From Eubacterium sp. (GTDB lineage: Bacteria > Bacillota > Clostridia > Lachnospirales > Lachnospiraceae), in the NCBI GenBank assembly GCA_024698585.1, contig JAILRB010000041.1, positions 1 to 46,341 on the forward strand: DNA of 46,341 bases, given 5' to 3'. A model generated the notes under the pieces. The model was not told where the DNA came from, ran no database searches, and saw nothing but the letters and a program-made list of their open reading frames with translations. Positions 1-46,341 of this stretch are shown here, one piece after another. A program made the position numbers and the translations under genes. Position 1 is the first letter of the stretch. The number at the start of each line of letters is the position of its first letter.

Positions 1-273
1 AATGCTTTATCATGGGCTAGTGCTGGCGGTCTGGGATTTAGAGGTTCAAAGAAATCTACTCCTTATGCAGCTCAGATGGCAGCAGAAACTGCTACAAAGG
101 CAGCTTTGGTACATGGTTTAAAATCAGTAGATGTTATGGTAAAGGGTCCAGGATCAGGTAGAGAAGCAGCTATTCGTGCGCTTGCTACATGTGGTCTTGA
201 AGTTACAAGTATTAAAGACGTAACTCCAGTTCCTCATAATGGATGTCGCCCACCAAAACGTAGAAGAGTCTAA
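1..273 (+). CDS. rpsK: 30S ribosomal protein S11, 5'-truncated by window edge
   Basis: The reading frame is open from base 1, so the gene starts before the window; the ATG at 76 is internal. The visible 90 residues contain the S11 core and end in the typical basic tail ([11 protein letters not shown]). S11 sits on the platform of the small subunit next to 16S rRNA helix 45 and the mRNA exit path. The next gene, rpsD, follows after 17 bp, the usual order rpsK-rpsD-rpoA-rplQ at the end of the spc/alpha operon. Family assignment is secure; only the 5' part is missing. Confidence 0.97.
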
Positions 274-290
274 TTTAGGAGGGAATAGAA

Positions 291-884
291 ATGGCAGTAA
301 ATAGAGTTCCTGTTCTTAAAAGATGTAGATCACTTGGATTAGATCCAATATATTTAGGAATAGATAAGAAATCAAATAGAAGTTTAAACAGATCTAACAG
401 AAAGATGAGTGAATACGGACTTCAGTTAAGAGAAAAGCAGAAGGCTAAATTCATCTATGGTGTGTTAGAAAAGCCTTTCAGAAATTACTATAAGAAGGCA
501 CAGAAGCAGGCAGGTCAGACTGGTGAAAACTTAATGATTATGTTAGAAACAAGACTTGATAACGTTGTTTTCCGTATGGGATTTGCCAGAACAAGAAAAG
601 AAGCTAGACAGATTGTAGATCACAAGCATGTTTTAGTAAATGGTAAGCAGGTAAACATTCCTTCTTACTTAATCAAAGCTGGTGATGTTATCGAAATCAA
701 GGAAGACTGCAAGTCATCCCAGAGATATAAAGATATCATCGAAGTAACCGGTGGAAGAACAGTTCCTGGCTGGGTTGAAGTTGACCAGGATAATCTTAAA
801 GGTGAAATCAAGGAACTTCCTAAGAGAGACGAAATTGATGTACCTGTAGATGAAATGCTTATCGTCGAATTATATTCTAAGTAA
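291..884 (+). CDS. rpsD: 30S ribosomal protein S4
   Basis: A 197-residue protein of normal S4 length. The N-terminal domain (about 1-85) is followed by the S4 RNA-binding fold (about 86-150, LETRLDNVVFRMGFARTRKEA and the HVLVNG turn). Only one cysteine lies near the N-terminus, so this is the zinc-free form. S4 is a primary 16S rRNA binder and in many bacteria also a translational repressor of its operon. The ATG at 291 has an AGGAGGG site about 7 bases upstream, and the gene lies 17 bp after rpsK. No separate promoter is visible. Confidence 0.98.
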   Translation: MAVNRVPVLKRCRSLGLDPIYLGIDKKSNRSLNRSNRKMSEYGLQLREKQKAKFIYGVLEKPFRNYYKKAQKQAGQTGENLMIMLETRLDNVVFRMGFARTRKEARQIVDHKHVLVNGKQVNIPSYLIKAGDVIEIKEDCKSSQRYKDIIEVTGGRTVPGWVEVDQDNLKGEIKELPKRDEIDVPVDEMLIVELYSK

Positions 885-943
885 GATTTGAATAATAATT
901 CGGGGAAAGCTTAAGCAATTCCCAATAAAGGAGGGGCTAATTA

Positions 944-1903
944 GTGTTCGATTTTGAGAAACCAAATATTTTAGTAGAAAAATCAGATGATGGAAGATAT
1001 GGAAAGTTTGTTGTAGAACCACTGGAAAGAGGTTATGGAACAACTTTAGGTAATGCTTTGAGAAGAATTATGCTTTCATCATTACCAGGATCCGCTGTAA
1101 GCCAAATCAAGATTGATGGCGTTCTTCATGAATTCAGCTCAATTCCTGGAGTGAAAGAAGATGTTACAGAAATCATTCTGAACATTAAACAGTTGGAAAT
1201 TAAGAATAATAGTACAACAGACGAATCAAAGATTGCGCATATCGATGCAACTGGAGATTGTGTAGTAACAGCTGGCGATATCCAGGTAGACTCTGATATT
1301 GAAATCTTAAACCCAGATTTAGTAATTGCTACATTAAATGGTGGAGCTGATAGTAAGCTTAGCATGGAATTGGTAATTACCAAAGGTAGAGGTTATGTGA
1401 GTTCAGAAAAGAACAAAAACGATAGCTTACCAATTGGAGTTATTTCAGTCGATTCTATCTACACACCAGTAGAAAGAGTAAACATGGCTGTTGAAAATAC
1501 TCGTGTAGGTCAGGTTACTGACTTCGATAAGCTTACATTAGATGTTTATACTAACGGAACATTAGATACTGATGAAGCTGTTAGCTTGGCATCAAAAGTT
1601 CTATGCGAACACTTAAAATTATTTATCAATTTATCTGAAACTTCAAAGGACATTGAAGTTATTGCAGAACCGGTTGATGACGAAATTGACAAAGTGTTAG
1701 AAATGAACATTGATGAATTAGAATTATCAGTTCGTTCATATAATTGTTTGAAGAGAGCCGGTATCAATACAGTTGAGGAATTAGTTAACAAGACTCCAGA
1801 CGATATGATGAAGGTTAGAAATCTTGGTCGTAAGTCTTTAGAGGAAGTTCTTGCTAAATTAAAAGAACTCAACCTTGAATTGAGACAGGGCGACGAAAAC
1901 TAA
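944..1903 (+). CDS. rpoA: DNA-directed RNA polymerase alpha subunit
   Basis: A 319-residue alpha subunit. The N-terminal dimerisation and assembly domain covers about residues 1-230. A flexible linker leads to the C-terminal domain (about 250-312), where the DNA- and activator-binding helix-hairpin-helix elements are visible ([24 protein letters not shown]). It starts with GTG at 944, supported by GGAGGGG at 930-936. The 59-bp gap after rpsD contains only a weak G-rich/C-rich inverted repeat. The stop codon lies inside the first of several hairpins that separate it from rplQ. Confidence 0.98.
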
Positions 1904-1990
1904 TAAACGTAGTTTATTAGAACCGGTGAAAGCACGATAACATTTCTTAGTGCATCACCGATGAATGCTTCTGACCAAAGGTGGAAGCTA
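1900..1990 (+). promoter_or_regulatory. Structured rpoA-rplQ intergenic leader (three stem-loops)
   Basis: Three consecutive inverted repeats fill the 107-bp gap before rplQ. The first has perfect 9-bp arms (1900-1908 with 1912-1920). The second is a two-part stem (CGGTGA 1924-1929 with TCACCG 1955-1960, and GCAC 1932-1935 with GTGC 1950-1953). A weaker third pairs GCTTC with GAAGC around 1967-1988, just before the rplQ ribosome binding site. There is no U-run, so these are not classical terminators. A role in RNA processing or in ribosomal-protein feedback on rplQ is inference. Confidence 0.5.
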
Positions 1991-2010
1991 CACAAACAGG
2001 AGGTAAAGAA

Positions 2011-2538
2011 ATGGCAGGTTATAGAAAACTTGGAAGAACTTCAAGTCAGAGAAAAGCTTTAATTAGAGGCCAGGTTACAAGTCTTTTAAATAACGGTAAA
2101 ATTGTTACTACTGAAGCTCGTGCTAAGGAAATCAGCAAAGTTGCTGAAGGACTTATCGCTTTAGCTGTAAAAGAAAAAGACAATTTTGACGAAGCAGAAG
2201 TAACTGCAAAGGTTGCTCGCAAAGACAAAGATGGCAAGAGAGTTAAAGAAGTTGTCGATGGCAAGAAAGTTACAGTATATGATGAAGTAAAGAAAACTAT
2301 CAAAAAAGATCAGCCTTCACGTCTCCATGCAAGACGTCAGATGAACAAAGTTCTTTACACAGTTACAAACAATGAAACTGGAAAGAAGAAGGATGCTAAG
2401 AAGGTTGACTTAACAAACAAGTTATTTGAAGAAATTGCTCCAAAGTATGCAGACCGTAAGGGTGGATACACAAGAATCGTTAAGATTGGTCTCCGTAAAG
2501 GTGACGCAGCAATGGAAGTACTTTTAGAACTTGTGTAA
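2011..2538 (+). CDS. rplQ: 50S ribosomal protein L17 (long form)
   Basis: L17 binds 23S rRNA near the peptide exit tunnel. The start at ATG 2011 ([16 protein letters not shown]) is chosen because AGGAGGT at 1998-2004 is ideally spaced; an in-frame GTG at 1981 would place that site inside the gene. The product is 175 residues, against roughly 115-130 in most bacteria. The extra length is a lysine-rich insertion at about residues 54-103, between the LIALA helix and the conserved LHARRQ motif. The C-terminal GGYTRI and RKGDAA blocks are intact, so this looks like a functional lineage-specific form. Confidence 0.96.
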
Positions 2539-2545
2539 ACAATGA

Positions 2546-2694
2546 GTCCTAGTGACTAGATATAAAAAAAGCGTTTGGGTTGTGCTTGCACAAAACCCAA
2601 ATGCTTTTTTTTATATCTAGCATGACATTCGGCGAATGTCATGCAGGGGGAAGAAAGGGGACAAAGTCCCCGTTCTTCCCCCTGTCACTAGGAC
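2546..2694. repeat. Nested palindromic element: outer stem enclosing three hairpins
   Basis: A 149-bp element whose ends, 2546-2556 and 2684-2694, are a perfect 11-bp inverted repeat (GTCCTAGTGAC / GTCACTAGGAC). Inside lie three further stems placed end to end: 2557-2619 (a long stem containing A/T runs), 2620-2644 (perfect 12-bp arms) and 2645-2683 (11-bp outer arms plus GGGGAC/GTCCCC inner arms). Fully paired it would form a cloverleaf or four-way junction as RNA or cruciform DNA. It resembles MITE- or REP-like elements; the GGGGAC...GTCCCC core is reminiscent of clostridial REP-type repeats, but that link is a guess. A short ORF spanning it appears to be a by-product of the repeat. Confidence 0.75.
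2557..2619 (+). terminator. Rho-independent terminator of the rpsK-rplQ operon
   Basis: The first inner hairpin of the nested element has a GTTTGGGTT / AACCCAAAT stem flanked by seven A on the left and eight T on the right, then extended by complementary TAGATATA arms. It therefore reads as a bidirectional terminator 18 bp after the rplQ stop. It may have been recruited from, or be part of, the repeat. Confidence 0.75.
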
Positions 2695-2813
2695 ATATTG
2701 TATCTATAAGTTTAAGGCTGATTGTGTGCCGTTCTAAAACTTTTGCTTGCTTTTTTTATAACAACTTAGTATAGTATAGTTCGGGCAATTTACTAAAGAG
2801 AGGAAAGGAAATT

Positions 2814-4298
2814 ATGATTAATCCGTTTGGAATTATTGCCACAAATTTGATTGATGTTCTGGCCTATTGGAATGAACATACCCATTGGCTGAATGCAATT
2901 CTTGGAACATTGATGTTTATTTTTGGCATCGTGGATAAACCATATAGAGTGTTAGGATTATTTTTTACTCGAAAATTTAAACCGGCGAAACTCTATCATA
3001 AGTATGCGATTGTCATTCCTGCCAGAAATGAACAGGCTGTAATTGGAAACTTGATTGATAGTATTAAAAAACAGGATTATCCACAAGAACTGATTACGAT
3101 TTTTGTTGTTGCGGATAATTGTACTGATGATACAGCAAAGGTGGCTCGTGAAAAGGGTGCAATCTGTTATGAACATAATAATCCGAACGAGCGAACAAAG
3201 GGATTCGGACTTCGTTATCTATTTGATCGCATTAAAGAGGATTATGGAATAGAAGCTTTTGAAGGCTATTTCATCTTTGACTCGGATAATTTGCTAAAGG
3301 GAGATTACATTTCAAGAATGAATGACTCCTTTGACGCTGGTGAGAAGATTATTACGTCTTATCGTAATACGAAGAACTTTTCTGAAAATTGGATCGCATC
3401 AACTTATGCATTGCATTGGCTTCGTTCTATCAGAACGAGACATCGTGCAAGATCAGTGTTGCATTTGGCGACAAATATTCAGGGAACCGGATTCTTGTTT
3501 GCAAATGAAGTCGTTAAGGATGGATGGAAGTATACGTCTTTAACAGAAGATAGAGCATTGACGGCAGATAGTGTTGTTGCCGGATATGAGATTACATATA
3601 ATAATGATGCGGTGTTTTATGACGAACAGCCGGTCAGCCTTCGTGTGGCATTGCGTCAGCGACTTCGTTGGTCCAAAGGTCACTTACAGGCGTTTGCAGA
3701 AAGTGGATGGGGATTGTTTAAGCATATCTTTGTGGATAATCATTCTGTTCATAAACCAACAGATAAGTGGTATAACTATCCATGGAGAACGTTCCGCTAT
3801 CGTTTTATGTCCTTTGATACGTTCTGTCAGTTGTTGCCTAAGAACATCATTAACATTGCAAAGTGGATTGTGTTCCGTTTGATTTTATTCCCGTTCTGGT
3901 GCTGGAAGAGCGGACTTAGTCAGTGTATTATGGACTCCGGAACATTCTTAGATAAGATGTTCCATAAGATTGTAGGAGCGCACTTATGCGTGGTATTGGA
4001 TCCCGGTGCGAAATCCTTCCTGATGGGAATTTTATTAATGATTTGGTTGAGAATTCTTTATCGAATCGGAAAATATTTTGTTAATATTATCGAAGCAGTT
4101 TATCTGTTTATTATTGAATATAAGCGTATGATCAAGATTCCGTTCTGGAAGAAGGTTCTGTACTGTATTACATGGCCGACCTTTGATATCATTGGTCGAT
4201 ATACTCAGTATGTCGCTCTGTTTAAGAAAGTTGAATGGAAACCGATTCCTCATGAAAGTAAAGTTACCATTGAGGATATTAATGCGAATAGTAATTAA
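2814..4298 (+). CDS. Processive-type family 2 glycosyltransferase, membrane-bound
   Basis: A 494-residue GT2 enzyme. The N-terminus has a membrane segment (about 20-50). The GT-A domain follows, with VIPARNEQ, an ADNCTDDT nucleotide-sugar region and a metal-binding DSD (FDSDN). Downstream come the TED motif (SLTEDRALTAD) and QRLRW, the Q-x-x-R-W signature of processive enzymes such as cellulose, hyaluronan and poly-GlcNAc synthases. Several hydrophobic segments fill the C-terminal third. It probably polymerises or transfers a sugar at the cytoplasmic face of the membrane; the sugar cannot be told from sequence. The start has AGGAAAGG upstream. It stands alone and is convergent with the LTA-synthase-like gene. 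Confidence 0.85.
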   Translation: MINPFGIIATNLIDVLAYWNEHTHWLNAILGTLMFIFGIVDKPYRVLGLFFTRKFKPAKLYHKYAIVIPARNEQAVIGNLIDSIKKQDYPQELITIFVVADNCTDDTAKVAREKGAICYEHNNPNERTKGFGLRYLFDRIKEDYGIEAFEGYFIFDSDNLLKGDYISRMNDSFDAGEKIITSYRNTKNFSENWIASTYALHWLRSIRTRHRARSVLHLATNIQGTGFLFANEVVKDGWKYTSLTEDRALTADSVVAGYEITYNNDAVFYDEQPVSLRVALRQRLRWSKGHLQAFAESGWGLFKHIFVDNHSVHKPTDKWYNYPWRTFRYRFMSFDTFCQLLPKNIINIAKWIVFRLILFPFWCWKSGLSQCIMDSGTFLDKMFHKIVGAHLCVVLDPGAKSFLMGILLMIWLRILYRIGKYFVNIIEAVYLFIIEYKRMIKIPFWKKVLYCITWPTFDIIGRYTQYVALFKKVEWKPIPHESKVTIEDINANSN

Positions 4299-4339
4299 AA
4301 AAACCGTTCATTGTGTTTTATCACAATGAACGGTTTTTT
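4298..4339. terminator. Bidirectional terminator between convergent genes
   Basis: Perfect arms of 18 bp (CCGTTCATTGTG / CACAATGAACGG plus flanking A and T runs) with a six-base loop. The A-run on one side and T-run on the other let it serve the GT2 gene on the + strand and the sulfatase gene on the - strand. Confidence 0.92.
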
Positions 4340-4345
4340 AGATGT

Positions 4346-6256
4346 TTACTTAGAAGAAGAAAAATAGTCGAATTTAAGGGTTAAATCATTCTTTCTGATG
4401 ATTTTATGAATCAAATCTGAAGTTTCCTTAATATCCGAATTTTTCATGCTCTCGCCGTAGGTTACTTTATTGTTTTCTACATAAGACTTTCCGTTATACC
4501 AGGAATAGTCGCTGAAGAAAGCGTACCCTTTACGGTTCGGGTCCAAGGCATCCGTGCCTAAATAGTTATTACTATTATATTTGATTCCAAACAAGTTGAG
4601 AACCGTTGGAAGAATATCAATCTGCATGGTTGTGGTCTGAATATCTGTCGGCTGATAAGCTTCCTTGTCACCACAGTATATAAAGAGTGGTGTGTTATTA
4701 ATCAGGTTGTTAGAGGTTACTTTATATTTGTCTAAAATACTCTTATCTTTTAAGGTGTACAGATAATGATCGGCATAAGCCACGATTACTGTATTTTCTA
4801 AAAGGTTTCGTTCTTTTAAGCGTTCTATCATCATCGATACCATTTTATCGGTTTCTTCTACACATAGGTTTACGCAATCCTCTTCTGTCAATGCATCAAT
4901 CTGAGTCTTTAAGGAATATTTTTCTTCTGCCAGCATCTTGCTGGTGGCCTTGTGAGGATTAAAAGGTGTATGTGGTGTGTAGGAGATGATATAATCGACA
5001 AATTTTTCTCCCGGCTTGTGATCAAACATTAATTTTTCAAAAGTGTTGTTTGCAATTAATTCCCGGTCTAATTCGTATTTGTCATCTTTATAATCCACAA
5101 TATCAATGAGACCATAATAGTTATCGTATCCCCAACTTTCATAATTGATTGCACGGGAGTAGAATTCGCCGCTGTTCATATGGAAAGCATTCACGCTGTA
5201 GCCGGCTTCCTTGAAAAGCTTTGGCATGGTGTATGGGAATGTGTTCTTATTATAGTTATATACATTTTCAATGTATGAAATCGGAGTAGTGAATCCGGTG
5301 TTTACTGCAAATTCGGAATTGAATGTGGAACCGCCTCCGGTGTAGAGGGAATAATGGTCCGTGAAATTAATGCTGTCCTGCATTAAATGATACAGGGTTG
5401 GGGTGTGCTTTTCGTTGAGCGCCCAATTGTCCATTCCTTCTAATTGGAGGAAGATAACATTCTTTCCTTCAAAAATTCCGGTGTAGTCATTCGGTGTATG
5501 TGGATCATCGGCTGTATATATTTCGTCCAGGAAATCCTTATCTTTTTTACTGATTTTTTCTTCCGGTTTTAAGAATTCAATGTAGAAACTTCTAGCAGTG
5601 TATTCGTATAAACCAGCGACCTTCATGCTCTTATTAGGTTCATTGAAGTGGTTATATACAACACGGTCGTTCTTAAAGTTTTTCCATTCCAACTCATTGC
5701 CACTTCCGTAGAATAACGGCATTATGGCATGAAGTAAAATGAAAATGACAATGACTTTACCCATTTTCTTAAAATGGAACTGGGTTCGTTTTCTCATCTT
5801 GATAAATACCACCAGGGCAATGATGAAAATAATGACTGCAAAAACATAAATGAGTTTATTTGCCCCCAGGATGGTGTCCATGACATAATCTTTTCCTTCG
5901 CCGGTTGATTCCAAAAGGTTCGGGCTGAAATAGTATTTTGTCATGGAAAAATAAATATTGTTAACCAGATAAAGGAACATTGCAAAGAAAAAGAAAATCC
6001 AGTAAGCCAGCATCTCAAAAATGCCCTTTAAATTTATGATGATTCCAACGAAAAGGAAAATCCATAAAAAGGTAAATAAATTAGGCATTGGGAAAAATAC
6101 CGGATAGTAATCGATGTGCCCTAAAATTCTGGTTACGAGGTCCATCAGAAAATATGGAATGGCTGCATAAAAGCCATAGCGATATTTAAACGTGAACTTT
6201 TTTGCTTTTTCCATGAAAGGCTCTGCCTTCTTCTTTAGATTTTTTAAAAATTTCAT
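4346..6256 (-). CDS. LTA synthase-like sulfatase-fold phosphoglycerol transferase
   Basis: A 636-residue membrane enzyme. About five N-terminal membrane spans (residues about 30-200) are followed by an extracellular sulfatase-fold domain. The QLEGMDNW metal-site region, GGSTFNSEF with Thr311 as the expected nucleophile, and YADHYLY near the C-terminus all match the LtaS family, which builds polyglycerol-phosphate on a lipid anchor from phosphatidylglycerol. The start at 6256 is chosen over an upstream in-frame ATG because AAAGGA lies about 7 bases before it. A -35/-10 pair is visible upstream. Related enzymes also make LTA primers or add phosphoglycerol to other glycans, so the exact product is open. 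Confidence 0.85.
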   Translation of the reverse strand: MKFLKNLKKKAEPFMEKAKKFTFKYRYGFYAAIPYFLMDLVTRILGHIDYYPVFFPMPNLFTFLWIFLFVGIIINLKGIFEMLAYWIFFFFAMFLYLVNNIYFSMTKYYFSPNLLESTGEGKDYVMDTILGANKLIYVFAVIIFIIALVVFIKMRKRTQFHFKKMGKVIVIFILLHAIMPLFYGSGNELEWKNFKNDRVVYNHFNEPNKSMKVAGLYEYTARSFYIEFLKPEEKISKKDKDFLDEIYTADDPHTPNDYTGIFEGKNVIFLQLEGMDNWALNEKHTPTLYHLMQDSINFTDHYSLYTGGGSTFNSEFAVNTGFTTPISYIENVYNYNKNTFPYTMPKLFKEAGYSVNAFHMNSGEFYSRAINYESWGYDNYYGLIDIVDYKDDKYELDRELIANNTFEKLMFDHKPGEKFVDYIISYTPHTPFNPHKATSKMLAEEKYSLKTQIDALTEEDCVNLCVEETDKMVSMMIERLKERNLLENTVIVAYADHYLYTLKDKSILDKYKVTSNNLINNTPLFIYCGDKEAYQPTDIQTTTMQIDILPTVLNLFGIKYNSNNYLGTDALDPNRKGYAFFSDYSWYNGKSYVENNKVTYGESMKNSDIKETSDLIHKIIRKNDLTLKFDYFSSSK

Positions 6257-6296
6257 AGAAATGTCCTTTCTATATAGATGTAATTTGTACAATCCT

Positions 6297-6324
6297 ATTA
6301 TATAAAGTTAATAAAATAATACAA
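6297..6324 (-). promoter_or_regulatory. Promoter of the LTA synthase-like gene
   Basis: Read on the - strand: TTGTAT (6319-6324), a 16-bp spacer, then a consensus TATAAT (6297-6302), about 40 bp before the start codon. Confidence 0.6.
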
Positions 6325-6352
6325 GAAGTTTCGAATGAAAAAGTGGGGAATG

Positions 6353-6381
6353 TTGCAAAAATGGCTTAAATACAATACAAT
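6353..6381 (+). promoter_or_regulatory. Promoter of the ecfA1-ecfA2-ecfT-truA operon
   Basis: TTGCAA (6353-6358), a 17-bp spacer and TACAAT (6376-6381), 24 bp before the ecfA1 start. It is back to back with the promoter of the divergent sulfatase gene. Confidence 0.6.
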
Positions 6382-6405
6382 AAACGAGTTGATAAGGAGA
6401 TGTAA

Positions 6406-7245
6406 ATGAGTATTCTGAAAGTGAATGATTTAGTCTATGATTATATGGACGAAGAAGAAAAAAAACGTGCATTAAACGGTGTAAATCTGGAAGTGGAGCC
6501 AGGGCAGTTTGTTGCGATTCTGGGTCACAATGGATCTGGAAAATCCTCACTGGCAAAGCAGATGAATCGATTGCTTTTGCCAACGGAAGGAACGGTCTGG
6601 GTTGATGGAATTGATACGAAGGATGGAGAACGTCTCTGGGAGATTCGTCAGAAGGCTGGAATGGTATTTCAGAATCCGGATAATCAGATTGTGGCAACCA
6701 TGGTAGAGGAGGATGTGGCTTTTGGACCGGAAAACCTTCAGGTACCAACGAAAGATATCTGGAGTCGGGTGGAAAATGCTATGAAATCTGTAGGAATTTC
6801 CAAACTTCGACATAAATCCCCGATGGAATTGTCAGGCGGGCAAAAGCAGAGAGTAGCTATTGCCGGAATTATTGCCATGGAACCGAAGTGCATTGTTTTA
6901 GATGAACCTACGGCGATGCTTGATCCTACAGGCAGAAAAGAAGTTCTTACAACGCTTCACAGACTGAATAGGGATAAGGGCATTACAATCATACTCATTA
7001 CGCATCATATGGAAGAAACGGTAGAAGCGGATCGGATTTTTGTTTTGAATCACGGAGAAGTGGTAGAACAGGGAACACCGAGAGAAGTCTTTTCTAAAGT
7101 GGAAGAATTGAAAACTTACGGATTGGAAGTGCCACAGGTAACGGAACTTGCTTTTGAACTAAAAAAAGAAGGGGTGCCGTTAACGGATGGTATTCTGACA
7201 GCGAAGGAACTGGTTGCGGAATTGGAACGATTGAAGGAACAATAA
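6406..7245 (+). CDS. ecfA1: Energy-coupling factor transporter ATPase A1
   Basis: A 279-residue ABC ATPase of the ECF (vitamin and micronutrient) importers. It shows Walker A (GHNGSGKSS, about residues 45-53), the Q-loop (FQNPDNQ), the ABC signature (LSGGQKQR), Walker B ([12 protein letters not shown]) and the switch histidine (ITHH). It pairs with EcfA2 on the cytoplasmic face of EcfT and powers several interchangeable S-components encoded elsewhere. AAGGAGA precedes the ATG. It is the first gene of a four- or five-gene operon. Confidence 0.96.
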
Positions 7246-7246
7246 T

Positions 7247-8095
7247 ATGAGTATTCGATTAGAAAATGTAAGTTATAGATATGGAAAAGGAACCAGCACG
7301 GAAACGGTTGCTCTAAAACAGGTTCATCTGGAAATTCACAGGGATGAGTTTGTGGCGGTTATTGGGCACACCGGATCAGGAAAATCTACATTGATTCAAC
7401 AGTTCAATGGATTGGAAAAGCCGGATGAAGGGAGTGTTTCTTTTGATGGAATGGATATCTGGCAGAAAGGTTATGACCGCAGATTTTTGCGTTGCCGTGT
7501 GGGCCTGGTATTTCAATATCCGGAGTATCAGCTATTTGAGGAGACGGTATTGAAAGATGTTTGCTTCGGACCGTTAAATAAGCAGTTGGGTCAGGAAGAA
7601 GCAGAACAAAAAGCAAAAGAAGCATTGGCTCTGGTAGGCATCGGGGAAGACGTTTATGATGTGTCTCCTTTTGAATTGTCCGGGGGCCAAAAACGAAGGG
7701 TTGCCATTGCGGGAATTCTTGCAATGGAACCGGAATACTTGATTATGGATGAACCAACTGCAGGTCTGGATCCGAAAGGAAGAAATCAGATTCTAAAGTT
7801 GGTGTCGCGGTTACATAAAGAAAAGGGAATGGGCATTATTTTGGTGTCTCATAGCATGGAGGATGTAGCAAAGTATGCCAGTCGCATCATTGTAATGAAT
7901 CAGGGGATGGTGGCAATGGATGATACGCCTGCCGGCGTTTTTAAAAAATATAAGGAATTGGAAGCAATGGGACTGGCTGCACCACAGATTTGCTATCTGA
8001 TGAATGAATTAAAACGGAAAGGCTTTCCGGTAGATGAAGACGTAATTGATTTAGAAAAAGCAAAACAAAGCATTTTGGCGTGCGTAAAACATTAA
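7247..8095 (+). CDS. ecfA2: Energy-coupling factor transporter ATPase A2
   Basis: A 282-residue partner of EcfA1, starting one base after its stop. It has Walker A (GHTGSGKST), Q-loop (FQYPEYQ), signature (LSGGQKRR), Walker B (YLIMDEPTAGLD) and switch histidine (VSHSMED). The C-terminal tail after about residue 230 is the extra dimerisation domain of EcfA proteins. The A1/A2 pair followed by ecfT and truA is conserved Firmicutes gene order. Confidence 0.96.
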   Translation: MSIRLENVSYRYGKGTSTETVALKQVHLEIHRDEFVAVIGHTGSGKSTLIQQFNGLEKPDEGSVSFDGMDIWQKGYDRRFLRCRVGLVFQYPEYQLFEETVLKDVCFGPLNKQLGQEEAEQKAKEALALVGIGEDVYDVSPFELSGGQKRRVAIAGILAMEPEYLIMDEPTAGLDPKGRNQILKLVSRLHKEKGMGIILVSHSMEDVAKYASRIIVMNQGMVAMDDTPAGVFKKYKELEAMGLAAPQICYLMNELKRKGFPVDEDVIDLEKAKQSILACVKH

Positions 8096-8111
8096 AGAGC
8101 AGGAGAGGACA

Positions 8112-8909
8112 ATGGCAAATATCACAATTGGAAACTATTATCCGGAAAATTCAATAATACATCGTTTGGATCCCAGAGTGAAATTATTTGCAACACTGGT
8201 TTGGATTGTTTTGTTGTTCGTCACAAATAGCTTTTTAGGATACGCGGTTTGGACCATTTATCTGCTTACGGTAGTCCTGTTGGCGAAAATTCCTTTTTCA
8301 AAACTGCTGAAAGGTCTTCGAGGGATTCTTTTTATCATGTTGTTTAGCGTGATTGTGAATGTGCTGATGACGAAGGGACAGGTTATATTCTCGGTGGGAA
8401 TCTTGTCTGTTACAAGGGAAGGGCTGAGGAGAGGAGCCTTTTTGGCACTACGACTCATATACCTTGTTTTAGGAACCTCTATTATGACGTTGACAACTAC
8501 GCCCAATGACTTGGCGGACGGAATGGAAAAAGGATTAGGTTTTTTAAAAGTGCTAAAAATTCCGGTCCATGAAATTGCAATGATTATTGCACTGGCACTA
8601 CGGTTTATTCCGATTCTTATGGAGGAAGCGGAAAAAATCAAGAAGGCCCAGATGTCCAGAGGGGCAGATTTTGAAACCGGTAATGTCTTTCGAAGAGCAA
8701 AGAGTCTGGTTCCGATTTTGGTCCCGTTGTTTATATCGGCAATGCGACGTGCGCTGGATTTGGCAACGGCAATGGAAGCACGTTGTTACCGCGGTGGTGA
8801 GAGAACAAAGATGAAACCGTTAAAGTATCAAATGCGGGATGGCGTTGCATATGGAGTTCAGTTGGTTTTGATTCTGATGGTTGTTGGAATCAGATTCCTG
8901 AAAATATAG
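8112..8909 (+). CDS. ecfT: Energy-coupling factor transporter transmembrane protein
   Basis: A 265-residue integral membrane scaffold with about five or six hydrophobic segments. The two coupling-helix motifs that touch the ATPases are visible as AQMSRGAD and AMEARCYRGG, variants of the Ala-Arg-Gly signature. It joins substrate-binding S-components to EcfA1/A2. AGGAGAGG lies just before the ATG, 16 bp after ecfA2. Confidence 0.95.
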   Translation: MANITIGNYYPENSIIHRLDPRVKLFATLVWIVLLFVTNSFLGYAVWTIYLLTVVLLAKIPFSKLLKGLRGILFIMLFSVIVNVLMTKGQVIFSVGILSVTREGLRRGAFLALRLIYLVLGTSIMTLTTTPNDLADGMEKGLGFLKVLKIPVHEIAMIIALALRFIPILMEEAEKIKKAQMSRGADFETGNVFRRAKSLVPILVPLFISAMRRALDLATAMEARCYRGGERTKMKPLKYQMRDGVAYGVQLVLILMVVGIRFLKI

Positions 8910-8925
8910 TAAAAATGGAGATAAT

Positions 8926-9672
8926 ATGAAACGAATCAGATTATTAATATCCTATGATGGAACAAATTATTGTGGGTGGCAGGTACAAATCAACGGAATA
9001 ACTGTTGAGGAAGTTATTAATAAGGCGTTGACGGATTTGTTAGGAGAACCGATTGAGGTAATTGGTGCCAGTCGTACCGATTCCGGTGTTCATGCGGTGG
9101 GCAATGTGGCAGTGTTTGACTCTGAAACAAGAATTCCGGCTGAGAAGATTTCCTTTGCCTTAAATCAAAGACTGCCTAATGACATCCGAATTCAAAAATC
9201 CGATGAAGTTCCCTTGGACTGGCATCCGAGATTTCAGAATAGTGTAAAAACCTATGAATATCAAATTTTGAATCGTCGTTTTCCAGACCCGCTGAAGCGG
9301 CTATATACCCATTTTGTGTATATGCCTTTGGATGCGGAAAAAATGAAACAGGCAGCAGCATACCTTGTGGGAGAACATGATTTCGCCAGCTTTTGTTCTG
9401 CTGGAAGTCAGGTGCAATCTACAGTAAGAACGGTATATACACTTGACGTAAAACGCGTGGATGATGTAATATCAATTTGTATCAGTGGAAACGGATTTTT
9501 GTACAATATGGTCCGGATTATTGTTGGAACACTTTTAAAAGTGGGGTTGGGCGTTTATCCACCGGAGCATATGAAGGAAATATTGGAAGCGAAAGATCGT
9601 TACGCGGCAGGGCCGAAGGCGCCGGCATGCGGGTTGGCATTGGTGAAAATTGAGTATGAAGGAGAAGAGTAG
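8926..9672 (+). CDS. truA: tRNA pseudouridine(38-40) synthase
   Basis: A 248-residue enzyme converting uridine 38-40 of tRNA anticodon arms to pseudouridine. The catalytic aspartate is Asp52 in the diagnostic GASRTDSGVHA motif. Further family blocks include FNxRL-type FALNQRLP and the C-terminal FLYNMVRIIVG. It lies 16 bp after ecfT in the usual ecfT-truA arrangement. rplM and rpsI, which often come next in Firmicutes, are absent here. Confidence 0.97.
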   Translation: MKRIRLLISYDGTNYCGWQVQINGITVEEVINKALTDLLGEPIEVIGASRTDSGVHAVGNVAVFDSETRIPAEKISFALNQRLPNDIRIQKSDEVPLDWHPRFQNSVKTYEYQILNRRFPDPLKRLYTHFVYMPLDAEKMKQAAAYLVGEHDFASFCSAGSQVQSTVRTVYTLDVKRVDDVISICISGNGFLYNMVRIIVGTLLKVGLGVYPPEHMKEILEAKDRYAAGPKAPACGLALVKIEYEGEE

Positions 9673-10347
9673 ATGAACGAAAGACAGGAAAACATGAAGA
9701 AACAAAGTGGTACTGCAGAGAATGAAAGAAGACGATTCACAAAAATATCAAAAAAATCAATTGCGTGTCTTCTTAGTGTTGTATTATTAATGGGAAGTGT
9801 TTTTAGTGGTTGTACAAATTTGTTGTATACGAAACCATACAAACCGGGTAGTGTAAAGGATAATATGTACGAAAATAAATTTTTCCATGTTCGCTTTCAG
9901 TGTCCGGAAGGGTATACTATGACTTTCTCGGAAGTTCCACAGGATGAAGCAAATGATATGATAAAGGGAAATCTGGGAGGAAATGGATCGTTCCAGGAAT
10001 TGAAAGTGGAATCCACCAGCAACGGAAACTATATGTACGTGACAATCGTTAGAGGAAAAGTGGATGTGACTTCTTCTTCCGGAAGGGAAAGAATTGAAGA
10101 GATGGCGCAGCAGATGGTATCAAGTGTTCCGGGCGTAGGTTATGATTTAGGAGAACCATATCAGGATACGTTGGGCGGAGAAAACTTTGACGCCTTAGAT
10201 TTTGAAATTAATGTGCAGGGCTATACGGCCAGATCGAATTTCTATGTAAAATATCAAAATGGTTATTCTATGTTTATTATGTTCTATGGATTTGAAGATT
10301 ATTTTGGGGAACTGTTTGAAGGCTTTGTGCCGTATGAAGAAAGTTAG
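9673..10347 (+). CDS. Putative lipoprotein, function unknown
   Basis: A 224-residue exported protein starting on the base after the truA stop. A basic N-terminal stretch leads to a hydrophobic segment (about 30-45) and a lipobox-like FSGC, with Cys47 as the likely lipidated residue. A second ATG at residue 8 (9694) could be the true start; the unusually long basic region before the hydrophobic core favours it. The rest is a small mixed alpha/beta domain with no motif I recognise. Translation is probably coupled to truA, and a strong terminator follows. Confidence 0.7.
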   Translation: MNERQENMKKQSGTAENERRRFTKISKKSIACLLSVVLLMGSVFSGCTNLLYTKPYKPGSVKDNMYENKFFHVRFQCPEGYTMTFSEVPQDEANDMIKGNLGGNGSFQELKVESTSNGNYMYVTIVRGKVDVTSSSGRERIEEMAQQMVSSVPGVGYDLGEPYQDTLGGENFDALDFEINVQGYTARSNFYVKYQNGYSMFIMFYGFEDYFGELFEGFVPYEES

Positions 10348-10359
10348 TGAAAACAATCG

Positions 10360-10391
10360 AACCGACAGGAAATTTACCTGTCGGTTTTTTT
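10360..10391 (+). terminator. Terminator of the ecf-truA-lipoprotein operon
   Basis: Stem AACCGACAGG / CCTGTCGGTT with a seven-base loop and a T-run. The stop codon of the convergent - strand gene (10374-10376) lies within the loop. Confidence 0.88.
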
Positions 10392-11024
10392 ATGGGATAA
10401 AATATAATCCGATGTATAGAGCAGGGTGTTAATGGTTAGCATGATGATAGAAATATAAAAAATATATTTGCAAAAATACAAGGGACCTAATCGTTCATAA
10501 TCAAGAAAAAAGTAAGGGTATTTTTCCACTTTCTCAAAAGTGGTTTCCGGATTGAAATTACAGCGGCTTAAAAAACAGAGTAAGTAAAAAATCGGGAAAG
10601 ACATCCATTGAAAAATGTAGCCTCTGCGTAACTGCCCTTTGGGAACAAAAAGAAACCAATCCGTTACAAAAAGTACAGGGACGATGTAATGACCAAAAAG
10701 GTCCATTGCCGGAATGCTGAAAATTCCCTGGGTTTTCAAAGGGTACTTATTTACCGATTCGCAAAAGTGGTAAATATAGGCAGTGGATAAAATGGCAGAA
10801 GTTGCCATTCCGTGAAAAAAGAGATAGACAGGTTTGGAAAAATCCTTGTGGGTCCATTCTTTGATTACCAGAACGGACATCATAATAAAACAGAAAATGT
10901 TGCTTTGGACGGTAAAGTAACTAAATTCCGTGAAATTAAAATAAGCATCGTCGATTTTGAAATGTAATACAATGCTGATTCCGCATACGAGCAGCAGAAA
11001 CAGACGAAAAAGTAATCTTTTCAT
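10374..11024 (-). CDS. Pr6Pr family multi-spanning membrane protein
   Basis: A 216-residue protein with about six membrane segments. The HYIVPVLFVTDWFLF stretch matches the conserved His...Pro...Asp-Trp pattern of the Pr6Pr group (FAR-17a/AIG1-like fold), whose eukaryotic relatives are threonine hydrolases for certain lipids; the bacterial role is unknown. The start at 11024 (MKRLLFRLFLL) has GGGGGA just upstream and gives a clean first membrane helix. A longer frame up to 11132 would add a hydrophilic tail without a binding site. It is a single gene convergent with the truA operon. Confidence 0.7.
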   Translation of the reverse strand: MKRLLFRLFLLLVCGISIVLHFKIDDAYFNFTEFSYFTVQSNIFCFIMMSVLVIKEWTHKDFSKPVYLFFHGMATSAILSTAYIYHFCESVNKYPLKTQGIFSIPAMDLFGHYIVPVLFVTDWFLFVPKGQLRRGYIFQWMSFPIFYLLCFLSRCNFNPETTFEKVEKYPYFFLDYERLGPLYFCKYIFYISIIMLTINTLLYTSDYILSHKKTDR

Positions 11025-11148
11025 GGCATCCCCCGCAATTAGTATGTGCAAAAATATTGTTTTCAAACGAGAAGAAGGGGGATTATTTTCCCGCGCAAGA
11101 GAGGTATCCGTTTTATAAAAACTTAGGTACAAATTGTTGTGGGAACTG

Positions 11149-11177
11149 TTGAAGAACTGCGCTATATGTTGTATAAT
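11149..11177 (+). promoter_or_regulatory. Promoter of the GNAT-topoisomerase gene run
   Basis: TTGAAG (11149-11154), exactly 17 bp, then consensus TATAAT (11172-11177), 43 bp before the GNAT start codon. It is one of the best sigma-A-type promoters in the window. Confidence 0.75.
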
Positions 11178-11220
11178 GTATTAGTTAAAATAGCCTTAAA
11201 AAGAGAAAAGGAAAGACAAA

Positions 11221-11643
11221 ATGCTTTTTTTGAAAGAAAATGATTTAGATGTTGAGACATATTTGCAATTGCGGTCTGCTGTCAATTGGGTTTCCTTAGA
11301 CCCGGTACAAGCAGAAAGGGCATTGAATCGTAGCCTATATATTGTTACAGTTTATGATGAGGATAAGGCTGTTGGAATGGGACGTCTTGTAGGGGACGGA
11401 GCAGTAATTAGTTACATTCAGGATTTGATTGTGGTTCCTGAATATCAAGGGAAGAAAATCGGAAGCAAAATCATTGACCGATTGATTTCCCGTGCCGAGG
11501 AATTGAGGATGCCGGGAACGGTGATGATGTTGGATTTGATGTGTGCCAAGGGGCGAGAACAGTTTTACGAAAAGCATGGGTTTATCGCTCGTCCGACAGA
11601 TACGCTGGGACCGGGAATGATTCAGTATTTGAAAGATAAGTAG
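11221..11643 (+). CDS. GNAT family N-acetyltransferase
   Basis: A 140-residue single-domain GNAT enzyme. The acetyl-CoA pyrophosphate loop is EYQGKKIGSKI (about residues 77-87), preceded by the beta-4 strand DLIVVP; the C-terminal YEKHGF is also typical of the fold. The substrate cannot be told. It is the first gene behind a strong promoter, with a histidine phosphatase 8 bp downstream. Confidence 0.85.
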   Translation: MLFLKENDLDVETYLQLRSAVNWVSLDPVQAERALNRSLYIVTVYDEDKAVGMGRLVGDGAVISYIQDLIVVPEYQGKKIGSKIIDRLISRAEELRMPGTVMMLDLMCAKGREQFYEKHGFIARPTDTLGPGMIQYLKDK

Positions 11644-11651
11644 AGGATGAT

Positions 11652-12326
11652 ATGAATATCTATTTGATTCGCCATGGAAGGCAAAACAGTAAACTTTGTA
11701 ATGTGGATGTGGAACTGTCGCCGGAAGGAAGAGAACAGGCACATCTGACAGGAAAACGTCTGGAAAATTACGGGATTGAAGCAGTCTATTCCAGTAATCT
11801 GCTAAGAGCAGTGGAAACGGCGGATATCATTAATGGCTATGTGAAAAAGCCACGATTTTATGATGACCGTTTACGGGAAGCAGAGTTTGGTGAGATGACC
11901 GGCTTGGAAAATTCTGTGTTAAAGGAACGATATAAGGAATTTCTGGAAAAACGTGCCACAATGACAGAAGACATCCCCTATCCGGGGGGCGGAGAAAACA
12001 GTGCAATGGTTTTTGCCAGAGCAAAGGAAGTGCTGGATGAAATCGCACAGCAGGATTACGAAAATGTATGTATTGTGACCCACGGCGGTTGGATTCGTGC
12101 ATTGCTTACAGGACTTGCGGGAGCTCCTTCGGCAAAGTGGCTGTCTTTTGGAAGACAATTAGAAAATTGCAGTATTACAGAAATACTATACGATAAAGAT
12201 ATGGAGACATATCATATTGAGCGCTTAAATGATTATGCGCATTTTGAAAATGAAGACAGATTGCTGAGAAAACATTTTGGAAATGGTTTCTTTTCGCAAA
12301 ACAGTGAGGTAAACAATGGCAAATAG
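11652..12326 (+). CDS. Histidine phosphatase family protein
   Basis: A 224-residue member of the phosphoglycerate-mutase-like superfamily. It has the RHG catalytic motif (YLIRHGRQ, phosphohistidine about residue 8), the arginine of LRAVETA, the acid/base glutamate region (REAEFGEMTG) and the second catalytic histidine in VTHGGWIRA. The substrate is unknown; relatives act on sugar phosphates, nucleotides or alpha-ribazole phosphate. The 3' end overlaps the topoisomerase B subunit start by 11 bases, suggesting coupled translation. Confidence 0.88.
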   Translation: MNIYLIRHGRQNSKLCNVDVELSPEGREQAHLTGKRLENYGIEAVYSSNLLRAVETADIINGYVKKPRFYDDRLREAEFGEMTGLENSVLKERYKEFLEKRATMTEDIPYPGGGENSAMVFARAKEVLDEIAQQDYENVCIVTHGGWIRALLTGLAGAPSAKWLSFGRQLENCSITEILYDKDMETYHIERLNDYAHFENEDRLLRKHFGNGFFSQNSEVNNGK

Positions 12327-14223
12327 TTATGATGGTAATAGTATAGCGGTCCTGGAGGGATTGGATCCCGTTCGAAAGAGACCGGGAATGTATATTGGAA
12401 GTGTTGGGACTAAGGGACTAAATCATTTGATTTATGAAATTGTGGACAACTCCGTGGATGAACATTTGGCCGGACATTGTTCCGAAATCAAGGTGACATT
12501 GGAAAAGGACGGTTCTGCAACGATTGAAGATAATGGTCGAGGAATTCCGGTGGACATTAACGAGCAGGTTGGAAGACCGGCGGTGGAAGTCGTATTCACA
12601 ACATTGCATGCCGGAGGTAAGTTCGGCGACGGAAACTATAAGATTTCCGGTGGTTTACACGGTGTTGGTTCTTCCGTAGTAAATGCATTGTCTCTTTGGT
12701 TAGAGGTGGATGTAAAAAGAGACGGGAAAATTTACAATCAGAGATATGAGCAGGGAAAGATTTGTTACGACTTAAAGGAAGTCGGAAAATGCAGAAAATC
12801 CGACACCGGAACAAAGGTCCGATTCTTTCCGGATGGAGAAATCTTTGAAAAGATTTACTTTAAGGCAGATGCCATTAAGAGTCGTCTCCACGAAACGGCA
12901 TATCTGAATCCGAACCTGACCATTCATTTTGAAAATAAGCGTGTTGGGGAAGAAGAATCAAAAACATACCATGAAGAAAACGGTATCAAGGCTTACATTG
13001 AAGACATGAATAAAGGAAAAGAAGCCGTTACCGATATTATTTACTTTAAGAAAGAACAGGAAAATATCGAGGTGGAAGTGGCATTTCAGTATATCAATGA
13101 GTTTACTGAAAATATTTCCGGATTCTGTAACAATATTTACACTCAGGAAGGTGGAACCCATATTACAGGATTTAAGACGGTTCTGACAACCACCATTAAT
13201 CAGTATGCCCGTGAGTTAGGGAACTTAAAGGAAAAAGATGCGAACTTTACGGGAGCAGATGTGCGAAACGGATTGGTTGCCGTAGTTGCAGTAAAGCATC
13301 CGGATCCTCGTTTCGAAGGTCAGACAAAAACAAAACTGGACAATCCGGACGCAGACCGAATCACAAAGTCTGTGGCAGGAGAACAGTTGACCTTGTTCTT
13401 TGATAAAAATCTGGAAACCTTAAAGAATGTAATTGAATGTGCGGAAAAATCCGCAAAGATTCGTAAGGCAGAAGCCAGAACGAAAACAAATATGCTGACT
13501 AAGAGCAAGTTCTCTATTGACAGCAATGGAAAACTGGCAAACTGTGAAAGCAGAAAACCGGAAGAATGTGAAATCTTCATCGTGGAAGGAGATTCTGCCG
13601 GGGGTTCGGCAAAGACTGCCAGAAACAGAAAGACTCAGGCAATTATGCCAATTCGAGGAAAAATCTTAAACGTGGAAAAGGCATCCATGGACAAGGTATT
13701 AGCCAATGCGGAAATCAAGACCATGATCAATGCCTTTGGATGTGGTTTTTCGGAAGGATATGGAAATGACTTTGACATTGAAAAACTAAAGTTTGATAAG
13801 ATTATTCTGATGACCGATGCGGACGTGGACGGTGCTCACATTGATACGTTGTTATTGACGTTTTTCTATCGCTTTATGCCGGAACTGATTAGTACCGGAC
13901 ACATTTATATTGCAACCCCACCGCTTTATAAGGTGGTACCGAAAAAAGGAGAAGGGGAATATTTGTATGACGATAAGGCATTGGAAAAATACCGAAAGAC
14001 CCATACAGGATTCACACTTCAGAGATACAAAGGATTAGGGGAAATGGATCCGGAACAGTTATGGGAAACAACCCTGAATCCGAAAACAAGAATTTTAAAA
14101 CAGGTTGAAATCGAAGATGCAAGAATGGCATCGGAAGTTACCAGCATGCTGATGGGGAGCGAAGTTGCCCCACGTCGTGAGTTCATTTACAACCACGCGA
14201 CAGATGCAGAATTAGATGTATAA
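12316..14223 (+). CDS. Type IIA DNA topoisomerase B subunit (GyrB/ParE type)
   Basis: A 635-residue ATPase subunit. The GHKL site is visible (EIVDNSVDE with the Mg-binding Asn, DNGRGIP, GLHGVGSSVVNAL). The Toprim domain has EGDSAGGSA and the metal-binding TDADVDGAHI, and the tail ends in the usual RREFI block. The gene lies next to an A subunit but with no dnaA, dnaN or recF nearby, so it is probably the second type II pair of these bacteria (topoisomerase IV-like) rather than the origin-proximal gyrB. Sequence alone does not settle gyrase versus topoisomerase IV. Confidence 0.92.
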   Translation: MANSYDGNSIAVLEGLDPVRKRPGMYIGSVGTKGLNHLIYEIVDNSVDEHLAGHCSEIKVTLEKDGSATIEDNGRGIPVDINEQVGRPAVEVVFTTLHAGGKFGDGNYKISGGLHGVGSSVVNALSLWLEVDVKRDGKIYNQRYEQGKICYDLKEVGKCRKSDTGTKVRFFPDGEIFEKIYFKADAIKSRLHETAYLNPNLTIHFENKRVGEEESKTYHEENGIKAYIEDMNKGKEAVTDIIYFKKEQENIEVEVAFQYINEFTENISGFCNNIYTQEGGTHITGFKTVLTTTINQYARELGNLKEKDANFTGADVRNGLVAVVAVKHPDPRFEGQTKTKLDNPDADRITKSVAGEQLTLFFDKNLETLKNVIECAEKSAKIRKAEARTKTNMLTKSKFSIDSNGKLANCESRKPEECEIFIVEGDSAGGSAKTARNRKTQAIMPIRGKILNVEKASMDKVLANAEIKTMINAFGCGFSEGYGNDFDIEKLKFDKIILMTDADVDGAHIDTLLLTFFYRFMPELISTGHIYIATPPLYKVVPKKGEGEYLYDDKALEKYRKTHTGFTLQRYKGLGEMDPEQLWETTLNPKTRILKQVEIEDARMASEVTSMLMGSEVAPRREFIYNHATDAELDV

Positions 14224-14264
14224 AAAAGATTTCTCGAAATGAGAATATCGGAGGTTAGAAATAG

Positions 14265-16664
14265 ATGGCGGAACAAATCATTAAAACCGAATATTCGGAA
14301 GTGATGCAGAAAAGTTATATTGACTATGCCATGAGTGTTATCTGTGCAAGAGCATTGCCGGATGCAAGAGATGGATTGAAACCGGTTCAGAGACGTGTAC
14401 TTTATGCCATGGACCAGTTACATTTAAGTCATGATAAGCCACATCGTAAATCAGCCCGTGTGGTTGGAGATACGATGGGTAAATATCATCCACATGGTGA
14501 TAGCTCAATTTATGAAACTCTGGTAGTTATGGCACAGGAGTTTAAAAAAGGAATGGCCCTAGTGGACGGACACGGAAACTTTGGTTCCATTGAAGGGGAT
14601 GGCGCCGCAGCAATGCGTTACACGGAAGCCAGACTGAAGAAATTTACCGAAGATGTCTATTTGGCAGATTTGGACAAGGATGTTGTGGATTTTGTGCCCA
14701 ACTTTGATGAGACGGAAAAAGAACCGGAAGTATTGCCGGTACGTGTACCGAACCTTTTGGTAAACGGTGCAGAAGGAATCGCCGTTGGTATGGCCACCAG
14801 TATCCCAACCCATAACTTGGGAGAAGTCATGGATGCGGTCATTGCTTATATGGACAATGAAAATATCACCACTCAGGAATTGATGGAAATTATGCCCGGC
14901 CCGGATTTTCCTACCGGAGGCATTGTAGCAAATAAATCGGATTTGCCGGAGATTTACGAAACCGGTTCCGGAAAAATCAAGTTACGTGGGAAATTGGTTT
15001 TCGAAAAAGGAAAGAGCCGTGAAAAGGATCGTCTGGTTGTAACGGAAATTCCGTATACCATGATTGGTTCCGGAATCGGAAAGTTCTTATCGGATGTGGT
15101 TGACCTGGTTGAGACTAAGAAGACTACCGATATTGTAGATATTTCCAATGCCTCTGATAAGGACGGAATGCGTATTGTTCTGGAATTGAAAAAAGGTGCT
15201 GACATTGAAAAATTGAAAAACATGCTGTATAAGAAAACCAAGCTGGAAGATACCTTTGGGGTGAATATGCTTGCTATTGCTGACGGTAGACCGGAAGTCA
15301 TGGGACTGAAGAGCATCATTAAATATTATGTGGATTATCAGTATGATCTAGCGCAGAGAAAATATACCACATTGCTTAGCAAGGCAATGGACCAGAAGGA
15401 AGTTAAGGAAGGTTTAATTAAGGCAACGAATATCATTGATCTGATTATTGAAGTTATCCGTGGCTCCCAGACCCAGAAGCAGGCAAAGAACTGCCTGATG
15501 ACCGGGGATACTACCGATATCAAGTTTAAAAATCCGGAATCAGAAATTCTTGCTGGAAATCTGAACTTCACAGAACGTCAGGCTCAGGCCATTTTGGAAT
15601 TACGTCTGGCAAAATTGATTGGTCTTGAAATTCTGGCATTGCAGAAGGAATATGAAGAATTGACTGCAAAGATTGCTGAGTACGAAGAGATTCTTAACAG
15701 TAGAAGAGCTATGACCAAGGCAATCAAGAAAGATTTGCAGAAAATCAAGAAAGAATATGCAGTACCAAGAAAGACATTAATCGAAGACGGGAAAGAAGCT
15801 GTCTTCGATGAAAATGCCTTTGTGGAACAGGAATATGTTTTTGTTCAGGATAAATATGGATATGCGAAGATGTTGGAAACATCGACTTTCGATCGTAACA
15901 TCGATTCCGTGACCAGCGAGAACAAATACTATTTCAATTGCATGAATACTGATACTATTTGTATTTTCACTGATAATGGAAACATGCATCAGATTAAGGC
16001 ACAGAAAATTCCGGTGAAAAAAGTCCGTGAAAAAGGGGTGCCGATTGACAACCTTGGAAATTACAGTTCCGAAGGAGAAGGAATTATTGCATTGTTCAGT
16101 GGTTCTATGATGAAGGATAAAAAGTTATTATTCACAACGAAAAAGGGAATGATAAAGCTGGTAGATGGAAGTGAGTTCGAGACAAACCGAAAGACCATGC
16201 TGGCAACAAAACTGGGACCGGATGATGAATTGGTATCCGTAAAGATTACGAGGGTATCGAACAAAGAAGCAGAAGTTCCGGAAGAGATGGATTTACCGGT
16301 AATGCTCTCCGGCGGTTCCGATGACTTTGAACCATTGGATTTCGAACAGATGGAATTTGGAACCATGGATATGGTAGAAGAAGTTCAGGAACAGGATGCC
16401 GGATTGCAGTATACGAGAGAAATCCTGGTGCTTCAGACAGATGGAGGAATTTTCCTTCGATTCCCAATCAAGGAAATACCGGAACAGAAAAAAGGAACAT
16501 TGGGAGTACGTGGCATAAAATTAAATCCGGATGATTTTGTATCCAATGTGTATCTTCTTGATACAGGGGACAATGAAGTGGTAGAATGTAATGGAAAACA
16601 GGTGGAATTACGGAAATTAAAAATAGGGAAACGAGGAACAAAAGGTGTAAAAGTACGAAAGTAG
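14265..16664 (+). CDS. Type IIA DNA topoisomerase A subunit (GyrA/ParC type)
   Basis: A 799-residue DNA-cleaving subunit. The winged-helix region has KSARVVGDTMGKYHPHGDSSIYET, and the catalytic tyrosine lies in AAMRYTEAR. In the quinolone region, the serine equivalent to GyrA Ser83 is present and the residue equivalent to Asp87 is Glu, as in ParC. No canonical Q-R-R-G-G-K-G GyrA box is seen at the start of the C-terminal beta-pinwheel. A loose variant (GKRGTKG) sits at the extreme C-terminus. It follows the B subunit by 41 bp. Its breakage-reunion domain reads like GyrA while the tail reads like topoisomerase IV. Confidence 0.92.
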   Translation: MAEQIIKTEYSEVMQKSYIDYAMSVICARALPDARDGLKPVQRRVLYAMDQLHLSHDKPHRKSARVVGDTMGKYHPHGDSSIYETLVVMAQEFKKGMALVDGHGNFGSIEGDGAAAMRYTEARLKKFTEDVYLADLDKDVVDFVPNFDETEKEPEVLPVRVPNLLVNGAEGIAVGMATSIPTHNLGEVMDAVIAYMDNENITTQELMEIMPGPDFPTGGIVANKSDLPEIYETGSGKIKLRGKLVFEKGKSREKDRLVVTEIPYTMIGSGIGKFLSDVVDLVETKKTTDIVDISNASDKDGMRIVLELKKGADIEKLKNMLYKKTKLEDTFGVNMLAIADGRPEVMGLKSIIKYYVDYQYDLAQRKYTTLLSKAMDQKEVKEGLIKATNIIDLIIEVIRGSQTQKQAKNCLMTGDTTDIKFKNPESEILAGNLNFTERQAQAILELRLAKLIGLEILALQKEYEELTAKIAEYEEILNSRRAMTKAIKKDLQKIKKEYAVPRKTLIEDGKEAVFDENAFVEQEYVFVQDKYGYAKMLETSTFDRNIDSVTSENKYYFNCMNTDTICIFTDNGNMHQIKAQKIPVKKVREKGVPIDNLGNYSSEGEGIIALFSGSMMKDKKLLFTTKKGMIKLVDGSEFETNRKTMLATKLGPDDELVSVKITRVSNKEAEVPEEMDLPVMLSGGSDDFEPLDFEQMEFGTMDMVEEVQEQDAGLQYTREILVLQTDGGIFLRFPIKEIPEQKKGTLGVRGIKLNPDDFVSNVYLLDTGDNEVVECNGKQVELRKLKIGKRGTKGVKVRK

Positions 16665-16671
16665 TGGTTTT

Positions 16672-18813
16672 ATGAGAAAAAGAGCGGAAAAATATTTTAA
16701 GAAACTATCTTGCTTATCATTGATACTTTTTATGGTTGGATGTTTGGCGTCGGGATATCAGAGCAAAAACGTTCAGGCGGCGGATACTGCTTTTGAGAAG
16801 AGTATCGCGTCGTTCCCGGAAAGTTATAAGTCATATCTTAGGACGTTACATATCCAATACCCGAATTGGAAATTTGTTGCCTATAACACAGGAATTGATT
16901 TCCAAACAGCGGTAAATGCTGAGTTTACCAATGACCGAAGTCTGATTGAAAACAGTTTTTCAAAATTACTGAAGTCGAATGAGCTGAGTAGTAATTACAA
17001 TGCTTCCACAGGAGCTTACATTGCAAAGGATGGAGGCCGATGGGTGGCTGCATCAAAAAACTGTATTGCATATTTCATGGATCCGAGAAACTTCCTGGAT
17101 GTAGAACATATTTACATGTTTGAGAAGTTGTCCTTCGATTCCACAACTCAGACACAGGCAGGGGTTGAAGCGATTCTGGAAGGATCCTTTATGCATAATA
17201 CCAAGATGGCATATTTAGATAAGGCAGGAAAGTATTATACGACGAATACCCTGTATTCAGCCCAAATCATGGCAACGGCAAAGAAGAATAATGTCAGTGC
17301 TTACTATATCGCATCAAAAATCATTCAGGAGATTGGCATAAAAAAACATTCAAAATATGCTGGAATGGGTGGCAATGGAAGTGTTAACGGAAATTACTCT
17401 AAGACTTATGCGGGAATTTATAATTTCTATAATATTGGTGCTAGTTCCGGAGCAGATCCGGTTTCCAATGGATTAAAATGGGCTTCCAGTGGAAGCACTT
17501 ACAGCAGACCGTGGACGACACCAATGAATTCCATTGATGGCGGCGCAAAATACATCGGAGAAACTTATATCAACGCTGGACAGAACACGATTTATTATCA
17601 GAGATTTAATGTAAATAAAGCATCGAAAAATTCGATTTACACGCATCAGTATATGACAAATATTTATGGTGCAGCCAATGAAGCCGCACTTACCTGTGGT
17701 GCTTATGAAAATTTAGGAATTACAGCATTAGCGAAAACCTTTGTGATTCCGGTTTATTCATCCATGCCAGATGAGAGTAATACCATTACATATGGAAACA
17801 CGACAACAAGGGCAACTATTTCTTCGGCAGTGAATGTGAGGAAGAAAGCCAATACTTCCGGTGAACTCATTACCACATTGGCGGCAGGGGATGCGATATA
17901 TATTACAAAGGCTATCCCGACCAGTGCGAAATTCGGTACAAGATGGCTTGGAAACCCTTATTGGTATAAGATAAAAACCACAAAAGGTGGAAAAACATAT
18001 GAAGGATATATTTCTTCTGCATACGCCACAGTGGATAAAGAATATAATGTTGCAAAGGGGGGGACCATTACCCTTCCGGTAAAATTAAAAACAAAGGAAA
18101 CGGTTTATTATCGTTCTGATAATCCTGCCATTGCAACGGTGGATTCCGCGGGAAAGATTACCGGAAAAGCACTTGGAACCGTAACAATGTATGCCTTTAC
18201 AGCAGCAGGACAATTTGCTGTCAGTTCAGTTCAGGTAGGCGTCGCTGTGGAAAAACCTTCTCGGGTTGTGATGAAGGCGAAGCCAATTAGTTATCAATCG
18301 GTGAAACTGAGTTGGGCGAAAAAATCAAATCTTACCGGATATTATATTTATCGAAAAATTGGTAATGAAAAATACAAGAGAATTGCTAAGGCTCAGGGAA
18401 CTGCAAAGTCCTATAAGGACCAGAAATTGGCTGTTGGAACCACTTATGTGTATAAGATGAAGGCTTATCGTGTAGTGGGGCAGACAACCTATAAGTCTAA
18501 AAATTCCAAGGCAGTCACGGCGAAGCCAATGCCGAAAAAAACAAAAATGACATCAGCTGTCCTGGCAGGAAATGCAATTAATGTTTCCTGGAAAAAAGTA
18601 AACGGTGCAACCGGATATGATGTGTACAGACGAACCGGAACCACTGGAAGCTTTGTGAAGGTTAAAAGTATTGCTGGTGAAAATGTTTGTAGTTTTTCTG
18701 ATACCAAAACTGCAAAAGGTAAGGTATACTATTACAAGGTAAAAGTGTATAATAATTACTCGGGCAAAACATATCGGGGAAAAAGCTCGAAAGCAATTAG
18801 TATAAAGAAATAA
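16672..18813 (+). CDS. Secreted glucosaminidase with SH3, Big2 and two FN3 domains
   Basis: A 713-residue exported protein. A signal peptide covers about residues 1-36, and it contains VGC, so lipidation is possible. The N-terminal half carries a glucosaminidase-like domain, with probable catalytic Glu220 in ASKIIQEIG and family blocks NFYNIGAS and WTTPMNSIDGGAKYI. A bacterial SH3 domain (about 381-455, NVRKKAN), a Big2 Ig-like domain (about 460-525, YYRSDNPAIATVD) and two fibronectin type III repeats (about 530-713) follow. It probably cleaves the peptidoglycan glycan backbone during wall turnover. It starts 7 bp after the topoisomerase gene. Confidence 0.85.
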   Translation: MRKRAEKYFKKLSCLSLILFMVGCLASGYQSKNVQAADTAFEKSIASFPESYKSYLRTLHIQYPNWKFVAYNTGIDFQTAVNAEFTNDRSLIENSFSKLLKSNELSSNYNASTGAYIAKDGGRWVAASKNCIAYFMDPRNFLDVEHIYMFEKLSFDSTTQTQAGVEAILEGSFMHNTKMAYLDKAGKYYTTNTLYSAQIMATAKKNNVSAYYIASKIIQEIGIKKHSKYAGMGGNGSVNGNYSKTYAGIYNFYNIGASSGADPVSNGLKWASSGSTYSRPWTTPMNSIDGGAKYIGETYINAGQNTIYYQRFNVNKASKNSIYTHQYMTNIYGAANEAALTCGAYENLGITALAKTFVIPVYSSMPDESNTITYGNTTTRATISSAVNVRKKANTSGELITTLAAGDAIYITKAIPTSAKFGTRWLGNPYWYKIKTTKGGKTYEGYISSAYATVDKEYNVAKGGTITLPVKLKTKETVYYRSDNPAIATVDSAGKITGKALGTVTMYAFTAAGQFAVSSVQVGVAVEKPSRVVMKAKPISYQSVKLSWAKKSNLTGYYIYRKIGNEKYKRIAKAQGTAKSYKDQKLAVGTTYVYKMKAYRVVGQTTYKSKNSKAVTAKPMPKKTKMTSAVLAGNAINVSWKKVNGATGYDVYRRTGTTGSFVKVKSIAGENVCSFSDTKTAKGKVYYYKVKVYNNYSGKTYRGKSSKAISIKK

Positions 18814-18823
18814 TGGTGGTAAA

Positions 18824-19603
18824 ATGATTAATTTAGTTGTTTGTTCGTTAAGCGCGTTGAAATGTTCGGAAAAATCCAACAAGATTTCTGAAGAGACCAT
18901 TGATTTAATCGCACGGTTAAATAGTGAAGGAATCAGATTTGCCGTTGTGACGGGGATGAATTATGATGCGGTAAGTTCATTGTTTGGAAAGATAAAAAAA
19001 GATATCATTTTCGCATGTAACGATGGCGGGGTTGTGATTTATCAAGATAAAGTATTAAGTAAGACACCGATTGACCGACTCATTTGTTTGGATGTGGAAC
19101 GGGAATTACAGGAGGATTCAAACTATAAAGTGACTTATTCCACAGAGAGGGGAATCTATCTTACAAGTCATGAATATGAATTGATTAAAGCGTTAAAGGA
19201 AGAGGGAAAAACACCGGAGTTTGTTAAAGATACCAAGGAATTGCATGGAGACATCACGAAGATTACCATCTATTCCAAGAAGGAATTTAATGAACAGAGT
19301 TATTCTTATTTCTACAATAAATGGGCAAAGGGTGCAAATGTTTCCATTTCAAACCCGAACCAGTTAAATATTACCGCGCAGTACGTAAACCGTTCCATTG
19401 TATTGTCTTTGATTCAGCATATGTTTGCTGTATCCACGGAGGATACTATGGTATTCGGTTCTGAGTACAGGGATATTGAAATGTTCAAGCATTCTTATTT
19501 TAGTTATGCACTTCAGGGATGTGATTCTGAAGTACGTCGTGCTGCACAGTATATTACAGATAACATTCCTACGATTCTAGAGGATGTTATGCGAATGATT
19601 TAA
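18824..19603 (+). CDS. HAD (Cof-type) fold protein lacking catalytic aspartates
   Basis: A 259-residue protein that aligns by eye with Cof-type HAD phosphatases: residues 1-12 (MINLVVCSLSAL), the KISEETIDLIARL helix, the VVTGM motif II, a cap domain with many strands and the VFGSEYRDIEMF motif IV. The nucleophile motif D-x-D-G-T is replaced by S-L-S-A-L, and motif IV G-D-x-x-N-D reads G-S-E-Y-R-D. The phosphatase reaction therefore looks impossible, while the fold is kept with no stop or frameshift. It may be a regulatory or binding protein. It lies 10 bp after the glucosaminidase and 20 bp before a foldase-like lipoprotein. Confidence 0.8.
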   Translation: MINLVVCSLSALKCSEKSNKISEETIDLIARLNSEGIRFAVVTGMNYDAVSSLFGKIKKDIIFACNDGGVVIYQDKVLSKTPIDRLICLDVERELQEDSNYKVTYSTERGIYLTSHEYELIKALKEEGKTPEFVKDTKELHGDITKITIYSKKEFNEQSYSYFYNKWAKGANVSISNPNQLNITAQYVNRSIVLSLIQHMFAVSTEDTMVFGSEYRDIEMFKHSYFSYALQGCDSEVRRAAQYITDNIPTILEDVMRMI

Positions 19604-19623
19604 AGAACAGAATGGAGTTTGTT

Positions 19624-20649
19624 ATGCGTAAAAACAAAATTTTCTTGTGGGGATTGATTATGGGGTTGACAATCAGCTCATTCTCCGGATGTGGAATCAA
19701 GACAGATACACCAATCATCGGAAATATTGTGGGATTGAAAGACAATGAAATGTTTAAAGTGAATGAACTAATTTGTTCAAAACCGGAATATATGCTGGTT
19801 TTTATGGATGTTCAGAACAGATATAAGAAGAACTTAGGAACCGGAATCGATTGGAACGCAAAGGTGGATGACCAGTCTACCTTAGAGATGGTTGCAAAGA
19901 ATCAGACAAAGGAAGAAATCTCTGTCCGCTATGCACTGGCATCTATGGCGAAAGAGCAGGAGGTGTCCTTGGAAAAAGACGAGGAAACCGCTGTGAAAAG
20001 TGCTGCGGAATCTTATTTTAATTCCTTGAATGATGCAGAAAAACAATATACCGGTGCAGCTTTAACAGATGTGGAAGCCCTTTATCGTAATTATTTCCTT
20101 GCAGAAAAAGTACGGGAGAAACTGACGGAAGATTCCGGTACGGACATCAGTGATGAGCAGGCTCGTATAATTAAGATTCAGTACATCCATATGGATGGAA
20201 CAAAAACAAATCCAAAGAAAATCAAGGAAACATTAAAGGAAGCAAAATCCATTGTAAAAGCAGGCTATCAGCCGTTCTCCAGAGAAGCAAAGCAATACAC
20301 GGTGGAGGATTCCATTGAAAAGACAATTTGTAAAAATGAGGCTACGGCGAAGTATGAGTTGGAAGCATATCAGCTGGCAAATGGCGAAATGAGCGATATC
20401 ATTCAGGATGGAAATGATTATTATCTTTTGTATTGTGTAGAAAGCTATATGAAGGAAGAAACCGAAGCCAATAAACAGAAACTGATTGCAGAAGAACAGG
20501 CGAAGGTTCTGGCAGAGAAGTATGCAGGATACTTAAAGGATTTACAGAAAGACTTTAATTCAAAGCAGTGGGAAGGTACCAAGGTGACAACTGCTTCTGA
20601 TGTTGCGTCTTCTGGACTGCTTGACTATTTTGCGGAAAGCATGAAATAA
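19624..20649 (+). CDS. PrsA/SurA-like peptidylprolyl isomerase lipoprotein
   Basis: A 341-residue lipoprotein. The signal sequence ends in FSGC, with Cys23 lipidated. ATG 19624 is preferred to ATG 19612 because a GGAG at 19614-19617 suits it and the signal peptide then begins MRKNK. The middle is helical and charged; about residues 180-280 resemble a parvulin rotamase domain (IKIQYIHM, then FSREAKQYT, and a GEMSDIIQ strand), though divergent. Such proteins help fold secreted proteins outside the membrane, which fits the secreted enzyme two genes upstream. A terminator follows. Confidence 0.7.
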   Translation: MRKNKIFLWGLIMGLTISSFSGCGIKTDTPIIGNIVGLKDNEMFKVNELICSKPEYMLVFMDVQNRYKKNLGTGIDWNAKVDDQSTLEMVAKNQTKEEISVRYALASMAKEQEVSLEKDEETAVKSAAESYFNSLNDAEKQYTGAALTDVEALYRNYFLAEKVREKLTEDSGTDISDEQARIIKIQYIHMDGTKTNPKKIKETLKEAKSIVKAGYQPFSREAKQYTVEDSIEKTICKNEATAKYELEAYQLANGEMSDIIQDGNDYYLLYCVESYMKEETEANKQKLIAEEQAKVLAEKYAGYLKDLQKDFNSKQWEGTKVTTASDVASSGLLDYFAESMK

Positions 20650-20661
20650 AACAATAAAATG

Positions 20662-20691
20662 ACCAGCCGTAGTTGTGGCTGGTTATTTTTA
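20662..20691 (+). terminator. Terminator after the PrsA-like gene
   Basis: Stem ACCAGCC / GGCTGGT, eight-base loop and a T-rich tail, 13 bp after the stop codon. It overlaps any upstream extension of the next gene, which supports the later start at 20715. Confidence 0.72.
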
Positions 20692-20714
20692 TAGGAGAAA
20701 AGGGAGAAACGTGT

Positions 20715-21596
20715 ATGGGAAAGGTATTAGAAATTCGAAAATTGACGAAATACTATGGAAAGGTAAAAGGAGTGGAGGAAGTCTCTCTTTCTTTAGAAGA
20801 AGGGGAAATATTTGGATTTATTGGACCTAACGGTGCAGGAAAATCTACGACGATTCGATCCGTGATGAATCTGATTCAAAAAACAGCGGGAACGGTGTAC
20901 CTTTTTGGAAAGGAATTTACAGGGAAAGAGATGGAATTAAAGAAACTAGTAGGATATCTGCCTAGTGAAATTGCTTTGTATGATGATTTAACAGTAAAAG
21001 GAATGTTGGATTATCATGAGACGTTTTATCCGATGGATATACATGATAGAAGAGTGGAATTGGTAGAACGGCTGAAATTGGATGAAAAGAAAAACATTGA
21101 GGATTTGTCCCTGGGGAATCTGAAAAAACTTGGAATCATTTTAGCATTGATGCACGAACCGAAACTTGTGATTTTAGATGAACCTACCAGCGGTTTGGAT
21201 CCAATCATGCAGAATGTTTTTTATCAATTACTTCTGGAGGAAAAGAAAAAAGGAACGACTATTTTTTACTCGACACACATTCTCAGCGAAGTATCCAAAA
21301 TCTGTGACCGGGTTGGAATAATTCGTTCAGGGAAATTGATTCAGGTGGAAAAGGTGGAAGAATTGTCGAAGAAGAATCTTACTTATGTAACGGTAACTTC
21401 AGATCAGTGGGAGGCAATTGCTCAGGAACTGGGACAGCAAGTGATTTCTCAAAAGGATTCCACGGTGAAGTTTGCAAACAAACTTCCTCACAATGAAGTG
21501 ATTAGAATTCTTGCTAAATATCCGGTAGAAAAGGTGTTGATTGAGGAACCTTCCCTGGAAGACTTATTTTTACATTATTACGAGGAGGACAAATAG
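20715..21596 (+). CDS. ABC-2 type transporter ATP-binding protein
   Basis: A 293-residue ABC ATPase. Walker A is GPNGAGKST, the signature is the weak form DLSLGNLKKL, Walker B is LVILDEPTSGLD and the switch region is YSTHILSEV. The variant signature is common in ABC-2 exporter ATPases of this type. The start at 20715 has GGGAG 8-9 bases upstream; an ATG at 20673 lies inside the terminator hairpin and has no binding site. It works with the permease encoded immediately downstream. Substrate unknown. Confidence 0.92.
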   Translation: MGKVLEIRKLTKYYGKVKGVEEVSLSLEEGEIFGFIGPNGAGKSTTIRSVMNLIQKTAGTVYLFGKEFTGKEMELKKLVGYLPSEIALYDDLTVKGMLDYHETFYPMDIHDRRVELVERLKLDEKKNIEDLSLGNLKKLGIILALMHEPKLVILDEPTSGLDPIMQNVFYQLLLEEKKKGTTIFYSTHILSEVSKICDRVGIIRSGKLIQVEKVEELSKKNLTYVTVTSDQWEAIAQELGQQVISQKDSTVKFANKLPHNEVIRILAKYPVEKVLIEEPSLEDLFLHYYEEDK

Positions 21597-22388
21597 ATGT
21601 TACTAAGAGAATTACGAATTAATCTGAAAAGTTTTGTGATCTGGATGTTGATTCTTCTGGGACTGTTTTTAATGGTATTTCTGATTTATCCTTCGTTAGT
21701 GGATGAAAAAAATATTTCCAGCATGAATGATATGATGAAGATGTTTCCGGAAGATGTTTTGGTGGCATTTAATATGGATATTTCCGGAATAGACTCGGCA
21801 TTTGGATGGTTGAAGACAGAAGGCTTTGTATTTGTTTTGTTGATTACAGGCGTTTATAGCAGCATTCTCGGATCCAACATTTTGTTAAAAGAAGAAAACG
21901 ATAAAACCATTGAGTATTTAAACAGCCTTCCGATTCTGAGGAGAACCATTGTCATTAAGAAAATCATTTGTGGAATGTTTTATATTACCTTGATGATTTT
22001 GATTCTGAGTGCTTTTAACTATGTTGGACTGGTGTTAAGCGGTGAGTTTGACAAGAAGGTTTATCTATTGCTAAGTATTACTCCATTGTTTTCTTCCTGG
22101 GTGCTGTTTTCCGTTTGTCTGTTTCTTTCTACGTTCACGCATAAAACCAAGAAGGTTTTTGGACTGAGTTTAGGAATCGTGTTTATCAGTTATTTCTTAC
22201 AGATGGTATCAAATATGGGAAGCAGTGCGGAAAAACTAAAATATTTGTCTGTGTTTACTCTGGCAGATATTAGAAACGTCATTACAGATGCAAGAATTCA
22301 ACCAATTATGGTGGCAATTACGTTCGTATTATGCGGATTGTTTCTCGGGACAGCAATATTCCATTATGAAAGAAAAGAGTTGGTTTAA
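21597..22388 (+). CDS. ABC-2 type transporter permease
   Basis: A 263-residue membrane protein with six hydrophobic segments in the ABC-2 layout. An extracellular loop lies after the first segment and a conserved region KTIEYLNSLPILRRTIVIKK precedes the second group. Its ATG directly follows the stop of the ATPase gene, and its GAGGAGG site lies inside that gene. The pair forms a complete exporter of unknown substrate; relatives export antibiotics, peptides or lipids. Confidence 0.88.
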   Translation: MLLRELRINLKSFVIWMLILLGLFLMVFLIYPSLVDEKNISSMNDMMKMFPEDVLVAFNMDISGIDSAFGWLKTEGFVFVLLITGVYSSILGSNILLKEENDKTIEYLNSLPILRRTIVIKKIICGMFYITLMILILSAFNYVGLVLSGEFDKKVYLLLSITPLFSSWVLFSVCLFLSTFTHKTKKVFGLSLGIVFISYFLQMVSNMGSSAEKLKYLSVFTLADIRNVITDARIQPIMVAITFVLCGLFLGTAIFHYERKELV

Positions 22389-22401
22389 AGTAGAGCATTA
22401 G

Positions 22402-22433
22402 AAAAGAGGACTCGTTGTGAGTCCTCTTTTTTT
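22402..22433. terminator. Bidirectional terminator between ABC permease and yfhO
   Basis: AAAAGAGGACTC / GAGTCCTCTTTT arms around a five-base loop, with T-runs in both directions; the genes on either side converge on it. Confidence 0.9.
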
Positions 22434-22437
22434 GTGT

Positions 22438-25194
22438 TTATGCCTTCTTTGCCGGTGCAGGCTTGGAATTTGATTTCTTCTGAATTAACTCATAGATGGT
22501 AGCATATGGAAGTGCTATACCAAGGATGGATAAAATTGTTAAAACAAGTCCCGGAATAAAACCGGCAGGAGTATATTTAAATGTTACTGTGTGGTGTCCG
22601 CTTGGGAGAACAACTCCTAAGAGGGAATCTGCACAAAGAGAAGCAGCATCTGTTTTCTCTCCATCTACGTATACGGTCCATCCGGATTCAAAAGGAATGG
22701 ATGTATAAAGAACGCCACCTTCCTTAACATCAATTTCACCTTCAATTTTAGAATCCTTAAAGCTGGTAACTTTTAGGCTCTGTTCCTTCAAGGCGTTATA
22801 TGCCTGGCTCCATGCTTCAGAATCGAATGCATAAGCGTAACATACAGAAGCAGTATCGGATAAGGTAATTGTAGAACCAGCAGGAACATCGCCAACATGA
22901 CAAATATGGTTGGTATTCGTTTCTGTAAAACTCTTTGAATTTGCTCCGACTGTTGTGGTAACTGCATCATCGGCTAAAACTTCCGTTTCTAATTCCACAG
23001 TGGAACCGTTAATGGTGGCTGTGAGACTTTCAGAAGTTGTCATGCTGTAGAAGTAAACGTCGTAGGTTTTTGTTTCCGGTGCTCCGGCATTGCTACCATC
23101 TGCATCGTCGTATGCTGCTGTGATGACACCGCTTTCTGATTTTAATTTATGGAATACCGGTGAAGCACCGTCAACAGCGTTGGAAACAAAACTGTTCTGA
23201 ACGGCAAATGGATCAGTTACATAAATGTCTTCCATAACCTGCTGCCCGTTTTTATCCTTGATTGGTTCCCCTTTCTTATTGGTTTTTCCCTGCTCAACGA
23301 TGACTTCTGTTTTCATTTTTGCCATTGTGTTGTTCTTTATCATGAATCCTAACGGAAGAGATTCATTGAACTTGTATAAATGTGTTGTAGGCATTTTTGT
23401 TGAAGTGGCAAGGAATGTTTCGCTATTAGCGAAAGTTGGTTCCCCAGTCGTATATTCGTATTTGATGCCGTATAATGCGGCGGTTACAGGAGTGATTCCA
23501 TAGTGTGAATAAGAGTTCGTGGAAACCTGTAAGCCGATGGCATCAAAATATTTCTGTGTGGATGCAAGGGAAACGGAACAGAAGGTAGAAATACCATTGT
23601 AATGATATCTTGCACCGTCATTTTTTGTGTTAAAGGTTGCTGTCTGTGCTCGGTAAAATTTCTGATCGGAATCCTTGCGGGCAATTTCATTTAATTCCTT
23701 ATAGGTATCAACGGCCTGGTAGTAAGGCTCTTTCGGCTGAGTACTCATGATTGTGGTATAAGCGAGACTGTAAGTCAGTTCAAGAAATACCACGAGAATC
23801 ATAATGTAAGAAATAAAGCCTTTTAAGGATTCTTTCTTACGATACCAAATCATTAGAACAACGTAAATGCAGATAAAGGCAATACTTCCGTAAACCATAC
23901 GAATATAGGTGCCGTCCGCAGTATCATTGTCATGATAGAGTTCCTCTAAGAATTTTGGGGCGGTATAAAGCTGCTTGCATAACAAAATCAAAGCAGAACC
24001 GCCGAAGGCAGATGCTACGATATGCTTGTCCTCGAAGTCCTTGATATGAATTGCAGCTTCATAACACATGATTACAATCATGAAAATGTAAAGGAATGAA
24101 AATCTTGCAGACAGACTGTTTGGATAATGAAGTCCGTGCCACAGGTAAGTTGGGAGGTTGAAGCACATACTAAGTAATATGAAAATAGTAATGGCAACTT
24201 TTCCAACACGATCCTTTACATTGATTTGCTTACAGATGCAGAAGAGTGGAATCAGAACAAATGCTGCAACGGTACAGTAAACGTTTGGTTCCGGATAATT
24301 CTTTAACTCTGCAATTGGTGTGGCAATCAGAGAACGTAAGAATACGTAGAATACAGAGAAGTATTCCTGAAGATCACGCCAATCGGTTTCAGCAGAAACG
24401 GTATTCATTAATGCCATAAAGGCAGGAATGCTCATGACTGCGGAAATGCCACCGCCAAGAATTGAAAATACTGCATAATTCTTAATGGTAATTAAGATGT
24501 CTTTTCCTTTGTTCTCCGTGTCGTAAGTGTGTGTAAAGAATAAATAAATGAAGTAGAGGACACTGAAGATACAAATCATGAATCCGATATAGTAATTTGA
24601 GAATAATGCAATTCCAAGAGTGATGGCATACATCTTACATTTCTTTTCGGATACAAGTCTTTCCAAACCAAGAACGATTAATGGAAGAATCCAAAGACAG
24701 TCTAACCACATGATGTTCCAGCTATATGCTGCAAAGTATGAGGAAAGTGCATAAGCACAACCAAAAGCAGTGGTAAGAATGGTATCTTTTCCAAAATGTT
24801 TTTCTAAATAATAGGAAGTACAAAATCCTGCTAATCCCATTTTAAATACAATGGAAAAACTAACAAAATCAGTGATTTCCCATGGCCAGATTAATGTTAG
24901 AATATTAAAAGGGCTGGCTGCGTAGTAGGCAATGAGTCCCCAGAAATTCATTCCGCCACCGAATTCCCAACTATAGTATAAGCTGTCAAAGTTTTTCAAC
25001 TTATCCTGTAAGACCTGTAAGAATGGAGCGTACTGGTGATAACAGTCGCTTCGCAGGTACATTTCTTTGCCAAAAGGACCAATGTCCTTAAAGTAGTAGA
25101 TTACCAGCATGGATACTACCGGGATGATAAAGGCCAGAATGTGGAAAATATTGTCGACACATGCCTTTTTAAGTGAGTCAATCTTAGTTTGCAT
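22438..25194 (-). CDS. YfhO family membrane glycosyltransferase
   Basis: A 918-residue GT-C-type membrane protein. About twelve or more membrane spans make up the first 500 residues, followed by a large extracellular beta-rich domain and a final membrane segment near residues 880-905. The early RSDCYHQYAPF motif and the C-terminal YTSIPFESGWTVYVDG with YTPAGF are diagnostic of YfhO. In Bacillus and Listeria, YfhO-type proteins transfer sugars from a lipid carrier to teichoic acids outside the membrane. The gene overlaps gtrA by 11 bp and ends the operon. Confidence 0.9.
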   Translation of the reverse strand: MQTKIDSLKKACVDNIFHILAFIIPVVSMLVIYYFKDIGPFGKEMYLRSDCYHQYAPFLQVLQDKLKNFDSLYYSWEFGGGMNFWGLIAYYAASPFNILTLIWPWEITDFVSFSIVFKMGLAGFCTSYYLEKHFGKDTILTTAFGCAYALSSYFAAYSWNIMWLDCLWILPLIVLGLERLVSEKKCKMYAITLGIALFSNYYIGFMICIFSVLYFIYLFFTHTYDTENKGKDILITIKNYAVFSILGGGISAVMSIPAFMALMNTVSAETDWRDLQEYFSVFYVFLRSLIATPIAELKNYPEPNVYCTVAAFVLIPLFCICKQINVKDRVGKVAITIFILLSMCFNLPTYLWHGLHYPNSLSARFSFLYIFMIVIMCYEAAIHIKDFEDKHIVASAFGGSALILLCKQLYTAPKFLEELYHDNDTADGTYIRMVYGSIAFICIYVVLMIWYRKKESLKGFISYIMILVVFLELTYSLAYTTIMSTQPKEPYYQAVDTYKELNEIARKDSDQKFYRAQTATFNTKNDGARYHYNGISTFCSVSLASTQKYFDAIGLQVSTNSYSHYGITPVTAALYGIKYEYTTGEPTFANSETFLATSTKMPTTHLYKFNESLPLGFMIKNNTMAKMKTEVIVEQGKTNKKGEPIKDKNGQQVMEDIYVTDPFAVQNSFVSNAVDGASPVFHKLKSESGVITAAYDDADGSNAGAPETKTYDVYFYSMTTSESLTATINGSTVELETEVLADDAVTTTVGANSKSFTETNTNHICHVGDVPAGSTITLSDTASVCYAYAFDSEAWSQAYNALKEQSLKVTSFKDSKIEGEIDVKEGGVLYTSIPFESGWTVYVDGEKTDAASLCADSLLGVVLPSGHHTVTFKYTPAGFIPGLVLTILSILGIALPYATIYELIQKKSNSKPAPAKKA

Positions 25195-25693
25195 TGTTTT
25201 CAGTTCCTTTCTTATTTGAAGTAAAGATAAAAAATTTACTCAAGATATAATTGAGTACCACTGTTAAAACCATTGCAATGATTTTTGCAATGTATGGATT
25301 CCAGTGAAGTATCTGGAAAACCCAGATGATTAGTGTGGAAAGCAATAAAGTAAAGATTCTTGCCTCGAAAAACTTGATTAATTCCATAAGGTGATCTTTC
25401 TTTGTTTCAGCCTTGCTTTCGAATACCCAGCGCTTATTGGTAACGTAGGCAAATAAAATTGCACAGGTTGATGAAATGACATTAGTGATGACTTCATCCG
25501 CTCCCATATAAACCAGGCTATAATAAATTACCATGTCTACCAAAGTGGTAAGCACACCAAAGACGAGGTAGGTAAATACCTCGTATTCGGTAAACTTGGT
25601 AATTATTGTACGTATTTTTTCGCTTTTGAAAATTTTAAAAAGAATCTTTCTGGTAAAATCCAAAAATTTTTTTATGATAGGGCTCTGTACCAT
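25184..25693 (-). CDS. GtrA family membrane protein (putative lipid-sugar flippase)
   Basis: A 169-residue protein with four membrane helices in the GtrA pattern (YLVFGVLTTLVDMVIYY; YVTNKRWVF; a C-terminal NYILSKFFIF). GtrA/GtcA proteins are thought to flip undecaprenyl-phosphate-linked sugars made by the adjacent GT2 enzyme. AGGAG lies 8 bases before the ATG at 25693. It sits between the GT2 and YfhO genes in one operon. Confidence 0.9.
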   Translation of the reverse strand: MVQSPIIKKFLDFTRKILFKIFKSEKIRTIITKFTEYEVFTYLVFGVLTTLVDMVIYYSLVYMGADEVITNVISSTCAILFAYVTNKRWVFESKAETKKDHLMELIKFFEARIFTLLLSTLIIWVFQILHWNPYIAKIIAMVLTVVLNYILSKFFIFTSNKKGTENNAN

Positions 25694-25711
25694 GATGTCT
25701 ACTCCTGAAAA

Positions 25712-26650
25712 TTATTTATAGTCTTTGATATTGGAATCCTGAATAATGTAAATCGGTCGGTCCTTGGATTCCATGTAGATGTTGGCGATGTATTCGCCTA
25801 AAATTCCAAGAGAAAACTCGATAATTCCACCCAAGAAGAGTACTGCAATGAACAAGGATGCAAAACCTGATACATCAATGCCAAAGAACAGTTTTCTAGC
25901 TAAAGTGAATAGGATTAACAAAAAGGAAAATCCGGAAATCATTAATCCCAGTCCTGTTAAAAAGCTCAATGGAGCAACTGAGAAAGAAGTGATTCCGGTA
26001 ATGGCATAACGGAATAACTTTCGAAAACTCCACTTTGTTTCGCCGGCAGGACGTTCTACATTGTCAAAAGGAATCCAAGAGGTCTGGAAACCAACCCAGG
26101 AAAAGATTCCTTTGGAAAAACGCTGTACTTCTCCAAGTCGAACAATATTATCAACCATCTGTTTTGACATGATACGGAAGTCAACGGCATTTTGTTTTAA
26201 CTGAACGCTGGTGAAACGATTATTTAATTTATAAAAGAGGGCAGAGAATGCACTTTTAATCTTTGATTCTCCCTTCCGGCTGTTTCGCATTCCGGCGCAA
26301 CAATCGTATCCTTTTTCAATTTCCTGAATCATCTGCGGAATTAATGCAGGCGGATGCTGTAAATCTGCATCCATTATAATGACATAGTCAGCGGATGCAT
26401 TACATAATCCGGCATACATGGCCGCCTCTTTTCCAAAATTTCTGGAAAAGGAGATATATTTTACATCTTCGTGAGATTGACTGAGTTCTCGCAAAAGAAG
26501 ATGGGTCTGATCCGAACTGCCATCATTGATGAAAATATATGAAAAATCGTAACCTAAAATAGTCTGAAATATTTTCTTTGATTCATCGTAAAACATCTGA
26601 ATCATATCTTCTTCATTGTAGCATGGAACCACAACATTAACCGTTACCAT
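25712..26650 (-). CDS. GtrB/CsbB-type family 2 glycosyltransferase
   Basis: A 312-residue polyprenyl-phosphate glycosyltransferase. The GT-A domain shows VVVPCYNEE, the FINDGSSD nucleotide site, MDADLQHPP with the metal-binding Asp-x-Asp and a KWSFRKL acceptor region. Two C-terminal membrane helices (about 225-300) are typical of GtrB/CsbB enzymes. It should load a sugar on undecaprenyl phosphate at the inner face. The start at 26650 (MVTVNVVVP) has GGAGG five bases upstream; the longer frame from 26683 lacks a site. First gene of a three-gene operon. Confidence 0.9.
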   Translation of the reverse strand: MVTVNVVVPCYNEEDMIQMFYDESKKIFQTILGYDFSYIFINDGSSDQTHLLLRELSQSHEDVKYISFSRNFGKEAAMYAGLCNASADYVIIMDADLQHPPALIPQMIQEIEKGYDCCAGMRNSRKGESKIKSAFSALFYKLNNRFTSVQLKQNAVDFRIMSKQMVDNIVRLGEVQRFSKGIFSWVGFQTSWIPFDNVERPAGETKWSFRKLFRYAITGITSFSVAPLSFLTGLGLMISGFSFLLILFTLARKLFFGIDVSGFASLFIAVLFLGGIIEFSLGILGEYIANIYMESKDRPIYIIQDSNIKDYK

Positions 26651-26694
26651 AGGTACCTCCAATATACCGGGGAAAAATCCCATAATTACCTATT

Positions 26695-26723
26695 ATTTTA
26701 CAATAAAAATAGGGCATATTCAA
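26695..26723 (-). promoter_or_regulatory. Promoter of the GT2-gtrA-yfhO operon
   Basis: On the - strand: TTGAAT (26718-26723), a 17-bp spacer and TAAAAT (26695-26700). The -35 box and part of the spacer lie inside the terminator hairpin of argG. Confidence 0.6.
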
Positions 26724-26738
26724 TAATGAATACGCCCT
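26702..26738 (-). terminator. Terminator of argG
   Basis: Twelve-bp arms AGGGCGTATTCA / TGAATATGCCCT with one G:T-type mismatch pair and a four-base loop, followed on the - strand by ATTTTTATT; 19 bp after the argG stop. Confidence 0.8.
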
Positions 26739-26757
26739 TTGTGATTGATTTCAAATC

Positions 26758-27984
26758 TTATTTATTGTTTTTTTCAACTTCCTGCATTTTCATTGCACGA
26801 ACTTTTAATGGAAGACCGAACAATGTGATGAATCCTTCTGCATCATGATGGTCGTAAAGATCACCGGTAGTAAAGGATGCAAGTGATTCACTATATAATG
26901 AATATGGAGAAGTAGTACCGGCTTTAATGATGTTTCCTTTGTAAAGCTTAAACTTAACTTCACCGGTTACATATTCCTGTGTGGATTCTACGAAAGCCTG
27001 AACTGCTTCACGAAGTGGTGTGAACCATTTTCCTTCGTAAACGATCTGAGCCATCTTGTTACCCATATCTTTCTTAACTTCCATAGTAGCACGGTCAAGA
27101 ACTAATTCTTCTAACTGATCATGTGCTTCCATAAGGATTGTTCCACCCGGAGTTTCATAAACACCACGAGACTTCATACCAACAACACGGTTTTCAACGA
27201 TATCAACAATACCAATACCATGTTTTCCACCAAGTCTGTTTAATTCACGGATGATATCAGAAACTTTCATTTCTTTTCCGTTAACAGAAGTAGGAACACC
27301 TTTTTCAAATGTCATAGTTACATATTCACCTTCGTCAGGAGCCTTTTCCGGAGAAACCCCTAATACTAAAAGATGATCATAATCCGGTTCGTTTGCAGGA
27401 TCTTCTAATTCAAGACCTTCATGGCTGATGTGCCATAAGTTACGGTCACGGCTGTAACTCTGATCTGCTGAGAATGGAAGGTCAATGCCGTGCGCCTTAC
27501 AATATTCAATTTCAGATTCACGGGAATCCATATCCCACTTATCATCTCTCCAAGCTGCAATAATCTTAAGGTCCGGAGCTAATGCCTTGATTCCGAGTTC
27601 GAAACGAATCTGGTCATTTCCTTTTCCGGTAGCACCGTGGCAGATTGCTGTAGCACCTTCCTTACGTGCGATTTCAACTAATCTCTTAGCGATTCCTGGA
27701 CGAGCCATAGAAGTACCAAGGAGATATTTGTTTTCGTATACAGCACTAGCCTGTACACAAGGAACAATATATTCATCACAGAATTCATCTGTAATGTCTT
27801 CAATATATAATTTTGTTGCACCAGAGTATTTTGCTCTTTCTTCCAGACCATCTAACTCTTCTTCCTGTCCGCAGTCGACACAGCAACAAATTACTTCATA
27901 ATCATAGTTTTCTTTTAACCAAGGGATGATCGCTGTTGTATCAAGACCACCTGAGTACGCTAAAATAACTTTTTCCTTTGCCAT
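26758..27984 (-). CDS. argG: Argininosuccinate synthase
   Basis: A 408-residue enzyme joining citrulline and aspartate with ATP in the penultimate step of arginine synthesis. The N-terminal PP-loop is [15 protein letters not shown] (residues about 9-23). Conserved blocks [27 protein letters not shown] and YETPGGTIL are all present. GGAGG lies 8 bases before the ATG. It is transcribed away from argJ-argB-argD, and argH does not follow as it does in many genomes. Confidence 0.97.
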
Positions 27985-28030
27985 CTTTTAATCCTCCATA
28001 TAATAAATGTTTTTTAAAGTCACTATCTGT

Positions 28031-28059
28031 AATATACATCACTAGGATGGAGATTACAA
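28031..28059 (-). promoter_or_regulatory. Promoter of argG
   Basis: On the - strand: TTGTAA (28054-28059), 17-bp spacer, TATATT (28031-28036), giving a leader of about 40 bases. Confidence 0.5.
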
Positions 28060-28083
28060 GCATTGACCTGATTCAACCTTTTG

Positions 28084-28093
28084 ATTGCGCAAT
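28084..28093. repeat. Short perfect palindrome between argG and argJ
   Basis: ATTGCGCAAT, a 10-bp perfect palindrome midway in the 322-bp divergent arg spacer. It could be an operator; nothing ties it to a known regulator. Confidence 0.25.
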
Positions 28094-28130
28094 TAATATA
28101 ACACTTTTTTATAAGGAAGGTCAACAGAAA

Positions 28131-28248
28131 AATGATTAAATATTCAAAAAGAATGCAAAAAAAGAGAAAAAATCATACGAAAATGCAAAAAAATGAAAAA
28201 ATATGCAAAAAATAGTGAATAAATATGCAAAAGCATTGCATAAAAAAG
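28131..28248 (+). promoter_or_regulatory. argO-like operator: Array of ArgR-like (ARG box) sites over the argJ promoter
   Basis: At least four A/T-rich sites resembling Firmicutes ARG boxes (TGAATAAAAATKCA-like) lie in tandem: around 28131-28147 (ATGATTAAATATTCAAA), 28174-28188, 28191-28208 and 28215-28232 (GTGAATAAATATGCAAA), plus a half-site near 28149-28158. TGCAAA cores occur at 28154, 28184, 28204 and 28226, so the last three are about two helical turns apart. The proximal end overlaps the -35 box. Arginine-dependent repression by ArgR is inferred; no argR lies in the window. Confidence 0.55.
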
Positions 28249-28264
28249 AAAAAAGATGTATATT
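28236..28264 (+). promoter_or_regulatory. Promoter of argJ-argB-argD
   Basis: TTGCAT (28236-28241), a 17-bp purine-rich spacer and TATATT (28259-28264), 42 bp before the argJ start. Confidence 0.55.
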
Positions 28265-28306
28265 GTAAGCACGGACTTTTCCAAAAGAAGGAATGGAGGA
28301 AGAAAT

Positions 28307-29533
28307 ATGAGAAGAATTAAAGGAGGCGTAACCGCCGCAAAAGGGTTTGCCGCAATGGGAGTTCACGCCGGAATCAAGAAAGATAAAAGAAAAAAAGATA
28401 TGGCAATGATATATAGTAGAGTTCCTTGTATTGCTGCGGGAACTTTTACAACGAATCAGGTAAAGGCTGCTCCGGTTCTTTGGGATCAGAAGATGATTTA
28501 CGAACAGCCTTATGCCCAGGCTATTGTTTGTAACAGTGGTGTGGCAAACGCATGCACCGGTGCGGAAGGAATGAAGTATTGTGAAGATATGGCACAGGCT
28601 GCAGCGGACGCATTGGGAATCCAGAAGGAAATGGTTCTGGTAACATCTACCGGTGTCATTGGTCAGCAGCTTCCGATGGATAAGATTGTGAATGGAATTA
28701 CGCTCCTGGCTCCAACATTGGATGATACTCACGAGGGGGCACATATGGCAGCTCAGGCGATTATGACCACGGATACCGTCCCAAAGGAAATTGCCTTTTC
28801 CTTTAAAATAGGAGAACATACTGTGAATATCGGTGGTATGTGTAAAGGCTCGGGAATGATTCATCCGAATATGTGTACCATGCTTGGTTTTATCACAACA
28901 GATATTAATATAAGCAAGCATTTATTGTATGAAGCATTAAGTGCAGACATTCAGGATACTTACAATATGGTTTCGGTGGACGGAGACACTTCCACAAATG
29001 ATACCGTATTATTATTAGCCAATGGCCTGGCTGAAAATCCAAAGATTACAGAAAAGAATGAAGACTACTATGAATTTGTGAAAGCATTGCATGCAGTGAA
29101 CGAATTCTTATGTAAGAAGATTGCCGGTGACGGCGAAGGAGCGACAGCTTTGTTTGAAGTGAAAGTTGTTGGAGCAGAATATAAGGAACAGGCAAAGATT
29201 CTTGCAAAATCCATTGTGACTTCCAGCCTGACCAAGGCTGCAATTTATGGCCATGATGCAAACTGGGGAAGAATTCTTTGTGCAATGGGGTATTCTTCCG
29301 CGAAGTTCAATCCGGATCTTGTCGATATTTATTTCGAAAGTAAAGCCGGAAAACTGAAGATTGTGGAAAATGGAAAAGCAACAGATTATAGTGAAGAAAA
29401 GGCAACAGAGATTCTATCAGAATCCGAAGTAACAGCCATTGCAGATTTAAAACTGGGTGATGCACAAGCCACAGCATGGGGATGTGATTTGACTCATGAG
29501 TATGTAAGCATCAATGCAGATTATAGAAGTTAG
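28307..29533 (+). CDS. argJ: Bifunctional ornithine acetyltransferase / N-acetylglutamate synthase
   Basis: A 408-residue enzyme that moves the acetyl group from N-acetylornithine to glutamate, closing the cyclic arginine pathway. It self-cleaves before a threonine: KGSGMIHPNMCTMLGF holds the scissile site, with Cys in place of the usual Ala before Thr. The N-terminal KGGVTAAKGF block and C-terminal GCDLTHEYVSINADYRS are conserved. ATG 28307 is chosen because GGAGGAAG precedes it and residue 1 then matches the family; an in-frame ATG at 28256 is upstream of the promoter -10 box. Confidence 0.96.
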   Translation: MRRIKGGVTAAKGFAAMGVHAGIKKDKRKKDMAMIYSRVPCIAAGTFTTNQVKAAPVLWDQKMIYEQPYAQAIVCNSGVANACTGAEGMKYCEDMAQAAADALGIQKEMVLVTSTGVIGQQLPMDKIVNGITLLAPTLDDTHEGAHMAAQAIMTTDTVPKEIAFSFKIGEHTVNIGGMCKGSGMIHPNMCTMLGFITTDINISKHLLYEALSADIQDTYNMVSVDGDTSTNDTVLLLANGLAENPKITEKNEDYYEFVKALHAVNEFLCKKIAGDGEGATALFEVKVVGAEYKEQAKILAKSIVTSSLTKAAIYGHDANWGRILCAMGYSSAKFNPDLVDIYFESKAGKLKIVENGKATDYSEEKATEILSESEVTAIADLKLGDAQATAWGCDLTHEYVSINADYRS

Positions 29534-29548
29534 AAAGAGGGCGAGGAA

Positions 29549-30472
29549 ATGTTAATGAAGGGACAACAGGATTTGGAAATGGATAAATGGATTGAGAAGG
29601 GAGATGTGCTGATTGAGGCATTACCTTACATCCAGAGATTTAACAGAAAGATTATTGTTGTAAAGTACGGTGGAAGCGCCATGCTTGACGAGGACTTTAT
29701 GAGAAGTGTAATTCAGGATATCACACTTTTAAAATTAGTAGGATTTAAGCCAATCATTGTTCACGGAGGCGGAAAGGCGATTAGCCGCCACATTGATCGC
29801 TTGGGAATGGAAACACAGTTTATCAATGGACTGAGAGTAACAGACGAAGAAACTTTGGATGCTGCGGAAATGGTATTAAACAGTGTGAATAAGAGATTGG
29901 TTCAGATTGTGGAAGAACTCGGAGTTCGTGCCATTGGTATCAGCGGAAAAGATGGAAAACTTTTAACGGTTGAAAAGAAATTATCCGACGGTGAAGATAT
30001 TGGATACGTAGGAGAAGTGACTAAGGTCAATGCTGACATTCTGTTAGACCTGTTGGAAAAGGATTTCCTTCCAATTGTATGTCCAATCGGATTGGATGAT
30101 GAATTCCATGGATACAACATTAATGCAGATGATGCCGCAAGTGCCATTGCAAAAGCAGTGAAGGCTGAAAAACTGGCATTCTTAACAGATACCGAAGGGG
30201 TTTATACCAATCCGGATGATTCTACATCGGTAATCTCAGAAATGACAATTTCCGAGGCACAGGGATTGATTGATGACGGGACCATTGCAGGTGGAATGCT
30301 TCCGAAAATCAAGAACTGTATGAATGCTATCGAAAATGGGGTGTCCAGAGTGCATATTCTGGATGGAAGAATCCCTCATAGTATCTTGTTGGAAATCTTT
30401 ACCAATAAAGGTATTGGAACCGCTATTTTAGATGATGATCAGGAAAAGTTCTATCAGGGAGACATGGCATAG
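29549..30472 (+). CDS. argB: Acetylglutamate kinase
   Basis: A 307-residue amino-acid kinase phosphorylating N-acetylglutamate. ATP and substrate motifs are [18 protein letters not shown] and GISGKDG, with [10 protein letters not shown] near the C-terminus. An N-terminal extension of about 28 residues ([21 protein letters not shown]) matches the helix used by arginine-inhibited, hexameric kinases, which fits a cyclic pathway where argB is the controlled step. It lies 15 bp after argJ with GAGGAA before the ATG. Confidence 0.96.
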
Positions 30473-30491
30473 AACTTTGTTAGGAGGAACT

Positions 30492-31673
30492 ATGAACGCA
30501 AAAGAATTAATGGATTTGGGAGAACAAAATGTTATTCATACATATAATCGTTTCCCAGTTGTAATAGAAAAAGCAGAAGATGTCTATGTTTATGATGTGG
30601 AAGGGAAAAAATATTTAGATTTTGCATCAGGAATCGCAGTGTCTGCTTTAGGATATAGTAATGAAGAATATAAAAATGCATTGAAGGAACAGATTGATAA
30701 AATTATGCATACCTCGAATCTGTTTTACAATGTGCCGGCAGTGTATGCAGCAGAAAAGGTGGTTAAGGCGACAGGACTTAAGAAATGTTTCTTTACAAAT
30801 AGTGGAGCGGAAGCCATTGAAGGCGCATTAAAAACAGCGAAGCGTTATGCATATGATAAGAATGGTGCCGGAGAATATGAAGTAATTGCCATGCAGCATT
30901 CCTTCCACGGAAGAACCATGGGTGCTTTGGCGTTGACAGGAAATGCTCATTATCAGGAACCATTCGGACCGATGATTCCGGGAATTAAATATGCAGAATA
31001 TAATAACCTGAAAAGTGTTAAGGAATTGGTGACAGATAAGACCTGTGCCATCATTTTAGAGGCAGTACAGGGAGAAGGCGGAATTTATCCGGCAACTAAG
31101 GAATTTATGGAAGGAATTCGCAAGATTTGTGACGACAATGATATTTTAATGATTTGCGATGAAATCCAGTGTGGTATGGGAAGGACCGGTGAAATGTTTG
31201 CTTACCAGCATTACAATGTTCTTCCGGATCTGGTTACCTGTGCAAAGGCATTAGGTTGTGGGGTTCCAGTCGGTGTATTTGTGGCAGGCGAAAAATGCTG
31301 TGAGTCCCTTGTTCCGGGAGATCATGGAACCACTTATGGCGGAAATCCGTTGGCAACAGTGGCAGTCAATAAAGTGTTTGAAATTTTTGAAAAGGAAAAC
31401 ATTGTTGCGCATGTCAAAGAGGTTGGTTCCTATTTTGAGGAACAGCTTGAAAAACTGGTGGAAGAATTTGACAACGTTTCTGCTCGTCGTGGAAAAGGAT
31501 TGATGCAGGGATTGGTTCTTACTACACCGGTGGGAGATACCATTACAAAGGCACGGGAGCAGGGATTGTTAGTGATTTCCGCTGGAAGTGATGTACTTCG
31601 TATGGTACCGCCCCTTGTAATTACAAAGGAGCATGTGGATGAAATGATTGCCATTTTGAAGAAGTCTTTGTAA
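30492..31673 (+). CDS. argD: Acetylornithine aminotransferase
   Basis: A 393-residue class III PLP aminotransferase making N-acetylornithine from the semialdehyde. Motifs: FTNSGAEAIEGALK (phosphate contacts), HSFHGRT, the ICDEIQCGMGRTG cofactor Asp block and the Schiff-base lysine in TCAKALGCG. The start at 30492 follows AGGAGGA at 30481-30487; the frame runs 20 codons further upstream into argB without a proper site. Together argJ, argB and argD are three of the pathway genes; argC, argF and argH are not in the window. Confidence 0.95.
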   Translation: MNAKELMDLGEQNVIHTYNRFPVVIEKAEDVYVYDVEGKKYLDFASGIAVSALGYSNEEYKNALKEQIDKIMHTSNLFYNVPAVYAAEKVVKATGLKKCFFTNSGAEAIEGALKTAKRYAYDKNGAGEYEVIAMQHSFHGRTMGALALTGNAHYQEPFGPMIPGIKYAEYNNLKSVKELVTDKTCAIILEAVQGEGGIYPATKEFMEGIRKICDDNDILMICDEIQCGMGRTGEMFAYQHYNVLPDLVTCAKALGCGVPVGVFVAGEKCCESLVPGDHGTTYGGNPLATVAVNKVFEIFEKENIVAHVKEVGSYFEEQLEKLVEEFDNVSARRGKGLMQGLVLTTPVGDTITKAREQGLLVISAGSDVLRMVPPLVITKEHVDEMIAILKKSL

Positions 31674-31711
31674 GAAAAAGTGCTTGAGAATTTGAAAATT
31701 ATATGATATAT

Positions 31712-31755
31712 GTCTATTTGGAGAATGGGACAGTTTTCCAAATAGACATTTTTTT
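31712..31755 (+). terminator. Terminator between argD and the Na/Pi transporter gene
   Basis: Perfect 11-bp arms GTCTATTTGGA / TCCAAATAGAC, 14-base loop, then ATTTTTTT. The ribosome binding site of the next gene follows at once. Confidence 0.85.
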
Positions 31756-31769
31756 AGGAGAAAAACAAA

Positions 31770-33428
31770 ATGAATACAGATTTGTATGTGCAGATTACAG
31801 AGTTGCTTAGCGGTTTAGCGCTATTCCTTTTTGGAATGAAGTATATGAGTGAAAATCTGCAGCAGGCAGCGGGCGAAAAGCTTAGAACGTTCTTGGACCG
31901 TTGCACGAAGAATAAGTATGTCGCAGTGGTTTTTGGTGCGTTGTTTACAGCATTTATTCAGTCATCAGGTGCCACAACGGTTATGGAAGTCAGTTTTGTT
32001 AATGCAGGACTTCTGACATTGGAAAAATCCATTGGAATTACTTTTGGTGCCAATATTGGTACTACTATTACCTCGCAGTTGGTTGCATTTAAACTTACTG
32101 CTGTTGCACCGTTTATTATTTTTATTGGTGCAGCAATTATTATGTTTAGTAAAAAACCGTTACTGAGAAAAATTGCAGCTGTTATTTTTGGTTTTGGCGC
32201 ATTATTTCAGGGAATCAATCTGATGACTGGATCTCTTCAGAAATTGTCAGAATACCATGGAGTTCAAGAAGCATTCAAATTAATTGAAAATCCTGTGTTG
32301 GCAGTTTTGGTTGGATTGATTTTTACAATTATTGTTCAGAGTTCCTCTGTTACAGTCAGCGTTTTAGTATTGCTTGCGGGAATCACTTTGAAAAGCGGTG
32401 CTCCGTTAGTTACTCCATTAACTTGCTTATATTACATTCTTGGAGCAAATATCGGGTCTTGTGCACCGGCGGTTCTGGCGTCTTTTGGAACCAGTCGAAA
32501 TGCAAAGAGAACTGCATTGATTCATGTGCTGTTTAACGTTGTTGGTCTGGTGGTATTCTCTATTGTTTTGGCTACACCGCTGAAAACAGTAGTACTTGAT
32601 TTTATTCATTCCATCAGTGCGAATGATAAACGATTTGTAGCCAATGCTGACACACTCTTTAAGATTGTTCAATGTCTTATCTTATTGCCATGTACAGGTC
32701 TTTTAGTGTCACTTTCTAAGAAACTCATTCATGCAAGAGGACAGGAAGTAGAAGATGAAGACGAAATGACATTGAAGTATATTGGTAGTACCGGAGTACA
32801 GAATCCATCAACTGTATTAGTTGAAGTGGTCAATGAAATTACAAGAATGGCAGATTTGGTTAAGACGAATCTGGAAAAATCCATGGATGCTCTGGTAAAC
32901 AGGGATAAGAGTCAGGCCAATGATATTATGGCCAGAGAAAAATATATTGATTTTCTGAGTCACCGTATCACGGAATACATGGTTCAGGCGAACCAGTATG
33001 ATATTCCGATTCAGGATAGAAAACGATTGGGTGGTTTGTTCCATGTAATCATTGACCTGGAACGAATTGGAGATCATGCCATTAACATTTTGGAAGCAGC
33101 TGAAAAGGAAAAGGAGAGAAAGATTTCTTTCTCCGACGAAGGAAAACAGCAGATACTTGAGATGTATGCCAAGGTTTTGGAAATCTATCAAAAATCCATT
33201 GAAATCTTTACCACATTGGATAAAAGTTGTTTCGATGAAATTAATGAATTAGAGGATACAATTGACCAGATGGAAATCGATTGTCAGGAAGGACATGTTC
33301 GCAGAATGTCAGAAGAAAAATGTTCCATTGAAGCCGGATTATTATTTACCGATTTGGTAATTGGTTTGGAAAGAATTGCGGATCATGCGACAAACATTGC
33401 ATACTCGATTTTACCGGAAAAAGAATAA
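31770..33428 (+). CDS. Na/Pi cotransporter family protein with PhoU-like tail
   Basis: A 552-residue membrane protein. Two inverted NaPi-II repeats each contain a Q-S-S motif (FIQSSGATTVMEVSF, about residues 63-77, and IIVQSSSVTVSVLVLL, about 188-203). About nine hydrophobic segments end near residue 315. The C-terminal 200 residues form a helical PhoU-like domain with ERIGDHAINI and ERIADHATNIA. It likely takes up phosphate with sodium; the fused PhoU domain is usual in bacterial members. AGGAG precedes the ATG. Confidence 0.9.
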   Translation: MNTDLYVQITELLSGLALFLFGMKYMSENLQQAAGEKLRTFLDRCTKNKYVAVVFGALFTAFIQSSGATTVMEVSFVNAGLLTLEKSIGITFGANIGTTITSQLVAFKLTAVAPFIIFIGAAIIMFSKKPLLRKIAAVIFGFGALFQGINLMTGSLQKLSEYHGVQEAFKLIENPVLAVLVGLIFTIIVQSSSVTVSVLVLLAGITLKSGAPLVTPLTCLYYILGANIGSCAPAVLASFGTSRNAKRTALIHVLFNVVGLVVFSIVLATPLKTVVLDFIHSISANDKRFVANADTLFKIVQCLILLPCTGLLVSLSKKLIHARGQEVEDEDEMTLKYIGSTGVQNPSTVLVEVVNEITRMADLVKTNLEKSMDALVNRDKSQANDIMAREKYIDFLSHRITEYMVQANQYDIPIQDRKRLGGLFHVIIDLERIGDHAINILEAAEKEKERKISFSDEGKQQILEMYAKVLEIYQKSIEIFTTLDKSCFDEINELEDTIDQMEIDCQEGHVRRMSEEKCSIEAGLLFTDLVIGLERIADHATNIAYSILPEKE

Positions 33429-33439
33429 GAAAAATCAGA

Positions 33440-33466
33440 ATGGTGCCTTATGGGGCACCATTTTTT
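33440..33466 (+). terminator. Terminator after the Na/Pi transporter gene
   Basis: ATGGTGCC / GGCACCAT arms, six-base loop and six T, 12 bp after the stop codon. Confidence 0.9.
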
Positions 33467-33547
33467 GTGCTTGCAATATATATCGATTAGGCACTCGGGT
33501 ATAATCTAAGAAGGAATGGGAATACTTTCCCGCATAGGAGGATTGTT

Positions 33548-33976
33548 ATGTGGGGGATTGTGATTGCATTAGTGTCCGGAGCGTTGATGAGTGTTCAAGG
33601 TGTGTTTAATACGGAGGTTACAAAAGGGAGCAGCCTTTGGGCGGCGAACTCCTGGGTACAGTTTACGGCACTGCTTGTTTGCATCGGCGCGTGGTTTTTC
33701 ACGGGAAGAGAATCTATGACAGCACTTTTTCGAATTGACCAGAAATATATGTTGCTGGGAGGCGTGATTGGCGCGTTTATTACATTGACGGTGATTCAAA
33801 GCATGGATGCCTTGGGACCGGCACAGGCAGTGCTACTCATTGTCGTGTCTCAGATTGCCGTGGCATATGTAATTCAGTTGTTTGGATGGTTCGGTGTGGA
33901 ACAGACAACGTTACAATGGAATAAAATTCTGGGATTAGTTCTTTCCATTGGTGGAATTTTCATTTTTCAGAAATGA
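33548..33976 (+). CDS. DMT superfamily transporter, YdcZ-like (DUF606)
   Basis: A 142-residue protein with four or five membrane helices, one half-unit of the drug/metabolite transporter fold, as in YdcZ proteins that work as dimers or pairs. The opening GIVIALVSGALMSVQGVFNT and the late LGLVLSIGGIFIFQK are typical. Substrate unknown. AGGAGG lies just before the ATG. A TATAAT is visible at 33500-33505, but no good -35 at proper spacing. Confidence 0.82.
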   Translation: MWGIVIALVSGALMSVQGVFNTEVTKGSSLWAANSWVQFTALLVCIGAWFFTGRESMTALFRIDQKYMLLGGVIGAFITLTVIQSMDALGPAQAVLLIVVSQIAVAYVIQLFGWFGVEQTTLQWNKILGLVLSIGGIFIFQK

Positions 33977-34005
33977 AAAATATAGATATTTGTAACATTT
34001 TATTG

Positions 34006-34034
34006 TTGCGCGGAAAGATTTTATTTTGTACAAT
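34006..34034 (+). promoter_or_regulatory. Promoter of the comEA-TCS-comEC-holA operon
   Basis: TTGCGC (34006-34011), a 17-bp spacer and TACAAT (34029-34034), about 50 bp before comEA. No other convincing promoter or terminator is seen until after holA. Confidence 0.55.
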
Positions 34035-34085
34035 GGAACTGTACGTTTGTAGGGAAACTCCTTGTGAAAATAAGGAGATGAGCGT

Positions 34086-34670
34086 ATGAATAAGAAAAAA
34101 ATAATTACAATAATATTACTAATTTCTATGTTGGTTGGCTGTGAAAAGGAAACTGTTTCTATGGACCTTTCGGAGAAAACTATGCAAAAAAATGAGGCTG
34201 ATTCATCCATGAAAAAGGATGAGATGGTTTATGTTTTCATTAGTGGCCAGGTGAAAAACCCCGGTGTTTATCAGTTTCGGGAAAATCCGCGAATGTTCGA
34301 AGTGATTCAAAAAGCAGGAGGGTTTACAAAAAATGCTGAACCTGATTATTTGAATCAGGCAGAACCGGTTAGTGACGGTCAGTCCATTTATGTGATGTCG
34401 AGAAAAGAGTATCGGGCATCAAAGGAGCAAAGCGGAGCGGAAGGAAATTCCGACGAACGGATGCAGACAGATTCGGGAAAAGTAAATCTGAATCAAGCTA
34501 CGGAACAGGAACTTACATCACTGCCGGGGATTGGAACTACGAAAGCGAAATCCATCATAGAATATAGAGAAAAAAATGGCAGATTTACGAAGTGTGAAGA
34601 TTTAAAAAAAGTCTCGGGAATTGGGGATGCGACTTATTTGAATCTTGAGGGTATGATTGCTGTTGATTAG
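34086..34670 (+). CDS. comEA: ComEA-type DNA-binding competence lipoprotein
   Basis: A 194-residue exported protein. The signal peptide ends in LVGC (Cys19), so it appears lipid-anchored rather than held by an uncleaved helix. An SLBB domain (about 45-110, VFISGQVKNPGVYQF) is followed by a polar linker. The tandem helix-hairpin-helix domain is at about 130-194 (NLNQATEQELTSLPGIGTTKA; KVSGIGDATY). ComEA binds incoming double-stranded DNA outside the membrane during transformation. It is first in an operon that ends with comEC and holA. Confidence 0.9.
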   Translation: MNKKKIITIILLISMLVGCEKETVSMDLSEKTMQKNEADSSMKKDEMVYVFISGQVKNPGVYQFRENPRMFEVIQKAGGFTKNAEPDYLNQAEPVSDGQSIYVMSRKEYRASKEQSGAEGNSDERMQTDSGKVNLNQATEQELTSLPGIGTTKAKSIIEYREKNGRFTKCEDLKKVSGIGDATYLNLEGMIAVD

Positions 34671-34681
34671 AAAGGAAATCA

Positions 34682-35365
34682 ATGAAAGCTTTAGTTGTAG
34701 ATGATGAAAAATTAATTGTAAAGGGATTAAAGTTCAGCTTAGAACAGGAAGGATACGAAGTTGACTGCGCTTATGATGGCCAGGAAGCTGTGGATATGGC
34801 AAAGGAAAAAAATTATGATATCGTTCTATTGGATTTAATGCTTCCGGTATTTAATGGTTATGAAGTGTGCCAGCAGATTCGTGAATTCTCTGATATGCCG
34901 ATTATCATGCTTACAGCGAAAGGCGATGATATGGATAAAATTTTGGGATTGGAATATGGAGCAGATGATTACATCACGAAACCATTTAATATCCTGGAAG
35001 TTAAGGCACGTATTAAAGCGATTACCAGAAGAAATAAACGGAAAGGTACCGTAGTGACTGCGCCGAAGGTAATTACGGTCAGAGAATTAAAACTAGATGT
35101 GGAAGCGAAACGTCTTTACATTAAGGATGAGGAAGTTCGCCTGACAGTGAAGGAATTTGATATTTTGAAACTCTTGGCTGAAAATCCGGGAAAAATCTAC
35201 AGCAGAGAACAGCTTTTAACAATTATTTGGGGAAGCCGTTATCCGGGAGATGCCCGTACTGTTGATGTAAACGTAAGAAGATTGAGAGAAAAGATTGAAG
35301 AGAATCCTGCAAAACCGGAGTATGTACATACAAAATGGGGAATGGGTTATTATTTTCAGGGATAG
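34682..35365 (+). CDS. OmpR/PhoB family response regulator
   Basis: A 227-residue two-component regulator. The receiver domain (1-115) has the acidic pocket DDE at 7-9, phospho-acceptor Asp51 (VLLDLMLPV), Thr in MLTAK and Lys in ITKPF. A winged-helix DNA-binding domain (about 130-227) carries YSREQLL and the recognition helix DARTVDVNVRRLREKI. It starts 11 bp after comEA with GAAAGGAAAT before the ATG, and the sensor kinase follows 6 bp later. Confidence 0.95.
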   Translation: MKALVVDDEKLIVKGLKFSLEQEGYEVDCAYDGQEAVDMAKEKNYDIVLLDLMLPVFNGYEVCQQIREFSDMPIIMLTAKGDDMDKILGLEYGADDYITKPFNILEVKARIKAITRRNKRKGTVVTAPKVITVRELKLDVEAKRLYIKDEEVRLTVKEFDILKLLAENPGKIYSREQLLTIIWGSRYPGDARTVDVNVRRLREKIEENPAKPEYVHTKWGMGYYFQG

Positions 35366-35371
35366 GATAAA

Positions 35372-36853
35372 ATGAATAAGAATTTGATTGAAAAAATTCG
35401 CAGTGTACTAAAGAGCTTGAAATTTAGAGTTTTTGTGATTGTCGCATTGGCAATCATTTTGCCGACTCTGATTTCAAGCATATTTATTTATAACGTTGCG
35501 GTAAAAAATTATACAGAGAAAAAGATTGATAGTTTTAGTGGAGCGAATACGGTAATTCGAAATACCGTGGAGAACGGCCACTTTTTTGATGAAGTGGTAG
35601 AAGATGCAGAAACCACGAATAACTCTGTCTTGCAGAATAATGCGCAGGTGGAACATCTGGCGAAAGCGCATCAGTGTAGAATTCAGGTGATTAATTCCAA
35701 ACGTGTTATTTTATATGATAGTGGAAGTGATGCAGGAAAAAACAGTGTTGCAAGGGCAGTTCAAAAAGGAATGGCCGGAGAAAAACAGTTTGTGCAGAAA
35801 GAAGATGCTGTGGAATACGTAATTCCTGTTGTGATTTCTTCCGGAGGCAGCGAAACCGAATCGCAAATTGTTCTCGGGGTTATTTATACTAGATATTCCT
35901 TGAAGGATGTAGAAAATTATTCGTTGAATATGCGACGTTATGTCAATATGGCAAGCAGTCTTCTTGTAATATTCGGATTAATTTTGGCATGGGTGCTTAG
36001 TGTTGTATTTACGAATCCGATTCAGCGAATCGAAAAATCCATCACAGAAATTTCCCAGGCGAAAAACATTGATAAAGAGCCCGTAGAGGAAGAAAACGAT
36101 TATTCCGAAGTTATGGAAATCAGCCGTGACTTCAGGGCGTTGGTAAGCCGATTGACGACTCAGGTTCGCTCTCAGCAGGAATTTGTTTCCAACGTGTCCC
36201 ATGAATTAAAGACACCGATTACTTCCATGAAGATTTTGGCAGATTCACTGTTAGGACAGCAGGGACTGCCGGAAGAATTATATCAGGAATTCCTACAGGA
36301 TATTTCCAAGGAAATTGATCGAGAAAATAATATTATCACAGACCTTTTGGAATTGGTTCGAATGGAGAAGTCGTCTGCAGAGATTAACATCTCTTCGGTA
36401 AACATTAACGAAATCGTTGAGACGATTTTGAGAAGATTGAAACCGATTGCAGAAAGTAAAAATATTGAAGTGATTTTCGAATCCTTCCGACCGGTTATTG
36501 CCGATGTGGATGAAATAAAATTTGCCAGTGTGGTAAATAATCTTGTGGAAAATGCTATCAAGTATAACAACACGGACGGAACGGTTACCACTTCGTTAAA
36601 TTCCGATCATCAGTATTTCTATCTGAAGGTAACAGATACGGGAATTGGTATTTCGGAAGAAGCACAGGAACGAGTATTTGAAAGATTCTTCCGTGTGGAT
36701 AAGGCGAGAACGAGAGAGACCGGAGGTTCCGGACTGGGACTGGCAATTACAAAGGAAATTGTGGATAAACATCATGGGTCCATAAAGGTTCATAGTAAGG
36801 AAGGCGAGGGGACAACATTTACTGTTCGAATTCCACTCAAATATATTAGATAG
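35372..36853 (+). CDS. Membrane sensor histidine kinase
   Basis: A 493-residue kinase. Membrane helices at about 18-43 and 190-214 frame an extracellular sensor domain of roughly 145 residues. HAMP is at about 214-268, HisKA with phospho-acceptor His277 in FVSNVSHELKTP, and HATPase with N-box (NNLVENAIKYN), G1 (DTGIGI), F-box (FERFFRVD) and G2 (GGSGLGLAI). The layout matches PhoR/WalK-type kinases. Ligand unknown. It must signal to the adjacent regulator and is cotranscribed with a GerMN lipoprotein that could be its extracellular partner. Confidence 0.95.
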   Translation: MNKNLIEKIRSVLKSLKFRVFVIVALAIILPTLISSIFIYNVAVKNYTEKKIDSFSGANTVIRNTVENGHFFDEVVEDAETTNNSVLQNNAQVEHLAKAHQCRIQVINSKRVILYDSGSDAGKNSVARAVQKGMAGEKQFVQKEDAVEYVIPVVISSGGSETESQIVLGVIYTRYSLKDVENYSLNMRRYVNMASSLLVIFGLILAWVLSVVFTNPIQRIEKSITEISQAKNIDKEPVEEENDYSEVMEISRDFRALVSRLTTQVRSQQEFVSNVSHELKTPITSMKILADSLLGQQGLPEELYQEFLQDISKEIDRENNIITDLLELVRMEKSSAEINISSVNINEIVETILRRLKPIAESKNIEVIFESFRPVIADVDEIKFASVVNNLVENAIKYNNTDGTVTTSLNSDHQYFYLKVTDTGIGISEEAQERVFERFFRVDKARTRETGGSGLGLAITKEIVDKHHGSIKVHSKEGEGTTFTVRIPLKYIR

Positions 36854-36861
36854 GATGAATT

Positions 36862-37788
36862 ATGAAAAGAAGTACTAAGTATTTTGGCGTAATTGTGCTG
36901 GCGGTGATAATGCTGGTCTCTCTCTGTGCTTGTGTGGAAAGAAAGGATGAGACAATCGAGTACAGCTATTATGTATACTGCCTTGATCAGGAGCAGGAAG
37001 GACTGACTTCCGTTGGGTACCAGGGGGAAGAAACCGATGGCATGGAAATGGCACGTCACTTCTTGAGTGAATTGCAAAAGGAACGAAAAGAAGAATCCCT
37101 GGTAAATCCCATTCCAAACAATGTTTCCATTAATGGTTTTAATATTATTGAAAAGGTACTGACCGTGGATTTTTCGGAGAGTTATTACTATCAGACTCCG
37201 GAAAGAGAATTGCTTAGCAGGGCTGCGATTGTATTGACGTTAAGTCAGATTGATGGAGTACGGTATGTGAGTTTTACCGTGAATGGAAATCCATTGACAA
37301 TTGATGGAGAAATTGTGGAAGCCATGGATGCATCCAGTTTTTCATCCGATTTAAGTGGAGATGATTCTGTTAAGAGCAGCGATAGCTTTATCCTTTATTT
37401 TGCCAATGAAGATGGTAGTGCCTTGAAAAAATATAAAATTCAGCACGGGGATTATTCCGGCATGTCAAAGGAAGAATATGTTGTAAGAAAACTGATTTCC
37501 GGACCGACAAAGGATGGATATACACCGACGCTGCCGGAAAAGGTGCAGCTGAATAATGTTACCACAGTAGATAATATCTGCTATGTTGATTTCGGTGAGG
37601 ATTTCCTTACAAAGCAGAGTGTGGTTTCGAATAAATTAGTGATTTATTCGATTGTGAATTCACTATTGGAGCTAACAGATGTTCAGAAAGTTCAGATGAC
37701 GGTAAACGGAAAATCAGATATTTTCTATCATGAGGATATCAGTTTGAAGAAACCAATGGAACGGAATCTGGATTTAATTGAAGATTAG
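36862..37788 (+). CDS. GerMN domain lipoprotein
   Basis: A 308-residue lipoprotein. The signal peptide ends in LCAC, with Cys24 lipidated. Two GerMN domains are visible. The first is at about 35-150 (HFLSELQKERKEE, then VDFSESYYYQTPERELLSRAAIVLTL) and the second at about 165-300 (YFANEDGSALKKYKI, then YVDFGEDFLTKQ). GerMN modules occur in the germination protein GerM and in LpqB-like proteins linked to two-component systems. Its place after a sensor kinase suggests a signalling accessory role outside the membrane; a germination role is also possible. Confidence 0.85.
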   Translation: MKRSTKYFGVIVLAVIMLVSLCACVERKDETIEYSYYVYCLDQEQEGLTSVGYQGEETDGMEMARHFLSELQKERKEESLVNPIPNNVSINGFNIIEKVLTVDFSESYYYQTPERELLSRAAIVLTLSQIDGVRYVSFTVNGNPLTIDGEIVEAMDASSFSSDLSGDDSVKSSDSFILYFANEDGSALKKYKIQHGDYSGMSKEEYVVRKLISGPTKDGYTPTLPEKVQLNNVTTVDNICYVDFGEDFLTKQSVVSNKLVIYSIVNSLLELTDVQKVQMTVNGKSDIFYHEDISLKKPMERNLDLIED

Positions 37789-40207
37789 GAGGAAAAAAAC
37801 TATTAAACGACCAATCTTTATAGGAGTGTTGGTCATTATACTTGGAGAGATTATAGCGTTTATAACCAGTGGCTGGTTGTGGACCATAGGAGTGGCGCTT
37901 TTACTAACGCTTACAAAAATCATCACGAAAAAGCAGGGACGTTTTTTTGTGATGATTTTTTTGTGTTGTTGCATTGGCTTTATCAACATGGATCGAAGCA
38001 TTTTGCAGAAGAAAAACGTAGAACAATATTGTGAGGATTATGCGGGGCAAAACAGTTCGGTTCAGGGAACAGTGAAAAAAATTACGGAAACAGCGTATGG
38101 ATACAATGTGATTTTATCGGAAGTGAAGGTCGGGAGTGTTTTCGCAGACCGGTTTCTGGTTTTTCAGAAGGAAGAACCAAAGGTTTCCATGGGGCAACGG
38201 GTTCTGGCAACAGGAACCGTGGAATTGATTTCGCCAGCTAGAAATTTTGGAAACTTTGATGGAAAGGAATATTATTGTTCTCTAGAAATCTATGGAAAAT
38301 TGAATGCATCTTCCTTGATGGGAAGGGGAAGTGGGGATGTGATAAGGGAAACAATCCGGAAACGGAAAGATGAATTTCGCAAGGTGTTAAGAAAAATCTG
38401 TCCGGATTGTGAATGGTTGTATAAGGGTAAGGCGAAAATCTATGACGCTATGCTTTTAGGTGAAAAATCGGAACTGAGTGAAACAGTGAAAACACTGTAT
38501 TCCTCTTCGGGAATTGCCCATATCCTGGCAATCAGTTCCCTTCATATCAGCCTTGTAGGAATGTTGCTCTATCGGTTGCTTCGCCGAAGGTTTCGGTTTG
38601 GTATTTCTTCTTCAGTTTCGATAGTTATTGTGGTAGCCTTTGGACTGCTTTCAGGAATGAGTATTTCTGCAATCCGAGCAATCATTATGTTTGGTCTGAA
38701 GTTGCTAGGGGATGTGCTGGGACGGAAATATGATGTGTTAACGGCTATCAGCCTTAGTGCCTGGTTGTTGCTTTTAGAGAATCCATTTCTTATTTTTCAT
38801 TCTGGATTTCAGATGTCCTTTATTGCAATTATTGGAATTGTACCGGTATGGAATCTGTTGCAGTCCTGCTGGGAGATAAAACAGAAGTGGCTTAAGACGC
38901 TTGTCGGAGCAATAAATATTCATATTATGATGGTACCGTTGATTGCATATTACTATTGTGAAATTCCAACTTACTCGGTTCTTTTAAATCTGATTATTGT
39001 GCCGCTGATGGGAGTGGTGATTGCATCGGGGATATCCGGGATTCTTTTGGGGAGCGTAATTTCATACCTCGGAAAGCTTGCAATTACTCCCGGATGTATT
39101 TGTTTGAGTCTGTTCTCAAAATTATGTGAGGGGGTAGTTTATCTGCCGAAGTCAATCATCATTGTGGGACGACCGGAACAATGGAAGATTTGGCTATATT
39201 ATTTGTGTTATGTAGGTGGAATATTTCTAATCAAAATACATATGGAACGTCGGCGCAAACAATGGGATGAACAAAAGAAGATTGTCACAAAGGAAGGAAA
39301 GGATTTGCTTCGTGAGCTGGAAGAGGAGCAAAAGGAGAAGTACTGGTACAGACGATGGAAGGTTGTGGTGGTTGTCGTTATGATGGTTACTCAGTACCTT
39401 ATTTATTGGAAAGGTTCTGCGGGTTTTTATATGACTTTTTTAGATGTGGGTCAGGGAGACGGAATTTTCATCCATACAGATTCGGATGTCAATATTCTGA
39501 TGGATGGCGGAAGTACTTCTGTGGAAGAAGTCGGAAAGCGAAGAATTACCCCGTTTTTGAAGGCAAAGGGAATTCGAGAAATTGATTATGCGGTGATAAG
39601 TCATAGCGATTTAGATCATATTAACGGATTGATGGAATTATTGGAAGCATCGGATAAAAACGGAGTTCGGGTAAATTGCTTGGTCTTGCCGTGTTTGAAA
39701 AATCCTGATGAAGCATATGAAAAGTTAGAACTGCTTGCAAGAATGCGCCAAGTAGGGGTAAAGTACATTAGACAGGGCGAAAAATGGACAGTGGGAGATT
39801 TTACCCTTCAGTGTGTTTATCCGAAGGGGACGGAAATGCTTGATGATAAAAATGATTTATCCACAGTCTTAAGTATTACCTATCAGAAATTTTCTGCGTT
39901 ACTGACGGGAGACATTTCTTCAGAAGTGGAGCGACAATTAGAGCTTCCGCTGCAGAAATATACCATATTAAAAGTGGCACATCACGGTTCTGTATATTCC
40001 TCCTGTCAGGAATTTCTGGAAAACGTCAAGCCGTTGATTTCAGTGATTTCCGTGGGAGAGCAAAACTTATATGGACATCCTTCGCCCAAATCACTAGAAC
40101 GATTGAGAAAAAGCGGAACAAAAATATACAGGACAGATGAGAGTGGAGCCGTTACGGTGGAGTGCGATGGACAGGAATTAGAAATCGAAACCCATTTGAA
40201 AAAATAA
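37778..40207 (+). CDS. comEC: ComEC/Rec2 family DNA-uptake channel with metallo-beta-lactamase domain
   Basis: A protein of up to 809 residues. An N-terminal membrane region and DUF4131/OB-like domain (about 1-200) lead to the competence membrane core (about 210-480, with SSLHISLVGMLLYRLLRR). The C-terminal metallo-beta-lactamase domain (about 545-800) has LDVGQGDG, HSDLDH (H-x-D-x-D-H) and KVAHHGS. It transports single-stranded DNA inward and may degrade the other strand. The start is unclear. TTG 37778 overlaps the GerMN gene by 11 bp with a weak site, whereas a perfect AGGAGG at 37787-37792 points to codon ATT 37802. The bulk call is secure. Confidence 0.93.
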   Translation: MKIRRKKTIKRPIFIGVLVIILGEIIAFITSGWLWTIGVALLLTLTKIITKKQGRFFVMIFLCCCIGFINMDRSILQKKNVEQYCEDYAGQNSSVQGTVKKITETAYGYNVILSEVKVGSVFADRFLVFQKEEPKVSMGQRVLATGTVELISPARNFGNFDGKEYYCSLEIYGKLNASSLMGRGSGDVIRETIRKRKDEFRKVLRKICPDCEWLYKGKAKIYDAMLLGEKSELSETVKTLYSSSGIAHILAISSLHISLVGMLLYRLLRRRFRFGISSSVSIVIVVAFGLLSGMSISAIRAIIMFGLKLLGDVLGRKYDVLTAISLSAWLLLLENPFLIFHSGFQMSFIAIIGIVPVWNLLQSCWEIKQKWLKTLVGAINIHIMMVPLIAYYYCEIPTYSVLLNLIIVPLMGVVIASGISGILLGSVISYLGKLAITPGCICLSLFSKLCEGVVYLPKSIIIVGRPEQWKIWLYYLCYVGGIFLIKIHMERRRKQWDEQKKIVTKEGKDLLRELEEEQKEKYWYRRWKVVVVVVMMVTQYLIYWKGSAGFYMTFLDVGQGDGIFIHTDSDVNILMDGGSTSVEEVGKRRITPFLKAKGIREIDYAVISHSDLDHINGLMELLEASDKNGVRVNCLVLPCLKNPDEAYEKLELLARMRQVGVKYIRQGEKWTVGDFTLQCVYPKGTEMLDDKNDLSTVLSITYQKFSALLTGDISSEVERQLELPLQKYTILKVAHHGSVYSSCQEFLENVKPLISVISVGEQNLYGHPSPKSLERLRKSGTKIYRTDESGAVTVECDGQELEIETHLKK

Positions 40208-40255
40208 CAAATTATGCTAAGATACATTAAGATGTTGGAATAAAAGGAGAAGACT

Positions 40256-41236
40256 TTGAAAACTTTATCAGAAGATATTAAAAGTGGAAATTTTAAGAAC
40301 GCATACTTGATTTGTGGAGAGGAAGAGTATCTGAAACTGAATTATAAAAGACAGATGATTCAGGCGATTGCCGGTACAGACACTATGAATCTTGCGATGT
40401 ATGAAGGCAAAGGTATTGATATCAATGAGGTGATTGACAGTGCAGATACAGCCCCTTTCTTTGCAGAACATAAATTGATCGTGATTGAAAATTCCGGATT
40501 GTTTAAAAGCGGTGGTGAAGAATTGGCAGAATATATGAAGCAGATTCCGGAAACTACGATTTTTCTCTTTGTGGAACAGGATGTGGATAAGAGAAGTAAA
40601 ATGTATAAGGCTGTGAAAAATGCAGGGTATATCTGTGAAATAGGAAGACAGACAGAAGCCACACTGGCTCAGTGGGCGGCAGGACTGTTTGCAGCAGACC
40701 AGAAACGAATCACAAAATCCACCATGTCCTATCTGATTGCCAATGTAGGAACGGACATGGAAGTTCTTTCCAGGGAAATTGATAAACTGATTAGTTATGC
40801 ATGGGATCGAAACACCATCACTGTGGAAGATATCGATGCTGTCTGTATTAAGCAGATTACTGTTCGAATCTTTGATATGATTGATGCAATATCGGTGAAG
40901 AATCAGAAGAAAACCTTGGACAGTTATTATGAATTAATTGCAGAAAAAGAGCCGCCTATGCGAATCCTTTTTATGATTGGAAGACAATTTAACCTGATGC
41001 TTCAGGCAAAGGACTTATCAGCCAGAGGAATGAGCAGGGGAGAAATTGCAAAGGCAATGGGGGTTCAGGATTTCATTGCAGGAAAGTGTATGAATCAGAG
41101 CCGGAACTTTTCGGGACGGGAATTGAAGATGGCACTGGCGGAAAGTGTAAAAACAGATGAAATGATTAAAAGTGGTGGCATCGATGAGAAAATCGGTGTG
41201 GAAATGCTATTGGTAAAATATAGTCAAAAAGGATAA
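40256..41236 (+). CDS. holA: DNA polymerase III delta subunit
   Basis: A 326-residue clamp-loader subunit that opens the sliding clamp. The N-terminal domain has the DnaA/YqeN-like block NAYLICGEEEYLKLNYK, and the collar domain lies near 200-326. It begins with TTG at 40256, supported by AAAGGAGA five bases upstream. comEC followed by holA and then rpsT is conserved Firmicutes order; here holA is followed by an inserted islet before rpsT. Confidence 0.93.
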   Translation: MKTLSEDIKSGNFKNAYLICGEEEYLKLNYKRQMIQAIAGTDTMNLAMYEGKGIDINEVIDSADTAPFFAEHKLIVIENSGLFKSGGEELAEYMKQIPETTIFLFVEQDVDKRSKMYKAVKNAGYICEIGRQTEATLAQWAAGLFAADQKRITKSTMSYLIANVGTDMEVLSREIDKLISYAWDRNTITVEDIDAVCIKQITVRIFDMIDAISVKNQKKTLDSYYELIAEKEPPMRILFMIGRQFNLMLQAKDLSARGMSRGEIAKAMGVQDFIAGKCMNQSRNFSGRELKMALAESVKTDEMIKSGGIDEKIGVEMLLVKYSQKG

Positions 41237-41262
41237 AATATATTAAACAGAAAAAATATTGA

Positions 41263-41463
41263 AAGAAACATATAGAGTATTTTATTCAACAGTTCTATTT
41301 TGATATTCAAAGTGGAGAAACACCAAAAGTTTTGGATTTCTTAAATAAGATGGTAGAAAGAGTTCCGTTTTATTTATTAGAGTGCGATATTTCTGAGGAA
41401 GCTGCAAGATGTAGCTTTGAAGCAATGACTGGAAAAGAATGGAGGAAACGGAATGAATATTAA
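41263..41463 (+). pseudogene. C-terminal remnant of an HprK/PEPCK-like kinase gene
   Basis: An open frame of 66 codons without a usable start: a stop lies at 41260-41262, and the first ATG is internal at 41350. The translation from EYFIQQFYFD through VPFYLLECDISEEAA to FEAMTGKEW reads like the C-terminal tail of the HPr-kinase/PEP-carboxykinase-like proteins that commonly precede PqqD genes in RiPP-type clusters. Its stop overlaps the PqqD gene start by 11 bases, as in an intact operon. The 5' part, including the ATP-binding P-loop, is missing, probably lost by deletion up to the holA stop. Family assignment is by eye only. Confidence 0.5.
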
Positions 41464-41719
41464 AGAAGGATTTTTAATTCGTGAAGTAGCAGGACAGGCT
41501 GTAATTATTCCAGATGGAGAAAAAAACGTAGAGTTTACCGGAATGATTAAACTGAATGAAACAGGAAAATTAATCTGGGAAGCTCTCGCAAATGGAGATT
41601 CCCAGGAGGCGATTGCTACAAAGATTGCAGACGAATATGGAATAACCAAGGATAAAGCTTTAGGAGATGTTCAGTCCTTTGTTATGAAAATGAAGGAAGA
41701 AGGTTTTATAGAAGAATGA
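41453..41719 (+). CDS. PqqD family peptide chaperone-like protein
   Basis: An 88-residue protein with the PqqD winged-helix-like fold: a two-strand start (FLIREVAGQAVIIPDG), then LNETGKLIWEALANG and a C-terminal helix ending in FVMKMKEEGFIEE. PqqD/RRE-type proteins hold the leader of a ribosomally made peptide and present it to modifying enzymes. GGAGG precedes the ATG, and the stop overlaps the next start (ATGA), so it is translationally coupled to the peptidase gene. No precursor peptide gene was recognised nearby. Confidence 0.85.
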   Translation: MNIKEGFLIREVAGQAVIIPDGEKNVEFTGMIKLNETGKLIWEALANGDSQEAIATKIADEYGITKDKALGDVQSFVMKMKEEGFIEE

Positions 41720-42147
41720 ATCAACCGGTAGACATAGAAGAATTTATAAAACAGAATGGTTTTTTTATGAATACGATTGTGGGAAGCAGTATGTATCCCA
41801 TGCTTCGGTCGAAACGAGACGCCGTTTTAATTCGTCCGTATGAGGGTCGATTGAAGAAATATGATGTTCCTCTTTATAAAGTGGGAGAGGAATATGTTTT
41901 GCATCGAATTATAAAGGTACTACCGGACTCCTATATTATTCGAGGGGATAATCGGATGGATAAAGAGTATGGAATTACAGATCAGGATATCTTAGGGGTG
42001 TTGACGTCCTTTTATCGACAAGAAAAACAGATCGGTGTTAAAGATTGGCGATATCAGATTTATGTACGAGTATGGCATCATGGTTTTCCGTTGAGGCTTT
42101 TGTATAAAAAGTGTAGAAGTGTTGCAGTAAAAAGAAGATTGAAATAA
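41716..42147 (+). CDS. S24/S26 family serine peptidase, SipW-like, without membrane anchor
   Basis: A 143-residue protein. IVGSSMYPML carries the probable nucleophile Ser25 (S-M-x-P). LHRII gives His63 in place of the usual general-base Lys, as in SipW/Sec11-type (Ser-His) signal peptidases. RGDN (76-79) is the conserved third box. No N-terminal or C-terminal membrane segment is visible, unlike signal peptidases, so it probably acts in the cytosol or as part of a complex. It overlaps the PqqD gene by 4 bases. A leader-peptide-cleaving role is inference. Confidence 0.8.
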   Translation: MNQPVDIEEFIKQNGFFMNTIVGSSMYPMLRSKRDAVLIRPYEGRLKKYDVPLYKVGEEYVLHRIIKVLPDSYIIRGDNRMDKEYGITDQDILGVLTSFYRQEKQIGVKDWRYQIYVRVWHHGFPLRLLYKKCRSVAVKRRLK

Positions 42148-42166
42148 CCGGACAAGAGGAATTGTT

Positions 42167-43420
42167 ATGGGGCAGGGGAATTGTGAAGTGAATGCAGAGT
42201 CAAAATTGAATATGGACAGAGAAACGATGGAAGCTTGCAAGTATATGCTTCACTTGATGAAATGTGCATTGAATGAAATGCCGGGAGAACTGAAACCGGA
42301 GCAATGCAGTTGGAAAAAAGTTTACGGCTTGATTTCAAAAAATAACGTTCAAGGACTGACCTATTATGCAGTACAATCGCTTACTGATGACATGCCGGAA
42401 CAGTTGGCAAAGATGTGGAAAACTTATCGGGATACTGTCATTTATAAGAAACTGATGATGGAAGAAGAACGAAATGCGATCCTTTCGGATTTGTGCTGGG
42501 AGAAAATTTCATTTCTGCTATTAAAAGGATGCAATATTGAAAAATATTATCCGAAGCCGGGAATGAGGGATATGGCAGACAATGATATTTTGTATGGCCG
42601 TGTGGAACAGGATGAAGATGGAATATATCACATTATTGGTAAAACGGAGGAAGAACGGGAACAGACGATTCGGGCAACCCAGAAAGTCTTACTTGATTAC
42701 ATGAAGAAAAGAGGGTATGAGACCTCGGGATTTTATGAGAAAGATGATGTTTGTAATAAAGGAGAATTCTACAGTTTTGAGATGCATCGAGATTTGATGG
42801 ATCCCGGAACGGAGTTATTAAAGTATTACAAAAATCCGTGGAAGAATGCCATTAAGAATGATGACTCAAACTATGAATATCATTTTTCGCCGGAGGATGA
42901 ATATCTTTTTTATATTGCGCATGAGTATAAGCATTATTCTTCCAGGGGATGTGGTGTCAGAAATCTGGCGGATTTTTATGTATTCCTACGGGAAGAAGAA
43001 AAGTCGTTGGATTGGGAATACATTAAAAAAGAACTGGAGATGATGAACTTAAGTGAATTTGAAGCGCAAATGAGAAGATTGGCGTTTGATGCCTTAAGTC
43101 CGAAGGGAGTTTTGGACGAGCAGGAGGAACAGACTCTTTACAATATGTGCCTAGATGGAACTTTCGGTCATTTTCGGACATCCTTGCAACGTCGAGTGAA
43201 AAATTATGAAAAAGAGGGAGAAGGGGTCAAGAAAGCGAAACGAAGATATTACTTTTATCGATTTTTCCCACCGGATGATTTTTATGAGAAACGATATCCG
43301 TTCTTTTATCGTCATAGACCATTGCGTCCATTGTTAACAGTTTATCGGACCGTAAAAGGATTGTTATTTCATAGAAAACATTTGAAAAAAGAAATGAAAG
43401 ATGTTTTAGATACAAAATAA
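42167..43420 (+). CDS. Nucleotidyltransferase family protein (PF14907 type)
   Basis: A 417-residue protein of the uncharacterised nucleotidyltransferase family. Its signature LLLKGCNIEKYYPKPGMRDMADNDILY (start about residue 116; key residues Lys, Arg and Asp-x-Asp) resembles the family pattern LLKG...R...D.D, with Asn in place of one expected acidic-spaced residue. The later IAHEYKHYSSRGCGVRNLADFYVF block is also conserved. The C-terminus is strongly basic. Members occur in lasso-peptide and other RiPP clusters and near polysaccharide loci; the reaction is not known to me. It starts 19 bp after the peptidase gene with AAGAGGA upstream and ends the islet. Confidence 0.82.
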   Translation: MGQGNCEVNAESKLNMDRETMEACKYMLHLMKCALNEMPGELKPEQCSWKKVYGLISKNNVQGLTYYAVQSLTDDMPEQLAKMWKTYRDTVIYKKLMMEEERNAILSDLCWEKISFLLLKGCNIEKYYPKPGMRDMADNDILYGRVEQDEDGIYHIIGKTEEEREQTIRATQKVLLDYMKKRGYETSGFYEKDDVCNKGEFYSFEMHRDLMDPGTELLKYYKNPWKNAIKNDDSNYEYHFSPEDEYLFYIAHEYKHYSSRGCGVRNLADFYVFLREEEKSLDWEYIKKELEMMNLSEFEAQMRRLAFDALSPKGVLDEQEEQTLYNMCLDGTFGHFRTSLQRRVKNYEKEGEGVKKAKRRYYFYRFFPPDDFYEKRYPFFYRHRPLRPLLTVYRTVKGLLFHRKHLKKEMKDVLDTK

Positions 43421-43446
43421 ACCACGCAGATGCGTGGTTTATTTTT
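43417..43446. terminator. Bidirectional terminator between the islet and rpsT
   Basis: Perfect 12-bp arms ATAAACCACGCA / TGCGTGGTTTAT around GA, followed by a T-run; it overlaps the stop of the nucleotidyltransferase gene and lies between convergent genes. Confidence 0.88.
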
Positions 43447-43456
43447 GTGCTTAAAA

Positions 43457-43720
43457 TTAAGCAATAGTATTAACTAATTTTGTTAATCTAGAAACTTTTC
43501 TAGCAACGTTGTTCTTGTGGTAAATACCCTTTGAACCAGCCATTTCGATAGCCTTTGTTGCAGCTGTTAAAGCTTCCTGTGCAGCTGCCTGATCTTTAGC
43601 AGCAACAGCAGCTTCTACTTTCTTGATAGCTGTCTTAACTGAAGATTTAACGCTCTTGTTTCTTTCGTACTTAGTTCTGTTAACTAAGATTCTTTTCTTT
43701 GCTGACTTAATGTTAGCCAT
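43457..43720 (-). CDS. rpsT: 30S ribosomal protein S20
   Basis: An 87-residue S20, a lysine/alanine-rich helical protein bound to the base of the 30S body. It begins MANIKSAKKRILVN and ends NVARKVSRLTKLVNTIA, both diagnostic. GGAGGTAG precedes the ATG. It is transcribed away from gpr from a strong promoter through a leader of about 109 bases with two hairpins. Confidence 0.97.
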   Translation of the reverse strand: MANIKSAKKRILVNRTKYERNKSVKSSVKTAIKKVEAAVAAKDQAAAQEALTAATKAIEMAGSKGIYHKNNVARKVSRLTKLVNTIA

Positions 43721-43749
43721 TTTTTCTACCTCCGTGAAAAATCATATTG

Positions 43750-43824
43750 CAATTTCCATTGAGAGAGATTGGAAATTGAGTTTCACCATCTGCACCTTGA
43801 GGATTTGCGGACGTCTGGTGCAGA
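43750..43824 (-). promoter_or_regulatory. Structured 5' leader of rpsT
   Basis: Two stems lie in the transcript before rpsT: TCTGCACC / GGTGCAGA arms (43789-43796 with 43817-43824), close to the predicted 5' end, and CAATTTCC / GGAAATTG arms (43750-43757 with 43771-43778) before the ribosome binding site. Neither has a U-run. Feedback control by S20 is a reasonable guess only. Confidence 0.5.
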
Positions 43825-43835
43825 CATCAACTGTT

Positions 43836-43864
43836 ATTTTATTAGAAGTCGGAGGAAAAGTCAA
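43836..43864 (-). promoter_or_regulatory. Promoter of rpsT
   Basis: On the - strand: TTGACT (43859-43864), exactly 17 bp, TAAAAT (43836-43841); predicted transcript start near 43829. Confidence 0.7.
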
Positions 43865-43938
43865 ATACTTTTTTGGATGTGAATAGATGTATGTCAAGAT
43901 GGAAAGAATGATAATGAGTGAAAGAACAGGAGGAAACT

Positions 43939-44847
43939 ATGGAACATCAGGAATTATATACGGACCTGGCACTGGAGGAACGGGAAAAATATGAGAAAGA
44001 AGTTGAAATTTCTGGGGTGAAGATTGACGAAGAACAGAGCGAAGAATTAAAGATGACCATCACTACGGTAGAAATCGTGAATCAGCATGGGGAAAGGGCC
44101 ATGGGAAAGCCCAAGGGAAAATATATTACGGTGGAAAGTAGATTGCTGAAGGAAAATATGGAAAAACTGCAAAGAGAATTTTCGGAGCAATTAAAGGAAG
44201 TTTTGTTGAAAGTGGTTGGGAAAAAATCCAGAGGACGAGTGTTGGTTGTAGGATTGGGAAATGCCAATGCCACACCGGATGCTTTGGGACCGAAAGTGAC
44301 GGAAAAAATTAATGTGGGCGAAGGGGTATTGTGCATTGCTCCCGGGGTATGGGCGCAAACCGGAATGGAAACCTTTGACATTGTAAAGGGGGTGGTGGAA
44401 GAGGTGAAACCGGATCTGATTCTGGTAATTGATTCTCTGGCCTCCAGAAATATCAGACGTGTAACCACGACGGTTCAGATTACGGATACGGGGATTACCC
44501 CGGGATCAGGAGTGGGAAATCATCGGAAAGGGATTAGTGAAGCATCCCTAAAAAGAAAGGTGATTGCAATTGGTGTACCTATGGTGGTGAGTGGAGCGAC
44601 CATTGTGAATGATACTATGGAAAAATTGTTGGGAATACTGAAAATGGTGAAAAAGAGCAGTGGTTGGATGGAAGTGCTGGATGGCTATACGCAGGAAGAA
44701 AAGTATCAATTGTTCGAGGAGTTGTTATCGGAGGAAACAGAGCAGACTTTTGTGACGCCGAAGGATGTGGATGAAATTGTGGAAAACTTAAGCGTAGTCA
44801 TTGCGGAAGCTGTAAATCGGTTTTGTCATGAATGGGTCATATGTTAA
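43939..44847 (+). CDS. gpr: Germination protease (spore SASP endopeptidase)
   Basis: A 302-residue aspartate-type protease that degrades small acid-soluble proteins when spores germinate. The propeptide processing region is YTDLALEER (residues 5-13). The catalytic-region block GLGNANATPDALGPKV and the following VIDSLASR and GSGVGNHRKGIS blocks are conserved. ATG 43939 is chosen with CAGGAGG at 43927-43933; an upstream in-frame GTG at 43918 has no site. gpr followed by spoIIP is the standard order and marks the organism as a spore former. Confidence 0.95.
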   Translation: MEHQELYTDLALEEREKYEKEVEISGVKIDEEQSEELKMTITTVEIVNQHGERAMGKPKGKYITVESRLLKENMEKLQREFSEQLKEVLLKVVGKKSRGRVLVVGLGNANATPDALGPKVTEKINVGEGVLCIAPGVWAQTGMETFDIVKGVVEEVKPDLILVIDSLASRNIRRVTTTVQITDTGITPGSGVGNHRKGISEASLKRKVIAIGVPMVVSGATIVNDTMEKLLGILKMVKKSSGWMEVLDGYTQEEKYQLFEELLSEETEQTFVTPKDVDEIVENLSVVIAEAVNRFCHEWVIC

Positions 44848-44865
44848 GAAGGTAGAACATATATT
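44837..44865 (+). promoter_or_regulatory. Possible sigma-E-type promoter of spoIIP
   Basis: TCATATG (44837-44843), a 14-bp spacer and CATATATT (44858-44865) closely fit the mother-cell sigma-E pattern (KMATATT, 13-15 bp, CATACAnT). The -35 lies over the end of gpr. In Bacillus subtilis spoIIP has its own sigma-E promoter, which makes this plausible. Confidence 0.45.
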
Positions 44866-44937
44866 ATAGATGTAGAAAAAGTATGTGGGACAGGGAACTT
44901 AAAACAAGAATAGAGAGAAATCCATAGGGGGAACGGT

Positions 44938-46197
44938 GTGAAAATTGGGAAACACAGATTAAAAGAATCCTGGGTCCGGACAATTGGAGGGATTGTGATT
45001 GTAGGGCTTAGTTTATATATTGCGGCGTGTTGCCTAGAGATTATTTTGGGGGAAAAGGAAAATCCCATGTATGAGGAATCTGCCAGGTATGTGGGAAATA
45101 TCATTGCCCGGGAAATTGTGGAAAATTCCGATGTGATGGAACGTTATATGATGTGTTTAGAGGAAAACAAAGATTTGTCAGATGTTGCAAAAGTGGAGTT
45201 ATTAAAAACAGTTGTTACAGAGTGCATTGATGCCAGTGAATATACATATGATACTACAGATCCAGGATTTAATCAGGTGATTCATATGATTTACGATAAT
45301 ATGAATGCGTCGAATTCCGTGGAAGAAACAACGAAGGAGGAGTCTGTCACAGAAGCGGTTACAGAAAAGAAAAAGGAAGCTGTTGCGCGGGCGAATATTG
45401 TACCGGAGCCAAAATCGAAGGGGAAAACCTATACAGCAAGGAATATCGGTTCCTTTAAGGAAATTCTGGAAAAGTATTATACGGTGACTTCAGCCACGAC
45501 ATTGTACGAAAAGGATATGCCACTGGAAAAAGCAATGGAAGAGAAGTTTGAAATTAAGGGGAAGGGAAAGAAGCCGCAAATTCTGATTTATCATACTCAT
45601 TCGCAGGAGGAGTTTAAGAATAGTACGGGAAATCCGGAAACAACCATTATCGGTGTGGGAAGCAGACTGGCAGAGGTTTTGGAAAAGCAGTATGGTTACA
45701 ATGTCATTCATGATACATCTACCTATGATATTGTGCGGGGAAAACTGGACCGTAATGAGGCCTATGACCAATCCCGAGCCGGAGTAAAGAAACTTTTGAA
45801 GAAGTATCCTTCCATAAGCTTGTGTTTGGATATTCACCGGGATGGCGTGGGAGATAACACGAGATTGATTACGGAAGTCAATGGAAAAAAGACTGCTCAG
45901 ATTATGCTGTTTAATGGAATGTCCCGATTTAAATTATCCGGAGACATTGATTATCTTTATAATCCTTATCGGTTTGAAAGTCTGGCGTTGACATTGCAGA
46001 TGAAATTGAAGGCGGAGGAATTTTATCCGGGATTTACCAGAAGGAATTATGTGAATGCATATCAATATAATCTGGATATTTGCAGGCAATGTATGCTAAT
46101 CGAAGTGGGAGCACAGACCAATACTTATCAGGAAGCAAAAAATGCAGCAGAACCAATAGCGGTGCTGATTCATAAAGTGCTGGGAAAGAAGCAATAA
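44938..46197 (+). CDS. spoIIP: Stage II sporulation protein P
   Basis: A 419-residue membrane-anchored amidase/endopeptidase of the engulfment machinery (with SpoIID and SpoIIM). An N-terminal membrane helix (about 17-38) is followed by a low-complexity Glu/Thr/Lys linker (about 120-155). The catalytic domain (about 215-410) has the zinc-site block ILIYHTHSQEEF, a conserved CLDIHRDGVG and a C-terminal LIEVGAQTN. It starts with GTG at 44938 behind GGGGGAAC and lies 90 bp after gpr. Confidence 0.93.
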   Translation: MKIGKHRLKESWVRTIGGIVIVGLSLYIAACCLEIILGEKENPMYEESARYVGNIIAREIVENSDVMERYMMCLEENKDLSDVAKVELLKTVVTECIDASEYTYDTTDPGFNQVIHMIYDNMNASNSVEETTKEESVTEAVTEKKKEAVARANIVPEPKSKGKTYTARNIGSFKEILEKYYTVTSATTLYEKDMPLEKAMEEKFEIKGKGKKPQILIYHTHSQEEFKNSTGNPETTIIGVGSRLAEVLEKQYGYNVIHDTSTYDIVRGKLDRNEAYDQSRAGVKKLLKKYPSISLCLDIHRDGVGDNTRLITEVNGKKTAQIMLFNGMSRFKLSGDIDYLYNPYRFESLALTLQMKLKAEEFYPGFTRRNYVNAYQYNLDICRQCMLIEVGAQTNTYQEAKNAAEPIAVLIHKVLGKKQ

Positions 46198-46228
46198 AAA
46201 GGGGCTGTAAAAAAAGTCCCCTAACAGA

Positions 46229-46264
46229 AAAACGGCTATGAGCTCGCGCTCATAGCCGTTTTTT
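46229..46264 (+). terminator. Strong terminator after spoIIP / before transposase-like ORF
   Basis: Perfect 15-bp arms AAAACGGCTATGAGC / GCTCATAGCCGTTTT, four-base loop and a T-run. It could end spoIIP transcription or shield a transposase gene from read-through. Confidence 0.85.
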
Positions 46265-46277
46265 GATATAATTAATT

Positions 46278-46341
46278 ATGCTACTAAATAAAAATATCAA
46301 TGATAATTATACAGCACGTCAGCTAAAATTACCATTGATTC
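46278..46341 (+). CDS. N-terminal fragment of a putative transposase
   Basis: ATG at 46278 opens a frame of 21 residues (MLLNKNINDNYTARQLKLPL and on) that runs off the window. The TARQLKLPL pattern is reminiscent of the N-terminus of IS1182-group DDE transposases in Clostridia, but the fragment is too short to be sure. No clear ribosome binding site is visible, as is common for transposase genes. Confidence 0.35.
   Translation, partial: MLLNKNINDNYTARQLKLPLI

Follow-up and report, generated by a model that had tools for sequence, protein, structure and literature searches.

The islet between holA and rpsT in this Eubacterium genome is best read as the processing half of an RiPP system of the linear polyphosphorylated peptide (LPP) type, which would have been inserted between holA and its terminator, would then have lost most of its kinase gene together with its local precursor, and is probably still used in trans. 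We assign this reading a probability of about 0.58. The stretch of DNA analysed, referred to as the window (46,341 nucleotides), is contig C39 of a genome of 2.51 Mb in 65 contigs with an estimated completeness of 92.9%. This genome is designated G000 and its sister G008, and relatives of the same genus carry labels in the range G001 to G022. The LPP family was described from Paenibacillus alginolyticus DSM5050 (lppA-K-B-S-D-N; Nat Commun, May 2026; PMC13381572) and is defined by an archaeal-type signal-peptidase-like protease, a discrete RRE, an HprK-like kinase, an NTP transferase and an MsbA-like transporter, often in capsule loci. The islet and its flanks comprise the following features (window positions):

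40256..41236, + strand: holA, housekeeping gene of the left flank (PF21694, 5.8e-40; PF06144, 7.5e-12)
41263..41463, + strand: HprK-like kinase remnant (lppK-like), last 63 residues only, P-loop missing (alignment to the G002 kinase)
41453..41719, + strand: PqqD-type RRE (lppB-like), intact (PF05402, 2.8e-16; family profile; LppB leader-pocket residues)
41716..42147, + strand: putative leader peptidase, archaeal-type signal-peptidase-like (lppS-like), intact (Ser25/His63/Asp78; TIGR02228, 6.1e-4; family profile)
42167..43420, + strand: PF14907 nucleotidyltransferase-like protein (lppN-like), intact (PF14907, 7.1e-38)
43415..43444, no strand given: terminator-like hairpin, also at the empty holA-rpsT site of G002 (fold -17.1 kcal/mol)
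43457..43720, - strand: rpsT, right flank (PF01649, 5.1e-29)

The first-pass annotation had placed a broken HprK-like gene, a PqqD-like chaperone, a serine peptidase and a PF14907-type nucleotidyltransferase in this interval, and the ORF list and Pfam matches confirmed both the coordinates and the gene content. The tight coupling that it described is also present, with an ATGA overlap joining pqqD to the peptidase gene and 19 bp between the peptidase stop and the PF14907 start. The maturation genes are indeed RiPP-style, as judged from the PF05402 match of the RRE, which upholds its assignment to PqqD, the PF14907 match of the last gene and the family profile of the peptidase. The set goes beyond a chance association, since its order recurs in relatives and its frames are under purifying selection. 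Among the ORFs of the holA-rpsT interval, no MsbA-like exporter and no macrolactam cyclase were found, the latter search being confined to this site. The absence of a precursor from the site was likewise confirmed: a peptide profile had no YxxP match in C39, and a regex search of the window returned no precursor with a Shine-Dalgarno sequence.

To place the islet among relatives, we used a set of 23 genomes of the genus, 18 of which had a located holA. In 15 of these 18, holA and rpsT are direct neighbours without islet genes, and the islet is therefore considered an insertion. Only G000 and G008 carry it at the holA-rpsT junction; in G007 it adjoins rpsT, with holA at a contig end elsewhere in the assembly. 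The hairpin that ends the window islet sits directly 3′ of holA in G002, and the islet therefore entered between holA and its terminator. The folding energy of this hairpin corresponds to a z score of -5.3, with 0 of 200 shuffles as good, and a consensus terminator scan did not pick it up. A mobile-element origin was considered from two unannotated faecal phage records with 32% identical RREs and from a Ruminococcus albus megaplasmid on which a PF14907 protein of 31% identity is encoded amid polysaccharide genes, with no RRE annotated; neither explains the islet. Away from holA, G002 carries an intact form composed of two genes for YxxP-leader peptides (39 and 43 residues), a membrane protein (225 residues), the kinase, the RRE, the peptidase and the PF14907 gene, so that the set is not restricted to degenerate copies.

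The kinase stump is an open frame from 41263 to a stop at 41463, and its 63 residues align at 81% identity with the end of the G002 kinase (positions 190-252 of 253). According to the alignment, it begins downstream of the P-loop region of intact kinases, and the gene is thus broken as first proposed, only a C-terminal remnant being left. The HprK-like label stands in part: intact kinases of relatives match TIGR04249 and TIGR04352 weakly at the P-loop, under the cut-off, and have no Pfam kinase match, and the stump itself has no match in Pfam. The working kinase of an LPP cassette is therefore missing from the window, and intact copies are located elsewhere in the same genome, on contigs C2 and C3. 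In G008, the kinase is absent and the stump is gone as well. Both genomes have the same first bases after holA, followed by the stump in G000 and by none in G008, a pattern that suggests a shared first kinase loss. Two separate and recent losses of the kinase are also conceivable, which was counted against our preferred reading. A second site arrangement without a kinase exists in G021, where peptide, RRE and peptidase genes occur with no kinase gene between them.

A profile of 10 RRE sequences searched against solved structures returned TfuB1, PbaB1, TbiB1 and LppB first (2.2e-7 to 4.9e-6), the next match being at 0.014. Ubiquitin chains had come out on top of the single-sequence structure search (no passing stretch; LppB at E 0.4) and were dropped after the family profile put RREs first. 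Seven of the 13 LppB leader-pocket residues named in PMC13381572 are identical in the window RRE. LppB residues N33, Y60, D70 and F74 correspond to N35, Y62, D72 and F76, Asp70 of the Tyr pocket thus being kept as D72. At the sequence level, the window protein has the features of a discrete RRE with a YxxP-type leader pocket. In a tree of 51 RREs of the genus, which has few columns and many open forks, it falls within a clade of 14 (support 98/82). YxxP peptide genes adjoin 10 of these 14 RREs, in one case (G006) across a contig break; the remaining four are those of G000, G008 and G022, which have no adjoining peptide, and that of G007, which lies at a contig start and is not judgeable. Because relatives within this clade have both the kinase and the precursors, the window operon is described as having lost them. 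An LPP-type operon shorn of its kinase and local precursors describes the islet better than the proposed minimal or stand-alone system.

The assignment of the serine peptidase to family S26 is weak for the single sequence, with matches under curated cut-offs to PF00717 (0.0019) and to TIGR02228, the archaeal-type signal peptidase model (6.1e-4), but is sustained by the family: a profile of 11 aligned sequences reaches signal peptidase structures (best 9.4e-4), and Ser25, His63 and Asp78 are invariant in all 11. By sequence, it would thus qualify as the archaeal-type signal-peptidase-like protein with Ser, His and Asp that characterizes LPP cassettes. It resembles the SipW/SEC11-type signal peptidases in this triad and, by profile, in fold family, whereas it is a 143-residue protein without an apparent N-terminal membrane segment and is encoded beside an RRE. 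The PF14907 assignment of the third protein held up, and the window therefore contains the NTP transferase of the LPP definition. K120-G121 and D138/D140 are the same in all 10 relatives aligned. A 10-sequence profile reached no solved relative at E<=1, and single-sequence matches were all above 0.1. A structure model built from two sequences had a mean pLDDT of 39 and was set aside.

We then compared the remaining frames with those of the sister genome. For pqqD, 8.5 nonsynonymous and 6.5 synonymous changes correspond to a dN/dS of 0.31 (p 0.04), and constraint on this gene is only marginal. The ratio was 0.15 (p 0.005) for the first 44 codons of the peptidase gene, 0.10 (p 1.7e-5) for codons 105-417 of the PF14907 gene and 0.13 for its codons 7-104, which form a divergent patch; the controls holA, gpr and rpsT gave 0, 0.06 and 0.29, the last from two changes only. 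Relative to G002 and G007, dN/dS was 0.15-0.17 for pqqD and about 0.13 for the peptidase gene, and the PF14907 gene gave 0.12 against G002 and was saturated against G007. Between positions 42000 and 42475, a stretch spanning the end of the peptidase gene and the start of the PF14907 gene, identity to G008 is 63-76% inside flanks of 87-100%, and this patch looks like the result of recombination.

These ratios bear on whether the islet is instead a decaying relic, in which the three genes left over after insertion and loss of the kinase and precursors would have no job and be on their way out. Decay is favoured by the peptidase gene of G008, which is frame-broken in its assembly. The fate of the kinase, a stump here and wholly gone in the sister, points in the same direction, as does G007, where the membrane protein is frame-broken and the kinase is short by about 49 residues. 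However, the break in G008 lies in a region with a short A run and could be an assembly error. A dead relic is further disfavoured because the three remaining window frames are all intact, with dN/dS of 0.10-0.31 relative to a sister that also lacks the kinase, and well under 1 relative to G002 and G007 as well. We therefore consider decay the less likely reading and retain the reading of an LPP-type processing operon still in use.

The first-pass annotation had called the set an orphan and suggested a precursor encoded elsewhere. At the genome level the first description fails, for the genome has three RRE genes, three PF14907 genes over cut-off and three YxxP-leader peptide genes. The second is probably correct: a genome-wide search for leader-bearing short ORFs, using a profile of eight relatives' peptides, yielded three candidate YxxP precursor genes:

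C54:1123-1263, candidate YxxP precursor gene
C59:93101-93238, candidate YxxP precursor gene
C59:95542-95679, candidate YxxP precursor gene

The C54 peptide gene is followed by that of a membrane protein of 115-118 residues and then by the beginning of a gene for a large secreted protein, which runs off the contig, and each C59 peptide gene comes after a large secreted protein. Across 13 aligned peptides, the Tyr is invariant and the Pro nearly so, Ala replacing it in one G018 peptide. An enlarged precursor profile matched 21 of the 23 genus genomes at E<=0.1, several of which had contributed to the profile; at E<=1e-4, matches were obtained in 3 of 150 family genomes, our own included. The C54-type membrane protein was found in 1 of 299 family genomes, which is G000 itself.

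Over 1678 bases, DNA identity between the C54 module and a module of G002 reaches 94.3%, compared with only 82.3% for holA between G008 and G002. The module is closer between G000 and G002 than holA is, and sits at a different genome place in G002; it likely moves on its own by horizontal transfer, as judged from these identities. Four of the 23 genus genomes carry a close PF14907-bearing cassette of the islet type, and the same four carry a close C54-type membrane protein. This co-occurrence is weak evidence: the four genomes are closely related, with holA at 92-100% identity, and a distant C54-type protein (30%) also exists in G005, which is not among them. Modules made of a peptide, a membrane protein and a 913-residue secreted protein were observed at L082 1-1290 (G000:C54), L113, L114 and L115. 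Large secreted proteins with a common C-terminal stretch were observed at L081 6593-11680, L119, L124 and L127; directly downstream of each lies a gene whose peptide ends in WTGLY or WTGLF. In another genus, L189 2109-12886 (G047) combines Cps-like genes, a YxxP peptide, a membrane protein, a large secreted protein, and PF14907-like and signal-peptidase-like ORFs, a tail copy (see below) being not evident.

Two further cassettes are present in the genome. That of C2 encodes a kinase, an RRE, a peptidase and an ABC exporter (PF00664/PF00005), with no recognised peptide, and looks like a full LPP set minus that component; its neighbours, named by reading the translations, are presumably CpsB/Wzz/CpsD-like. 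Two adjacent ORFs beside this cassette (L004 7503-8379) have translations that we take to resemble barstar and a barnase-type ribonuclease. The C3 cassette encodes a kinase, an RRE and a peptidase.

In several genus relatives, the membrane protein or lipoprotein encoded beside the peptides repeats their last residues. Examples of copied tails are GFGPLIG and GFGPLIDG in G001, WGPLE for both peptides in G004, YGDLIG and YGELFG in G018, and IDWF for C54. Proteins with such copies in the linker and C-terminus are located as follows:

L061 1310-1987, membrane protein or lipoprotein with tail copies
L063 10049-10522, the same
L066 13166-13834, the same
L082 776-1132, the same
L123 5158-5688, the same
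L131 7915-8439, the same
L180 4777-5136, the same

When 17 peptide tails were compared with their own partner (500 shuffles each), 10 were beaten by at most 5 of 500 shuffles, a further 5 by 6-17 of 500, and 2 were unmatched (90 and 91 of 500). The true peptide-partner pairing of six groups was the best of 720 pairings, the G001, G004 and G016 groups being related and the groups of the pairing test hence not fully independent, and none of 20,000 random pairings reached the true score when ten sets were taken, three of them from other genera. Those three sets (G047, G073) had no match of their own, their scaffolds ranking 5, 6 and 3 of 10. For the C54 tail, the own partner ranks second behind the similar G005 protein, and a degenerate DNA pattern for a C59 tail partner found only the two peptide genes in G000. 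No description of tail copies in a membrane partner was found in the titles and abstract openings of the open-access papers searched.

We tentatively propose, as a possibility, that in LPP-type systems of this genus the outward linker of a membrane-anchored partner copies the mature C-terminal tails. The peptide, cut by the RRE and the signal-peptidase-type protease, would be a diffusible tag and the partner a membrane-held tag for a common surface reader, with the islet as a shared processing station for modules elsewhere. Under this dual-tag proposal, where two peptides exist, the partner would carry one internal and one terminal tail copy. Large secreted proteins encoded in these operons are perhaps the common reader of both tags. 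Should the copies prove to be genuine tags, they would give a first point of entry to the role of LPP-type peptides, which is stated as unknown in PMC13381572.

The matching tails of these membrane proteins, which are leaderless, could also indicate that the three islet proteins act on a substrate other than YxxP peptides, such as the tail of a protein or a target linked to exopolysaccharide. No precursor was found at the site, and, in the LPP operon, the peptide was not visibly altered by the PF14907 protein (PMC13381572). Nonetheless, the window RRE retains its leader pocket and most RREs of its clade adjoin YxxP peptide genes, making another substrate improbable.

For the preferred reading, LPP-type processing in trans, the following course can be envisaged. 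Read-through from holA to the conserved terminator would give a single transcript. The RRE, judging from its pocket and the leaders, would bind a YxxPxx[E/D] leader on a precursor of 37-48 residues supplied by another locus, the C54 candidate or the two C59 candidates being the likeliest, although the RRE of C2 or C3 could serve these leaders instead. A kinase of C2 or C3 may then phosphorylate the Ser just past the leader, unless this step has been dropped. By analogy with LppS, the Ser-His-Asp peptidase would dock on the RRE and cut off the leader, and, by analogy with PsmN, the PF14907 protein may modify the (phospho)peptide with a sugar or nucleotide, lppN deletion having caused no visible change in the LPP peptide (PMC13381572). 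In the LPP system, LppK phosphorylates Ser3 of the core and LppS and LppB remove the leader; the unphosphorylated precursor is cut poorly and kinase deletion leads to inefficient leader cleavage (PMC13381572). A kinase-less operon should therefore work poorly unless served in trans, which weighs against the preferred reading. These results would extend the LPP-type family, known from Paenibacillus, to a genus of Lachnospiraceae in which enzymes and precursors are split across the genome and one processing operon lacks its own kinase, and they name candidate precursor genes on C54 and C59 that are now available for testing.

Among known systems, the paeninodin and pseudomycoidin lasso clusters (PadeK/PsmK, PsmN) share with the islet an HprK-like kinase, a discrete RRE and a PF14907-like protein. 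A lasso peptide system with its cyclase elsewhere would account for the kinase and PF14907 genes, which occur in paeninodin-type clusters (PMC9266682 and PMC7533575), and for weak matches to the NCBIfam lasso PqqD models (1.7e-9, under cut-off). Unlike those clusters, however, the site has no cyclase and the RRE no W-type pocket residue, having Asp where PbaB1 has Gln at the Tyr/Trp pocket (PMC13381572). The genome (92.9% complete) has no match to the B2 peptidase family PF13471 at E<=1, a signal-peptidase-type protease standing in its place. The lasso reading was dropped on the lack of PF13471 and is highly improbable. The link to lasso and related clusters survives insofar as the families are known from them, but the closest system is LPP, whose leader peptidase is of the signal-peptidase type (PMC13381572). 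The islet differs from LPP in that its kinase is a stump, it has no transporter (one exporter being at C2) or precursor, and it sits in a housekeeping junction. No YxxPxVLxHQxIxFETxxS leader, as in LPP (PMC13381572), was found in the islet or within 5 kb of it, and the candidates in trans, with YxxPxxE..x[F/I/V][D/E]A-like leaders, differ in the second leader half. As in LPP, on the other hand, leaders of the YxxP type are found, here on peptides in trans, a polysaccharide context exists at C2, and the RRE, the signal-peptidase-like protein and the PF14907 protein follow a kinase gene placed directly before the RRE, in the same gene order (PMC13381572).
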